DNA of 64,000 nt, taken from assembly GCA_022579005.1 (NCBI GenBank), contig MU401454.1:620001-684000 (forward strand), in the 5' to 3' direction. The notes under the pieces are model-generated. The model was not told the DNA's origin and searched no databases. It saw only the letters and a list, made by a program, of their open reading frames with translations. This DNA is from Poronia punctata (Eukaryota; Ascomycota; Sordariomycetes; Xylariales; Xylariaceae). The position numbers and the translations under genes were made by a program. Below are positions 1 to 64,000 of this stretch, piece by piece; positions within the stretch are counted from its first letter, which is position 1; the number at the start of each line of letters is the position of its first letter.

Positions 1-3000
1 TGGCCCACTAAGTTACATAAGTGAAGTTCTCTGCTATATAGAGTCTGTTTCGGCATGTGAATGTGTTGCTCAGTTTGTGTAGAGGCGGGTGAGCAATCGA
101 TATCCTAATACACCTACAATCTCTCATCGTAAGACACGCAAATCAGGGAAGAGTATCACTCTATTTATATTAACTATACACAGGCATGTAGCCGTTGTGT
201 GTGCTCCTTCATCTCACCCACATGCTATGATATAGGTTCGAGGCCTATTGGTACTATTGCCGTTCAGGTCAGTCCCTTCTATCTACAGGATGGGTCCTCG
301 GCTTCGGGCGTTTATTTTGTTCTGTTATAATTTCTACACACACGGCGAGATGGACGTGTTACAAGTTATAACCAAGCGCACCGACTTGTAAGCTGGGAGA
401 AAAAAACCATAGGTGAGATAAGTGTTTATACCTGCTGTGACAGGAACAAACGACGCCGCCAATTCCATCAGGAACTGTCGCGGATAGCATACCTATATAT
501 ACTGTTAATTCTAGACGGGATTAACGGCGTCGTTTCCCTTGACACAAACTAACAGTATACACACTGATCCTCGGCACCTGCTTGGTCTACAAAGGTTCTT
601 TGGACAGATATGGGCACATATCATAAGAGCACCTGTAAATCCAACGATGAGCTCTCGGATATCTGAGATGTGTGGGGATTACAGGTATGGTCAAGACTCA
701 ATACAAAGACGTGTAATGAAGATTTCCTCTCATTTTTCTATACTCATCTTGAGGGGATGAATAAAATCGACACCTACTATGAAGAAACAGAGACGACCTT
801 ACCTCAGACTTTACCGTGTCTCACCAACTGACCAAATACCTAGGTTAGTCCATCCATTTCGGTTCTACATCAGTGATGGTGCGTACGATTACCGTACCTA
901 TATGCCAGGTATCTTGTCTTGGAGACGTGTGATAGGGGCGTATAGGTACGGTATGCCCTTGGCTAGCCAGAGAAGCAGAGGCCACATACATCTCTATATA
1001 TAACTATCTACCTTACCCAGGTTTATCTTGACGACGCTGTTCACGACCATTCTCTACCTTGCAGCCTTGTGTGTTTTTCGGTCAGAAACCCCTCGCAACG
1101 ATACATTTTCCGCTGTCGACGAAGAGGTAGGTATGTCAAGTCCATACATGATACACGGCCCTAGCTCTTTCGCTATACAAGTAGGTAGGTAGCTAGTCGC
1201 GAGGAGACGCGTCAAACGAATACAAACAGAAAAAAGAAGGCAGAACTTGAGGGTGTTCATATGTCATCAGTTCACGTCCCGGATGATAGGAACTTTAGAG
1301 TGAGGCCAGACCACTCTATGATTCAAGAAGCCGGATAAATGACGCGAACGAGAGCAAAGAACACACGTGACACATGGCCGACATGATTCTACCTCATCCC
1401 CTTTAAGAGAAGTGAAGTGTGATTCCTTTCGGAACTTCCCCAGACATGCGTAGACCACTTAACTTACAGCATGAAAAACCCACAAGGCAATAGATATCGG
1501 GGTTTCAAATGGTAGCATCTCTAACCTCAACGTGATGGCTTAGCCTATGTAGGTACTAAGGTTAAGTATTTGTAGACCGGTTCGACAAAGAACAGGCTCA
1601 GATTCCACAAGATCAAGGCGCTCGCTCGACTTATACCACAAGGTACCTACCCTAGCCTTTCTACTCTTAGTAGTATAGTATTGTGTACCTAGTCTACGAG
1701 TAGGCAAAGATTACACTTTTTATCCGTGACAGCGTCAATTTCATATACCCTAGCCGCGACCACACTGAAATGAAGGAAATTAGCCCTCTGGATATGGAAG
1801 AACCTTACCTACTTCCTGGTTCAAATACCTAACTGGCTCATTATACATACCTACTTACTTGACCCCTTATTGGATTCGGACGATGCTCCGAAAACCCATA
1901 CCATACAGCTACAGATTTGAAGGAAAAAAAACGTGTAGACGTTACATTCACAGATACATGCGCGATCTACGAGGATCCATGATCGATCCGTGGACCTGGG
2001 ACGTGTCTCATCCCATCTTTCATCGCACAAAACCCGAGATATCTGTTCTTACGGTTCAACGGGGTGGTACCGTAGTAAGTAAGTGAGTAACCTAAAAGGC
2101 TTTTTCTTATTCGAAAAAAGACTATAATTAAATCAAAGTTAGTTAGTTAGGTAGTTACGCCCCGACAGACAGACAGACAGACAGACAAAATACGTGTACG
2201 TGCCAACCCCCTTGTTCGTTTCGTCCCACGTCGCATTGCTGACGTAATTGTCCGGCGGGAAGCTGCAGCAGCAACAGTAGGTAGTATCCAGATACGTAGG
2301 TCAACGATTCCGTTCACCGATCGAGATTAGTTCGGGGGACATGGGATCCGGTCTTCAACTTATTTTATGCTTGTTTTGCGAAACGGTTCCAGGCGCCGGG
2401 TTCAATGTAGGACGAACTGATTTTTTTCTTTTCTATTCTCGCCCCTTTTCTTTGGAGTTTTTGGACTGACTACCTGGACTAACAAACTCGGGCGATAATG
2501 CAAAGAAAGAATGACGGCGGTAAGCGGGTTCGGAGATGGATTGCCTGGTTTGTTATTAATATTTTTCTGCAGCCTCCATTGTCCAATACTTGTTGGAGAG
2601 AGATCAAAAGGCCATGGGGAATTACCTAACCTTAGGTGACCTTGGATGGTAGAAGAAGAAGGGGGGAAAAAGAGGTTCCATCCAAGATCATCCCACCGTC
2701 GATCATTCCGTCAATCTTGATATATGGCCATCGCATAGCACGTACACGTAAAATGTGGCCCCTTTCCACCGTCCGTCCGTCCATCCCGTCGACATCTCAT
2801 CGCCTCACCTTTTCTCCCAACTCGGTAGAGCAGAACAAGGTAAAAAGTGTCTCTCTCAGTAAATACGGCCGGGCAATATGAGTTAGAGGAAGAGGAAAGG
2901 GAAGGGAAGGGGAAATGAATTATCATTCGGCGCATTTCAAAAATCTCAGGTAACGTATCTTTTTTCGCAGCAAGACATGCATGCGTTATGATAGACGGTA

Positions 3001-6000
3001 GTATCTGCCTAACCTACCTGGGTAAACTTGTACCTCGTCTCATGTATGTATCATGTATGTATTTACGGGGTCGCTTATTCGGAATGATAGAGTAGACCCA
3101 ACGCACTGGGTGTCCGTTTTCTGAGTGGTCGCCTGATTTACGCCGCAGAGAGGGAGTATGCAGATTTAGTATCACCACATGGTAAGTATATATATATTAC
3201 CCCGAAGTAGATAGATGTTGGGGTAGGTTGAGGGGAGCATTGTCCGTGTATGAGTATAGACTTTCTATGTACTTAGTTTTCAAGATAGTTCCATATCAAG
3301 CAAGTGAGATGTAGGGATAGATGTAAGTAAAAATCTGTACGTGTATGCAGCTAAGATGTACACGTAGGGCATAGGGTTACATCATGTTAGCTGTTTGTTG
3401 ACAAAACGGTAGACTTCAGATCGTCACTTGTCATAATAGAGAATAGCTACTCGTAGACCCTTGAAAAGAACACGAACAGGGTGACACGCGAATGTCAATC
3501 ATGACCCCCGAGGTTACAGCACAGCAAACCAGGTAGTTGAGGATTAGCGTCACGCTAGGAATTGACTACCGTACCATGTAACCGACCAGCTTACTACTTA
3601 CCTAATCCGAACATGTCGAATCCAAAGCCTAGACTACCTACATAGGTACTTAGCCAAAGCATGCAAAAAACAAGGCATTTGATTGAATTGCCGTAGACTA
3701 GGTAAGTAGGTAGAACGCCACAGGAGATAAACCTCACTTTATCGGACTTTGGTAGACAGGGCTATACGCATAAATTGAGAATACGATGGCGTGGGGATGG
3801 GAAATGGTCATGTACTTTTTGAGAATACGTGTTCCCTCCCCCCCAGAATATCACGTTGCGTCCCCGTTGCGTTTTGTAACCCAGGTGACCCAATCCCTGA
3901 TTTAAGGTCTCTTTCCCTTTCCCCCCCGTCTGTTGGGATGTACGATAGGTTCGGTAAAAGTCTGCCTATCCATCCATATGCAATGCATACATAATATCGT
4001 AATGAAAAATCAGCCCTGTGATACGCACCATCCCCAGTAATACTAAACCAGGAAGATCATCTGTTTTTCCCATTCTTGTCACGCAGTATTCCAGGTTTAA
4101 ATATGATTCGCACGTAACCCATGACTATAAAAAAAGAATACTAATTGTCCGTCCCCTAGACTAGACTAAATTCTTACTACTTTCCTGATATAAACATGAG
4201 GAAGTACGAGTAGATAGACTCTGCATGCGATCAGCGCTGTTGCGGAACAACAAATAGATCGACAAACATTTTGCGTCTCGCTAAAACGTGTATATATTTT
4301 TACGACAGCTCTTTTTCTATTCCCCGAAATATACTTGACCCATGGTTGAGATCTTTTCCCTTTTATCGTAGCTTTCGGTGTGTTTTGGTCTGTCTAGGTA
4401 CCTTGGCCTCTCCTGAGATAAGAGGGGAACCGGTAGATAGGGGACCTGTCTCCTTTTTTACTCGTCAAAACTCCAGGCCCTACAGGTACTCTTCTTCTTC
4501 TCTTGCCGGTTTTTCCATTCATTGCCCGTTGGTTCTTTCCATGTAGGTAGCATAATAAACTAGACTATATTACTCGTAAGTCAGCTTGGCCGGTAATCCC
4601 CTTCTAATAATATAATTACGTGCGTACTATCTATCCATCTAGCGTTGACCGGTGAAGACTCTCTAGCCCAAGTAGATACAGTCTATTTATTCCGGGGTAG
4701 ATGAATCGCCTAACCTAAGGTAGGTACCGTAGGAAGTAAAAAAATGACCGAAAAAAGAAAACTTTTGATCCACGCATAAATACAACCTCCATCTACACAC
4801 CGTAGCCCGAGAATGGGAATCACATTGCAGAATGGCATTTCCTGGGTGCCAAAGCGCGAAATGTCGATCCCATTTCCCGATCTTCCCTTCCCTTCTCCCC
4901 CACCGTAGGTGTTCGTCTCGTGTGCCAATTATTTCCTAGTCTGGTCGAGAGAGCCTCACTTTTTTTTATTTTTTTTTTAAAAAAGTCTTTTTTTCGCTAA
5001 CGGCTCCGGCTCCGAGGTGCCAGGATCTTGGTTATTGCTCCCCAGGTACCTACTTTACTTACCTACATGTAGCTAGCCGGAATCAGGGGTAGGAAATAGG
5101 TAAATGGCAAGGGGAGAAACAATCCAGGTAGCTGGCGCCACATAAATCCGCATAGAGGAGTACTTACGTGTAGATAAATTGTTACTAGGAACTTGGAAGG
5201 GAGTAAGCGACGCTAGCGCTAATAAAGTAACCCTGGTGGGGCTTGGTACGTACATGCTCTAGTCTAGCAGTTGTAGCTCCTGCCCAGAACCCTGCCAGCC
5301 AGTTCAAAGATAGGAGAGAGCTACCTCTAGACTATAAACATGTCGAATTGGCCCTTGCCGGCGGCCTTCGGCAAAGCAAGTGCGACTCGTCCGGCTGGGG
5401 CATGGGGTGTGGGGTTATCTACCAGAGTCTCGCGACGGTGATAATAATAATCACTGCTGACTTGTATTCCCGAATCCTCGGCTAAGAAGTAGGTTGGAAA
5501 CGGGATAGCCTTCCCTCACTCATCCATGTCGCAAAGGAACTTTTGTCCGTCACCTGCGTGTGTGCATGTATATAGTCGTAACTTGTAAGATCATGCTTGG
5601 CTCAAATTTGCCCGCTCTAACCTCCAAGTAACTACGTGGAGGCGTCTGTCAAGCTTGCATTCGTTCATGGTAGCGTCTAAGGGGCTACCCAAACCAACCT
5701 CGAGACCTCAGTGACCCCCAAGAACAGTAGAGGGTAAGAATAAGAATGAAAGGGCCCAATGTAAGAAATAAAACCTAGTCCCTGCCTGTAGAACGAACGT
5801 GCCAAAACCCCCCCACACCCTACCAATGATGACTATTACCCCAAAACAATGACAGAAACCTCGCGGTGTAAAAACAAAAAGACCAGTAACGACTGAAATG
5901 GTCAATATCATCAATACTGATACCATAATCCCGCAACGCTTTCCCATGACCCCAGCCTAGTAAAGGCGTAAACTCCCATTATCCGGCGCAATACATTGGT

Positions 6001-6029
6001 TCAAGTCGTATCCGTGACGTATCTTTTGG
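1..6029. other. Gene-free stretch, no convincing coding region
   Basis: I see no reading frame here with recognisable motifs, good length or plausible splicing; the open frames are all short (under about 95 codons), overlap on both strands and have no protein-like composition. The stretch holds a (CAGA)n tract near 2164-2188, homopolymer T/A runs near 4960-4995, TACGAGTA/TACTCGTA octamers at 1695, 3448, 4205 and 4571, and many GGTAGGTACC-like strings. It could be long intergenic DNA or hold a non-coding RNA gene that I cannot detect. Confidence 0.5.
2164..2188. repeat. (CAGA)n microsatellite
   Basis: About six tandem copies of the tetranucleotide CAGA/GACA in intergenic DNA, read directly from the sequence. 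Confidence 0.85.
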
Positions 6030-6656
6030 TTATGCCATTAGATGACCCTCGCGTAGACTGTCCAGCAGTTTCTGTTCGTCGATTGCTGCGTGAAATGGAA
6101 CATCAGTAAGTGGTTTCAAAATGACAGAGACGGAAGATATAAGACGTATCGCGTCTTCTTTTGGCTTTGAAAAGGAAAAGGAAAAGGAAAAGGAAAAGGA
6201 AAAGGAAAAGGGGAAAGGGACGGATAACGAAAAGTAAAGCATACAAGGGGATTCGAGAGCAACACCGCTCTTGCGGACGCGTACGGGGCGCGAAACCACC
6301 TGATCTATGTGGATCGACTCCCCGACCGTGTAGTCAATGCTGTAGCGGTTAACGACGAGCCGGTAAGTCCCAGCCTTCCTAATGACGATGTCGTTGAAGA
6401 TGGTGAATTCATAGTTCTCCGTCGCGGTGCTGGTACCAGCACCGCCCTGGCTCTGCTGCAACTCCTCTGGCAGCATCGCGGGAGACCTAGTCATCGAGCC
6501 CTGCACCGAGTCGCCCGAGAGAATATTGTCGTGTGAGTCGTAGACTAATACCTGGAGGAAGATAGCGCTCTGCTCTGGTGTCTGCACGACAAGAGGAGGG
6601 TACAGGATCGACCCTCGCTGAGACTGTGTAGGTGGTTGGACAACGATGCTGGACAT
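6030..6656 (-). CDS. Short velvet-domain regulatory protein
   Basis: Velvet proteins (VosA, VelB, VelC, VeA) are fungal transcription regulators with a DNA-binding fold that link development and secondary metabolism. This 208-residue frame starts with a QPP..S..G..LYPPLVV block (residues 7-24), followed by ENYEFTIFNDIVIRKAGTYR (residues 82-101) and a VVSRPVRVRK strand, the order expected for a velvet domain. At 208 residues it is shorter than VosA or VelB (usually above 300). The start codon has a good context (CAACATGTC). Residues near 145-160 are a Phe-Ser run encoded by a TTTTCC hexanucleotide repeat, which stays in frame because its unit is six bases. A GTATGC donor lies just before the repeat, so the repeat could instead be intronic, but the acceptor I tried creates a stop. 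The family assignment is from motif memory, without alignment. Confidence 0.5.
   Translation of the reverse strand: MSSIVVQPPTQSQRGSILYPPLVVQTPEQSAIFLQVLVYDSHDNILSGDSVQGSMTRSPAMLPEELQQSQGGAGTSTATENYEFTIFNDIVIRKAGTYRLVVNRYSIDYTVGESIHIDQVVSRPVRVRKSGVALESPCMLYFSLSVPFPFSFSFSFSFSFSFSKPKEDAIRLISSVSVILKPLTDVPFHAAIDEQKLLDSLREGHLMA
6170..6215. repeat. GGAAAA hexanucleotide repeat inside a coding frame
   Basis: Six to seven near-perfect GGAAAA units, which read as Phe-Ser repeats on the minus strand inside the velvet-domain frame. Changes in unit number would preserve the reading frame. Confidence 0.85.
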
Positions 6657-9600
6657 GTTGATGTTCTTCGCCGACGTCTCTCTTTTATTCGTTTTCGATA
6701 TGCCTGGAGAGGAATTTGAGGAATGGGTTTGCTGTCTTGCTTGTCTGGCTTATCGTGAGTGTTCTGGGCGTGCCACCTTGGTTCTCCTTGGCCGAGGACG
6801 TCGACCTTCTTTATAGATATATTCTCGAATCTATAGTGTCGGTTGAGCGCCTCACTTCTAGGTCTGTGTCTTCGATTCACCTCACTCCTTCCCTGACCTT
6901 GTGATCCTCAGGAGAAGGAGGCAGATCCGACGGTCGGAGGCGTGGGAGGCGACTGCCTAGGAATGAGGTGTGCAAATCGTTGACAGGCTGTCTAGAAGCA
7001 CGTCTCAGCGTGGGGTGTAAGCAAAGAAAACCTGTCACACACAGGTAGAGACAGACAAGGAATGCGCCCAGACGTCCGCTCGTCCACTCGACCAAACAAG
7101 CGCGCACAACACGCACGTCGTAAACGCCGGCACATGTACACAGCAAGCCGAGAGAGGGAGAGAGATGCAGCAGAGTATGTAACTAGTATACTGATGGGTT
7201 AGGGTCCTTTTGTTGCATGGTGGGATATAATAGGATATGGTAGGGTACACAGGGAGGGTACCTGCTGCGAGCTCACGTTGACCAGTTACCACATTCTTGG
7301 GCGGAAGACGCAAGGAATATCTGACGACATCCCCATTCGCACACGGTGGCATGGAATAGCACGGCAAAAGCGTGGCATAGCATGGTATGGTATGGCTGCA
7401 TTCCTTTACCCTAGCTCCCCGTCCACAGGTGTGTCTTGCCTGAGCGAGCGCGTGTATGTAATACCGCCTCCCCGAACCCCGGGTTGGTTCTGTACAGTAG
7501 GTCAGAGAGGTACGCGGTGCATGTCGAATTCCACGATTGCTCGGCCTTTGGTCTTCAGCTCCGTCGTTGGTAAATAACAAGGCTGCCCTTCTCCAGTTTT
7601 GCTCCAGTAACAGCTAATGGTGAGGCTAACATGACATATGTCTGCAAGACCTGCAAGCCTTTCGCTGCCAGCCAGTGCAGCACCGGCGCCAGCTCCGATC
7701 AACTAGACTCGGCTTCGTGGCGCCTCGAGGGGGACAGTTCAAGGTTCGCTTTTCTCGATTCCATCATTTTATTCTTTTAATTGACTTTTCCGTCTTCGAA
7801 GCCACAATAGTCAATTCTGGAACGGTAAGTATCATCTACCAGTGGCACGGCGCCAGGGATGTGATAGGTTGATAGGTTGGGCGATGCGGCGAATGCATTG
7901 CTTCGTGCTTCCGGGATCGTTCATCCTGGTCCTCGGTGACATCACTGCCGTCAGTTCGACCCTGCAGGCCATGTCATAACCATTTATGGGTCTAGCCTAC
8001 GGGCCTACCTCTTTTTGGTCTTTCTAAATTCTGCAATCGGCTGGAAATCATTCTATGTTTTTACTCGCACAAGTAATAGTTCTTGTGTTATTCTCTGGTT
8101 CAGTAATCAAAACGAATGCATACCACCATGCAGGGTCTGCCTGCGAGGACCTGCTTCGAGATGCTAAGACTACGTTAACTCCTGGTCTTCAGGCAGTCGT
8201 GGGTAGGTAAAAGATACCTAGCACTCCTAGGCAGGTGGCGGGTAGGGGTAGATAAGGTACCTAGCCCACTGTCTGAGAAGGACCCGCGCGGGCCCGACCT
8301 GGATAGACCCCTGAACAGACGACAGACCCCTGGACAATATCCTAGACAGAAGAAGCCTGGACTCCACGGCTGTGAACCGGGACCCACAACGTATAAGCCG
8401 GGTTCTGTGGGGGAGTTTCTTCGACATTTCTCTCATAAACGGCAACATTCTCGTAACTCCTGGGAAGCCCCAAAGACGACTGGAATGGAACAGAGGGAAC
8501 AGAAAAATTCTTCACTCGGCTATACCGGTTGGTGTTTCTTTGCCAGCACACTTGCCACTGCCAGATTGCTATCTCTGTTCCTCTTTCCTTCCTGTTTTGC
8601 CCCTTCTTCCATGCTCACTCACTGACTGTATGTTCGTGCCTTCCACTTTCCCCGACACTGCCACAACTATCGATTGGAATGCACAATCCCCAGGACGCGC
8701 CTCGATCTCGCAGCATGTCGTGCAACTGCATCCATAGCTATATCCGTAATAGTGCCGCGAGTCACGTACGACATTGCCAACGACTAGGGCTGAATTCCCA
8801 TGGGGCTCGATTGTGCATATCTTGAAGGGCCATGGGAATCACCTCACAAAATGGAGAGTTACACCCCTGCAAAAGAACTGGCGAGGAGTATAGAAAACGG
8901 AAAAAAGCAAAGGGAAAACGGAAACGGAAAACGGAAAAAGAAACCAGCAAAAAGAAAACAACAAGACGCAGCAGCTACAATGATACTCGAAGCAGGGCGG
9001 ACAACCTTCTTTACTCTCGCGGCGGATTTCCCTCGTTAAGAGAAACGACACCGCGATTTCATCAGAGCTGCTTTAACCGGACGATTCGGTCTAATTATCC
9101 AGCCAACAGTTCCCTCAATTTGTAGAGCAGCGCTACATACTCTTAGCAAGATTGGAAGCCCGACATATTACCCGGCCATATCCCGTGACGGATGAAAACG
9201 GATTAGGCGCTACTGTGCAGGATAGAATGCTCCGATAACACGAAGCAAGGGTCAACCAGGCTGGAAATTGCAGGTGCTGCCAGCAACAACCCAATATTGG
9301 GTTGTCTATCCCTTTCGCAGATACTTTACGCTTATCATCACGAGTATCTAGAAATCTTCGGGTCTTTGGTCCTTGATGCACGGAACAGCGCCATAACTAA
9401 GATCCCTTGCGGACCATAAGAACATGTGGCACCGATCAATCATGCTTGCCTGGTTGGTATTCACACGAATCCCGGAAGTTGTTTCGCCCAAACAGCGGTG
9501 AAGCAGTTTGCGATGCAAAATATTACCGGCATAAACCAGACTCGACGTCGCGCAAAAAGGGAGGAGCACTGGAAAGTACCTAATGCTCCCTATTAGGTCT

Positions 9601-9663
9601 CAGGATATTCATATTGGGCAATCATGACGGACCTTTACTAAAGAGACGTATCAAGCTAGTAGG
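6657..9663. other. Intergenic stretch, no gene recognised
   Basis: Several overlapping open frames of 60-180 codons occur on both strands, but none has recognisable motifs or a believable exon structure. The longest (minus strand 7035-7580) is arginine- and cysteine-rich without domain features. A degenerate GAAAACGG-type tract lies near 8880-8945, and short CATGGTATGG-like direct repeats near 7360-7395. Confidence 0.4.
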
Positions 9664-10290
9664 TTAGAAATTCAATTCGCGGTTCAACTCATACGCAGGC
9701 CGAATCCGTTGGATACCGCGGACGAAACCCCCCGAATCACACTGTCCCCAGCTTTCAAAATGGGCGTCGTTCTTCGGCAACGGGCCGGCGACAAGGCACA
9801 CCAATGCAGCATTGCCGTTGAGCGTTTTGTCTGCATAAGGCTTTCTTGGTGTGCGGCCCCTCACTTGCTAAGGTACCTCTAGACGCGGAAACCATGTCAA
9901 CTCCTGGTAGACTAGTTTAGCACCGAGTGCAGCCGTGTGGTAGGTAATCTGATCTGAGGAACTGAACATCTGAATCTCCACAAGAAGCAATGTAGCATGT
10001 GATCCACTAATAGGACATACTGTTGCCGAGACTTCAACACGGAGCTTATCCAGCGATTTCTCAGATATCTTAAGTAATAACAGGACGAGGTCGGTGTTTG
10101 GGTTGGTCATGAAGCTATATACACTGTTGTACAAGGGAAGGGCGGCCCATGGATGTTTGTGATTATGTACAAAGGAGGAGTCCGGTCCCGAAACGAGGCT
10201 TTTACGGGAGCTGAGATCAAGACACGTATTCAAATGGAATAGAGGGAAGAGAGAGTGCCGCGTAGAGGATACGCGAATACGCGAATAGGA
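9664..10290 (-). pseudogene. Unrecognised reading frame interrupted by one in-frame TAG
   Basis: On the minus strand one frame runs from about 10290 to 9664 (roughly 205 codons) with a single TAG at 9870-9868. On both sides of the stop the translation looks protein-like (aliphatic and hydrophobic segments such as NTDLVLLLLKISEKSLDKL before it, NGNAALVCLVAGPLPKN after it). There is no ATG at the 5' end of the frame, and the space up to the neighbouring BolA-like gene is only about 60 bp. I do not recognise the product. It may be a decayed gene fragment, a gene whose first exon I cannot see, or chance. The stop could come from CAG or TGG by a CpA-to-TpA change. Confidence 0.25.
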
Positions 10291-10353
10291 TCCGTTTCCT
10301 CAAAAATTCCCCTTTCGCAGCCAGAGGCCGACGAGACCCGCAGTGCCGAACGG

Positions 10354-10827
10354 CTATACCGATTCGCTTTTAGGAATTCTGGTGCGCAGTTGGAGACCAT
10401 GCCAGCCCTTCATCTCCTCACCTAGCACGGCATTGACCATCCGCTGCTGTTTCAGCATGTTTGCGCCACGGAATTTCTCTGATGTGATCTCAATCCCGTA
10501 CATGGAGCCGCAGCCACCCGAGATGTCTTGGACAGTCAGCTCTGTCGGCGAAAACTCTGCCTCAAGCTTGTCCCATATTGCCGACTCTGCAGTATTGAGA
10601 TAACTGGGTTTCTCTGGAAGTGGGTTTTCTGTAGCGGCGGATTTGGCGGCGGCGTCGGTCGAGTATCGTAGCGTATTTGATGCTATGCTTCCTCGTGTGA
10701 TGCTTGATGATAGGACACTTGTTGTTGGCGCGCGCAATGATGGTCTGTAGGCAAGGCCACTTCGTGCGACCGTAGATCCTCGACGGAGTGCAGATGCGGC
10801 GACGCGACAGCACTGAAAGCACAGCAT
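10354..10827 (-). CDS. BOL3: Mitochondrial BolA-like protein (Bol3/Aim1 type)
   Basis: Bol3 acts in the mitochondrial matrix, where with Nfu1 and the monothiol glutaredoxin Grx5 it helps pass [4Fe-4S] clusters to client enzymes such as lipoate synthase. The 157-residue product has an Arg/Ser/Ala-rich N-terminus with almost no acidic residues over about 70 residues, a typical matrix targeting sequence, then the BolA domain. GGCGSMYGIEITSEKF and MVNAVLGEE..GWHGLQLRT closely match BOLA3/Bol3, including the family Cys (in GGCG) and the C-terminal His (in WHGL) that can act as cluster ligands. The start at 10827 is the Met directly before the targeting sequence; the frame stays open to 10917 but that part does not resemble a presequence. 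The gene appears intronless. It is followed on the same strand by the broken frame at 9.7-10.3 kb. Confidence 0.9.
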   Translation of the reverse strand: MLCFQCCRVAASALRRGSTVARSGLAYRPSLRAPTTSVLSSSITRGSIASNTLRYSTDAAAKSAATENPLPEKPSYLNTAESAIWDKLEAEFSPTELTVQDISGGCGSMYGIEITSEKFRGANMLKQQRMVNAVLGEEMKGWHGLQLRTRIPKSESV

Positions 10828-11384
10828 GGCTTCTTTTGTGAGTGGTGGAATGGGTTGCGTCTGTGAGTTTATGTGGGCGTGGGACTGTGTCGCAATGATT
10901 GTGGGTATCAGGCACAAGATGCAGGAGATATAACGCTTCGATTTGCAGTTGTAATGGTCGGTGTTCGTTGTGAAAAGGAATGTTGGTCTTCGCAGTAGGT
11001 AGTTGAGGAATCACTGGCTCATTAATAGGAATAATTCAAAAGTAACATGCAACTTTCGCCGGTGCAAGTACAGCGATCAGCAGAGAAGCGGTTACGTTAG
11101 TGGTTGTTATTGGCTTGTTCCCTATTGGTGCGTTTGGAACCCGATTGGGCTATAGATCGGTTAAAGTAGTAAAGGGAGCCTTGGCTATATGAATACTTGT
11201 ATATTATATTCCTATGAGCAGGACAGGGATATCGTGATTCCATTCACATCTTCTTGTTTCTACACAGGTAACTGTATCTTGCTACTACTTCCCAACTTGC
11301 ATCCTAAATGGCGTACTTCACGTGCTCTTAATTTCTCTTGTTTGGAAAACTCCGCTTTCCAGACCTGATGTCAGCAGATTTTCT
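10828..11384. other. Intergenic region between protease 3' end and BOL3 5' end
   Basis: Both flanking genes run leftward, so this holds the BOL3 promoter and the protease 3' untranslated region. No specific element is recognised. Confidence 0.5.
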
Positions 11385-14383
11385 TCACTCATCATAACGA
11401 ACACTAAACGCAGTGGTGAGAGCAGTATCGTAATCTTTGGGGCTGTCAACATCACCAAAGATATGCAAGGCCTCGATGGACAGCTTGTAAGTGCCCTCGG
11501 ATACATAACTGCCATCAGCCAGGCGGCCGTCAAAGGCGGTATAATAAGGATCACGGGATGCATAGTCGTAAGGCGAATCGAGGATGTCGCCCAGGTTTTC
11601 TGTCGAGTTGCTGCCATTGATTTGTAACAGTTTGATGCTGATACGGGGCGACCCAAAAGCCATGAGTGCAACCGCGACAGGCAGGGGGGCATCAGCGTTG
11701 GGATCCTTGGTAAAAGTAAAGGACGCGTTGCCCGTGATAGGGCTTAGACCAGGATCAGTCGAAATCGAAAGATATCCCTCGTCCAGTACTCGAGTGCCGT
11801 ACAAGCTACCAACAGCACCGTTGTACGGCAGCGACAGGTTCTCGCCGTTGGTGCCGTTGATGGTGATATATCCAGAGTAAACCGGGAGGCGCTTTGCGTC
11901 CAGAGCCGGAGGCGTGACGGTTACGGAGATGACGGCGTGGCCGCCTGGAGGCACAGTGATGCGCGATTTGCTCAACTTGATGGTGGCGTATTCATCGGTC
12001 ACTTCGAGCCCGGGGAATAGGTCCGGGTATATGTCGTCAGAAAACGTATACGCGGAAGCTGCGCCGACTGATCCCAACTTATAGGTTACCGCTCTTCGAC
12101 CAAGGTTCCTCACGGTAAAGTCCAATGTGCGCTCCAGGTTATCAGTATCGTTAAAGGCCAGGTATGATTTGCTGAGCAAGGTGGTGGCGTAGGCAGCATC
12201 ATAAGCTTGAATGAGGCCCGCTCCGACTTGGGCCACTGGTGCGAGGACCCCATATGTCTCGTTACCGTCATTAAACAGTCCAGGGTTGGCTGTAGATGCT
12301 ATCAGGTTCTCGAGCGTGGCAGGATCAAAGGTACCGCGGACTTCGGCAATCAGTGCATAAATGGCCGCGACAAGCGGACAGGCCATCGAGGTACCGGATA
12401 TGATAGCATAGGAACCGAGGGTCTGAGGCCACGTCGATAAAATATTGCCGCCTGGCGAAGCTACTTGCGGTTTGACGTCCATCTTAAACGTCGGACCCTA
12501 ACTAGTATAGGTACTGGCTGCTCCGCCTGTGAGGGTATTATCTGAAGCCGCCAAACTGAATCTTGTAAGCTTGTTTTGTGCCGGACTAATCAGGAGAGGG
12601 TTTCTTACGACAATGGGGCAGTTTCTGGGTCGGCCATATCGAGAATAACGTCGGAGCCAGCAGCAAGAGACTCGACCCACGATTCACCCTGGGATGCCAC
12701 GACCTATGACAAGCGGTCAGCACGGTTTAATCAATTTCGGGGGTAGCATATATGAACGGACCATCCCGACGGCTATCAAAGCCGTCACTTCGGTCACAGA
12801 AGCAGCCAAGGCCCCACTTGGAACGTTGTTATAGAACATGACATATTCGGCCCCTGCATTGGCGGCGTTGGTAGCTTTGTCGGTGAACAAGCAGTCGCCA
12901 CGACGAATGAGCACGATTTTGTCGGAGAGGTCCGGAGTGTCTGACGGATATGGCGTACAACCCATGGAAGGATCCGTGATATCGAAGCTCGGAGTCCACA
13001 GGGGAAGTTTCACCCCCGCCCATTCTGAGGGGTCGCCAACCACGTAACCAAAGGTTTGGTTTTCGCCCTCATCGATGTTGAAGGATGATTCGGTCAGCAG
13101 TAAAGGGGTGACCCAGTTATCGACGGAAGCGACCGAGGTTACCCGCTTACCGTTCGAAGCCGTGCTGGCGTAGAACAGACCTGCCGCACCTGCGTTTCCG
13201 GCCGACAGGGTGCAGGGTACACCGGCCTCGACGATCCTAGATACGACAACCGCCCAGGGGTCCTCACTCCAGCCGGAAGAACCTCCAATAGATGCGGTGA
13301 TGATGTTGGAGCCATCTTCAAAGGCTTTTAGGTACGCGGCGATCAGGACATCATTCGCCGCGCTACCGGTGCAGCCAAATACGCGGTACATGCCGAGAGT
13401 GACACCGGGGGCGGCACCAGTGAAGCCGTAGCTGTTGGACTGGGCCGCGATGATGCCGCTGACATGACTACCGTGGCCGGCACAACCGTCGTAGGGACTA
13501 TGTAAGCCAACATTAGCTTTCGACACTGGGGTGTGATGTTTTTAACCTATCCGATAATAGGGCGAGCTTACTCCTCATCAGGTACGGGAATGTTAAAGCC
13601 GGTGTACTCGTCACCGACAATATCGGAACCATATGAAACCAAACAACCCGGACCAAAGCAACCTCCCAAAGCGGGGTGGGTATAATCTACGCCGGTATCG
13701 ATGACACCAATTTTGATCCCCTTGCCAGTAATACCCTTTGCTCGCAGTTTATCCACCTGGGTCATCAGATGAGGAGTAAAAGTGTCGTTGGTCAATGGCC
13801 TTTTTTTCATGTTGCCAGTAGCGTCCTTGATCTTGCCCGTCCAGACAATTTCATCCTCGGGAAGATGGTAAACACGATTCTGCCAGACTCTTCTCACGCT
13901 TGGGAGGGTCGAGAGCGTCGAGGCCTTTTCTTCGGCGGAATCAACATCGTGGAACTGGATTGAGGCCCCCTTGAAAAGAGAGGAGCCAAAGGTCACTAAA
14001 AGATAATCGGTTAGTGACGCCTTTTATGAGCACCACCTCCTTTGTAGCCGGAGATATAAGATGTGCTTTCGACGAAACGAGATACCAGAAGACTCCGTCT
14101 CAGGACTAAAATCCCAAGACGACTACTCACTGCGCGTGCTTGCTGATGAACCGATATGGTTGAAAAACTCGGCAGAATCCTATTCACGCAGCCACTTGTC
14201 AGGGAGGATCCATCAGTGACACTATTCCAGGATGGAGAAACATACATGAGAGTCATGGAATTCAACCACATAACTGCCCGGGACATGGGTAGGATTTGCC
14301 GTGCTGGGAGACTTTCTCGCTTCTACTGATAATAAACCCCCGGTGCTCGCCAGCAGCGAAAGTAACAAGTTTCGGCCAATCAT
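11385..14383 (-). pseudogene. Secreted subtilisin-like serine protease with PA domain, frame broken by TAG
   Basis: S8A family protease of the fungal Vpr-like type. Frame-consistent exons (minus strand): 14383-14246, 14179-14131, 13995-13572, 13497-12762, 12703-12609, 12555-11385, giving 871 codons. Residues 1-22 are a signal peptide, then an I9 prodomain beginning GSYVVEF, Asp162 in VIDTGVDYTHP, His212 in AGHGSHVSG, oxyanion Asn in SAGNAG, a PA insert (DLSDKIVLIRRGDCLF), Ser537 in SGTSMACP and a C-terminal Fn3-like domain. Codon 500 (12500-12498) is TAG where relatives have Trp of the SWGPT motif. A product ending there would lack the catalytic Ser and be inactive. Everything after the stop remains in frame and conserved, so the lesion is recent, a sequencing error or bypassed. 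Splicing out a 51-nt GTACCT...CAAG segment would also remove the stop, but would delete the conserved motif. The donor of intron 4 (GTCCGT) is unusual, and the acceptor of exon 6 could be 6 nt earlier. Confidence 0.8.
12498..12500 (-). other. In-frame TAG in the protease coding sequence
   Basis: Reads TAG in place of the expected Trp codon TGG between STYTS and GPTFKMDVKP. On the opposite strand the change is CCA to CTA, a C-to-T transition at CpA, the preferred RIP context. Confidence 0.75.
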
Positions 14384-15662
14384 CTTGGACTGTTCAACTC
14401 CAAAAGCCGTTCTACCCTTTTACACATACAACACCAGGTCCGAATAAGACGTGGTAGAAGCGACAGGGAAAAGCGAACCGAAGCTGCCCTCTCGGAGGAA
14501 GATGCAGGGCGAGCCATGACACTTATACCCCTGGACAGACCGGACATCAAACTCCAATAGTTATTATACCAACGGACGACGATACGATATGGCCGCAATT
14601 CCACACACACACTCTATCTCAGATCGGACCAAGCCTACATACATACTATACGGGTAAGTAACTTTGTAGACGCAAAGTGCTCGTCTCACAGACAAGGATG
14701 TTGATGGACAGGCATTACACATTGGAGAGTGAGGTCTCGACCGATAAGAGAACCAACCAGCTTCCTTTTGTGGTATTAGGATAATATGCAGCACATTAGA
14801 CTTTGCGGAGGGAGGGGAAGCAACATCAACGATGATGCAAGCTTGGCAGGGGATAGCGTTACCTCACCTCTCTTTTTCCATTGATAAATAGGTACTTTAG
14901 ATTCTGTTATCGAATGCATACCTACGGTAAGTATTCTGGTCTGTACAGTAATCGCGTTTGCGACATGATGGGAATTCCGTATAGGTAACCCCAACAGCCA
15001 AGATTTACGCCAAGATGGGTAGATGGGTAGATGGAGGGTTGGGACGTGTCGCGTATTTACACCAGATATATGCGAATATATTTATGTTACGATTGTCGAT
15101 AATCGAGAGAGAATATTGTCTGGTTGGACAATCCGATCTTGATTATGATAGTTATGCGTGTGCCCGATTGATGAAGATATCTACCTTTTCGTCCACTAAC
15201 CCTAGTTCCAGGTAGGTATTCAACTGCTTTTCCCCTATTTCCGAATCATACCCTAGAGTTCTCATGGTACTCTATATGTTCTAACTTGGGTTCCTTGCAC
15301 GGCTCAGACGAAATCTCTATATTTTACGACAGGTAGTGGCCATATATCATTCACCATCAATGTCCTATGCCACACTGCCGTTGTGTCATCAGTGTTAGTG
15401 TCTGTCTGTGTTACATCTATATGAACACAAGCCTAACCGCACATTTATATAAGTACCTAAGTAAGTTCTAACACGCGTGGCTATGGGGAGAGTTCAGTGT
15501 CACAGTTGTGGGGGGTTTGAATTCTCTCTCTCTCTCTCTCTCCCAAACCGACACGGAGTCCCTTAATTATCCATGTCAACTTTCAAGAGAGCTCTAGTTT
15601 CTTGTATATTCAGTCACCCGTAGGTATTGCCCCCCTCCCTTATAAAGACCCGTCTGTAATCG
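14384..15662. other. Intergenic region upstream of the protease gene
   Basis: Contains the protease promoter and the 3' flank of the SnoaL-like gene. A (TC)n tract lies at about 15524-15542. The open frames here are short and overlapping and I see no gene. Confidence 0.45.
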
Positions 15663-16751
15663 CTATCCGTCTAGTTGCCGACGATAAGTATCCCAATCGA
15701 CAATACTGCGAAAAGTCTTTGTTAGTTACTTTACTTATCTAGGTAGCTATAAAGAAGAAGAAGAAGAAGAAGAAGAAGAAGAAGATACGCAAAAATGCTA
15801 GGTACCTAGGTAACTTTGGACGTTCACGTACCTCCATACAGTATCGATCTTCCCGTCGCGGAATTGATAGGTTACGTATTCGTAGAAACGAACTATTTCA
15901 GTCAGTCAGTCAGTCCCGATAATACCATATTCCGTATCCATATCAAAATATCAACATCAACATCAACAAAAAACAACAATCCCAGAGAAAAAAAAAAAAA
16001 AAAAAAAAAAAAAAGCCACGATAAAAGACTCACCAGCCCTCCCCGTCCCCTCCCACCCCCCATCCCCATCCCCCAACCTCTCCCCCGGAACGGGCGTCCC
16101 TTCAAACTCAATCCTAACGGCAACCCTCTGCCTCATCTCATCAACAACCAAAACATCCACCCCGAAACAAATATCCGGAACAGCTTTCTGCGCGGATTCC
16201 ATGAGTCCGCGGTATTCGGACAAAGAATACGGGTTCGAGTTATGAGTGACTGTGTCGTGACAGAATTCCGAGAGACGGGATGTCATGGTGCGGGCGTTGA
16301 TGCTGTTGATGTAGGACTTGTATGTTTCTTGGAGGGTGGGTTTTGAGAGGAGGAGGAGGGGGGGTTTACTGGGTGCAGCAGGACTGGAGATGGGAAAGGG
16401 GATTGGTGAGGATGAGGATGAGGATATATATGCCAATGCAGTTATTATTCCCCCTTGTTCTTTAGATATCCAGATAAGATGGTGGTGTTCTGTCCGATTA
16501 TTATCTGCCCCTTTTGATGATGAAAGGATCGCTCCCAAACGACCTGCTTCCTCATCTACAGTGATGATCTCAATAGTAAGATCCTGCAATGTTTCGAAGA
16601 ATACGGATTTGATTCCTTCCGGAACGGGAACGGTTTCGCCGTTGAGGTTGATTGTTGGGGAGGATACGATGGATTGTAAGGAATCCCATTTTTGGAGGTT
16701 TATAGATTCCAGGAATTTCCTGTATGTTGTTTCGATGGTGGTTGACATCAT
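15663..16751 (-). CDS. SnoaL/NTF2-like protein with two related domains
   Basis: SnoaL-like proteins are small alpha+beta barrels that include polyketide cyclases and isomerases; most fungal members have no known substrate. Rebuilt exons (minus strand): 16751-16034, 15892-15832, 15705-15663, 273 residues. The second half carries the SnoaL pattern: YKSYINSINARTM, FCHDTVTHNSNPYSLSEYR, AVPDICF, RVAVRIEFEGTPV, then across the introns VRFYEYVTYQFRDGKIDTVW and IVDWDTYRRQLDG followed by TAG. The first half (residues 1-110) looks like a degenerate copy of the same fold. ATG codons at 16751 and 16748 are both possible starts. Both introns carry unstable simple repeats: a 27-nt poly-A/T run in intron 1 and (AAG)11 in intron 2. 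It lies 645 bp downstream of the BBE oxidase gene on the same strand, so a shared pathway is possible but unproven. Confidence 0.75.
15752..15785. repeat. (AAG)11 microsatellite in an intron
   Basis: Perfect trinucleotide tract lying in intron 2 of the SnoaL-like gene (TTC on the transcribed strand, next to the branch and acceptor region). Confidence 0.8.
15988..16014. repeat. 27-nt poly-A run in an intron
   Basis: Uninterrupted adenine run, poly-T on the transcribed strand, in intron 1 of the SnoaL-like gene. If unspliced it would be read as a Phe tract. Confidence 0.8.
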
Positions 16752-17395
16752 GTTTAACCTGACCTAGCTGCTTAATGTTGTTTCTGGATAGGGTGGGTGT
16801 GGTTAATGTTATAGAGTAAATATTATGATGTTCTTTGTTTATATATCCGTACTTGTACGACATCATCCCCTACAAGCATTGGGGTTCAGAGACATGTCAA
16901 TCATAAGGCGTGTGTGATCTACAACGCTACATATCCGGTTTATTATGCATCCCACTATCCTCTTTTCTCTCTGGTATGCTGCCGTTTCAGGGAATCCCGT
17001 GTTCTACGTTACTACCTAATCTAATCCACCCCATTTTGTCAGTTACTTACGAGTACACAATATCTACTTCTGTAGCATATACATCTCTTCATCGTCATCC
17101 TTTAATCTAGCATCACTTGCTAATTTCTTGCCGTTATTCATTTCATTTTCGTTTGTTTGTAAAACCGAATCACATAACTCATCCAATGGGATAACTCAAA
17201 CATACAAGCCGAGTGACCGGGGCCCTGGCTAAGCATTACAAATGATCTATATAAAAAATAATTAGATAGCTGAAGCTCTTCGCCGGGATAAACATTTAGA
17301 AGTTGACAATCGACCGCTCTGAAGAAAACTAGTTCTAGCGCAAATAGCAACTCTCGTCCTCATGCAGTCGCATCGCTACATCCAACGTCTTCACA
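16752..17395. other. Intergenic region between BBE oxidase and SnoaL-like gene
   Basis: Holds the 3' flank of the BBE gene and the promoter of the SnoaL-like gene. One TACGAGTA octamer lies at 17048. No gene is seen. Confidence 0.5.
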
Positions 17396-19077
17396 CTACA
17401 ACTTGCCCTTCCCTTTCGGCCTGACACTTTGAGGGTTATGGAATAAATCATTAGGATCCCACGCCGACTTGATCGACTCTAGTGCCTCGATATTCGGCCC
17501 CCAGTACGATTGCTGGGGATTCGTCAGAGCAGGATCGACATATCCGGGATAAGTCGTCAGGGTCTGGGAGACTGATCCCTGAATCGTGTCGATGATACCG
17601 TTCATAAAGTCCTTGGTTGTCTGGGTAAGAGTCGGGATACCGATACCGTAGCCCTGGCAAAACATGACCTTGTCTCGGTGCGAGTAAGCTGTGGCGTTCA
17701 TAGGGATGTCGCTAACAGCGCCTCCGCTGGCATCGAAAATGAGGAACCATAGGAGCGTTCCACGAGCCTGGTCGTCGAGATAGGTCATCAATTGCGTTAT
17801 CGCCTCTTCCGACAGAGCTTCGTCTTTTGTGAATGCCAAGCTGCGAGCTGTGAATGCCGAGTGGATATCCGAGAGATAAAGCGCCGCCTCTTCGGCCTGC
17901 TCAGCGAGCACACCTAGCCAATCGTCGACCTTTACCGAAATGCTGCCCCTGGGGATTCTATCAGGGATTCCACTCGCTTCCCACTCCTCCTTCGTGCCGT
18001 AGAAGGTGGCAGTGATGATGGCACCTAATTCGTGAGCGACGAATTCCGTGTGAAATCTCCGGTCGAGCTTCGGATCGGTTACGAGGTCTTGCCATTGCTT
18101 CAATACCGGCGCCATCTCTCTATGACTTCCAAAAGACAGAGTGAAAGAGTATCGAACCACGCTGCCGGGCTCAGGATGCGTCTTCATAACGAATTCGGTG
18201 ATGATGCCGAAGCCCGCACCGGCACCTTTCAATGCCTACTGGGAGTTAGCGTTCAATCTATCTCCCGAGTATCAACCACGTCAGGAAAACCACTTACAAA
18301 GAAGAGATCTTCATTCTCCGTCTCACTTGCACGTTTGATAGAGCCGTCCGCAGTGACAACCTCGACTTCTACAACATGATCCAAACATGAACCCCACATG
18401 CGAGACGAAGGACCCAATCCTCCCTATCACCATTTCTGTCAGTGCCTACGCGCATAACCGACGTCCTTGTCACCACTTACAATGGTCGCGTGGCCACCAA
18501 TACCGACTCCTGGGCAAGTTCCGTGGGCTATCGCTCGTTTTCCGTTTTTGTGTAGTCGTTTGGTGACGTCGTCAAGTCTCGTGCCACCTCCTATACTTGC
18601 GCGCCAAGTCTTCTCGTCCATGGAGAAATCTTGTAGCTTCTTCAAGTCGATGACCAAAGCTCCATCCTCGCCGCCCAGACCTATATATTATGTGTCAGAC
18701 TCTAAACCAAGAATACGAGACGCGCTGTCGCAAAGCATCAAATCGGGGCATACCGTAGTTTCTGCAAGATTCCTGGTTAGCGAGGCTATCTATCAAGAGC
18801 GTAGTGTACATGTCTTTAGCACTTACGCGTAAGAATGCCCACCAGACTTTGGCTGGACCTTGACATTATTCTCCACGGCGCACTTGACAAAGTCGGAGAC
18901 GTCTTGTGTGTTGTCCGGTCTGGTGACTGCTATCGGCACGACGGGGCGGTCGAGGTTGTAACCATCAGCCCAAGCGGTTTTATAGAATGGCGTGCTGGGA
19001 AATGCGACGCAATCGGCGCGGTTGTTGCATACTGCCGTCAAGCATTGCGCCAGCGGCGTGCTCGGGGCCTGACCCAT
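17396..19077 (-). CDS. FAD-linked BBE-type oxidase, bicovalent flavin
   Basis: Berberine-bridge-enzyme-like oxidases use FAD and O2 to oxidise alcohols, sugars or secondary metabolites. Exons (minus strand): 19077-18827, 18761-18754, 18680-18481, 18423-18298, 18235-17396, giving 474 residues. The N-terminal PCMH/FAD-binding domain contains SGGHSYA, whose His binds FAD covalently in this family, and GTCPGVGIGGHA, whose Cys gives the second covalent link, so a bicovalent flavin is expected. ALKGAGAGFGIITEF and the C-terminal BBE element SYWGPNIEALESIKSAWDPN are also present. Exon 2 is only 8 nt; without it HSYA and LGGEDG cannot be joined in frame. No signal peptide is seen at the chosen Met (MGQAPSTPLAQCL), so the protein may be intracellular, unlike many secreted relatives. 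The substrate cannot be told from sequence. Confidence 0.85.
18754..18761 (-). other. 8-nt microexon of the BBE oxidase
   Basis: AAACTACG is flanked by a TTGCAG acceptor and a GTATGC donor. It supplies the last base of Ala, then Asn and Tyr, and the first base of Gly, turning HSYA|LGG into HSYANYGLGG, which matches the family pattern. Confidence 0.75.
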
Positions 19078-21770
19078 GTTGACACTCCTACGAGTAGATT
19101 AGGTAGGATGCCTCTTTCGTACCTTGGGCGGACAGACTGGAATATGTGGTATCGCTAGGTTAGGTAGATAAGAATGTATGAACGAACGACGAAGAAATAT
19201 TGTTTTTCCTTTTATTCTCGTAGCAGTTTCTGACGCCCTCTACTTTCGTGGGGATGCAGACATGGAGGAGTGCCAAGTTACCTGTCATAGTAGGAAGGAG
19301 GGATCCTGCCCTACCTCCCCTGGTCTACCTAGTCCAAGTTTTTGTTTGGGTCGGTACGCCTCCACGGTCAATTTACCCATGACCATATTTAGACATCTTA
19401 TTACCATTCTGAGCAGGATTCCAAGGTACGAAGGAATGTTTGTCAAAAGTACCTAACGCCGTGCCGTAACAATCACATGTACTCGTACGACCTTTCGCAA
19501 GAGTTTATGTTTGCAGGGATGTTTTAGATGGGATAGATCTTGGTCTACCTAGTCGAACGAGGAAGTTGGAGCCAAGCTAAACTATTTTTTGACGTGCCCT
19601 CTAGTCCAACAGCTTGGTCCAATCTGAACAGAAAGGTGCCAAACGAGATTTGCCATGTAAAACCGCCAATGATATCGCAAACGCCCAATAATAAGCAAGA
19701 ATTGTCTACATCTTCGCAATCTGTGCCTACTTTTGTTGCCAATATCTAATCTACACCAGTAATAGCACCCATGATATGAGCCAGCATTAGATGGTACGAG
19801 TAGTAACACATACACACAGACACGTGTTTTTACGCAAACAGCCAGCATCAACTCATCGACATCATCAGCAGCTATGTAAGGTTAGGTGGTACATGTCAAC
19901 CTAGTCTGTAAATCTGCCGGCTCAATATGATGGTACGGGGATATTGCCCGGTCCACTCTAATTAAGTGGAATGTGGTAGCTGCGGTAGGATATCAAGCGG
20001 TGCTCTCTCCTCGTACTCGTAAGTACGTAGTACTCGTACATCTACTCGTACAGGTAAACATCAAACACACACTGCGATATTCTTCCTGACCAACCTGATG
20101 ACAGAAGTTTTTATTATGACCAAATCAGCTCAGGAGTCAAAAGCCCTTTGCAGTTGCTCACTCCATTCGTCCCCAGTCATTGCCGTCCTACTCGACATGC
20201 AAAAAGAAGCTCGGCAGCGCTAGAGAGGCAGGTACATACATTACCTAAATTACCCCACGGCATGGGAGTTGTTGTGTCCGGGGTGTAACATTCTACCTAT
20301 TCGTGGCGTCAGCTACACCAATCACAAAGCCCTTCTACCCCTGAATTGTTTTCAACGGGCAAAAAAAATCCTATTTGTTCGGCTGTACGTCGTGTTATCC
20401 TACCTATTGGAAAGCAAGACCACCTACATACACGTAAGAACTTCTTTTTAGCTCAAGGCGACGAATAACTTTAATTCGACAAAACTTTGCTTGTAAAGTG
20501 TCAGATGATGATGTACAAAAGGGGCCAAGGTTAGACTAGACTAGCCTAGGTTTGGTAAGGTACCTAGGTATTGTGTCTTCTGAAATGGTGCGTCAATGCG
20601 TCCGGGGTTGTTTCACCGAGATCAAGGCCGGCACGGCAAAGGTCAAGAGGGGATGGATCCGTGCCGAGAGGCAAGTGTCCGCAAGCAAGTACCTAACCTT
20701 TACACATATATAATATCAATATTTAGTCTCCTCCGGTTCTTTATGACGACGAGGCCGGTAAGATAGTCAAACTGTATGCGACTTTGACATGCTACCCTGG
20801 CAGAAATATAATAATTTTTGACACTATTCTAACCCATGTCCCGAGCTTTCTCATGGGATAGGTAATCACTATTTCACCTGATAGGTGTTGTTCATATTCT
20901 ATTCCCATTTAAAGGCCCGCGAAATCAGCAAATCACCAGTGGGAACATCCACGTGGCTCAAGCCGGCCCTCTTGTAGTGTTTCTTGCTCGTGCGAGAAGC
21001 TGGTTTCTGTCACCTATTGTTAGTCCAGGTAGATTGGACATTTATTCTCTGACGAGGATCATTTGATACATGCTCGACATTTCAACCCTGTCAACTATAT
21101 TCAGGGCCATAATGACAATGCTGTTTACAACCTTGTAACCAGCAGTTACTTGCTAATTTAAACGTAGGTAGCTTGTATTGCCGTACCTTCACGTTCGCAC
21201 TTGCCTATGAACTGGTGAATAGAATGTACGTACCTTGGTTGGGTTATGTAACCGGCGGAACCCCGCATTCTCCGCCTGCCTCCCCTCCTTTCAACTCCAA
21301 CACCATAGAATAAACTCCGGCTCATTAAAGTCCTATGCCTATACGTGGGTAGACATCTCGTATATCCTGTCCGGACTTGCCAAAGTATTTTATATCCGAT
21401 ATTCGGAGAAGTGGGATTCATATCGCCGAACGGAAAGTCCGGATAATCTTAAGCAAACTCGACTGCCAAGCCCTGTACATCGGGGTATTTTTACATCCAG
21501 TCACTTCATATATAGACTGGTCTTACCTCGTTGTTTCCTAGTCGTTTTGTCTAAATCTAGCAAGCCTAGCTCCGTTGACAGGTGCCTACTTACACGCACA
21601 CTTAATAGACTAAGTTGAGATATAGTGACGCTCGCGGGAATCGGAGGTTCGGTCATCTCACACGGTCGTCGATATTACTACGCGACATCCCTTTATACTC
21701 TGACGTGCAGGTCGGAGTTCGCCAGAATTATCTACCGGTGTCTTTTCGAGGCTTTGAGTAAGGCGTCAAA
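19078..21770. other. Intergenic region between divergent BBE oxidase and ThDP enzyme genes
   Basis: A 2.7-kb stretch without a recognisable gene between two divergently transcribed genes. TACTCGTA/TACGAGTA octamers occur at 19089, 19480, 19795, 20014, 20031 and 20043, the last three clustered within about 40 bp. The open frames are short, overlapping and unlike any family I know. Confidence 0.5.
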
Positions 21771-23792
21771 ATGTATACTGCCTCTTTTGCCTTCTTCGAG
21801 GCGCTATGGCAGGCCGGTGTCACCCATTGCTTTGTGAACCTAGGGTCCGACCACCCGAGCATCATCGAAGCCATGGTCAAGGGCCTAAAGGATGGGAAGG
21901 GCAACTTTCCTAAAATAATCACATGTCCGAACGAGGTACGTGGTCATTGTGATTTTCTGTAATCCGATGATACAAGTTAGTCGGGAAACTATGTCTGACC
22001 GGGTTGGCTTACAGATGGTTGCCATGTCCATGGCTGATGGCTATGCCCGACTCAGTGGCAAGCCGCAGTGTGTAATTGTACACGTTGATGTGGGCACGCA
22101 AGGTCTAGGAGCGGCTGTCCATAACGCAAGCACAGGCCGCGCGCCTGTCCTCGTTTTTGCTGGACTGAGCCCTTTTACTCTCGAAGGAGAGATGCGAGGT
22201 TCTCGGACAGAATACATCCATTGGATACAGGACGTCCCCGATCAAAAGTTGATTCTTGGACAATATTGCCGCTATGCTGCCGAAATCAAGACAGGCAAGA
22301 ACATTAAGCAGATGGTCAATCGTGCTTTGCAGTTCGCCCGAAGCCAGCCTCAGGGGCCGGTCTACCTCGTCGGAGCTAGAGAGGTCATGGAAGAGGATAT
22401 CACCCCTTACTCGTTAGATCAGAGCCTCTGGGAACCCGTGGAGTTGGGCGGACTGACGAAGAAGGCTTCGGAGGCCATTGCCGATGCTCTTGTTAATGCT
22501 GAGCGTCCGCTTCTAGTCACGGGATATTCAGGCCGGAACCACGAAGCTCCCGCGGCTCTCGTCGAATTGGCGGATACTGTGAAGGGCTTACGTGTACTTG
22601 ACACGGGTGGTAGTGATATGTGCTTTCCCGCCTCACACCCAGGCTGGATCGGTCTCCGTTTCGGCGTCGAGGACGCGATCAAAGAGGCGGACGTCATTGT
22701 CATTCTAGACTGTGATGTTCCCTGGATCCCAACTCAATGCAAACCAAAGGAAGGCATCAAGATCTTCCATATTGACGTTGATCCCCTGAAGAACCTCATG
22801 CCTCTTGCGTACGTGCCTGCTCAGCATCGGTATCGCGCCGACGCACTCAACGCCGTTGAACAGATTACAGACGTCGCCAAGAGGCTAGTCGGTGATATCA
22901 ACCCTGCCGTTACAAGCAAGAAGTGGGAAGCGTTACGAGCCTCGTACGAAGCTCGACTAGCCCGGATCTCGGAAAAGGCAGTCCCAGCTGAAGATGGGAC
23001 CTTTGGAACGGGACACCTTTGCACGATGCTGCGAAAGCTTTGTCCCCAGGATACCATTTGGGCCATCGAAGCCGTCACAAATACGCAATTCGTCCACGAC
23101 GCCCTACGACCGGAACTTCCAGGTTCATGGATTAACTGCGGCGGAGGCGGTCTAGGCTGGTCTGGCGGCGGCGCATTGGGCATCAAACTAGCTTCGGCAG
23201 TCATGCACGGCGGCAAGGGCAAGTTCGTCGTGCAAATAGTGGGCGATGGCACGTTCTTGTTCTCGGTGCCTGGCAGTGTTTATTGGATATCCAAACGGTA
23301 TCAGATCCCGGTGCTAACTATTGTACTTAACAACAAAGGTTAGTCTTCCCTTGCCGTTCGTGCCGGTCAACCCCACACCTTGTTAGGTTGCTGTGTGACT
23401 AACGCCTCAAGCAGGTTGGAATGCGCCGAGGAAGTCTATGCTTCTGGTCCACCCTGAGGGCTTAGGCTCGAAGGCGACCAATGAAGAGATCAACATCTCG
23501 TTTGATCCCGTCCCTGATTTTGCCGGCATTGCCAAGGCAGCCGCTGGTGGTGATCTCTTCGCCGCAAGGGTAGACAAGGCCGAAGTATTAGAGGATACTA
23601 TCAAGAGGGCTATCCAGGCTGTCGAGGGCGGTCAATCTGCAGTTTTAGGTGAGTTGAACATCCTCTTTCCCGTGATCTCGTATCCCGTTTGCCGTACAGA
23701 ACATGACTTATCGCGGTTTACGATTTGATCCGGGGTTTCAAAATCGCGCTGACACCGGTTCCACAGACTGTAAAGTGACACTAGGCTGTTAA
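21771..23792 (+). CDS. Thiamine-diphosphate-dependent enzyme, acetolactate synthase/benzoylformate decarboxylase-like
   Basis: ThDP enzymes of this fold decarboxylate 2-keto acids and may ligate the resulting aldehyde. Exons: 21771-21935, 22015-23338, 23415-23648, 23767-23792, encoding 582 residues. The N-terminal pyrimidine-binding domain has the catalytic Glu in CPNE, split by intron 1 from MVAMSMADGYARLSGKP. The central domain follows, and the C-terminal domain has the ThDP motif VGDGTFLF...LNNKG. The frame-restored end is SAVLDCKVTLGC then TAA. There is no mitochondrial targeting sequence, so it is not the ordinary mitochondrial acetolactate synthase (Ilv2). It is more like the cytosolic ilvB-like group found widely in ascomycetes. 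The true substrate is unknown. It stands alone on the plus strand with long flanking intergenic regions. Confidence 0.85.
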
Positions 23793-25992
23793 CTTGCTCC
23801 TCGAAGCTGTCCGGGTTGGCTGGGTTGGCTGGGTTATATAGCATTAGAGACCAGAGTATGATGGTTCGGCAAGCGACCTTTACACCATACAAGTCAACCA
23901 CATTATAGCATAATGAAACTAGGGGTTTGCCTCTCAATATCAAAACATCCGCAGATGCGATATAATGTCCCTGTCATATCAATAAGTATGGCGCAATCGT
24001 ATATGGACTTTAAATGAACTCCTATACATTATTAGTAATCTTGGTAGGCAGACTTTGACTGTGCTCTAACTCTCCGAGGACATCTTTAACCATCCCCGAA
24101 AACCTACCTCCTTAGCCCCCCACGTATCTTCAAGCTGAGTATTATGAGCAGGGGACCTTGAGATATGCATTTTAGTTTGCGAAAACGATTCCGACTAAGC
24201 CACGATCGCACAGGACACCGAAGACCATATGCATGTCAGACGATGCATCTGGTTTAGATATTGCTTGCACTGCACATGGGTAACTGATGAACGATCCTAG
24301 CGATTCCCAAGTGGCAAATCTAGATAAGGTTGGATAAATCCTGGATGATAGATCTAATTGGCAATGGGGGCGAAACAAAAAGGTATGATTGCTCCTAGCG
24401 AGGGGCAAAGTGATCGGCCGAATTGGAGATTCAAAAACTTTTTTTTTTTTCAATTATCCACCTCTATGCGTACGAGTAGGTACAGACTGTGCTCGAGCGC
24501 TTTGGTAAAGATCTGTGATAAGACGCAATACAAGGATATATATCTGCTAGCATTAAATCGAAGAGCTGAGAAGGAATGATACTGGCAGGAAGGGGGCATG
24601 CTCTTGACGTGGCTTTTGCTCAAAACTGCCCGATTGAACTGGGGTATGACCTGGGGTATGACCTGGGGTTAGTCATTAATGATTGTATTATTGGAATGTG
24701 TCACCCAAGGCCTGCCTTGAAGGTAAATGTACATTTAGAATCGACTCGGGATAGTAAAATTTAGACGCAACTTTGAACGACCAAGAAATGACGGCAAAAA
24801 TGGGAAAGGGGCTCATTATTTGAGGTAGATATGCTAGGGCAAAAATCCTCAAACTTCGCGTCACCTGCACCTGCGAGAACGTGACAAATTGAAGGAATAT
24901 GGGACATATTGGTAGCACTTGCAGGATTCAGGACCCCTAAAAACAAGAGAATCCAAATTAAGTACTTACCTACCCCGCCATCAACCCGCAATAGCCTGTC
25001 AGTGCCACTAGGTACCATATAATCACGCCTAGCATATCTGGTTCAATCCTGAAATGGGATGAGCTAGGACCCTTGTCTGCACGGAGATGCACCTCGAAGC
25101 TGCATGTGCGTCCAGTCATATCCATGTCTTCTCGCTTGTAACCGGGTGAGTGGCAGTGGAACCTTTGAATAGGCCGCGGCCCAGACCAAGCCCAAGATCC
25201 CGATGTCTTGTGGATATCGGAAATCACTTATGCCCATATCAAGTTCAGCAATGGAAAAATCTCATCCAAAACCATACAAAGGGATTTCCAGGCACGTCTT
25301 TTAGGAGAGGGAGACTGGAAAAGCCCCAGAATATGAAGAACAACCACATCTCCCCTTCCCCCCTTCCCTGCCGGGTCAACTTTGCTCTATTAAGTTTTGT
25401 CCATCCTACTTCCCTTTTACTGGGACCTGGCTTCCATTTCTGAACAACACGAGCAGGCCAAGGGCATAGCAGCTGGTATCGATTAACCTCGATTCAATCC
25501 ACCTACTAGCTTTTATCATAGCATACTATTTTAGCCTGCGAAAACACCTCCTCGATTCCCGTGGACGATCTGGTTGATTCTTGGACTTGGACTTTAGGTG
25601 AATAAGTCTGTCAGTCTGAACGGGTGCTTTTTTAGAGATCGCACTCATCATGGTCGGACGAGCAACTGGACTTATAAGGTGCTAAATCCGGATAGGAGCC
25701 TTTGGCACTTGCTCGTCTGTCCTGTGATTTTAGCCCGAGAATATGTGTCTTTGCAGCGACCGAGCCGAACCAGAGACGACGTTCTCGCTTACCCGACTGA
25801 TCCCAGCGCCGAGCGAGTCAAGCCGATGACCTCGAATCGAACCTTATCCGCCCACCGTTGAAAGCTTAAGCTTCCCAGTTTCGAGGACCCGTTTGAGCCA
25901 CGCAATTTGTCCCCAACATTACTCGAGCTGTGAGGCTATATTGCCTTACGGCTTCTATCACGATAGAGACACTACAGGTAGTAGATGAGAGG
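23793..25992. other. Intergenic region, no gene recognised
   Basis: Contains the 3' flank of the ThDP gene and the promoter and leader of the cyclin gene. A short TGGGTTGGC-type direct repeat lies near 23815-23837, a TACGAGTA octamer at 24471 and a GGGGTATGACCT duplication near 24640-24668. The small frames show no motif. Confidence 0.45.
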
Positions 25993-27048
25993 ATGCCGCC
26001 GGACGAGGGCGACATGCATGGGCATGATGCTACCGGGACATCTTCCGGCACCTCGCCGTCTTTACCACCACCACCTATTCCTTCAAACGACCGAAACTTG
26101 ATAACCCAGGCACAAACACCGCCGCCTCCTCATGCTGTCCCGACAGATTCCTCGAACGATATCTTCCAATTACCGCCTATGGCCGCCCTTAAACTGCTCT
26201 CTATTGGCGTCGAATCGTTGGTTCGAGTTATGGGCGACATTCCACCGACACCACCTCCTACTACTCCTCATGTCCCCAAGATGACGGGCATGCAACAAGA
26301 AAAAGCTGCTATAGTACGGTCGCACTCTGAAAGGAATCTTGCGTACTTGCTTCAGCAGAAGGAGCCGCAGCAGCAGCAACATCCCACTGGTCATTCCCCA
26401 CCTCAATTCCAACCGCAGCAGATGGGCGAGAATCGCGCCCCTGGGTTTTTCGACACTGCACCATCTCAGTCTATTGACGGGGTATATCTCCGGAATGAGC
26501 CCTCCCCCCCGGCAACTACCAGCACGCCCCAGCCCTACATCGTCATAGGGGCGGACTCTCAGCCACTTAATCTACAACACAGCGCCATCACGCGCAAGTT
26601 CTTCAGTAAAGTACCGCCACCTATTAGTATCGAAGACTACCTCCTACGCATCCACCGGTTTTGTCCCATGTCGACGGCCGTGTACCTGGCGACATCGTTG
26701 TACATATTTCGGCTAGCCGTAGACGAACGAGCGATACCGGTGACGAAGAGGAACTGTCACCGCTTGCTCCTGGCAGGCCTTCGGGTGGCGATGAAGGCGC
26801 TCGAAGATCTGAGCTATCCTCACAGCAAGATGGCCAAGGTCGGTGGCGTGAGCGAGGCCGAGCTCGCCAGATTGGAAATCAGCTTTTGTTTCCTGGCTGG
26901 GTTCGAGTTAGTCGTCACTGAGGGGACATTGCTGAAGCACTGGGAGGTTTTGAGACAGACGGCAAACTCGAGGATGACTGGTCCTGGGGCAGACCCTATA
27001 CCAGCCTTGAGACTCGAATTTAAGCGCAAAGCGGGTCTTGGGTCTTGA
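25993..27048 (+). CDS. Pho80-like cyclin (Pho85 partner)
   Basis: Pho80-type cyclins bind the kinase Pho85 and regulate phosphate response, glycogen and cell-cycle functions. The 351-residue product has a long Pro/Gln/Ser-rich N-terminal half and a C-terminal cyclin box. Typical signatures are ISIEDYLLRIHRFCPMS, VYLATSLYIFRL, INDHR-region equivalent VTKRNCHRLLLAGLRVAMK, and the final VGGVSEAELARLEISFCFL followed by GFELVV. I chose the ATG at 25993 (MPPDEGD); the frame is open further upstream but only from a GTG. The N-terminal segment contains PPMAALKLLSIGVESLVRV, a helix also seen ahead of the cyclin box in fungal relatives. No intron is needed. An upstream exon cannot be excluded. Confidence 0.8.
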   Translation: MPPDEGDMHGHDATGTSSGTSPSLPPPPIPSNDRNLITQAQTPPPPHAVPTDSSNDIFQLPPMAALKLLSIGVESLVRVMGDIPPTPPPTTPHVPKMTGMQQEKAAIVRSHSERNLAYLLQQKEPQQQQHPTGHSPPQFQPQQMGENRAPGFFDTAPSQSIDGVYLRNEPSPPATTSTPQPYIVIGADSQPLNLQHSAITRKFFSKVPPPISIEDYLLRIHRFCPMSTAVYLATSLYIFRLAVDERAIPVTKRNCHRLLLAGLRVAMKALEDLSYPHSKMAKVGGVSEAELARLEISFCFLAGFELVVTEGTLLKHWEVLRQTANSRMTGPGADPIPALRLEFKRKAGLGS

Positions 27049-27890
27049 GAGCTGCGGTACAAAGATGTGTGAGGCCGAATGGCACAACCGTGCAGAAGGA
27101 CTGACAGTGGTAGTCTGACACCGTGTTGTTATCGCCGTGGGGGTTGGCGTTGATTTGGTTACCTTCCTATCGGGGCTTATCCACTGCTGCCTGGCAAAGC
27201 ACTTGGAGGATACATGTGGCCCGGAGACATGGGCACTCTTTAAACTCGGCACAGGCGGCTAATAAGAAGCCGGGAGAATTCTTTTTTGAGAGAATGCGTC
27301 TACTATATACTATATCCTGCGCAGGGCATCAGATACCCTGAAGTTAGCGAGCAGCCATTATATAAGCACTTTAGCGACAAGGGGGGGGATGGACTACAAA
27401 GTATGGGGCATGGTTATTTTGGGAGGTTGTCTGTTGAAGAAAATGTATACCCTTCTAGCTTAAGCAGCGGGTTATTCCTGATTATTCAAGCGCATGGAGT
27501 CGTGAGGGGATCATTATGTGCTTATTTTCCTGTACTAAATATATACAAAGTATAGGGACCTACCCACTTTCTACATTTTGATGCTTGCCCACCTATGTCG
27601 GGGAGGGCGAACATGTATTTGCGTTATGTCCTTTTAATATTACTATTCATGTAAGTACTTATATCGTCAGCCGGTTTCTACATAGGATATTCCCGTCTGC
27701 AATAACTCGAAATTATTAACCCCGATCACAAAGCAATATCTTTGGCGAGACTGTTTTGGTCACTTACTATGTCTGTGTTATTTAGTCTAGACAGTATATC
27801 TCGACTCGACAGGTGTATGTAGGTAGGTTTTAGACCAGGTTGCAGTGTCTATGTATATTCTACAATTTATTAATAAGCAAACCGACCGAA
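27049..27890. other. Intergenic region
   Basis: 3' flank of the cyclin gene and downstream flank of the Cys-rich gene that converges on it. No gene or clear regulatory element is seen. Confidence 0.5.
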
Positions 27891-28000
27891 ACCAGAGTTG
27901 GGACTTTAGATATCTTCAGGGGTTCATTCCCCCATCATATATATATATGTAGGCAAAAAAGAAACGTAAAAGGAAAAAACCACCCCTTTCTTCATATAAC

Positions 28001-28294
28001 TTACCAAACAGGCATCCCCTCACTCCTGGCCAAATCCAACTCGCAATCACGACAATTCTCCCGTAAGTAATGCGTCTCGGTACCGATCAGACATCTGCGC
28101 AAGAAACAAGGGCCGGAGTGATTATTCTTCTTGACGCGGATGATGCGTTCTCGTCGGTGGAAGAAGAATTTCTTGGTGGACGTCATCTGGGGACAGTGGC
28201 ATGCGTAGCGGATCTGGATGCACCAGCATCGGTCCGGACGGGGGATTGTTAGGGTTAGGCCTTGGGTTTGGATTGTTGGTTTGGGGGAGTTCAT
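28001..28294 (-). CDS. Small Cys-rich protein of unknown function, 3' end uncertain
   Basis: The frame gives about 97 residues with regularly placed cysteines and histidines: RCWCIQIRYACHCPQ near residue 22, HRRERI, GPCFLRRCLI and ENCRDCELDLA. This pattern suggests a small zinc-binding or disulphide-rich protein conserved among fungi, but I cannot name a family. There is no signal peptide. The frame runs into a stop after MPVW, yet a perfect donor GTAAGT lies at 28004-27999, so the gene probably has a short final exon below 27990. One acceptor choice near 27895 (AAAG) would add about ten residues. The start is the ATG at 28294. Confidence 0.4.
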   Translation of the reverse strand: MNSPKPTIQTQGLTLTIPRPDRCWCIQIRYACHCPQMTSTKKFFFHRRERIIRVKKNNHSGPCFLRRCLIGTETHYLRENCRDCELDLARSEGMPVW

Positions 28295-30185
28295 TTTTTT
28301 TTAAGAAGGGAGGGAGGTGGTGGTGGTTGGGGATTTGAAGGTTGGTAGGGGGGAGAAGAAGAAAAAGGGGGAAAGGGGGAAGAAGAGAAAGTCTTTGCGC
28401 GGGATAGCTAGATAGGTAGGTTGGTAAGGTTGGGTTGGATACCGATACGTGAATGGTTACTTGATATCTTGTTTGCGCAAAGCTTGCTCTTGCTCTTGTT
28501 GTGTTGTGTTGTGCTGTATTATGATGAAGGAAGTTGTTCGTCTAGAGGGATGAAACATGTTGACTGTTTTATAGAGTGGGAGGGCCATTGTTTGACGAGG
28601 GCTTCGAAGATGAAAGGAAAAGGAGAGCTCTTTATTTGCCTTATTTGCTCGTCTTTTCTTTGTTTGGAAATTTAGTAGTTCCTTAGAATGTGATTGTTAT
28701 AATTTGGAAAATCGTGACAAAGAATTTCAAGGACTACACAGCTGTGTGAGGATATGCCACTAAATGATAAATTTCGGTTTGGCTTTTGTAGTTGAGATTA
28801 GATGAAAGCCCCCCTTAACTAAATCATCTTATTCAAGAACACTATGACGAATTGGACTTTCTCCTTGAGAGAGGGGATTTGAGGTTTCTGCTCTCATTCT
28901 TCTCCTGGTGGGTGGGTTAGTACAAATTGTTTCTTCTAAGGCTTCCGCTGACAAACGCGTAAGGATACACGCGGACAGGCATCTTCGTGTCGGGTTCCCC
29001 TAGTATGATAGGAAGATTTGTCGTGGCATACTGGAGAAGTTAGGGAGGTTAGGGAAGTGCCGGACGTCCTGTTCTAGGGTCGTCCGGGTCCGGGGTGTGG
29101 AGAGACGAGTGGTTCCGGAACCTCACGTATAGTTTCCGAACGGCACGGCATGCTGGTTTCTTGGACTAGCTACTGGGATTCTATTTTAAACAAAAATCGT
29201 CTCCCGAATTACACTTGAACCTGGGAGTATTTGAACTCGACGTTGTCTTGTACTTCTCATTTAGTAGTAAGGGTCAAAATTTAAGGTATCAACAATAACA
29301 CCTTGGGAAGCTAAAGACAATATACAAGTAGGTATCTCCGTATCCCTAATAGTGATGAATAACCAAGTTCTTTTTCATCTCACCCTAGGTACCTATTTCT
29401 ACAAACATTCCACATTCTGATCATCGTTCTTTCCAAATTGCATCTTCTGTGCAAATATGGACCGATCATGTTCAGTTGAGGATCTCTGCAATCGGACCTA
29501 GGCGAGCGCGTAAATTTTGAATATATATCTTTCCTATTATTTACTAAAATATACAGACTGTACAGCAGCACGTGGTCATACATGCGGCGATTGATGGAAG
29601 ATACTTTAATCAGGCAACAGTATTAACCCGGACTACACCCCACCAAGTCAAGCCATCCTACCCCACCTTCAGCTTACACATTTGGATTCCTATTGGACAG
29701 CTTTATTGCCAACGGGCTTCTTTGTCCATCCTCAAGTGAGACGCCAATACCGTACACACACACTCACCCCATCAGGCCATTGGATACCATTCTAGAATGA
29801 CCAGTCCGCGAAAGGGGAGAGTGACCAAGTCTAGGCATCCAAATTACCATCTACTAGCCAGCAACTTTGCTTCATTAACCGAGATGCAAGTCTAGCAAGG
29901 CAGCGGCATTCCTGGATGTATTTCTGAGCTGTTTGCCGTGTCTGGTCTTCCTTAGCGGACCGTCCGGACCTCTCATTTTTGGTCGTATTGTCGAGAAATC
30001 ATACTATATATCTTCATCAGCGTTTCTTCTTTTCGAGTAATTCATCCCAATTTATGATACCCCAGTATATATTATATTTTCTAGAAACGTCTCTCTGTCG
30101 TCAAACTTCATGCCGTTGAAGGTCACAACCAACATACCAACCCTCCAAGTGCTTCTAGTTTCGCCCATTATCCTTACCTGCCACG
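28295..30185. other. Intergenic region between divergent Cys-rich and HeLo-pseudokinase-protease genes
   Basis: A 1.9-kb stretch shared by the promoters of two divergently oriented genes. A purine-rich GGGGAGAAGAAG tract lies at about 28345-28395. The reading frames are short and unconvincing. Confidence 0.5.
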
Positions 30186-33100
30186 ATGGAGTCTTACTTA
30201 CCAGGTCGTGGCCTACAAGTTGGCCTCGGACGTCGGCTGAGCAGGCTATATGACGACACTAAGAAGTCGTCCGACTTTGTCCAGGAGCCTGTACAGCCGG
30301 CCGACGATCCTGAGATCAAGGCACTTCATCGTAAACTACGTATTCAAAAGGACAGATTCGTTAGCTGGGGCTTGGAATGGTCCGACTCGAACCAATCGGC
30401 CGAGATAGATGAGTCCCTCAACGAAGCCGGCTTGACGAATATTGTCATGAGCATCATGGGCACCATCAAAGACATCTTGGCCGAGGCAGAACCTCTCTGG
30501 CTGGCCTCGAGAAGGCCATCTGGAAGCGAGAGGGCGTCAGAAAAGGCGCCCGCAGACCGCAAGATAAAATGGGACAAGGGCCGGTTCGAGGATCTTGTCA
30601 AGGACTTGACAACCTCGATCGATACGCTCTGCGACCTATCCCGCACTCGGTCATCTGTGGCCATGGCTGCAGGTCTTTCAGGAGAGACGACGAAACCGAA
30701 GCAGTCTATAGAAGATATGCGGCTTTACGGATCCACGCGGATACGGACGCCTAAGCAGGTCGATCCCAGAACACTCACGAGCCTTGAGTCAATACCAGGA
30801 CCGCCTTTGTCCGAACCCGAAGGCCGCCAAGGCCGCCAAAGCCGCCCTCAAGAGGTTTTCTTTATGAACAAGAAAGATTATACGGAGCTTACACAACGAC
30901 CTGCTGGACAAACCTGGTCTCCTCTCTTGGTTGAATACGCCGACTTTGATCCAATCTACTCTGCCACAGGAGTCATGCCTGAAATGTCTAGATTTGAAAG
31001 ACTGAGCGCCGGTCTGCAGTCGGAATCGTCAAGGTTGCCTGGAGCTTGGATCGGTCTACCTCTTCTCCTGGGTTATTACGAGGACATGGCTCTCTCTAGA
31101 TTGGCCCTAGTCTACTCATTTCCGCCCACCTTCAAGCCGGTAACCTTTGAAAACGAAACGGAGCGGCCGGTAGATAATTTGTGCACACTGACTAACCTGC
31201 TCAGTCGGCCGGACTTCGAACCAACGCTGGAGGCCAAGTTTCGTCTGGCCTATAATCTAGCAAACACCGTGTTCGACATGCATTCGCGGGGCATCACACA
31301 CGGGAATCTCAACGGGTCGGCAATCTCTTTTACTACCTCGGGCCACTCTACCTCCACCTCTACATCAGGCTCGACAGGCGTGAACGAGGTCGATATACGT
31401 CATCCACTGGTGTCCTCTTTCGATATCTTCTCCAAAACCTCTTCGACTAGTTCCAATACCTCTGCTTTCCTGTTACACCGACATCCGCTCGACCCCCGAA
31501 CCACCAGTCAGTCCCCGTTGGCTTCTAATAGCGAAACCAAGTCATTGGACCTCTATTCGCTTGCCATGATGCTCGTCTCAATCGGTCTATGGACTGCACT
31601 AGAAAATCTCGCCCCCTCTTCCGACTCGCCAGGCATCCCAGAATCAGTCCTCGGCCAACTAGCCATCAGGTGTGGCACGCCTTATATGAGGGCTGTCCAG
31701 GCCTGTTGGAATGCGGTTGATCTCGAGCTTTCTCGGGAAGACCAGGCCGACGAAATCATAAGACAAGTTCAGATTAGAGTGGGTGGTTATCTCGAAGCCT
31801 GTTGCATACTGGACGGCGTCAGTGGGCTTGATGATCGTCTCGGTGAAGATATCCTCCACTTACCTCCTCGTAGAGGTCGACGCCGGGCCGCACTTGGAAG
31901 CCCTTCGGTTGATTTACATTTGGCTTATCCTAGTGTCCTGACACGTGGAACTTCCTCTTCTTTGGCGTTACCACAACAGCCTTCGCGTAAGACACAGGAG
32001 GTTTATTGTACGAAGTCACTGTTCTTCCAACTTTTGACTAGTATTTGGCTGACATTTAAGTAGTGACACCGGAGAGCAGCAAACTTCAGGAACCGAAAGA
32101 TGAACTCAAAGAGAAGTCGAAAGATGAAATCAGAGAGAAGCCGAAAGAAAAACCAAAAGACAAGCCGAAAGACAAGCCATCCAAACTTCGATTATATCCC
32201 CAGATCCCCCTACCCAGCCACATAGTCCAGCAATGGAACGAGATATTAATGCCGCAGATCAATATGGCTCTGAAACATTTTTACCGCAAAAACCCAGAGT
32301 CGGTCGAGATCTCGCTCGAGTCCATCGGCGAGTCACCACAGAAGACGACTCCTACAGTATTAGTAGTGTGCACTTCTGTCAGTAAAGTGCGCGCTATATT
32401 GATGAAGAAACTTGGCATCCTCTTCGACGGGACCACGACAGAAATCTCGCTCAAAGTATGCCGGGGCTCTATGGTGCGGTCAAGAAAAAGTCCGAGGCGT
32501 AGTATGAAAGGGAGCGACAGGCCGGCCACACCCCGTCAACAAGAAGACAATGGCCCCGGCGGCGACGAGGAGACACCGGCGGCTAATCCGGATTACCAGG
32601 AGAAGCCACAGAATGGGGCCAGCATCGGGGCTTGGATCGGAAACAAGCATCTGCCACCCGTAAGTCTAGGAGGCGTCATCATCGTAGACGACAAGCCATA
32701 TGGTATGACGGTACACCACATGCTCGACGACCCCGAAGCCCCCTTTCAGGCTGCCGGTAAATTCCAGGGGTCATTAGAAGGCGCAAAACGAGCCAACGCA
32801 TCTACTTTCCGAAGCAGTGCCGCATCACAAGGTCTTCAATATCTTGTCGAAGGCGACATCTCATCCGAAAGTAGCGGAGAAGACTTTGCCTGCGAGTTCT
32901 CCGATGACGAGTCCGAGTACTCCGTCACGGATCTTACGAGTGATGACGAGGATGAAGACGAAGAGGAAGAGTTTGACGAGCCGGGCGATATTCCCGGGAT
33001 AGAACCAGGATGTGGAGATGGTATGTGAAACTGTAGGACCAATAAACACGCTTAACCCCCTCTGTTGTACTGTTGAAGGTTGAAGGTTTTTTTTTTTTTT

Positions 33101-34238
33101 TTTGACTTGGCTTCGAGTCGAGTGCTTGTGGAGGTGATATATGGCGATGAAATTAAGATGAAGTTCGCCTTACTGATGTTGTATTGTCCAGGTTATATCG
33201 TAACTCAACCAGCACTTGATGATGTTCCTGAAGGGTTCTACCCGTCGTCGGAAACCGAAGACGAGGTAAGTTAAAACAGCCTCACGAAAATATTGCCTGT
33301 CCGCTAGGCTTTCCTGTTCCTCGTTCCCCTAGATGTATGATCGTGGAGTGCCGGGATCGCAAGATGCTAAGTACTTGATGTATAGGACCACATTGATACA
33401 TACAAAGTCGGCGAAGTCTATGCCTCTTCGGGCATAAGAAGAAGAATGGAGAACGACCTCGTCCATGAAATCGACTGGGCCCTATTCGAATTCCAAAACG
33501 AGAGAGTTCCCGAGAAGAACGCTTTCCCTCCAGTCTCGGCCGACTCCCATCCAGCCACTCCTGGTCATCTGCAGCCCGTAGAGGTGGCCCCGGCAAAATC
33601 CTTGCCTGGACTAGACGTTCAATGCATGGCCCGCACAAGCGGTTGTCAGGTAGGTTTATCGCCGGAAAACAAAATTAAAACAAGCAGCCTCAAACTAACA
33701 GACAAAACCTTAGGCCGGTCGAATCTTACCCACGCTCGCATCAGTCAAAATCTACGGACGCACCTCCCCAAGCCACTCATACCAAGTAAGCGGAAGAATA
33801 CCGGGCATGTCAAAACCAACCACCCCACCAAACCAAGCCACCAGACGCGAAGTATCTCTCGGAATACCCGGCGACTCGGGCGCCTGGGTCGTCGACATGC
33901 TCTACGGCCGACTATGCGGCCACATCCTAGCATGGAGCGAGCGGAAACAGGTAGCCTACATCTGTCCAATGGACGTTCTCCTCCTCGACATTGCCCAGTC
34001 TCTAGAAGCGACAGAGGTACGATTACCTCATGGTGAGGCCATCGTTTCACTTGACGATCATCATATGATTGAGGAAGAGGAAGAGGAAGGTTGGGAGGAT
34101 GCAAATGAGAAGATGCCACATTTATTGCACCAGCATTATGGCACGGAAGGGATACTTGCACCACGTGGGGATGAGGAACACTTTATGTCGCAAATGACGA
34201 CGCTGGAGAGGGATATGGAAAAGGTGCATTTTGGATGA
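30186..34238 (+). CDS. HeLo-like / pseudokinase / trypsin-fold protease fusion protein
   Basis: Five exons join in frame: 30186-31986, 32064-33020, 33192-33265, 33386-33649, 33714-34238, encoding 1206 residues. Residues 1-155 are helical and resemble HeLo/HET-S-type domains ([15 protein letters not shown] near 52-66, [14 protein letters not shown] near 128-141). Residues about 235-560 resemble a protein kinase fold: [31 protein letters not shown] in place of the catalytic HRD, and [17 protein letters not shown]. The glycine loop and HRD are absent, so it is a pseudokinase. A Lys/Glu/Pro linker (602-640) leads to a region with His819 in TVHHM, Asp974 in EIDWALF and Ser1087 in GIPGDSGAW, the order and motif of a trypsin-like protease. 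Residues 885-915 are strongly acidic. HeLo domains drive membrane-targeting cell death in fungi, so a death-effector role is inferred, not shown. Intron 1 (GTAAGA...GCTGAC...TAG) is what links the kinase-like and protease halves; without it they would be two genes. Confidence 0.75.
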
Positions 34239-34526
34239 AATGGGATGTTGAGGTTCAGCGTTGCGATGGATTGATTTATGACAAGATGCGATTTCTGACT
34301 ACCTGGGTGCCTGGGTACGTCCGTTGGTAAGATTTAGGAATCTTATGTCTCACCACTTATGCCTCTATTTGCGAGACACTTTGACAAATGAATACTAGAT
34401 ATATCTCATACACAGGCAAACAAAGCGGTATGGTATAACCATTCATCGATTCATTCATTTATTTATTCAGCCCATTAAAAAACACCCACATCTCTGCTTT
34501 CCTTTCCTTTTGTTCATGTCACACAC

Positions 34527-35313
34527 TCATACCATGAGTAAAAACCCAGCAACAACCATAACACCCGTACTCGCAACAGCGCCAAGACCACCAAACGCCA
34601 AAGGCACATTCAGCGAAGCCGCAGCATTCCCGGTAGACTCAGGACTCGGGGCATCCTCTGAATCATCATCATTATCCACATCGCCGAAATCATCGGCGTT
34701 ATCGACCATGCTACTTAAAGCGCTGTCCGAGGTGAACGATGCCGTAACCCTGGTCTGGTTCGTACATGCCGAAGGGGTTTCCGGTGATGGACCGTCTACG
34801 AATCGGACAGCGGAGCACTACAACAATTTCCACATTAGAATCAAGGAGCGACGGAAAAATGGGAGAGAAGAGGAGGGAAAGGAAGGAGACAAAAAATAAT
34901 AATAATACCTGATAAAGCAAGCCATCCGCCCCGGAAGCAACAACATTCAAAACGGCCTTCTTGCCGACAAACTCGTCCGGCACAGTGACTTGTTTCGAGC
35001 AGTATTGACCCGGCTGGCCCTGCTGCACGATGGGATAGATCTGTGTCCAGTTCTTGCCACCGTCCGTGGTGATCCTGTATAACCAGTTCGTTTGAGGGTG
35101 GGTGGAGGCCGTGGAGATGGCGTCGCCGCCGACGTGGAAATCGACGACTTTGGCGCCGGGCAGATCGAGCGCGTACCCGCCGCAGGGTCCGTCGTCTTCC
35201 GATTCCTCTCTTATGGAGCCGATGGGCGAGGGGTAGTGTAGTGTGAAGTGCGCGTTTACGGCGCTGGCGGCGACGAGGAGGAGGGTGGTTGTTGTTAGGA
35301 AGGGGCGGACCAT
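34527..35313 (-). CDS. GPI-anchored X325/Bim1-like copper protein
   Basis: X325 proteins have an LPMO-like fold but do not cleave polysaccharides. The Cryptococcus member Bim1 binds copper at the cell surface and helps import it. Exons (minus strand): 35313-34909 and 34817-34527, 231 residues. A signal peptide ends at VNA, leaving His22 (HFTLHYPSPIGS) as the new N-terminus, the residue that forms the copper-binding histidine brace. GPCGGYALDLPG and paired cysteines follow. The C-terminus has a Ser/Asp-rich spacer, a likely GPI site near STGNAAAS and a hydrophobic tail ending GVMVVAGFLLMV. Exon 2 starts CSAVRFVDGP after a TTGTAG acceptor. It is convergent with the HeLo-pseudokinase-protease gene and divergent from the ferric reductase gene 2.2 kb away, which suggests a metal-uptake neighbourhood. 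Confidence 0.85.
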
Positions 35314-37542
35314 TTTGGCTGTGTTGTTTTGTCTTCTGTGTCTGTATGTGTGGTTGTTTGATGGGAGGGTGTACGAGGTTATCTTGGAGTTGTTATAATG
35401 TCAATTGAGTCAATTGATGAAGATTAGGTTGGTAGAAAGTAAGATAGGTAGGTTGATTTCAAAGTCTTGAAGATCTAGATAGATGAAGAGAGAATGCGGG
35501 TAGATACCTACCTACTTCATATAGAATATAGGTCGCATCGGCAGCAACGGCCTTGTCGCCCGTCTGTAACTACCCCTACCTATTTAGCTCCAATGTTTTG
35601 TTATTGAGATCCGAGCTGCCTACTAGGGTACCCCTTCATAAGAGGTTTGTACATGTACTACCTATTAAACTTGGCGTACCTTATGGACATGTCAATATTG
35701 ACCGGGTTGATGGTATGTTATACATTTGAAGTTACGATCTATTCTTCTGATTATCTATAATAGGTACAGGCAATGGACGCCTCTTTTTACACGAAGTCTA
35801 GGGCACAAATCAATCCTAAAGGTTACAAGGCAAACGTGCATTTGATGGTAGGTAGGTATAACGTTTCAATGGTACGAAAAGGGCTGGGATAAGGTTGAGC
35901 AAATATTCGAGCAAGATTCCCTGTTTGTAGTACGCACGTACGTGTACCTAATCTTGGTGGGGAGCTTGTACTCGTATGACAGGGAAGAGCCCCATCTACT
36001 CCTAGAAGCTACTCGTAAGAAGTAATAGATATGGACATTCAAGATCTACCGGTAAAGGATTGCAGGTTCTGTACATAAGCGATGCGTGTAAGAAATGAGG
36101 CTCAAAATATCTAGTAGTCCATTCTCGCGTCCCCTGGATTATATTAAATAACCACTCGAATGCTTCATGTCTCGAAGCGTCGTGGTGGTTGAAGCGGTGG
36201 TGGGAGCAGTACGTATACATAAGTACTTACTTACTTGCAGGGTTCCCCACTACTAGTAAGGTTTTGTCGCGGAGCTTCGGGACTAGAGACAGGGATCAGA
36301 CGAATTGGTAAAATCACCCATTTGAGGCGATTTGAGCAAGTTGTGGCTGACATATTATAGATGACCCCTGTATGATTTTCCGGTAGCGAAACCCCTCTGT
36401 GCCCCTCATTGATCCAGTGGTTTCTTGCTCATCATGTACTGTGACTTGCAGAAGTGGGATACCTCCTTCTTCAAGTCACTATTGCCTTGAAGGTTTCGCT
36501 GGAAAAAAACACAAATCATTTCAGAACAACTTGTTGGAGGGGTTTGACGCTTTATATAATAAAAGTGTCCCAAGTTGAAAAACATGTGATCGGGGCTTGT
36601 TCCCGTCCGGCTAGGTCATGTATGTCTTACCCTCGGTGTAACTTTATCATGCAGTGGTTTTTGCTTATTGCTTTACGATGTGTATTACATCTGCGCGCAA
36701 CCTACCTACCTACTCGTACTTACATGTACAAGGAAACGACGAGTTCTTATGAGCCTTCAAGTTACTTGCTAGGACTTCTTTCATAAGATGAAATATGACA
36801 TTAGCTTTCAGCTGAGCTTAGATCGCTTCATAGCCGGTTATACGCGTAGGGCAGCTTCATCAGTGATGAGATGTGATGCTTGAGGGTACGTGTACATGTA
36901 CTGTTAAAAGCCAGCCCCGCTTGCCCAGGCGGAGCGCCAGAGTCGCTATCACACTAGGTATTACCGCATCCCGGTCTTGGACTGTAGGTACGTGATGAGC
37001 AAGTTTTCGCATTACCCTGGCCACCCAAAAACTCAAATGCATGGCATGTTACGGATCTTACCTAATGGGACATAGATATACTTTAACTTGCGCCAGCCAA
37101 CAGGTTGGAGATACCGTAAACCTATTGTTAACAAACGTCAATCTTCTTTCCGAAAGACTACATCCGTGTGACTTATAGTAGTCTATTCTGATTTGCCTAC
37201 ACAACATAACGCCCCTTTTCTTCTAAAGAAACTCACCAGATATATTGTATTATATTATCCGTACCAGGGAATTACTGATCGAGCTGAACCCGCTGTATTG
37301 TTGAGCAACCGCCTAAACCATCTAGGAGGAGCAACCGTGTTTGCAGCTTATGCCGATCGACAGACGAGGCCAGGGTATTTTTGTCACGAACCTCACTAAA
37401 TACTTCTAGAAGTCGAACCCTCATCGCGTAACCCGAGCCTTGATGAGTGACCCACGTTGTCCCTCACTGTGAAATCCCGGCGGTCTGGTCTACTTCGCCG
37501 CGCGCATCCCACAATTGTGTAGCCAGGACGGTTTCTCACAAG
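35314..37542. other. Long intergenic region between divergent X325 and ferric reductase genes
   Basis: This 2.2-kb region contains both promoters. TACTCGTA octamers lie at 35969, 36010 and 36711. I see no gene, and no metal-responsive site that I could name with confidence. Confidence 0.5.
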
Positions 37543-39487
37543 ATGGAGCGCAGGCATGACCATGGCGACCATTCGCCCCCAGGCTTCGGAGCCGCCAACG
37601 AAGGAGCCGCTCAGGGGTACTGGTATTTCATAGCTGCCGTGGTGGGGCTGTTATTATGCGTCCGTGGCATAAACTATGTTGAAAATACCATCAGGTAGGC
37701 AGCTGTTACGCTTAAACGGGGTGGTCCGGCTACTCATGTATTGACATTGTTCTGGCAGATTGCGCAGATCCAAAAGCCTATCCGTCCGCTATCCCACGAA
37801 GCCGGCGAACCGGCTCATGCAGGCATGGGCGACATTGACAGCGATAGGGCGGGAGATGAGCTACCCCCAGCTCTATATCCCTATCCGATATTTGTCTTGG
37901 ATGACGCCTCCTCCGATGGGGCGGGTCCTTGTTTTGGTCGTGTACTGGGCCGTCATCATCTACATGATGACGAGCAACGCTATCATCAAGGATATCCTAT
38001 TCTGGGAGCGCATCGGCTACCGGAATGCCTGGGTTTCCGTGACTCAAGTCCCCCTACTTTATCTTCTCGCCTCCAAGACCAACATGATCGGGCTTATTAC
38101 CGGCACGAGCCATGAGCGTCTGAACTGGCTGCATCGATGGGTTGCACGGACCATGTTCGTCACGGCCACCGTGCATGGCTTCCATTTTTGGTCCGAATGG
38201 CTCTATTACGACATATTAGACTACGAGCTCGACACCCTATCCACGATTGTACCTTATGGCTTGGGGGCCTGGGGTATTCTTCTATGGATGGTCATCACCT
38301 CTTTCAAGCCATTCCGGTCCATGGCCTATGAGTTCTTCGTCATCCAACATATCTTAGCAGCCATTATGTTCTTGTACGTGGTATATATCCACGTGCCTGC
38401 CGCCGCCAGGTATAATGTCTGGTTTGCCATCGCCGCAATCTCCTTCGACCGAGTCTGCCGGGCCCTTTTGTTCGTGTGGCAGAACTTACGGTTCAAGCCA
38501 AAGAGGACATGCTGTAAGGGTGCCAAGTGGTTTGGCCATCAGACTCAACTCACAGCTATCGGAGATTCGATGACGGTAGTGACAATCACCGATGTACATT
38601 TCGACTGGCGCACCGGACAGCATTTATATCTGTGGATCCCGCGGATCGGACCGGTCGAAGCACACCCTTACACGATCGCGACGTCGCATCCGTTACCCGG
38701 CACATGTATTTGCAACAGCATACAATTAGTAGTCCGGGCCCACAACGGGTTTTCGAAACGGCTCAACGCATACGCAAGGGATGTCGATGCCTCGTCCAAG
38801 AAGACGAACAGGGTTGTGACGTCCTTTGTAGTAGGACCCTATGGCCTACCACCGCGATGGGATATTTATGAGACATTAGTTCTCATCTCAGCATCTACAG
38901 GTGCCTCTTTCACGCTCCCGATTCTCGAGAGTGTTCTCGAGTCCAAGGCGACGAAATGTACGAAACGGATCGATTTCTTGCTAGCAGCAAGACAAGGTGA
39001 AGAAGTAGGATTCTATCACGAGCGGCTGCATGAGGCTATGGACAAGGCTCGGTCCGTAGGCATTGAGCTGACGGTTCACATCGCTGTGACGGGCAACGGA
39101 CAGCTGGATACTTTGAACCAGTTGTCTTCAGCTACCTCGCTATCATCGAATGCGAGCCCGGAGAAGAATACGGCGATGAGGAGTGGGGAAATGTCGACAA
39201 ATGTGGAACGGTTTGCTGCCTCGGGCACGATGACGCCTCGGCGGCCAACATCACAGAACAGTTTCGACTCTCACATATTCCACTCGACAGCCAGACCCGA
39301 CATTAAAAAGTTCATAAGGCGAGCCGTGGAAGAAACCGGAGGCGAGACGGGCGTAGCGGTATGTGGCGGGCAGTCTTTAGTAGCAGAGGTGCGAATGAGC
39401 GTTGCGAGGCTGAGCGATGAACGGGCTGTTCATAAGGGTACCGGGGCGCAGGGAATATTTTTACATGTTGAGGAATATGCCTTTTAG
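37543..39487 (+). CDS. Ferric/cupric reductase, membrane flavocytochrome (FRE family)
   Basis: FRE reductases move electrons from NADPH through FAD and two haems to reduce extracellular Fe3+ or Cu2+ before uptake. Exons 37543-37694 and 37759-39487 encode 626 residues. An N-terminal membrane segment (YWYFIAAVVGLLLCVRGI) is followed by the ferric-reductase transmembrane domain with the paired haem histidines in HRWVARTMFVTATVHGFHFW and HILAAIMFLYVVYIH. The cytosolic half has the FAD motif HPYTIAT (usual HPFT), the NADPH motif GPYGLPP, and the terminal CGG...FLHVEEYAF. The His/Asp-rich N-terminus (MERRHDHGDH) may bind metal. The joined codon over intron 1 gives NTIRLRRSKS. It is transcribed away from the X325 copper-protein gene. 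Confidence 0.9.
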
Positions 39488-40089
39488 CCAGGCTTGTATA
39501 TACATATACTTCCAATAGCATCATTCTTATTACTTATTACTCTTTGTTTCGGCGTATATTGAGTTGAAACTCTGGATATTTCTATTCCATTGCATCTCAT
39601 TTCGAGGAGACCGGATTATCCCCGTACGCAGATAGTCCGGCCTGGTTAGTAATATGGATCCAGCAGAACCAACCAATGCCGTCCAAGAATTCAGTGCATG
39701 TGGGGCCGCATCTCTACCCAAAAAGTGTTCCTGCACAGAATCCCGTCCCTTTCCACCCCCTCAGCCATTGACATAGGCAGCTCGTAAAGAGTCATGAGAA
39801 TTAGTGTCATAATATCGGTATCGGCGCTTGTTGACTCACTAAAGACAATACCTACCTAACCTAAAACCTGCGCGTGGAAGAGGTGTGGTGAGAAAGCCTG
39901 GGCACAAGCCTTTTTGCCCAATACATTTTTTCTCTACCCGTGAATGCATGCATGCATGCCCTGGGAACCACACTCCACTTTCTCAGATTCCTGGATTGTG
40001 ACTCCGCTAAAAAATATCCAAGGTGGGATGTCAAGTTTGTGTTGTATGAGGGGTGGTTCATACAGCAGAACCCAACCTAGAGTATCTAC
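39488..40089. other. Intergenic region between ferric reductase and ArgRS
   Basis: Same-strand spacing of about 600 bp holding the reductase terminator region and the ArgRS promoter. It contains a short (GCAT)n run near 39947-39958. No gene is seen. Confidence 0.5.
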
Positions 40090-42618
40090 ATGACTGCGCC
40101 ATCGGCTCGTCTCCTCCCATTCTCTTCTTCTATTCGACCTTTACGCTATGCCTGGCCATTGCGACCTTTGCGACTAAACTTTTATTCATTACCCCACCAA
40201 CACCACCACAGTTACCACCACAGTTACCACCACCAACAACGACAACCATACAGACCTGGTTGTCTGATATCTTCGTCGGCCTCCCCCGCCCCATCTCTCC
40301 TGCTAGCTGCAAACGCGAAAAATCATTTACCCCTCGGACGACCACACAAACGCGCACTCGCCATGGCCGCTACCGACTCGGTCAGCCAGCTCTCTACTCA
40401 GCTAGAGCAGCTCGCAACCCTGGACAAATATCCCAACTGTTACCCCGATATCAACCCACAGGATATATACCGTTCGCACATAACTTCGATCCTCCACAAA
40501 ATCACCGGCGTCGACACTAGCATCATCTACAATGCCCTCCAATGGACTTTGTCTCTGGACAAGGGCGATATGGTCCTGGCTATACCTGCCCTTCGAGTAA
40601 AAGGCAAACCTACCGACCTTGGTCCCCAGTGGATGGAGAAGGTATGCATAAATCTTTAGTGTCCTCTTCTATTATCCGGGTTTCAACCATCTTACTGACT
40701 GCTACTTATTTCCAGTGGCCCGGATCTGACTTGGTCGAGAAACCTGTTCCGAACGGCCCTTTTCTCCCCTTCTTCTTCAAGCCAGGCCCTCTGACACAGG
40801 CCTTGATCCCAACCGCTTTGCGACTAGGAACCGAGTTTGGCGCAAACAAGGCAAATGGTCTCAAAGACCCATCTGACCCTTCCAAGGGGAAGAAGCGAAT
40901 TATTATCGAGTTTTCGAGTCCGAATGTAGGTCAATAAGATTTCGGTCCGCTAGGCAAAATTCAAGCCATATGAGCGTAATTATACCGCCATCACGGTCAC
41001 TAATGTGTTTTGTAAGATTGCCAAACCTTTCCATGCTGGTCATCTGCGAAGCACCATTATCGGTGGCTTCCTCAGCAATCTTTATAGCACCGCTGGGTGG
41101 GATGTTGTCCGCATCAACTATCTTGGCGATTGGGGAAAGCAATACGGTATCTTGGCTGTCGGCTATGAGCGATACGGAAATGAGGAGGCATTATCTCAGG
41201 ACCCGATCAACCATCTCTTTGAGATTTATGTCAAGGTCAACAAGGAAATAGCCGAAGAGAAGGAAGAATCCGAGAGGCTACAAAAAGACGGAAAGACTGC
41301 GGAAGCTCAAAAAATCCTCGAGAACGGCACAGACGAACAAGCTCGTCGATATTTCAGACTGATGGTGGACGGTGACGAGAATGCGCTTTCTCTGTGGCAG
41401 CGGTTCCGAGAACTCAGCATTGAAAAGTACAAACAGACTTACAACCGCTTAAATATCCAATTCGACGAGTACTCTGGCGAGAGTCAGGTGTCGGAAGAGG
41501 CTATGAATGCGGCTGCCAGAAAAATGCTGGAGATGGGTATTGCAGAAGAATCTGACGGTGCCCTAATTGTCGACTTCTCCAAGCACGTGTCAGGAAAAGC
41601 CGGCAAGGCGCTAGAAAAGCCCATCGTCCGAAGGAAAGATGGCACTGCTCTCTATCTCACTCGAGATATCAGTGAACTACTAAACCGCGAGGAAAAGTAC
41701 CACTTCGATCACATGATCTACGTCATTGCTTCACAGCAGGATCTGCATGTCAAGCAGTTCTTCAAAATTGTGGAGTTGATGGGTTACAAGGATATTGCGG
41801 CCAAGGTGCAACACATCAACTTTGGCTTGGTCATGGGCATGAGCACACGAAAGGGGACGGTCAAGTTCCTGAACGATATTCTTCGCGATGTTGGCGACTA
41901 CATGCACGACGTAATGAGAAAGAACCAAGACAAGTATCAGCAGGTTGAAGATCCCGACGCGGTGGCTGATATCATGGGTATCAGCGCTGTCATGTGTCAA
42001 GATATGGCAGGCAAGAGGTATGTCTTTTTTTTTGAGGGCTCGTCGGTTGACGTCCACTAACCATCTGCAGGATCAACAACTATACCTTCGACATGGCCGT
42101 CATGTGCTCCTTCGAAGGCGATACAGGCCCTTACCTTCAATACGCACATGCTCGTCTATGTTCAATCACCCGTCGTGCCAATCTCAGCAAAGAGGAGATT
42201 GCCTCGGCAGATCTGTCATTATTGACAGAAGCACACGCTGTCAACCTGGTGCGAATCTTGTCGCAATGGCCGGATGTTGTACAGAACACCCTACGCACGC
42301 TGTGAGTCTTCCCTGCTTTTTGGCGCGGCCGTAGCTGCACAGACCTCTTTTCTAACGTGACGATCTATCTAGGGAGCCAACGACAACTTTGACATATCTG
42401 TTCAGAATGACGCATATCCTAAGTTCCAGCTACGATCACCTGAGGATCGTAGGGTCGGAGCCAGGCCTGATGAAAGCCCGTATGGCTTTGTATGACACGG
42501 CCCGAATTGTGCTCAACAACGGCATGCGTCTGCTGGGCCTCACTCCTGTTGAGAGGTAAGCTCACTTTTTTTTGGAAATGTTTGTCCGGAAGCAATCTAA
42601 TCGTTTGGCAGGATGTAA
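40090..42618 (+). CDS. Arginyl-tRNA synthetase, probably dual-targeted
   Basis: Class I synthetase that charges tRNA-Arg. Exons: 40090-40641, 40716-40925, 41017-42017, 42071-42301, 42373-42555, 42612-42618, 727 residues. It has the N-terminal additional domain, the HIGH equivalent in KPFHAGHLRS, the KMSKS-equivalent loop in GMSTRKGTVKFL, the anticodon-binding DALR domain (FRMTHILSSSYDHLRIVG) and the family end GLTPVERM. Residues 1-91 are Arg/Ser/His/Pro-rich and nearly free of acidic residues, like a mitochondrial presequence. Met92 (40363, MAATDSVSQL, in the context GCCATGG) would give the cytosolic form, so one gene may serve both compartments. The last exon is 7 nt, coding the end of Arg, Met and the stop. 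Intron 2 ends in AAG, not YAG. Confidence 0.93.
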
Positions 42619-44882
42619 AAGTTTCTATACTTTTAAACTGGCACGGGATGCGCCTAAACCTTCCAAACCTAAAATTCGGATGTCCGAGGATAATCTGATT
42701 GATGAGCTTGCGGCGCGATAAGTGTGACTTAATGACACGTTCTATTGCTTGGGCATCCCTGACATATCTGCCGGCGCTATATCTCGGCACTATCGCGCGA
42801 AAAGGGACGCGGACCAGGGGTATCCCAGTGGTGAATCCACATGCAAATAAATGGGTTCGAAAAAAAAAGGAGTTGAAGGATAGCGAGTTATAGATGACTC
42901 AACCTGGACTGCGAAAAGCAGAAGACGCGAGTCCGCCACGACTCTAGGCTGGTTCGGAATCTGAACCAGCATCGGTTCAACTTAGACGCTGACGATTTAC
43001 GGCGTTGTAGATGAAGTAGTGTCTGGTTTCACATGTAAAATAGAATCTCGCCATCTAAAGCATTGGTTCCATCCTCCGACTTGACAAATCGGTTTGTTTG
43101 TTACTTCCGACCTTTGACCACGGCATGCTCCGAATTGGGTTGTACACTCGCTATGATAGGTGCTCCGGTCGTACAACTGACGTCTTTATAACCACCGAAC
43201 CCTGCAAAGATGATCTAATCATCCACAGGGAAAAGTCACGGTCTTGGTGATCGGTCGTCGCCCTCGGGCCTGACTACTACTGCTGCTTCTGCTGCTGCTG
43301 CTGCTGGTAGTGATAGTGCTGTGGCTGCTGGTACCTCATGCTGCGGCTGAGGATCCGATCGTTGGGCGCGATCGAGGGGGAAGTAGCCACCACGGCAGGA
43401 CTTTCCATTTCCTCAAACTAGACCTGGACTACGTGGATCCAGGTAGGTGCATGCAAGTGCATTCTACTGATGCCTCACGTCGTCCTACCCCCACGGCATC
43501 GCAGTGGCTTCGGTTTTTGCTGTAACAGCCTCTCCACATTGAGGCATGTACGCTTCGGTTGGTTGGCTTGACCTGGTCTCACATGTCAAGGGAGGTACCC
43601 AGTATAATTCGTGGCCATGTCGAATGTCGATTAAGGTTACCCATAAAAGTTGCATGTATTGACGCAAGGGAAGGTGTGGATATACAGTACCTAACCTTCC
43701 CCAGTGGACTTCAGTTACTGGGTTCTCCCTTACCTTTTACCACATCCAATACTCCTCCCATCTAAAAACCAACATTGCGGTCGACATATTCCACATGGAT
43801 CTAGTCCCCTACACAGGTAGCCACATGCGGGCGCCATTCAAGGCTAGTTCAGTCCTTCTTCATCCATTGGTTCTTTGCTCTCAGGGCGGAGTCATGTCGG
43901 GGTGTCGGGGAAATCGAAGAGCAGGATCTACCTGATATCATGTCAGACCGACGTTACGTCTGCGAGATGATAGTCGATGAATTTGCCATATTCGCCTGCT
44001 TGTATCTTCTTCCGCCTCGACTTGCTATGGCTAGGCCCAAATTCGAGTAACAACGAATCTTTTCGAGCCAATGGTAGAGGCAGCGCCAGACCGAAATGTA
44101 TCGAAGCGGACCGCTGAAGACCGACGACGATGACGGTAGGCTTGCAGAGCCCTTCGAGCCTTTGGTATATGTATTGACCAGCTCTGAAGCTTAGTCAACC
44201 GCTCAGCTCCTAGGTGTTTCCGACGGCAGAAAGCCGTCGCGTTTCCCCAAGTCTCCTGTATGGGGATTTCGATTTGGATGCATGGCGGTGGAATCATTTT
44301 CGACGATGAATCCAGCCCCTCGTCCGCCCAGAGGTCATAGGTATGGTGATATGGCCCCAAAGACCTATACACGTGAATCTCGTGTTGCAATGTATCTCTG
44401 AGGCGGTGCAGCCATTGCACCTCTGACAACATTCAAACGCCCGTCTCGTATACGCCTAGCGGTCCATTATTTCGCTACCGATTGTAATTATTTCGCCTTT
44501 CGGGGATCACAGCAGCGTCATACAGCCCAAGTCGGCCATGATGGCAGCACCAAGAAAGTCGGAGCTGAAGTTTCCTCGCGCCCCTCGCTTTTCTCTCTGT
44601 CGAATTGAGGAAGAAACTATGCGGGGGGTAGAATGCTTTGTTGCCTGGCAGCCCTGGGTTATAGACCGGTGGCTTTTGCTTATCAGCAGCTTATCAAATT
44701 TCGTTTTCCCTGCTGGTCAAGGTGCCCCTGAGACGGGTGAGGATCTAAGAACAGATTACGAGATCGTATACGGGGCGCGAGAAATTATAACTCGGGTCCG
44801 ATCCCCTCCTTGAGTGATTACAAGCTACATCAAATTCTGGCCATTTGGTTTTACCATCTTATTTTTTATTATTATTCTTGCC
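42619..44882. other. Intergenic region upstream of the P450 gene
   Basis: No gene is recognised with confidence. A (CTG)n tract lies at about 43282-43305. The longest frame, 44031-44432 on the minus strand (133 codons), has no motif I recognise and could be chance. Confidence 0.4.
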
Positions 44883-47244
44883 ATGGCTGTCACCCTTTTT
44901 ATTTTTGGTGCGGTCGCCCTTTTGCTTTATGTGCTCAAGTGGCAGGAGAAAGGAAGGGGGCAGACGGGGGTTCCTCCGGCTCCCAAGCGTCTGCCAGGCC
45001 CGAAGTGTAAGTCGAGATACCTGGCCTATACCTCCTATTGTCTCCACCTCTAAACCACGATTTCATTATAGCATATCCATTCATCGGCCGGGTCCACGAC
45101 GTCCCCCATAACTCATCATGGCTCAAATTCTACGAATGGAGCAAACAATACGGGCCTATATACCAGACGGAAATGTTTGGCAAGGTCCACGTATGGATCT
45201 CTTCGGAACGGATTGCCAATGACTTGCTCTCGAGGCGAGCGGGAATGTACTCGGACCGCCCCCAGATCCCCAATCTCCCCGACAATCGGACAAAGGGAGA
45301 CTATTTGGCCCTGACAGGACATAATGACACCTGGAGACGACAGCGGAAGCTAGCCAAGCAACTGATGACGGCGTCGGCCAACTTGTCGCTGCACGACTAC
45401 CCCAGTAAGGAACGTGACCGGTTCCTCTATCTTTTCTCGACGAATCCGTCGCAGTATCGTGAGCTGATTGAGCAGTTCACGTCGCGTACAGTTGCGCGCC
45501 TCTGCTGGGGAAGTCCGCACTCGGCGCAGGAACTTCGCGTAACCACGGCCGGCCTCCTCGAAACCATCTCGCCCGCCGGCGCATTACCTAATGTCATATG
45601 GTGGCTCATGTATCTGCCGCGCTTTCTTAGCCCCTGGCAGAAGAAGGAGGGAATGCGCCACAGACGAGAGGCGCAGATGTTGAAAGACAACATCAAGTAT
45701 GCACACGAACAAATGGAAAGTGGTTCTGCCGACCCGAGTTTCTTCCAGACGTTTGTTGAGAATGAAAAGTCCCAGAAGCCCATGGGTAGTAAGGCCTGTC
45801 GTGTGAACGAAGAAGGGGAGGCTTCGTATGTCGTTGGCCAGATGGCTATAGCTGGCGCTCTGACGATCGGCAGTCCTATACAGAGCTTCATACTCGCCAT
45901 GCTGCATTATCCCAGTTGGCAACAGAAGCTCCAGGAGGAGATAAGCCGTGTTTGTGGTGGAGCTTGTCCGGAGTGGGATGATAGAGCGCAGTTGCCGCTG
46001 CTGCGCGCCGTGGTGAAGGAAGTGATTCGGTGGCGACCGCCTGTCCCTACAGGTATACCTCATGCCCTTGAGAAAGACGACGTCTATGAGGGATATCATA
46101 TACCGGCTGGAGCCACTATACATGCCCTTGAATGGTAAGTTTCTTTTTTTTCTCTTTTTTTTCTCTTTTTCTTTTTTTTCTTCTTTTTTTTTCTTTGTCT
46201 TTTTTCTTTGTCTTTTTTCTTTTCTCTTTTTTCCATCACTACCCATTTTTGTTGGTGTTTGTGTTTCTTGCCTTTTTTTTTCCCTTCTCCCCCCCTCCCC
46301 TTTCCCCCCCTTTTCTCCCCCTTTTTCTCTTCTTTTTTCTTGCCTCTCCTCTTTAATTTCCCCGCCTAACGACGCTCCTGGCCTTATTCCTTCCACTACC
46401 AAGCGAGTCCTAGGCCACCTATGATCTAGTGATGAACAATCAGTGGCAAGGGGTTCCACAACAAAATCAACTCAACACAAAAACTCGATTGTTTACTTAC
46501 ATCTTCATCGGAACCAGGGCCATAGCACGCGATCCAGCAGTCTATCCAGACCCAGAGACGTTCAACCCAGCTCGCTGGCTAGAACCCTCATATCCAACCT
46601 ACGCAGAGCCTTTGACAACGTACCCAACTCTGCAAGGGTACAGCCAATTCGGCTTCGGTCGACGAACGTGCCAAGGTCTTCCCCTCGTAGAGCAAGACCT
46701 TTACCTAGCAATGGGTGGGTTAGCATGGGCTTTCAATATTGTTAAGAAGAGAACAAGCGGAGGGGAAGAAGTGGCAGTGCCATGGAATGAATATACCCCT
46801 CTTCTCATTGCTAAGCCTGTACCTTTTGAATTCGAAGCCCGCGTTAGAGATGAAGCTGTCAGAAAAGAGTTGGGCGCAATGTGGTACCAAGGAAGAGGGG
46901 AGGATGATGAAGTTCGCGTACACGTTGACGTGGGAGAAGTGAAGTATAAGCACTGGTTACAAAACAAGACACAATTGTGCGAGTCGGAAAAAGAGGGGGA
47001 AGATGACTTGCTAGTCCACGTTGACGTCCCTATCAGCAATCGTGGAAGTGACACGGATAGCTTCGCCGGTGGGCGTATGGAATTTTGTTCGTCGCCTGGG
47101 GGATCGGTCGAGTCAAGGTCGCCCTATGTCAGCGACGATGGCGAGAGCGATAGGTTCGAAGCGACGGATAAAAGTTCTGTGCGTAGGGCGACAGAGGCCG
47201 AGGCCATCCGACACACACAAGCATACACAAGCATCTTTGTTTGA
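44883..47244 (+). CDS. Cytochrome P450 monooxygenase with long C-terminal tail
   Basis: Membrane-anchored haem monooxygenase. Exons: 44883-45006, 45072-46134, 46518-47244, 637 residues. The start at 44883 (GCCATGG) opens a single N-terminal anchor (AVTLFIFGAVALLLYVL) and the Pro-rich hinge PPAPKRLPGP. Then come WRRQRKLAKQLM (helix C), the I-helix AIAGALTIGS, the K-helix EVIRWRP (ExxR), PDPETFNPARWLEP and the haem loop FGFGRRTCQG with the Cys ligand. It resembles fungal secondary-metabolite P450s of the CYP64/ordA-like kind; the substrate is unknown. Two oddities: intron 2 is 383 nt and mostly a pyrimidine tract, and after the usual P450 end there is a hydrophilic tail of over 100 residues with a repeated VHVDV motif (RVHVDVGE and LVHVDVPI). 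No pathway partner is adjacent. Confidence 0.88.
46138..46345 (+). repeat. Long polypyrimidine tract in P450 intron 2
   Basis: About 200 nt of almost pure C/T on the sense strand, starting right after the GTAAGT donor. Its expansion likely explains the unusually long intron. Confidence 0.8.
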
Positions 47245-49155
47245 GACCGAAGGGGTGATAAATAACCTATCTCGGATGATTAGAACGATTTATTCCAAAG
47301 ACACACGAGTTGAATGGGGACGGGGTCAGACTTATGACGTGGTACTAAATGTATGAAGAGGAGGTGGATAATTCAGGAGAGGAGTTATGTTTGTATTACC
47401 CGCCAGAGGGTCGATTAGGTATGAGAATGTATCAATTGAGAGTTCCCTTTTCCCTCTTTCTCTCTCTCTCGCTCTCTCGCTCGTTCTCTGTGTGCGCGCG
47501 TCTGAGCGACACATTGACAGGTGGAAGATAAGTAGCTAAGAATAGGACTGGAAGAGTGGTTGAATGATTGTGGTTGTGGTTTTGGGTAGGAACCATAAAT
47601 AACCAGGAGTGTAAAGTCCGACGGATTAGTCGGCAGGCGGATGGTACCTAATGTCGTACGGGGATAGCGATGGGGGACAAAGCCTTTTTGGTGACTAGCA
47701 CCGATCCGCGTGTCTACTAATCTTGGGTAAGACATGTTTACCAGTAATAAATAAAGAGAGGTAAGATTGGAAATCAAGGCAAATCCATACATAATTCATG
47801 TCAGGAAGAGTATAGGAAAAAATTTAAAGGAAGTGAGAAGTAATGGAAGAGAGAGTTAACTAAGTAGGTCATTTTGGTAAGTAAAGTAGCCAGCAGTTAG
47901 ATTAGGGGTTAGAGGACAGTTTAGGTAGGTCGGGAACCTACAGCTCGGAGGGCCCGTGGGGGGAAAAAAAGGAGGGATAGGGATAAGGTTTTTATTTTAT
48001 TTTTGTCCCTTTCCTTTAATCTTGTTAGGTTTTGATAGGGGCACGTGTCCGTGTCCGTGTGTGTATGTGTGTGCGTATAGGGATATTTAATTTAATAGGT
48101 GGGGGTAAGGGTAAGGGTAAGGGTAAGGGTAAAGGTTATATAAACATTATAATTGCAAATTTATAATAAGTACCTAAGTATCTAGGTAGGTAGGTAGGTA
48201 GGAGTAACCTTGAGAGTTAAAAAAAACAGAGAGAAAAGGAGGTGTAGGAGGGGGAGGGGGAGAGAGGAGGGATTAACCCAACTCATAAACAAATTATAGG
48301 TAGGGTACAGCCTTGCTCGTAGGTTCACGGGATATATATAGCTGTGTGTATCTGTGTATCTGTGTAGCTGTGTAGCTATGTATCATGTATTTTTTGGATG
48401 GATAGAGGGAGGGGAGCTTTCTACGTGGATAGGAAAGTAAAATCTGGAAAAAAAGGGGGAGGGTAGGATACCTACATAGTTAGGAAAAATATAAGTAGTT
48501 AGAAAAGAAGAAGAAGAAGAAGAAGCAGGAAGGGGTTGTATATGAGGTGTTATAGGTAAGGTAAGGTAAGGTAGGTCGGTGTCTTGTCTAAAATAATTTG
48601 ACGGATGAGGATGTCAAAGGGAAGTAAGTAAGGAGGTAAGGTAATGGGACGCGCAAGCAGATAAGATCAGATTCCTTGCTTTATTGAACATCATAAACAT
48701 GTTTATCGGCCACGTGGGCATAGATAGCCCGGATTAGCAGGGCATGTCCTTGGTATATGAAGGATATTTCGGAACGGGATTTCTTTCTTTGATGAGCATG
48801 TCAATGTACATGTTGTTGTTGTGCGAAGTCTTGTGATTCCTAAATATATCCTAAAAAAATCGTAATTCGTGTTTTTCCCAAGGCGTCGCCGCCCTATCTC
48901 TTTTTGCGTCTGGCGTGTGGTTTATGTTGATTGTTATATGGTCTACCGTGCGTGGAGTATGGAGTATGGAGTATGAAATATCCTTCCTAACGTCTGATAA
49001 TATGTCCTAGTTTCGTGCTTCATATCGGATATCCAATCTGAGGGGTCTGTGCGAGTAGAATTCTGCATAATCCGACAATTGTGATGATTGATCATAGTCG
49101 ACAAGAATGAATAAGGTGAGAAATAAAAGGTAGATGATACCTATTCGTCGAGAAA
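47245..49155. other. Simple-repeat-rich intergenic region
   Basis: Lies between the converging 3' ends of the P450 and deaminase-like genes. It contains a CT-rich tract (47450-47485), GT-rich DNA (48040-48075), GGGTAA repeats (48103-48134), TAGG repeats (48185-48202), TGTGTATC/TGTGTAGC repeats (48335-48380), (AAG)n (48507-48525) and TGGAGTATGGAGTATG repeats (48953-48975). No gene is seen. Confidence 0.6.
48103..48134 (+). repeat. GGGTAA hexanucleotide repeat
   Basis: Five units of GGGTAA plus a degenerate one. The sequence differs from the fungal telomere repeat TTAGGG, so it is not a telomere remnant. The regularly spaced GGG runs could fold into a G-quadruplex. Confidence 0.8.
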
Positions 49156-49866
49156 TCATCGTCCGGCCCAAAACATTGGATTCGTCCCTTGCCGCACGAT
49201 GGCCTCGACAATCTCAGAGTCGGTCATGTTATCCTGTCCATTGAGGGCGTACCACGGTGACTCGATGCCGTCGCCGTAAAGGTAGTACACCTGACCATGC
49301 GCAAGTCCCGTATTCAAGCCCATGCCTATCGCGTTCGGGCTTGTCATCTGGCCGAGCTGGAGCCAGAGATCGCTACGCTCCACGTCGCTTAGGGAACGTG
49401 AAAGATAAAACACTGGTGTGTAGCTCTTGTCGGACCTTGGTGTGAATTTGGCGCGGAAAGAGCCCAAGGTGCGGTCTTGGGGTCTGAGTAGCTTGCCCGA
49501 AAGCGAGAAGTATTCCATACAGCTGCTACATGGCTTCGCCGCTAGCAGCATGGAGTCGATGATTGGGTATGCGCCGGGAGAGTCGAAGGATTGGAAATAC
49601 GTGAGGAGGAGGTTCTCCTCAGCGTGCTGGCCTCCGTGGTTCTGGGTGTGCGATGACGTCCAGATGTCCGTCTCCCCGCCGCCGAAGAGAATGGAAACGC
49701 ACAGGTCCGGATAGATATAGCCGCCAGCTTGGGTACTATGGCGCATATATTGCAGTCGCGAAAGCACATGTCCTAGCTGCCGAGTGCTTAGATTTACCGA
49801 GTTGTTGTTCTTGTCTTTTATGCGGAAGCTCGGTAGCTCGACAAATATGAACTGTGGTTGAGGCAT
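49156..49866 (-). CDS. Stand-alone deaminase-fold protein (cytidine deaminase-like)
   Basis: The cytidine-deaminase fold uses a zinc ion held by one His and two Cys, with a Glu as proton shuttle. This protein has both halves of the site: GGQHAEENLLLTYF (His and catalytic Glu in HAE) and, 30 residues later, KPCSSCMEYF (PCxxC), in the expected order. The rest has no similarity I recognise to known cytidine, guanine or tRNA deaminases. Spacing and the HAEE motif recall the bacterial polymorphic-toxin deaminase superfamily, whose relatives occur in fungi. The frame extends upstream to an ATG at 50022 (52 more residues, basic and low complexity). A TATATAAG sequence directly abuts that ATG (50023-50030) and would be a plausible TATA box for the 49866 start, which I prefer (236 residues). 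Substrate unknown; it could act on a free nucleotide, RNA or DNA. Confidence 0.65.
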   Translation of the reverse strand: MPQPQFIFVELPSFRIKDKNNNSVNLSTRQLGHVLSRLQYMRHSTQAGGYIYPDLCVSILFGGGETDIWTSSHTQNHGGQHAEENLLLTYFQSFDSPGAYPIIDSMLLAAKPCSSCMEYFSLSGKLLRPQDRTLGSFRAKFTPRSDKSYTPVFYLSRSLSDVERSDLWLQLGQMTSPNAIGMGLNTGLAHGQVYYLYGDGIESPWYALNGQDNMTDSEIVEAIVRQGTNPMFWAGR

Positions 49867-50022
49867 GCTGGCTGGGTGAGAACGTGGTCTGCTCTGCGTC
49901 GGAGTTTGTCGGATTCCTTTAGCTTTCCTTATCCCTTGAGTCTTGTGGGCGTTGTAGAAGTACGGTGTCGATGGGTTGTCGTTCTTGGTGTCCTTCTCCC
50001 CTCGGGCGCGAATGCTTTCCAT

Positions 50023-50030
50023 CTTATATA
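50023..50030 (-). promoter_or_regulatory. Candidate TATA box of the deaminase-like gene
   Basis: TATATAAG on the minus strand, about 155 nt upstream of the preferred start codon. It helps decide against the more upstream ATG, which touches it. Confidence 0.35.
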
Positions 50031-53000
50031 GAAACTTGAGGGCGGGAAGGCGACAGTAATTTCGTTCCTGTACAATCTACAACTGCTACAGATAGACGGA
50101 CAGAAAGCGTCTCTACACCTCTCATGGTAGCGATATCTCGCCATCAAAGCCATTATCTGACGTATTGCTCGCACTGAGGCAAAGAGGTCGACGAATGGCT
50201 AGCTATGACCCATCTCTAGGGCTGCTGACTGATTCGTATTCAAACAGCAACATGACCGAAATGAGATGAGTGCAGGAAGCGGATTGAGCTACTGATAGCA
50301 GCCCTGACAAAAACGAGTAAAACAATATTTGAAGAGTGCCTCGGTGTGCCCACATATGTTATGTGACGGACTTGTTAGCATACCAATAGACCTTGACCCG
50401 AGGCCTGTCAGCTATTACCATCAGAAGTTCTGTCACCTCTTTTCGAGTAAAATGGCTACCTAGAGGACTAGAAGTGAGCAAGGCCCCCTGGTAGAATCCA
50501 TGTGCCTAATCCTTGCTGCCTTTATCTAGGTCTTGCCGCAACTTTGACCTATGACGTTCATGTCTCGCGGAGGACTCCAGCTCCTAGGGTGGCATGAGGC
50601 TGAAGGAACCGCGATGCCGGAGCTCTAGGACTGTAGGGCTGCAGGTCCCGCTCCTTCGCACCATCGTGGCTGGGTGACATGGCTTGCCCGATGGAGTGTC
50701 GTACTGTATTATTCCTTCCCGACACATTTTCCCCTTCTGTGATCTTCGTCTCGTCTGTCTATCTCCCACATACGTACTCAACACGCTGTGGTGCGGATAC
50801 GATAAACTAGCGTAGTTGACGCTGCGACAGGGGGCGTTCCACAGGTTATCTAGAAGTAACTTGACAGCTGTCGTTGGCAACGACGATATGTGGACTCCCG
50901 CGGGAAAAGTGGTTCACTACGGAATTGCGCGCAGTGTAACTTGATACCAGCCATAGTAGCCAGCCAAATATCGCTTGTTTGTCCGTCGGCTTCCGTCTGC
51001 GCGCGGCGACCCCGGACGTAGGCTACTTGGAAACACTGTGATCAAGGCACAGGTTGTTGGCGTACTTGTATGGTACTTGCTACTAGTATTGGCCAAACGG
51101 TATCCGACACTTCTTTTCACTCATCTTTCCCACAGTCGACAGGGAGCCATCCTGCACCCGAATCCCATGACGTTGAGGCACCCCAGACCTCGGAGATATA
51201 CCTAAGCTGCAATTCAAGTCTGGACGGCACGTATGCTAAAGCTAAGTGCATCCTAGCCAGCTACAAAGTCTAGTAAGGTATTATTGGGTTAATGCTATGA
51301 TATGACGTCCGGGAGTGAGTAGGCAGCTAAGATGTACCGCTATGGTTCTCGAGGCTGGCGAAAAGTCCGCCTTTTCGAAGATGGCGTTCGTTTAGACGGC
51401 TTCGTATCTCGCGAATGGTGACAGCGGGGACAGGCTGCTATTTGCCTGTTTCAGCGCTCGGTGACCTGGTTTGCGACAGGTCTCAAACTTGCATCTCGGG
51501 CTGTTTACTCGTATTGCCTTTCAAGACTGAAATCTTCAGGACAGCCAGCTAAAAGAGGTATGATTCCTAGACTATACGGGCTAACCTAGGTTTCAATTTA
51601 GTCCAGGTACCAATAATTACGTCGGCAGTAGAGATGACAGGCAGCCCCTGTATTACCACGTGGGTGTCTGGGTACTAGACAGGTACTCGTAGGCTAAGCG
51701 CATTAGCTTAGATCAGCCCAGAGCAAAGACTGTTCAGGACGTACCTAATTAAAAGGTTTGGCTGACAGGTTGCCTGAGTACTCGTAAGTATTCAGGCAGA
51801 GGTCTCTCGCTTTGTCGTACTATCTATTCTCTGCCGCGGGCTAGCCTTGTTGTAAGACATGGGATCTCTCGGTAAGCTGCTTTGGTTCAATCGTGATTTG
51901 TAGGCCCTACAGGCCCCTACTCGTAGTCTACAGTACGTGTTCCTTTGGTTACAGTATTGTACCTACGAAGAAGTCGAGGGTGGGGGAAAATGGTCCGCTA
52001 GAAAGCACCACGAATTCTCACCCCATACGTTTTACTAGCCAGCTCTACACGCTAATCCCTAACCGGACAGGCTCGTAAATCGTCAACGACTTTCTAATCA
52101 TACGAGTACAAATCTTGCCTTAGAAACAGATTTACTCTCCCTTTCAGAAAAAGAATAAAGCTTGTTTACCACGTGCCTTCGCAGGCAGGGCATGATTGTT
52201 GCAAACGCTCTTTAGAGAACCTCTCTAGAGTGTCGAGCTACTTTAGCTAGTGAAACGTGGGAGCTGGGAATTTGTGGTCGTGTTGCCTGGATTCTGGATT
52301 CTGGAAAGCTAAGGTAGAGTTGCCAACATATTCGAGACAAAATCAGAGTCTGCCCTGCCAAGAGAACTTGCACTGCCCATTCAGTTTTTGTCCTCTCGCC
52401 GATGCTTAGTGACAAAACAACACAGTAAGATTACCTTGCACGTATGTATTGTCGTAAGAATGATAGCCAAATAGCCCCTGCCCGAATGTAGACCTCCATG
52501 TTTCTTTTCATAGCATATTGCCGAACTGTACGAGGTAGGTAGAGCTGCAGGACTTTGGAGCGCGATAGTGGCGGCGGTTTTGTGAAACTTTACGCTTTTA
52601 CGCGCAAGAGAATTAAAAGTAGTCGGTTGTCGTATTCACTCATTGTTCTCCAAATGTCTTCGATTAATGCGTAACGAGCTGAGTCTTTTTTGCCCTTGCA
52701 ATTCAGTTCTTACCAAGGTTTATTATTTATATTTTCGGTAACCCTGTTTGGAATACCATCATTTTTCCTATTCTAAACCTTGAGTTAGCTAGGTGTGAAA
52801 TACACGACTTAATGGGACTGCTCTAGTAGAGCGCAGACATGTGACTACTCTTGGACATGTTTATAACTAAACATGCACCTTTTCCTATAAACGAGCAATA
52901 CAAGAGATAAAGGAAGGCAGGCCCTAGGTATTGAGAGGTAATGATGATTTGCCATATCCCATGTGTAGGGCAAGCACGGAAGACGATGTTGCATTGTTCC

Positions 53001-53520
53001 TTCTGTACTGAGTGAGTAGAACCCATTTTACCATTTTTACTGACGTGCGTAGATGACTGCCAACGGCGTCGCATTGGGCTGGCTGAGGCCACCAGGAGTT
53101 TGATACCCGCCGCGAACGGACTGGGCAGCAATGCAAAAGTAAATATATGTGCAGATGATGTGTTCGGCTAGGCATAGGTTAGAACCTTCATTCCCAATAT
53201 GTATACTGTTGCTGATTCTGTAGTATCATAGGTCGCTATGCCCAAGGGTTCACATGGAAGATCTCTCCAATAGTCTTTTTCTCCCACAGGTCTAGACCGT
53301 CTAGGTTAGGTATGCCGTATGCCATCCTCCTCTATTCGTATGATTGCATTCAGCCCGGACACAAACACGACCCTGGATTCTTGGCATCACCCCGCGACCC
53401 CGACTTTGCTCACCGCATCCGGGACTGCCGTCGATCATGTTGGGCTCATACCCTATATAGTCGCCGGCCCTGAAGTCTTCGTGTCGGCAAATAGGCTCAG
53501 GATTAAAGCAGTCTTGCAAT
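50031..53520. other. Intergenic region between divergent deaminase-like and MFS genes
   Basis: 3.5 kb without a recognisable gene. TACTCGTA/TACGAGTA octamers lie at 51684, 51779, 51918 and 52101. The frames found are short, overlapping and motif-free. Confidence 0.45.
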
Positions 53521-54925
53521 ATGACGGACAAGGACGGCGTTAGCGTCCACGCCACAGCAGCAGCCACTGAGACTCAGAGTGCACATGCCCGGGAAGGCAA
53601 GCAGAGTCAAAGTCGAAGCAGCAGTATAGTGGATGTTGATGGCAAAAAAGCTCATGGTACTCATGAATCCCGTGATTGTCCTGGATCCAAGATTGACGAC
53701 GTCGCCGCAAGACGTCTACGATGGAAGATAGACCGAAACCTTTATCCGATCCTCTTTGTCGTCTATTGCCTTGCTTTCCTAGACCGAATCAACATCAGCA
53801 ATGCTCGCATTCAAGGGTTGACGGAGGATCTCAATCTATATGGTAATAGGTTCAACATTGCTCTCCTGGTAAGTTACCTACTTAAGTAGCTTTTACTTCT
53901 GTCTACGATGTATTCATAGCCTTGATAACTTCGTGTCTCGCCCTAAACTCACGAGTCTACCATGTTTGTTGTGTCTCTAATTCTTTTGGCGGCTCTCTGA
54001 AGAAACATCTCAAATAGCTTGTTAAATTTCCGGTTTAGGTCTATTTCGTTCCTTACATCCTCCTTGAAGTCCCGAGCAATATGCTCATCAGGAAAGTTCG
54101 CCCTCGTAAGTACCAACGTTCCAAAACTATAGGCCTGCACAACCAACCTATCTACTCCTACCTTTTCGATGAACGCTACATAGCTCTTGTCATCTTCGCG
54201 GCCTGCGACGAATTATCCCACTCGCATGAGAAGACCAGTAACTGATATACGGCTTTACAACGGATTAGCATTGTACCTTTCGGCTCTCATGGCCGCGTGG
54301 GGGGTTGTGAATATGTGTATGGGCTTCGTCAGTACCTTTGGCCAACTCGTAGCTCTCCGTTTCCTCCTTGGCGTACTCGAGGCCGGCGTCATGCCTGGCA
54401 TCATCTACCTTACCTCGGCGTACTACAGGCGCCACGATTTCCAGGTCCGGATGAGCTCTTTCTTCTGCGCTACAGTCGTGGCTGGCGCCTTTGGAGGTGT
54501 AGGTGCTAACCCTACTATACCCTTCACGTCTTCGTCGTTAGCGATCCGCTGCCTTTTAATATCACTGACAATGTTTGCCTTTTTACGTATTATAGTTGCT
54601 AGCTTATGCCATCGCTGATCTGGATTACCACCGCGGCATCCGTGCGTGGCGCTGGATATTTATTGTCGAGGGGGCTATCACCGCCTTTGTATCCATCATA
54701 GCCGTTTTCCTTATTGCGGACTATCCTGAGCAGTGCCGATTCTTGACGGCAGAAGAGAAGGCTCTGCTTGCCCAAATACTTGCCCAAGACGGCCAAAAGG
54801 AAGCCCAAATGGACATCTTGGACAAGAAGGCGTATAAAAGAATATTCTCCGACTGGAAGATTTGGCTGGCATCCCTGACATATCTGGGTATCTGTTACAC
54901 GGGACGTTCAGGTGATAGGACCTAG
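53521..54925 (+). pseudogene. MFS transporter (Dal5/allantoate permease-like), 3'-truncated
   Basis: Proton-coupled anion transporters of this family carry allantoate, vitamins or carboxylates through 12 transmembrane helices. Exons 53521-53868, 54039-54105, 54269-54498 and 54596-54925 join in frame: FLDRINISNARIQGL, VYFVPYILLEVPSNML, LVALRFLLGVLEAGVMPG, GAFGGLLAYAIADLD, AWRWIFIVEG. The reading stays good until YLGICYTG near 54903, then turns into RSGDRT and a stop. Relatives continue at this point with TM7-12, so only about 324 of an expected ~500 residues remain and the second half is missing. The break lies within 250 bp of the AT-rich degraded block, so insertion or rearrangement involving a transposon probably removed the 3' end. 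The 5' half shows no stops, so it could still be transcribed, but a working carrier is unlikely. Confidence 0.8.
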
Positions 54926-55140
54926 CCAATTAGAAGGCTACAGGTGTTGGAGACAGCCCCCTTAGATAAAGGGGTTGGATAGGATTAACCTGTTGGTTCT
55001 ATGTTGCATGCACTTGTAGATACGAGGTGCGGACTCCCTCTGCACAAAGAAAATAAAGACTGCCGATCTCTAGCTAGGGATAAGAATAAATAGACCTGTA
55101 TTCCCTTAAGGGCTTAGAAAGGGACTTTTTCCTTATAAAC
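54926..55140. other. Transition segment between truncated MFS gene and AT-rich block
   Basis: Base composition is still balanced here. A TGTTGGAGACAG sequence at 54945 resembles the start of some LTRs (TGTTGG), but I find no matching CA end, direct target duplication or second copy in the window. The region could be a fragment of an element that escaped RIP or unrelated DNA. Confidence 0.3.
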
Positions 55141-56582
55141 CCTTTTAGCCTATATAAAATTATTAAATTAAATTAAAGCTATTCCTACTTTTAAGTTGCT
55201 ATATTAAGCCCTTTATTATAAATAATTCTATATTTTTTATAAAGAAAAACTTTAACTTACCTAGCCTAAGTTATAAAACTTTAGTTTTTTATTTTACTTA
55301 TTATTTATATTTTTAAAATTTCCTACTAAAACTATTGCTAATAACGCTTTTTTTTTTTTAACTTTAGTTACTAGCAGTAATAATAGCATTAAGTTAGTTA
55401 GTTAAAATAAAATAGATTGATTTTAAGATCTAGGATAGCTGTTAGTAGCTAGAGCTACTTTATAAAGATGCTTAAAGCACTAGTTAGCAATTATATAACT
55501 ATAGGTTATATAACTAGAAATTTTTTAAATTGTTTAAATATACTATATTAGTTTGCTCCTTTTAAATAAACAAAATAAAAAACGTCCTTATTTTTTTATT
55601 AATAAATAATGCAAAGCTGTTTTATATTTTCTATTAAATATTTTTTATAAGTAATATTAAGCTATGTTTTGCAAATGTTACTTGCAAATATTGTTACTTG
55701 TAAATATTGTTTTTATCTTATGTTTATATAAATTAACGCATATATAAATAACTTATATTTTCTAGCTTTGTATTGTATATTATTTGCTAAAAAATAATAA
55801 TAAGCTTGTATTATTAGCGTTGTTATTTTAAATTATAATTGTTTTTTAAACTGTTATTTATTGCTTTACTTTTTTGCTTTTATTTAAGTTTGTATCTTAT
55901 TTAGCATTATTTTTTTGCTAGCTTACAATGTTTTTATAGTTTTTGTTTTAAAACTTAAAGCTGTTAATTTCTTAGCGTATTTTTTAAACGTTTGCTTATA
56001 GTTATATTATAATAGTTTATATATTGTTAATTTTCTATTACAACTTTTTAATTTAATACTTAGTCTTTTATTTAAACAATTTAAAAACTATAAATGCTTA
56101 GTTAATAATTGCTATTTTTGCTATTTGCATTGCTATATTTTTAACGCATATAGCAAAGATTATATTTTGTATTATGTTTACTACTTAAGTTTATATTAGT
56201 TTGCTGCAAATAGCTTTTTTAAGTTTATATTTAATTTTTTTGTTTACTAGCATGTAAACATAGTTATAGTATTTTTTAAAGCTAGGTTTAATGTTTTTTA
56301 GTATTTTATTAAGTATTTTTTATTTTTTAAAATTATTAAGTTTTTTTTTAAAAATGCTGCTAAGCTTGTTTAATTTATATAATACTAACAAAGTTTTAAA
56401 TTTGTTTATTAATTTAGTAAATAAATTATTATAGTTTTTAAGTTTATTTAGTTTTTTAAGTTGTTATCTTTGTATATTTAGCTTATTTTATAATTTATTT
56501 TTTATATATTTTTTTTTAAACGCTTTAAAAAATGTTGTTTTTATAGTATTTGTTAGCATTGTTATACTAGGCGTTGTTTAGT

Positions 56583-56750
56583 TAGCTATTATCTATATAA
56601 CTTTAAGTGCTAGGTTTAATAATAATAGCATTGTTATATTAGCTATTACTTATATAACCTTTAATGCTAGCTTTAATAACGATAGCATTATTATATTAGT
56701 TATTATTTATATAACCTTAGTTGCTAGCTTTAATAGCAACAAAATATTGT
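56583..56750. repeat. Three tandem 57-bp units in the AT-rich block
   Basis: Units start near 56583, 56640 and 56697, each beginning TAG(C/T)TATTA and sharing TATATAAC and GCTAG(C/G)TTTAATA. The period of 57 is a multiple of three, so the repeats may once have been coding. They differ mainly by transitions. Confidence 0.6.
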
Positions 56751-58699
56751 TTATTATTTATAAAATTGTTATTAATAATAACTTTAGATTTATAGGTAAT
56801 AAATACTATAGTTTGTTTTATATAGATATATTTGCTATTTATAAGTTTAACGCTTTTAATTATAATTAAAATGTTAATAAATTTAAGCGTAAGGTTTTTG
56901 TTAACTTAAGGATTAATATTAATATATTAGTTAGTATTGTTATTTTTAGTAATATTTCTTTATATTTAAGTTTTTATTTATTAGCTTACTATTTTTAATA
57001 TTATAATACTTATTTTTATATAAGATTATAAAGTAACTAAATAAGTGCTGTATTTTATAATATTTGTAAAATTACTATTAGCATAGTACTTATGCTAAGT
57101 TAAGTATTTTTTATAATTTTAAAGGCTTTAAGTTTTTTTAGTTCTATTTTATTAACAATAATTTATACGTTGTTTGCTTAATTTTTGGCGTTGTTAGCAC
57201 GTTTAACTATATAAAGTAGTTTTTTAGTTATTATTTATAGCTAGTTATTAAATAGTTTGCTTTTTAGTTTGCATTATATTAAATATAATATAACAATTTC
57301 CGGTTATATTTATAGTTTTAGTGCTATATTTTTAAAAATATTCTGCTAGTATAAAAGTATAGTTTAATAAACGTTATATTTTATCTTATTAATACTATAT
57401 TAGTTAAGTAAACATAATTAGCGCTAAGTTTTATTGTTATTTGCTACTTTTAATATATTAAAAAATAGCTTATATAGGTGTTTAGTATTGTTATATGTTA
57501 TATTGTACTGTTTTTATTATTAAAGCATAACTTATAAAAGTTTTGTTTATAAAAAGTTGTTATTAAAAAACATAATTATGTTTATTTAAATAAGTAATAA
57601 CAAAGTATATAATTAAAATAAAAGTAAATAATTAAAAAAAAAGAAAACGTTAAATAGCACTTTATTATATTAGACGCTTAGTGCTATTGTTTAAGGTTGT
57701 AAAAAAAAAAAAAAAATAGCTAAAAATATAAAAAAAAAAAAATGTTAGTATTTATAAAAAGTGTTATATTTAATATAAAAAAAAGCACGTTTAGTTAGTA
57801 GTAAGTAACTATACTTATATATTTATTTTAAGTATAATTTATACTAGCTTTTATTTATTTAATTATAAGTATAGTAGCAATTTAAATATATTTTTAGTAA
57901 GTTTGTTTGTTGCTTTGCTTTTTAGCTTATTAAGTAATAATAGGTATATTATATTATATTAATAAATTAGCTTAAAGGCATTTTATATAAGGATTTTTTT
58001 TAAGTACTATATATTATATATAAGTAAATACTTTTTTTATTTAATTAAATATTTTAGTATAGTTTTTTAGCCGGCTTTTAAAATTTGTTGTTTAAAAAGT
58101 TAGTTTATTTTAAATAACTTTTATTGTTTATTATTTCTATTTATATATACTTGCTTTAGTTCTAGCTTATGTTAAGAGTATAAGTTAGTTTTTTTAAGCG
58201 CTAAATATAAGTATATAATTAATATTACTTAATAAATTTTTTAGTATTTAAAAAAATTTAGTTTATAAGCTAAATTATTAACTTTTTTAAGTACTATAAA
58301 AAGTTTAACTTTTTATTATAACTATTTTTAGTATAGTTTGCTTAGTAAATTATATTTTTTATATAGTTTTAAGTATACTTTGTTTTTTATATTATATTTT
58401 TAATATTATTTAGTTTTGTTATATTTAATTTTTATATTAGCTATAGCAAAGTTTATAGCAATTTAAGCTTTTTTTTAATATAGCTATTTAGCAAGCTTAT
58501 AATTAATTACGTTTTATAAAACGTTTATAATAAAAATTAGATCTTATAGCTTAAATCCTAGTACTACTTTGTTAAAGAAGCATTTAATAGTTTTTTAATA
58601 AGCGTTATTTAGTATATGTTAAAAAAGTATAATAATAAAAATTTATAAAATATTTAATGCTATATAATAATAGCAAATAGTAATTTTAATATTTTAGTT

Positions 58700-59050
58700 T
58701 TTTTTTTTAAACTATTTATTAGTTTGTAAATAATATGCTGTAAATTTAAATAACTTAGTAATTATTTTAGCAAATAAGGTTTTTTAAAGTTATAAAATAA
58801 ATTTTAAATCTTTATTTAAAATTATACGTAATAATATTTTCTATTTATAAAGTATTAATATTTTAATAATAACTAGGCCTTATTTAGCAGTTGTATACTT
58901 AATGTTTTTTAGTATAAAGATTGTTTTTTTGCTAAATTTGCAAATAATAGTAAGTAAACAATTATATATGCTATAGCTAAGTATTTGCTAAAAAGTTTTT
59001 TATAATAATACTGTTAGCATTTTTATAATAAAGTTTATAGTAATTATATA
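58700..59050 (-). pseudogene. Remnant of retroviral-type integrase core
   Basis: Minus-strand translation contains RIILNKDLKF, matching the second-Asp motif of gypsy integrases (RVILSDRDxKF) after transitions, followed by a Trp/Phe-rich helix pattern. Many stops interrupt it. Confidence 0.6.
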
Positions 59051-59094
59051 ATATAAAATATTAAAGGTTGCTATTAGTTTTATTAATTTAAAAA

Positions 59095-59240
59095 GCTTGC
59101 TTTTATTTATTTTATTAATAAAATATTGTAAATAGTATACTAAATATTGTTAAATATGCTTTATAAGGTTATATATATAATATTTTTATAGTATATTTGT
59201 TATTTAATAAAACTTAAAATAATAAGCGTTATTATATGCT
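59095..59240 (-). pseudogene. Remnant of integrase zinc-binding domain
   Basis: Minus-strand reading AYNNAYYFKF...KYYIYNLIKHI.QYL fits the H-H...C-C integrase N-terminus of fungal gypsy elements once His-to-Tyr and Arg-to-stop transitions are allowed. The zinc ligands are lost. Confidence 0.5.
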
Positions 59241-59754
59241 TTTTGTAGTAGGTTTTATATGTAATTTTTAAAAATAACTAGTTATTTTAGTGCCTTATAT
59301 AAAGTATAATATAAAAAGCTATTTAGTATTTTTTAAAATTTAAATTTTAGTTTAGTATTTAAACTAATAGCTTTTAGTATTTTAGTAGTTTGTTTGTTTT
59401 TTTAATATATATTAATTAGTTTTGTTTAAAAAAAATTTATTAGCTAAATATTATATATTAAGTATACGTATTTAAATATAATATTATTTAGTATATTAAT
59501 ATTTTTGTTAGCTTTTTTATTATTATTTTTGTTTAGTGTTATAAGTAAGCATAATAGTGCGTTAAGCACTAAATTTACTTTGCTTAGTATATAACAAACG
59601 TTAAGTTTATATTGTTTTATATATATTAAAGCTTATACTAAATAGGGATTTATTTTAACTACGTTTATTATTATAAAGTTCTTTTAGTTAATAATGCTTT
59701 TTATAGCTTTATAATTAATTAAAATAATAATAAAGTATTTATAAAATTGTAATT

Positions 59755-59860
59755 AAAGCCTAAGCTGTTTACAAAGCTAAACAAAGCATAATACTTCTAG
59801 TTTTGTTATATAATATTGTTTTTTAGCTTTTATAAGCACTTTGCTAAAATATATAATAAG
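59755..59860 (-). pseudogene. Remnant of retroelement RNase H
   Basis: Minus-strand reading YFSKVLIKAKKQYYITKLE matches the FxSRxLxxAExRYxxTExE signature of gypsy RNase H, with stops at former Trp/Gln codons. Confidence 0.6.
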
Positions 59861-60344
59861 CTATACATTGTTTATTAATATAAAACCTCTTTCCTATAGC
59901 TTTTTTAAATAAAACACTATAACTTTATAGCCTTTTTTAGCTAAAGCATTAATTTTTAAAAAAACCTGCTTATTATAGTCTTAATAAATTAAATAGTTTA
60001 ATTTACATAAGTTGTTTTATATAATCTAAAAGCTTTAAATTTTTTTAGCTATTAAGTTAAAAAATTGTTTAAAAGTCTATTTTTTTTTATTTATAACATT
60101 TTTTTTTAAGATTTCTTTTTTTGTACGTCTTTTTACTATTATTTTTGTTTTCTATTTTTATAAAAGTTTAATTTTTTATTAAAACTACAAAATATATTTT
60201 CTTAGCTATATTATTATCTTAATATAAGTTTTTAAGTTTTTTAAGGTTTATAATATTTTAATTTTATATAAAGCTTTTATATAGTACTTAGTTATAGCTA
60301 TTTTTAAGCTATTAACTTATAAACTTAATAATTTAACTATTAAA

Positions 60345-60655
60345 TAGCTATAAAATAATTTAGTTAGTAATAGTATAAGTTTAATATTTTAAAATAGTTA
60401 AAGTATAGCTTTTAAGTATTTATAGTGTTTTTTTACTATATTGCTAAAAATAACAATATTGTTTATATAAGCATAGCAGTACTTATAGTAATCTTGTAAT
60501 TATTAGTTTATAAATTTTTATTTATATACTAAACTGTTTTTAAATTTTATAAAAGCAACACTTAAAACTTTTAATTTTTTTAATAATATAACTACTATTT
60601 TGTTTTTATAACAAGTATATATTAGTAACTAGTAAAAAAATAAAGTAGCATTTAG
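60345..60655 (-). pseudogene. Remnant of Ty3/gypsy reverse transcriptase
   Basis: The minus strand reads NATLFFY, then FIKFKNSLVY, then AYINNIVIFS followed by KKHYKYLKAIL. These match the NATSFFYQW, GFKNSPAY and YIDDIVIFS blocks of fungal gypsy reverse transcriptases. The catalytic YIDD is now YINN (GAT/GAC to AAT/AAC), so the enzyme is dead. Stops replace former Gln and Trp codons. Confidence 0.75.
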
Positions 60656-63600
60656 TACTATTATATATTTTTTGCTTTTAAAATTAAATATAATATTTTT
60701 TTAAGCTAGTATTAAATAAATATTTAATATTATAATATTGTTTAAAAAGCAAAGGTTTATTACTACTTATTTTTTATGCTTGCTTTTAATAATTTTTTAT
60801 ATAATAAACACTAAATATTTAAATAAACTTAGCCTTTATATTTAATAAAGCTTTTTTTATTTATAAAGATTATTAAATATATTATTTAAGATTTTTTAGT
60901 TTTTAATTTTAAGTTTATATAATCTTGTTTATTTTTACTAGTGTTGCTATTTTTAAATAAAGTTAATATATAACTTTTTATTTTTTAGCATAAAAATAAT
61001 ACTTTTATTATATTATATATTATAGCTTTTAAGTATGCTTTTTAGTTTTATAGCTACTTTAAGGTCTTTTTAAAATATATAGACGTTATTTTTTAATAAA
61101 ATAAAAAAAATATGTTCTACTTTTATTAGGCCTATTTTTATATTTTGTTTTTTTATTAGTTATAAGGGTATTTTGCAGTTGTTAGCTAAAAAGGCAGCCT
61201 ATGCTTATTTAATATGCTTTATATTAGTTTAAAAAAACAATAAGATGTTATTTTTTAAATTAAACTTTTTTTTGTTTATTTTATATTTAATAGTAGCTAA
61301 AAATGCTTATAAACTTGTTTAGTAAACTATGTTTATTTTATTAACGTTTAAGTTTTTAATAAAACTAATATATAGGTTTTTATAAAAATAAATAGGTTTA
61401 TTTATATTGTTTATATATATAATATATTATAGTAACTTATAGTTTAGTATAGCGTTTATTAGTTTTTATATTGTTATAGTAAAAGTATATTGTTTATTTT
61501 GTTTTAAATAGTAGCTAGAAAAAAGTGTAGTATATAATATTAAAATTAGTACTATAGTATATGCTAAAACTGTTATATTTATTTAAACAATAACTTTTTA
61601 TTTAATAAAAATATACTTATAATATATATTAATAAGTATTATTATATTAGCTACAAATTTAATATATAGTTAACGTTGTAAAATGTTTAATATAACTATA
61701 TATTTATTAAACTATAGTATACTTAGTAACAATTGTAGTTTAAGGTTTTAGTAAAGCTATGTTATAATTATTATATAAACTTTTATATTAAATCTTATTT
61801 ATAATAAAATAGGAAATATAGCTTTTTATTTAAGTTAAATAGATTTTTTTATACTTTTATAACATAAAAAGATAAAGACTTTTTAAGTTTTATAGTATAT
61901 TTTTATTTTATTTAAAAAATACTAGCTAACTATAATGTTAAATATTTTTAAGTTAGCATATATAGTAAACATATTTTTTTAGTTAAAAAATCTTGCTATA
62001 ACCTTTATATATATATATTTTAAAAGTGCTTTTTGTTTATAAACCTATATTAGTTTTATGTTTATACGTATTTTGTTTTTAAGTTATATTTTAGTATTTA
62101 TTATATAAAAAACTTTACTATTTTTTAATTGTTTTAGGAAAATGTTTAAATTTAGCACGTCTTATATTATTAGTTATTAGTAGTTAAACAATAGAACTTT
62201 TAATAAGGTTTTTAATAAAGTTTTTAATAAAGTTTTTAATGTTTTATAAGAATTTTTTATAATATGCTTTATATATTAGTTATAAAATAAAAACAGTTTA
62301 TAGCATTTTTTGCATATTTTTTTAAACTTAAAAGCTAAAAATAAAAGTTTAATAGTTACTAGGTTAAATAAGTAAGCAGTATTGTTTTAATTGTTATTTA
62401 CTTTTATAGTATTATAAGTGCTTTTGTTTTTATTATTTAACACTTTTTTTAAAAGAAAATATTTTTTTTATATAAGCTTTATTTTTTAAATTTTTTTATT
62501 ATTTTAATTTTATATAACGTATGCTTTGTTAACTTAGTTATTAAAACAACGTTTATTTATAAGTTGTTTAACTTATTTATTTTAACGTTAGCGTTAATAT
62601 TTATAATTACTGCGGGGATTTTTATAACTACGTTTATAAAAGCGTTAACCTTAGTACTTATTATTTTATTTTTATTAATATTTATTATTTTGTTTTTTAA
62701 AGCTAAAACGTTTTCTTTTGTTTATTTTGCTAGTTGCTTAATTATTTTTATAATACGTGCTTTATTTTTTATTATAACTTTAATTATAGCTTTTTATTTA
62801 ATAATTGTTATTGTGCTATTTTTTAGCATTATAAATATAAGTAAAAGTAAGTATATATATAGTACTAAAAAGTTTTTAGTTAATAAACATTTTAAGCTAA
62901 ATAATTATACGTTTATATATTGTTGCTTTTTTTTTTAAATATATAAAGTAAATATTAAGTATAGTGTTTATATTTAGTTTAATAATTAGCTATTAAAGTA
63001 GTAAGTATACTATATTATAAATTTGTATTAGCTATTAAATAAAAGTAGTTAGTCTAGCTGCTTTAGCATATTATATTATTTTAGTAGCTTATAAACAAAT
63101 TAATTTATTATTTTTAAGTTTTTTAGCGTTATAGTAATTTTTTTAACTATAAAAAGCTATTAAAACATTTACTATAAGCATTTAAAATTGTTAACGCAGT
63201 ATTATTAGCGCTAGGTTGTTATTTGCTAATATTAAAGTATATAGTTTAAAAAAACATTTTTTTAACTACTAAGCTTATATATTGCTATAAAGCAATTATA
63301 AAAAATCTTGTTAAATTACTTTAGCTCTTGTTAAGTTTTAAAAGTGTTTTTTAATACTATTTTTAAATAGTAAAACGTTTTTTTAGTATATATTTATTTT
63401 AATAGTAACGTAGTTACTTTATTTAAAAAACGTTTTTATGTTTAAATAAAAGTAGCTTATTTAGTAGATCTTTTAGCTATAAAAAAAGTTATTATATTTT
63501 TTTCTTTTTTAGTTAAGTTAGTTTTGTTAGTTAGCTTAATTTTATTAAAGTAAATATAGTATTTAGGCTATTATTTTTATTATTTTAGTAATATTGTTAG

Positions 63601-64000
63601 TTTTTAGTATAGCTATTTTATTTTTATTTAGTATTTTTAGTACTAAATTTTATATTTTAAGTAGTTTAATAAGTAGTGCTTTTAATAGCTTAATAAAAAG
63701 TAAGTATAGTTTAGCTAGTAGTTTAGCTAATTTTTTTGTTAATAAAAACGTTGCTATTATATTTATTAAATAAAAAGCTAACGTTTATTAAGCTAAATTT
63801 AGTGCTAATAGTATAAACAAACTGCTATTTAATAAAGTTTAGTTAAAGTTAAATATAAAAAGCCTTTGTTTAATAAGTATATATTATTTATTTAATAAAG
63901 TATTTTTACAGTTTTTAGTATATAACTATACTACTTAGTTGTATAGCCTGTTTACTTTTAACTTAAAAGTTTATTTATTTATTTGCTAGGTTATAAAGTA

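Follow-up and report, generated by a model that had tools for sequence, protein, structure and literature searches.

The signalling protease SltB of Aspergillus nidulans (AN6132) is a chain of 1272 residues in which a linker that is not conserved joins a pseudokinase, devoid of the VAIK, HRD and DFG motifs, to a trypsin-like protease; it has been reported from Pezizomycotina only, and its describers found no protein in which the C-terminal part stood by itself (PMC4557415). SltB cleaves itself, freeing the pseudokinase prodomain (PMC11011638), and processes SltA from 78 to 32 kDa (PMC11011638, PMC5541321, PMC5193415), a cleavage pathway demonstrated by others in A. nidulans that acts in the response to cation and alkaline pH stress (PMC4557415, PMC11011638); the sltB null mutant is stress sensitive (PMC4557415). 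Also open to comparison are MLKL and the fungal HeLo/HELL executioners, in which a HeLo domain is followed by a pseudokinase; rice NARROW LEAF 1 (NAL1), for which TOPLESS-type corepressors are the substrates reported in plants (PMC12915138); and yeast Ssy5 (MEROPS S64), a nutrient-sensing protease of trypsin fold that signals by cleaving a transcription factor.

The window, a stretch of 64,000 nucleotides from Poronia punctata, carries on its forward strand a gene (30186-34238) whose five exons, when joined, hold a single frame open throughout for 1206 residues and a stop, bearing out the four introns by which the initial annotation had linked the frames into one predicted protein (Table 1). 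That annotation knew of no described fungal system of this architecture; SltB matches it (PMC4557415). In both proteins the pseudokinase, linker and trypsin-like protease follow one another in one chain of some 1200-1270 residues, the VAIK, HRD and DFG motifs are missing, and the His and Ser of the protease are conserved. Finer landmarks also correspond: a spacing of 14 residues separates Ser1142 from Gly1156 in SltB and Ser1087 from Gly1101 here, Gly1101 being invariant in all 190 full-length relatives (those of at least 1000 residues among 324 proteins in the matches listed, 134 shorter ones being dropped), and the SltB protease block 1136-1194 falls at the same offset on residues 1081-1139, conservation declining at about residue 1139 in the 120 relatives compared among the matches listed. 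Since the comparison with AN6132 was made through its published description, orthology is argued from architecture and these landmarks, and on that footing the gene is almost certainly the P. punctata orthologue of sltB.

Table 1. Features of the sltB-like gene, in window positions
Feature	Positions	Strand	Remarks
Exon 1	30186..31986	+	residues 1-601
HeLo (PF14479)	30306..30644	+	residues about 41-153; Pfam match, predicted helices (model m99ef59cefa1f)
Pseudokinase	30756..31850	+	residues about 191-555; kinase fold predicted; DUF7580 match under cut-off
Variable linker	31851..32182	+	residues 556-640; interrupted by intron 1
Intron 1	31987..32063	+	GTAAGA...TAG
Exon 2	32064..33020	+	residues 601-920
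Alpha/beta part preceding trypsin fold	32183..32602	+	residues 641-780; predicted, model of relative P0125
Trypsin-fold protease domain	32603..34007	+	residues 781-1130; introns 2-4 inside; predicted, model of relative P0125
Catalytic His819 codon	32717..32719	+	
Variable acidic loop within protease domain	32738..32977	+	residues 826-905
Intron 2	33021..33191	+	GTATGT...CAG
Exon 3	33192..33265	+	residues 920-944
Intron 3	33266..33385	+	GTAAGT...TAG
Exon 4	33386..33649	+	residues 945-1032
Asp974 codon	33473..33475	+	likeliest catalytic Asp
Intron 4	33650..33713	+	GTAGGT...TAG
Exon 5	33714..34238	+	residues 1033-1206 and stop
Catalytic Ser1087 codon	33876..33878	+	GDSG

The two genes differ in their introns, the single intron reported for sltB (nt 3413-3480; PMC4557415) lying at another codon than any of the four here; a HeLo domain, recognised in the P. 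punctata protein, goes unmentioned in two texts on SltB (PMC4557415, PMC11011638). A genome search with the orthologue P0003 found one locus in the same genome at E ≤0.01. Two species looked up among the best 120 matches belong to Sordariomycetes and Leotiomycetes, full-length relatives thus occurring in two classes; the record of one relative, P0248, assigns it to a metagenome-assembled genome of Rickettsiales, probably through fungal contamination. AGGCA sites, the target of SltA, are not enriched upstream: 3 lie within 1 kb, a number reached in 86 of the 216 background windows; five within 1.15 kb have been reported for A. nidulans. Taking these data together with those that follow, we put at roughly 93% the probability that the gene is an sltB orthologue encoding a C-terminal intracellular signalling protease, with a HeLo-pseudokinase prodomain as its regulator and SltA as its target.

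The N-terminal region had been described as helical and HeLo-like, and this description holds. The Pfam HeLo profile is matched above its cut-off (E 4.8e-6; 27 bits against 23.2) from profile position 34 of 205, the match beginning at position 13-21 in some Leotiomycetes relatives, and the domain was found in 39 of 39 relatives scanned. The fold-search lists for the model that contains it were filled by kinases, so it is the profile, with the predicted helices, that argues for a helical bundle. Ahead of the match lies a polar, strongly conserved stretch (window 30231-30290, residues 16-35). The same genome has a second HeLo gene (L006, G000:C56:98256-98822), with kinase-like sequence after it.

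The kinase-like region likewise agrees with its first description, as a kinase fold lacking HRD and the Gly loop: the fold is predicted, and the HRD Asp is absent from 187 of the 190 full-length relatives and present in 3. No Gly within residues 191-255 reaches 90% conservation among them, from which we conclude that the Gly loop is missing. At residue 252, taken as the position of the beta-3 Lys, none of the 190 has Lys, which occurs at residue 253 in 4; the DFG position mostly reads S-F-D-x-F. Not one of the 85 linker positions (residues 556-640) reaches 97% identity.

A HeLo domain followed by a pseudokinase is the order seen in MLKL, and the initial annotation had proposed an MLKL-like sensor/effector controlled by the attached protease. 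As an executioner, such a protein would permeabilise membranes with its HeLo bundle once freed by the protease or by relief of a pseudokinase brake. This is very unlikely, although several observations accommodate it: a review records that some fungal HELL domains share a protein with a kinase or pseudokinase (PMC12881547), SltB is reported to shed its prodomain by cutting itself (PMC11011638), and an amphipathic basic helix that might act on membranes is possible at the N-terminus (residues 13-30, hydrophobic moment 0.57). Against it, a search of the N-terminal 45 residues in 189 relatives showed no hydrophobic helix of the HET-S type: the best 19-residue Kyte-Doolittle mean there is 0.79 and the maxima average -0.19, values judged against the usual cut-off for such helices and not against a known HeLo killer as control. 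Most allorecognition genes are not conserved at a single locus, unlike this gene, which is conserved and has one locus here. No NLR or gasdermin match appeared among the 20 window ORFs scanned, a subset of the genes in the window. The phenotype of the A. nidulans null mutant, stress sensitivity (PMC4557415), lends the idea no support. Unlike the executioners, moreover, the P. punctata HeLo-pseudokinase is fused to a protease, and the SltB pathway is one of stress signalling. The cell-death role first suggested thus finds little support, and signalling through SltA, the role described for SltB, remains the preferred reading.

Among the matches of the window ORFs are a cyclin, a BIM1-like protein, a ferric reductase, an arginyl-tRNA synthetase, a P450, a TPP enzyme and a subtilase; the last, on the reverse strand at 11388-13541, about 17 kb from the SltB-like gene, consists of pieces of an S8 protease with PA and Fn3-like domains. 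At the far end, 55000-64000, is an AT-rich block (GC 0.165) with the signature of repeat-induced point mutation, its TpA/ApT ratio being 1.50 against 0.85-0.92 in the rest of the window and its (CpA+TpG)/(ApC+GpT) ratio 0.46 against 1.02-1.10.

The proposed protease, with His819, Asp974 and Ser1087 in trypsin order, is upheld by a predicted trypsin fold and by conservation of the triad in 189 of 190 full-length relatives, P0315 having an alignment gap, and in all 124 C-terminal sequences. Within residues 781-1130, Asp is kept in at least 188 of the 190 at positions 822, 909, 929, 930, 974, 1086 and 1124. Asp974 is the likeliest third member of the triad, because it stands in trypsin order and in a hydrophobic stretch, and falls in a block alignment on an Asp of NAL1 which we take to be that protein's catalytic one. 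For SltB the choice was left among Asp1037, Asp1046 and Asp1049 (PMC4557415); residues 971 and 977 here being His and Leu, Asp1037 would fit best if A. nidulans keeps these neighbours, a mapping that is tentative because the Asp then expected at +12 meets Pro in 189 of 190 relatives. Sequence searches of solved structures and of NCBIfam each gave a single irrelevant match (E 0.41 and 0.19), and the former otherwise none.

The fold predicted for the C-terminal module, modelled in relative P0125, is closest to rice NAL1 (Foldseek ranks 1-33), and the resemblance extends to the part that precedes the trypsin fold. The P. punctata protein has no significant local sequence similarity to NAL1, and neither HeLo nor pseudokinase is matched in the piece of NAL1 scanned. 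A link at the sequence level was sought in several ways and rejected: the Pfam profiles NAL1_N and Nal1_C, both of which match rice NAL1, have no match in the family proteins scanned; the sole hhalign hit spans 27 columns at the RTSG motif, with a probability of 2.9% and, for a single comparison, E 0.016; and hmmsearch gave 1.2 bits, equalled or exceeded by 3 of 500 shuffles, its best stretch being again the RTSG motif (E 4.4). An ordered block alignment brought the triads into register and gave NAL1 a higher score than 1984 of the 2000 shuffles, a result that counts as weak support because one block was skipped, another fell elsewhere, and the blocks were picked after the resemblance had been seen.

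That the protein might instead be the Pezizomycotina counterpart of Ssy5 is more improbable still. The logic of a protease cutting a transcription factor is comparable, the SltB authors report weak similarity (PMC4557415), and rice NAL1, to which the predicted fold is closest, has a weak S64 match of its own (E 0.0025). Against these points, single scans of 22 distinct family proteins gave no Peptidase_S64 match (E up to 1, 1, 10 and 0.1), S64 is absent from the four families matched by 39 members (E up to 0.01), and the only S64 match in the same genome lies elsewhere, under the cut-off (C283, E 0.08). In their account the SltB authors state that there is no evidence of homology or of a role in amino acid use, and found no shared pathway partners (PMC4557415).

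Met stands at position 1 in 118 of 120 relatives among the matches listed. The deposited P. punctata protein, P0001, has 1236 residues and 98% identity to the predicted 1206-residue model; the 30 differing alignment columns all lie at introns 1 and 2, where P0001 has 7 and 23 extra residues, and elsewhere the two are the same. A donor at 32008 fits, by eye, the 7 added residues. At intron 2, 12-23 residues are added in six of the 190 full-length relatives (P0001, P0003, P0009, P0021, P0025 and P0031), five of these sharing an EVI stretch, and no insert of five or more residues is present in the other 184; with so few carrying extra residues, the boundary chosen in the initial annotation is the common one. 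Judging from the sequence, either acceptor of intron 2 may be used. The A. nidulans gene is alternatively spliced, at another intron (PMC4557415).

Pairwise alignment of 11 relatives, one of which (P0139) its source labels as low quality, brought out the HeLo/kinase portion together with the protease in a single protein in 10, the exception, P0213, aligning over 631-1146 only; these gene models support the proposed joining of the halves, which most likely form one protein. Among 120 shorter proteins listed in a search with the protease, 84 start at or beyond residue 640 and 35 within the linker, P0139 being by this count the only one with a clear lead into the kinase, while further ones also open with kinase residues. 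These shorter proteins have the appearance of fragments of this one gene and not of independent proteases. The relatives P0064 and P0084 stop at residue 920, the site of intron 2 in the P. punctata gene, as would be expected had they been called with the introns ignored. No other arrangement of the protease was seen among the matches listed save in one relative, P0258, whose C-terminal tail matches a C2H2 zinc finger (residues 1178-1200; E 2.8e-5, just under the cut-off), which may reflect a gene-model fusion. Wrongful fusion of two adjacent genes, one for the HeLo-pseudokinase and one for the protease, is hardly credible, and so is an isoform that keeps intron 1 and consists of the HeLo-pseudokinase. 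The frame does stay open through intron 1 until an in-frame stop at 32061-32063, and gene models disagree on splice choice there and at intron 2; against these readings stand the occurrence of both parts in one protein in 10 of 11 aligned relatives and a length of at least 1000 residues in 190 of the 324 among the matches listed.

By analogy with A. nidulans, the single-chain SltB orthologue would work as follows. The trypsin-fold domain would be the intracellular signalling protease and the HeLo-pseudokinase front half its prodomain and regulator; under cation or alkaline stress the protease would cut its own chain and the prodomain be shed; the freed protease would then cut the zinc-finger factor SltA to an active short form, and this would drive ion-homeostasis genes and sltB itself. 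The earlier suggestion of a protease that releases the attached front half accords with the auto-proteolysis by which SltB frees its pseudokinase prodomain (PMC11011638). We infer that the P. punctata protein acts like SltB, and that its HeLo part either contributes to keeping the protease inactive or locates it at membranes.

The HeLo domain in the prodomain and the NAL1-like predicted fold of the protease look new relative to published accounts of SltB. The available text of PMC4557415 has no mention of HeLo, HET-s, prion, four-helix, MLKL or NAL1, nor that of PMC11011638 of HeLo, HET-s, MLKL or NAL1, and among the titles and abstract openings found, a scope that excludes subscription literature, none links SltB with HeLo or NAL1.

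With a HeLo domain, the SltB prodomain has an MLKL-like layout. It could be that SltB is a two-way switch, self-cleavage freeing not only the SltA-activating protease but also a HeLo-pseudokinase fragment of this layout that acts on endomembranes. We consider this doubtful; it would explain why two sltB mutations, as reported, suppress vps defects with cation tolerance unaffected. If true, it would tie an MLKL-type module to stress and trafficking, and not to cell death alone.

What had appeared to be a new cell-death protein is thus most probably a known stress-signalling protease whose likely substrate, SltA, can be named. To the described SltB the locus adds three testable proposals, namely the HeLo domain in the prodomain, the NAL1-like predicted protease fold and Asp974 as the most probable catalytic Asp, a choice left open for SltB (PMC4557415); and because the SltB prodomain bears HeLo, the layout of MLKL would be in use by a conserved fungal stress regulator.
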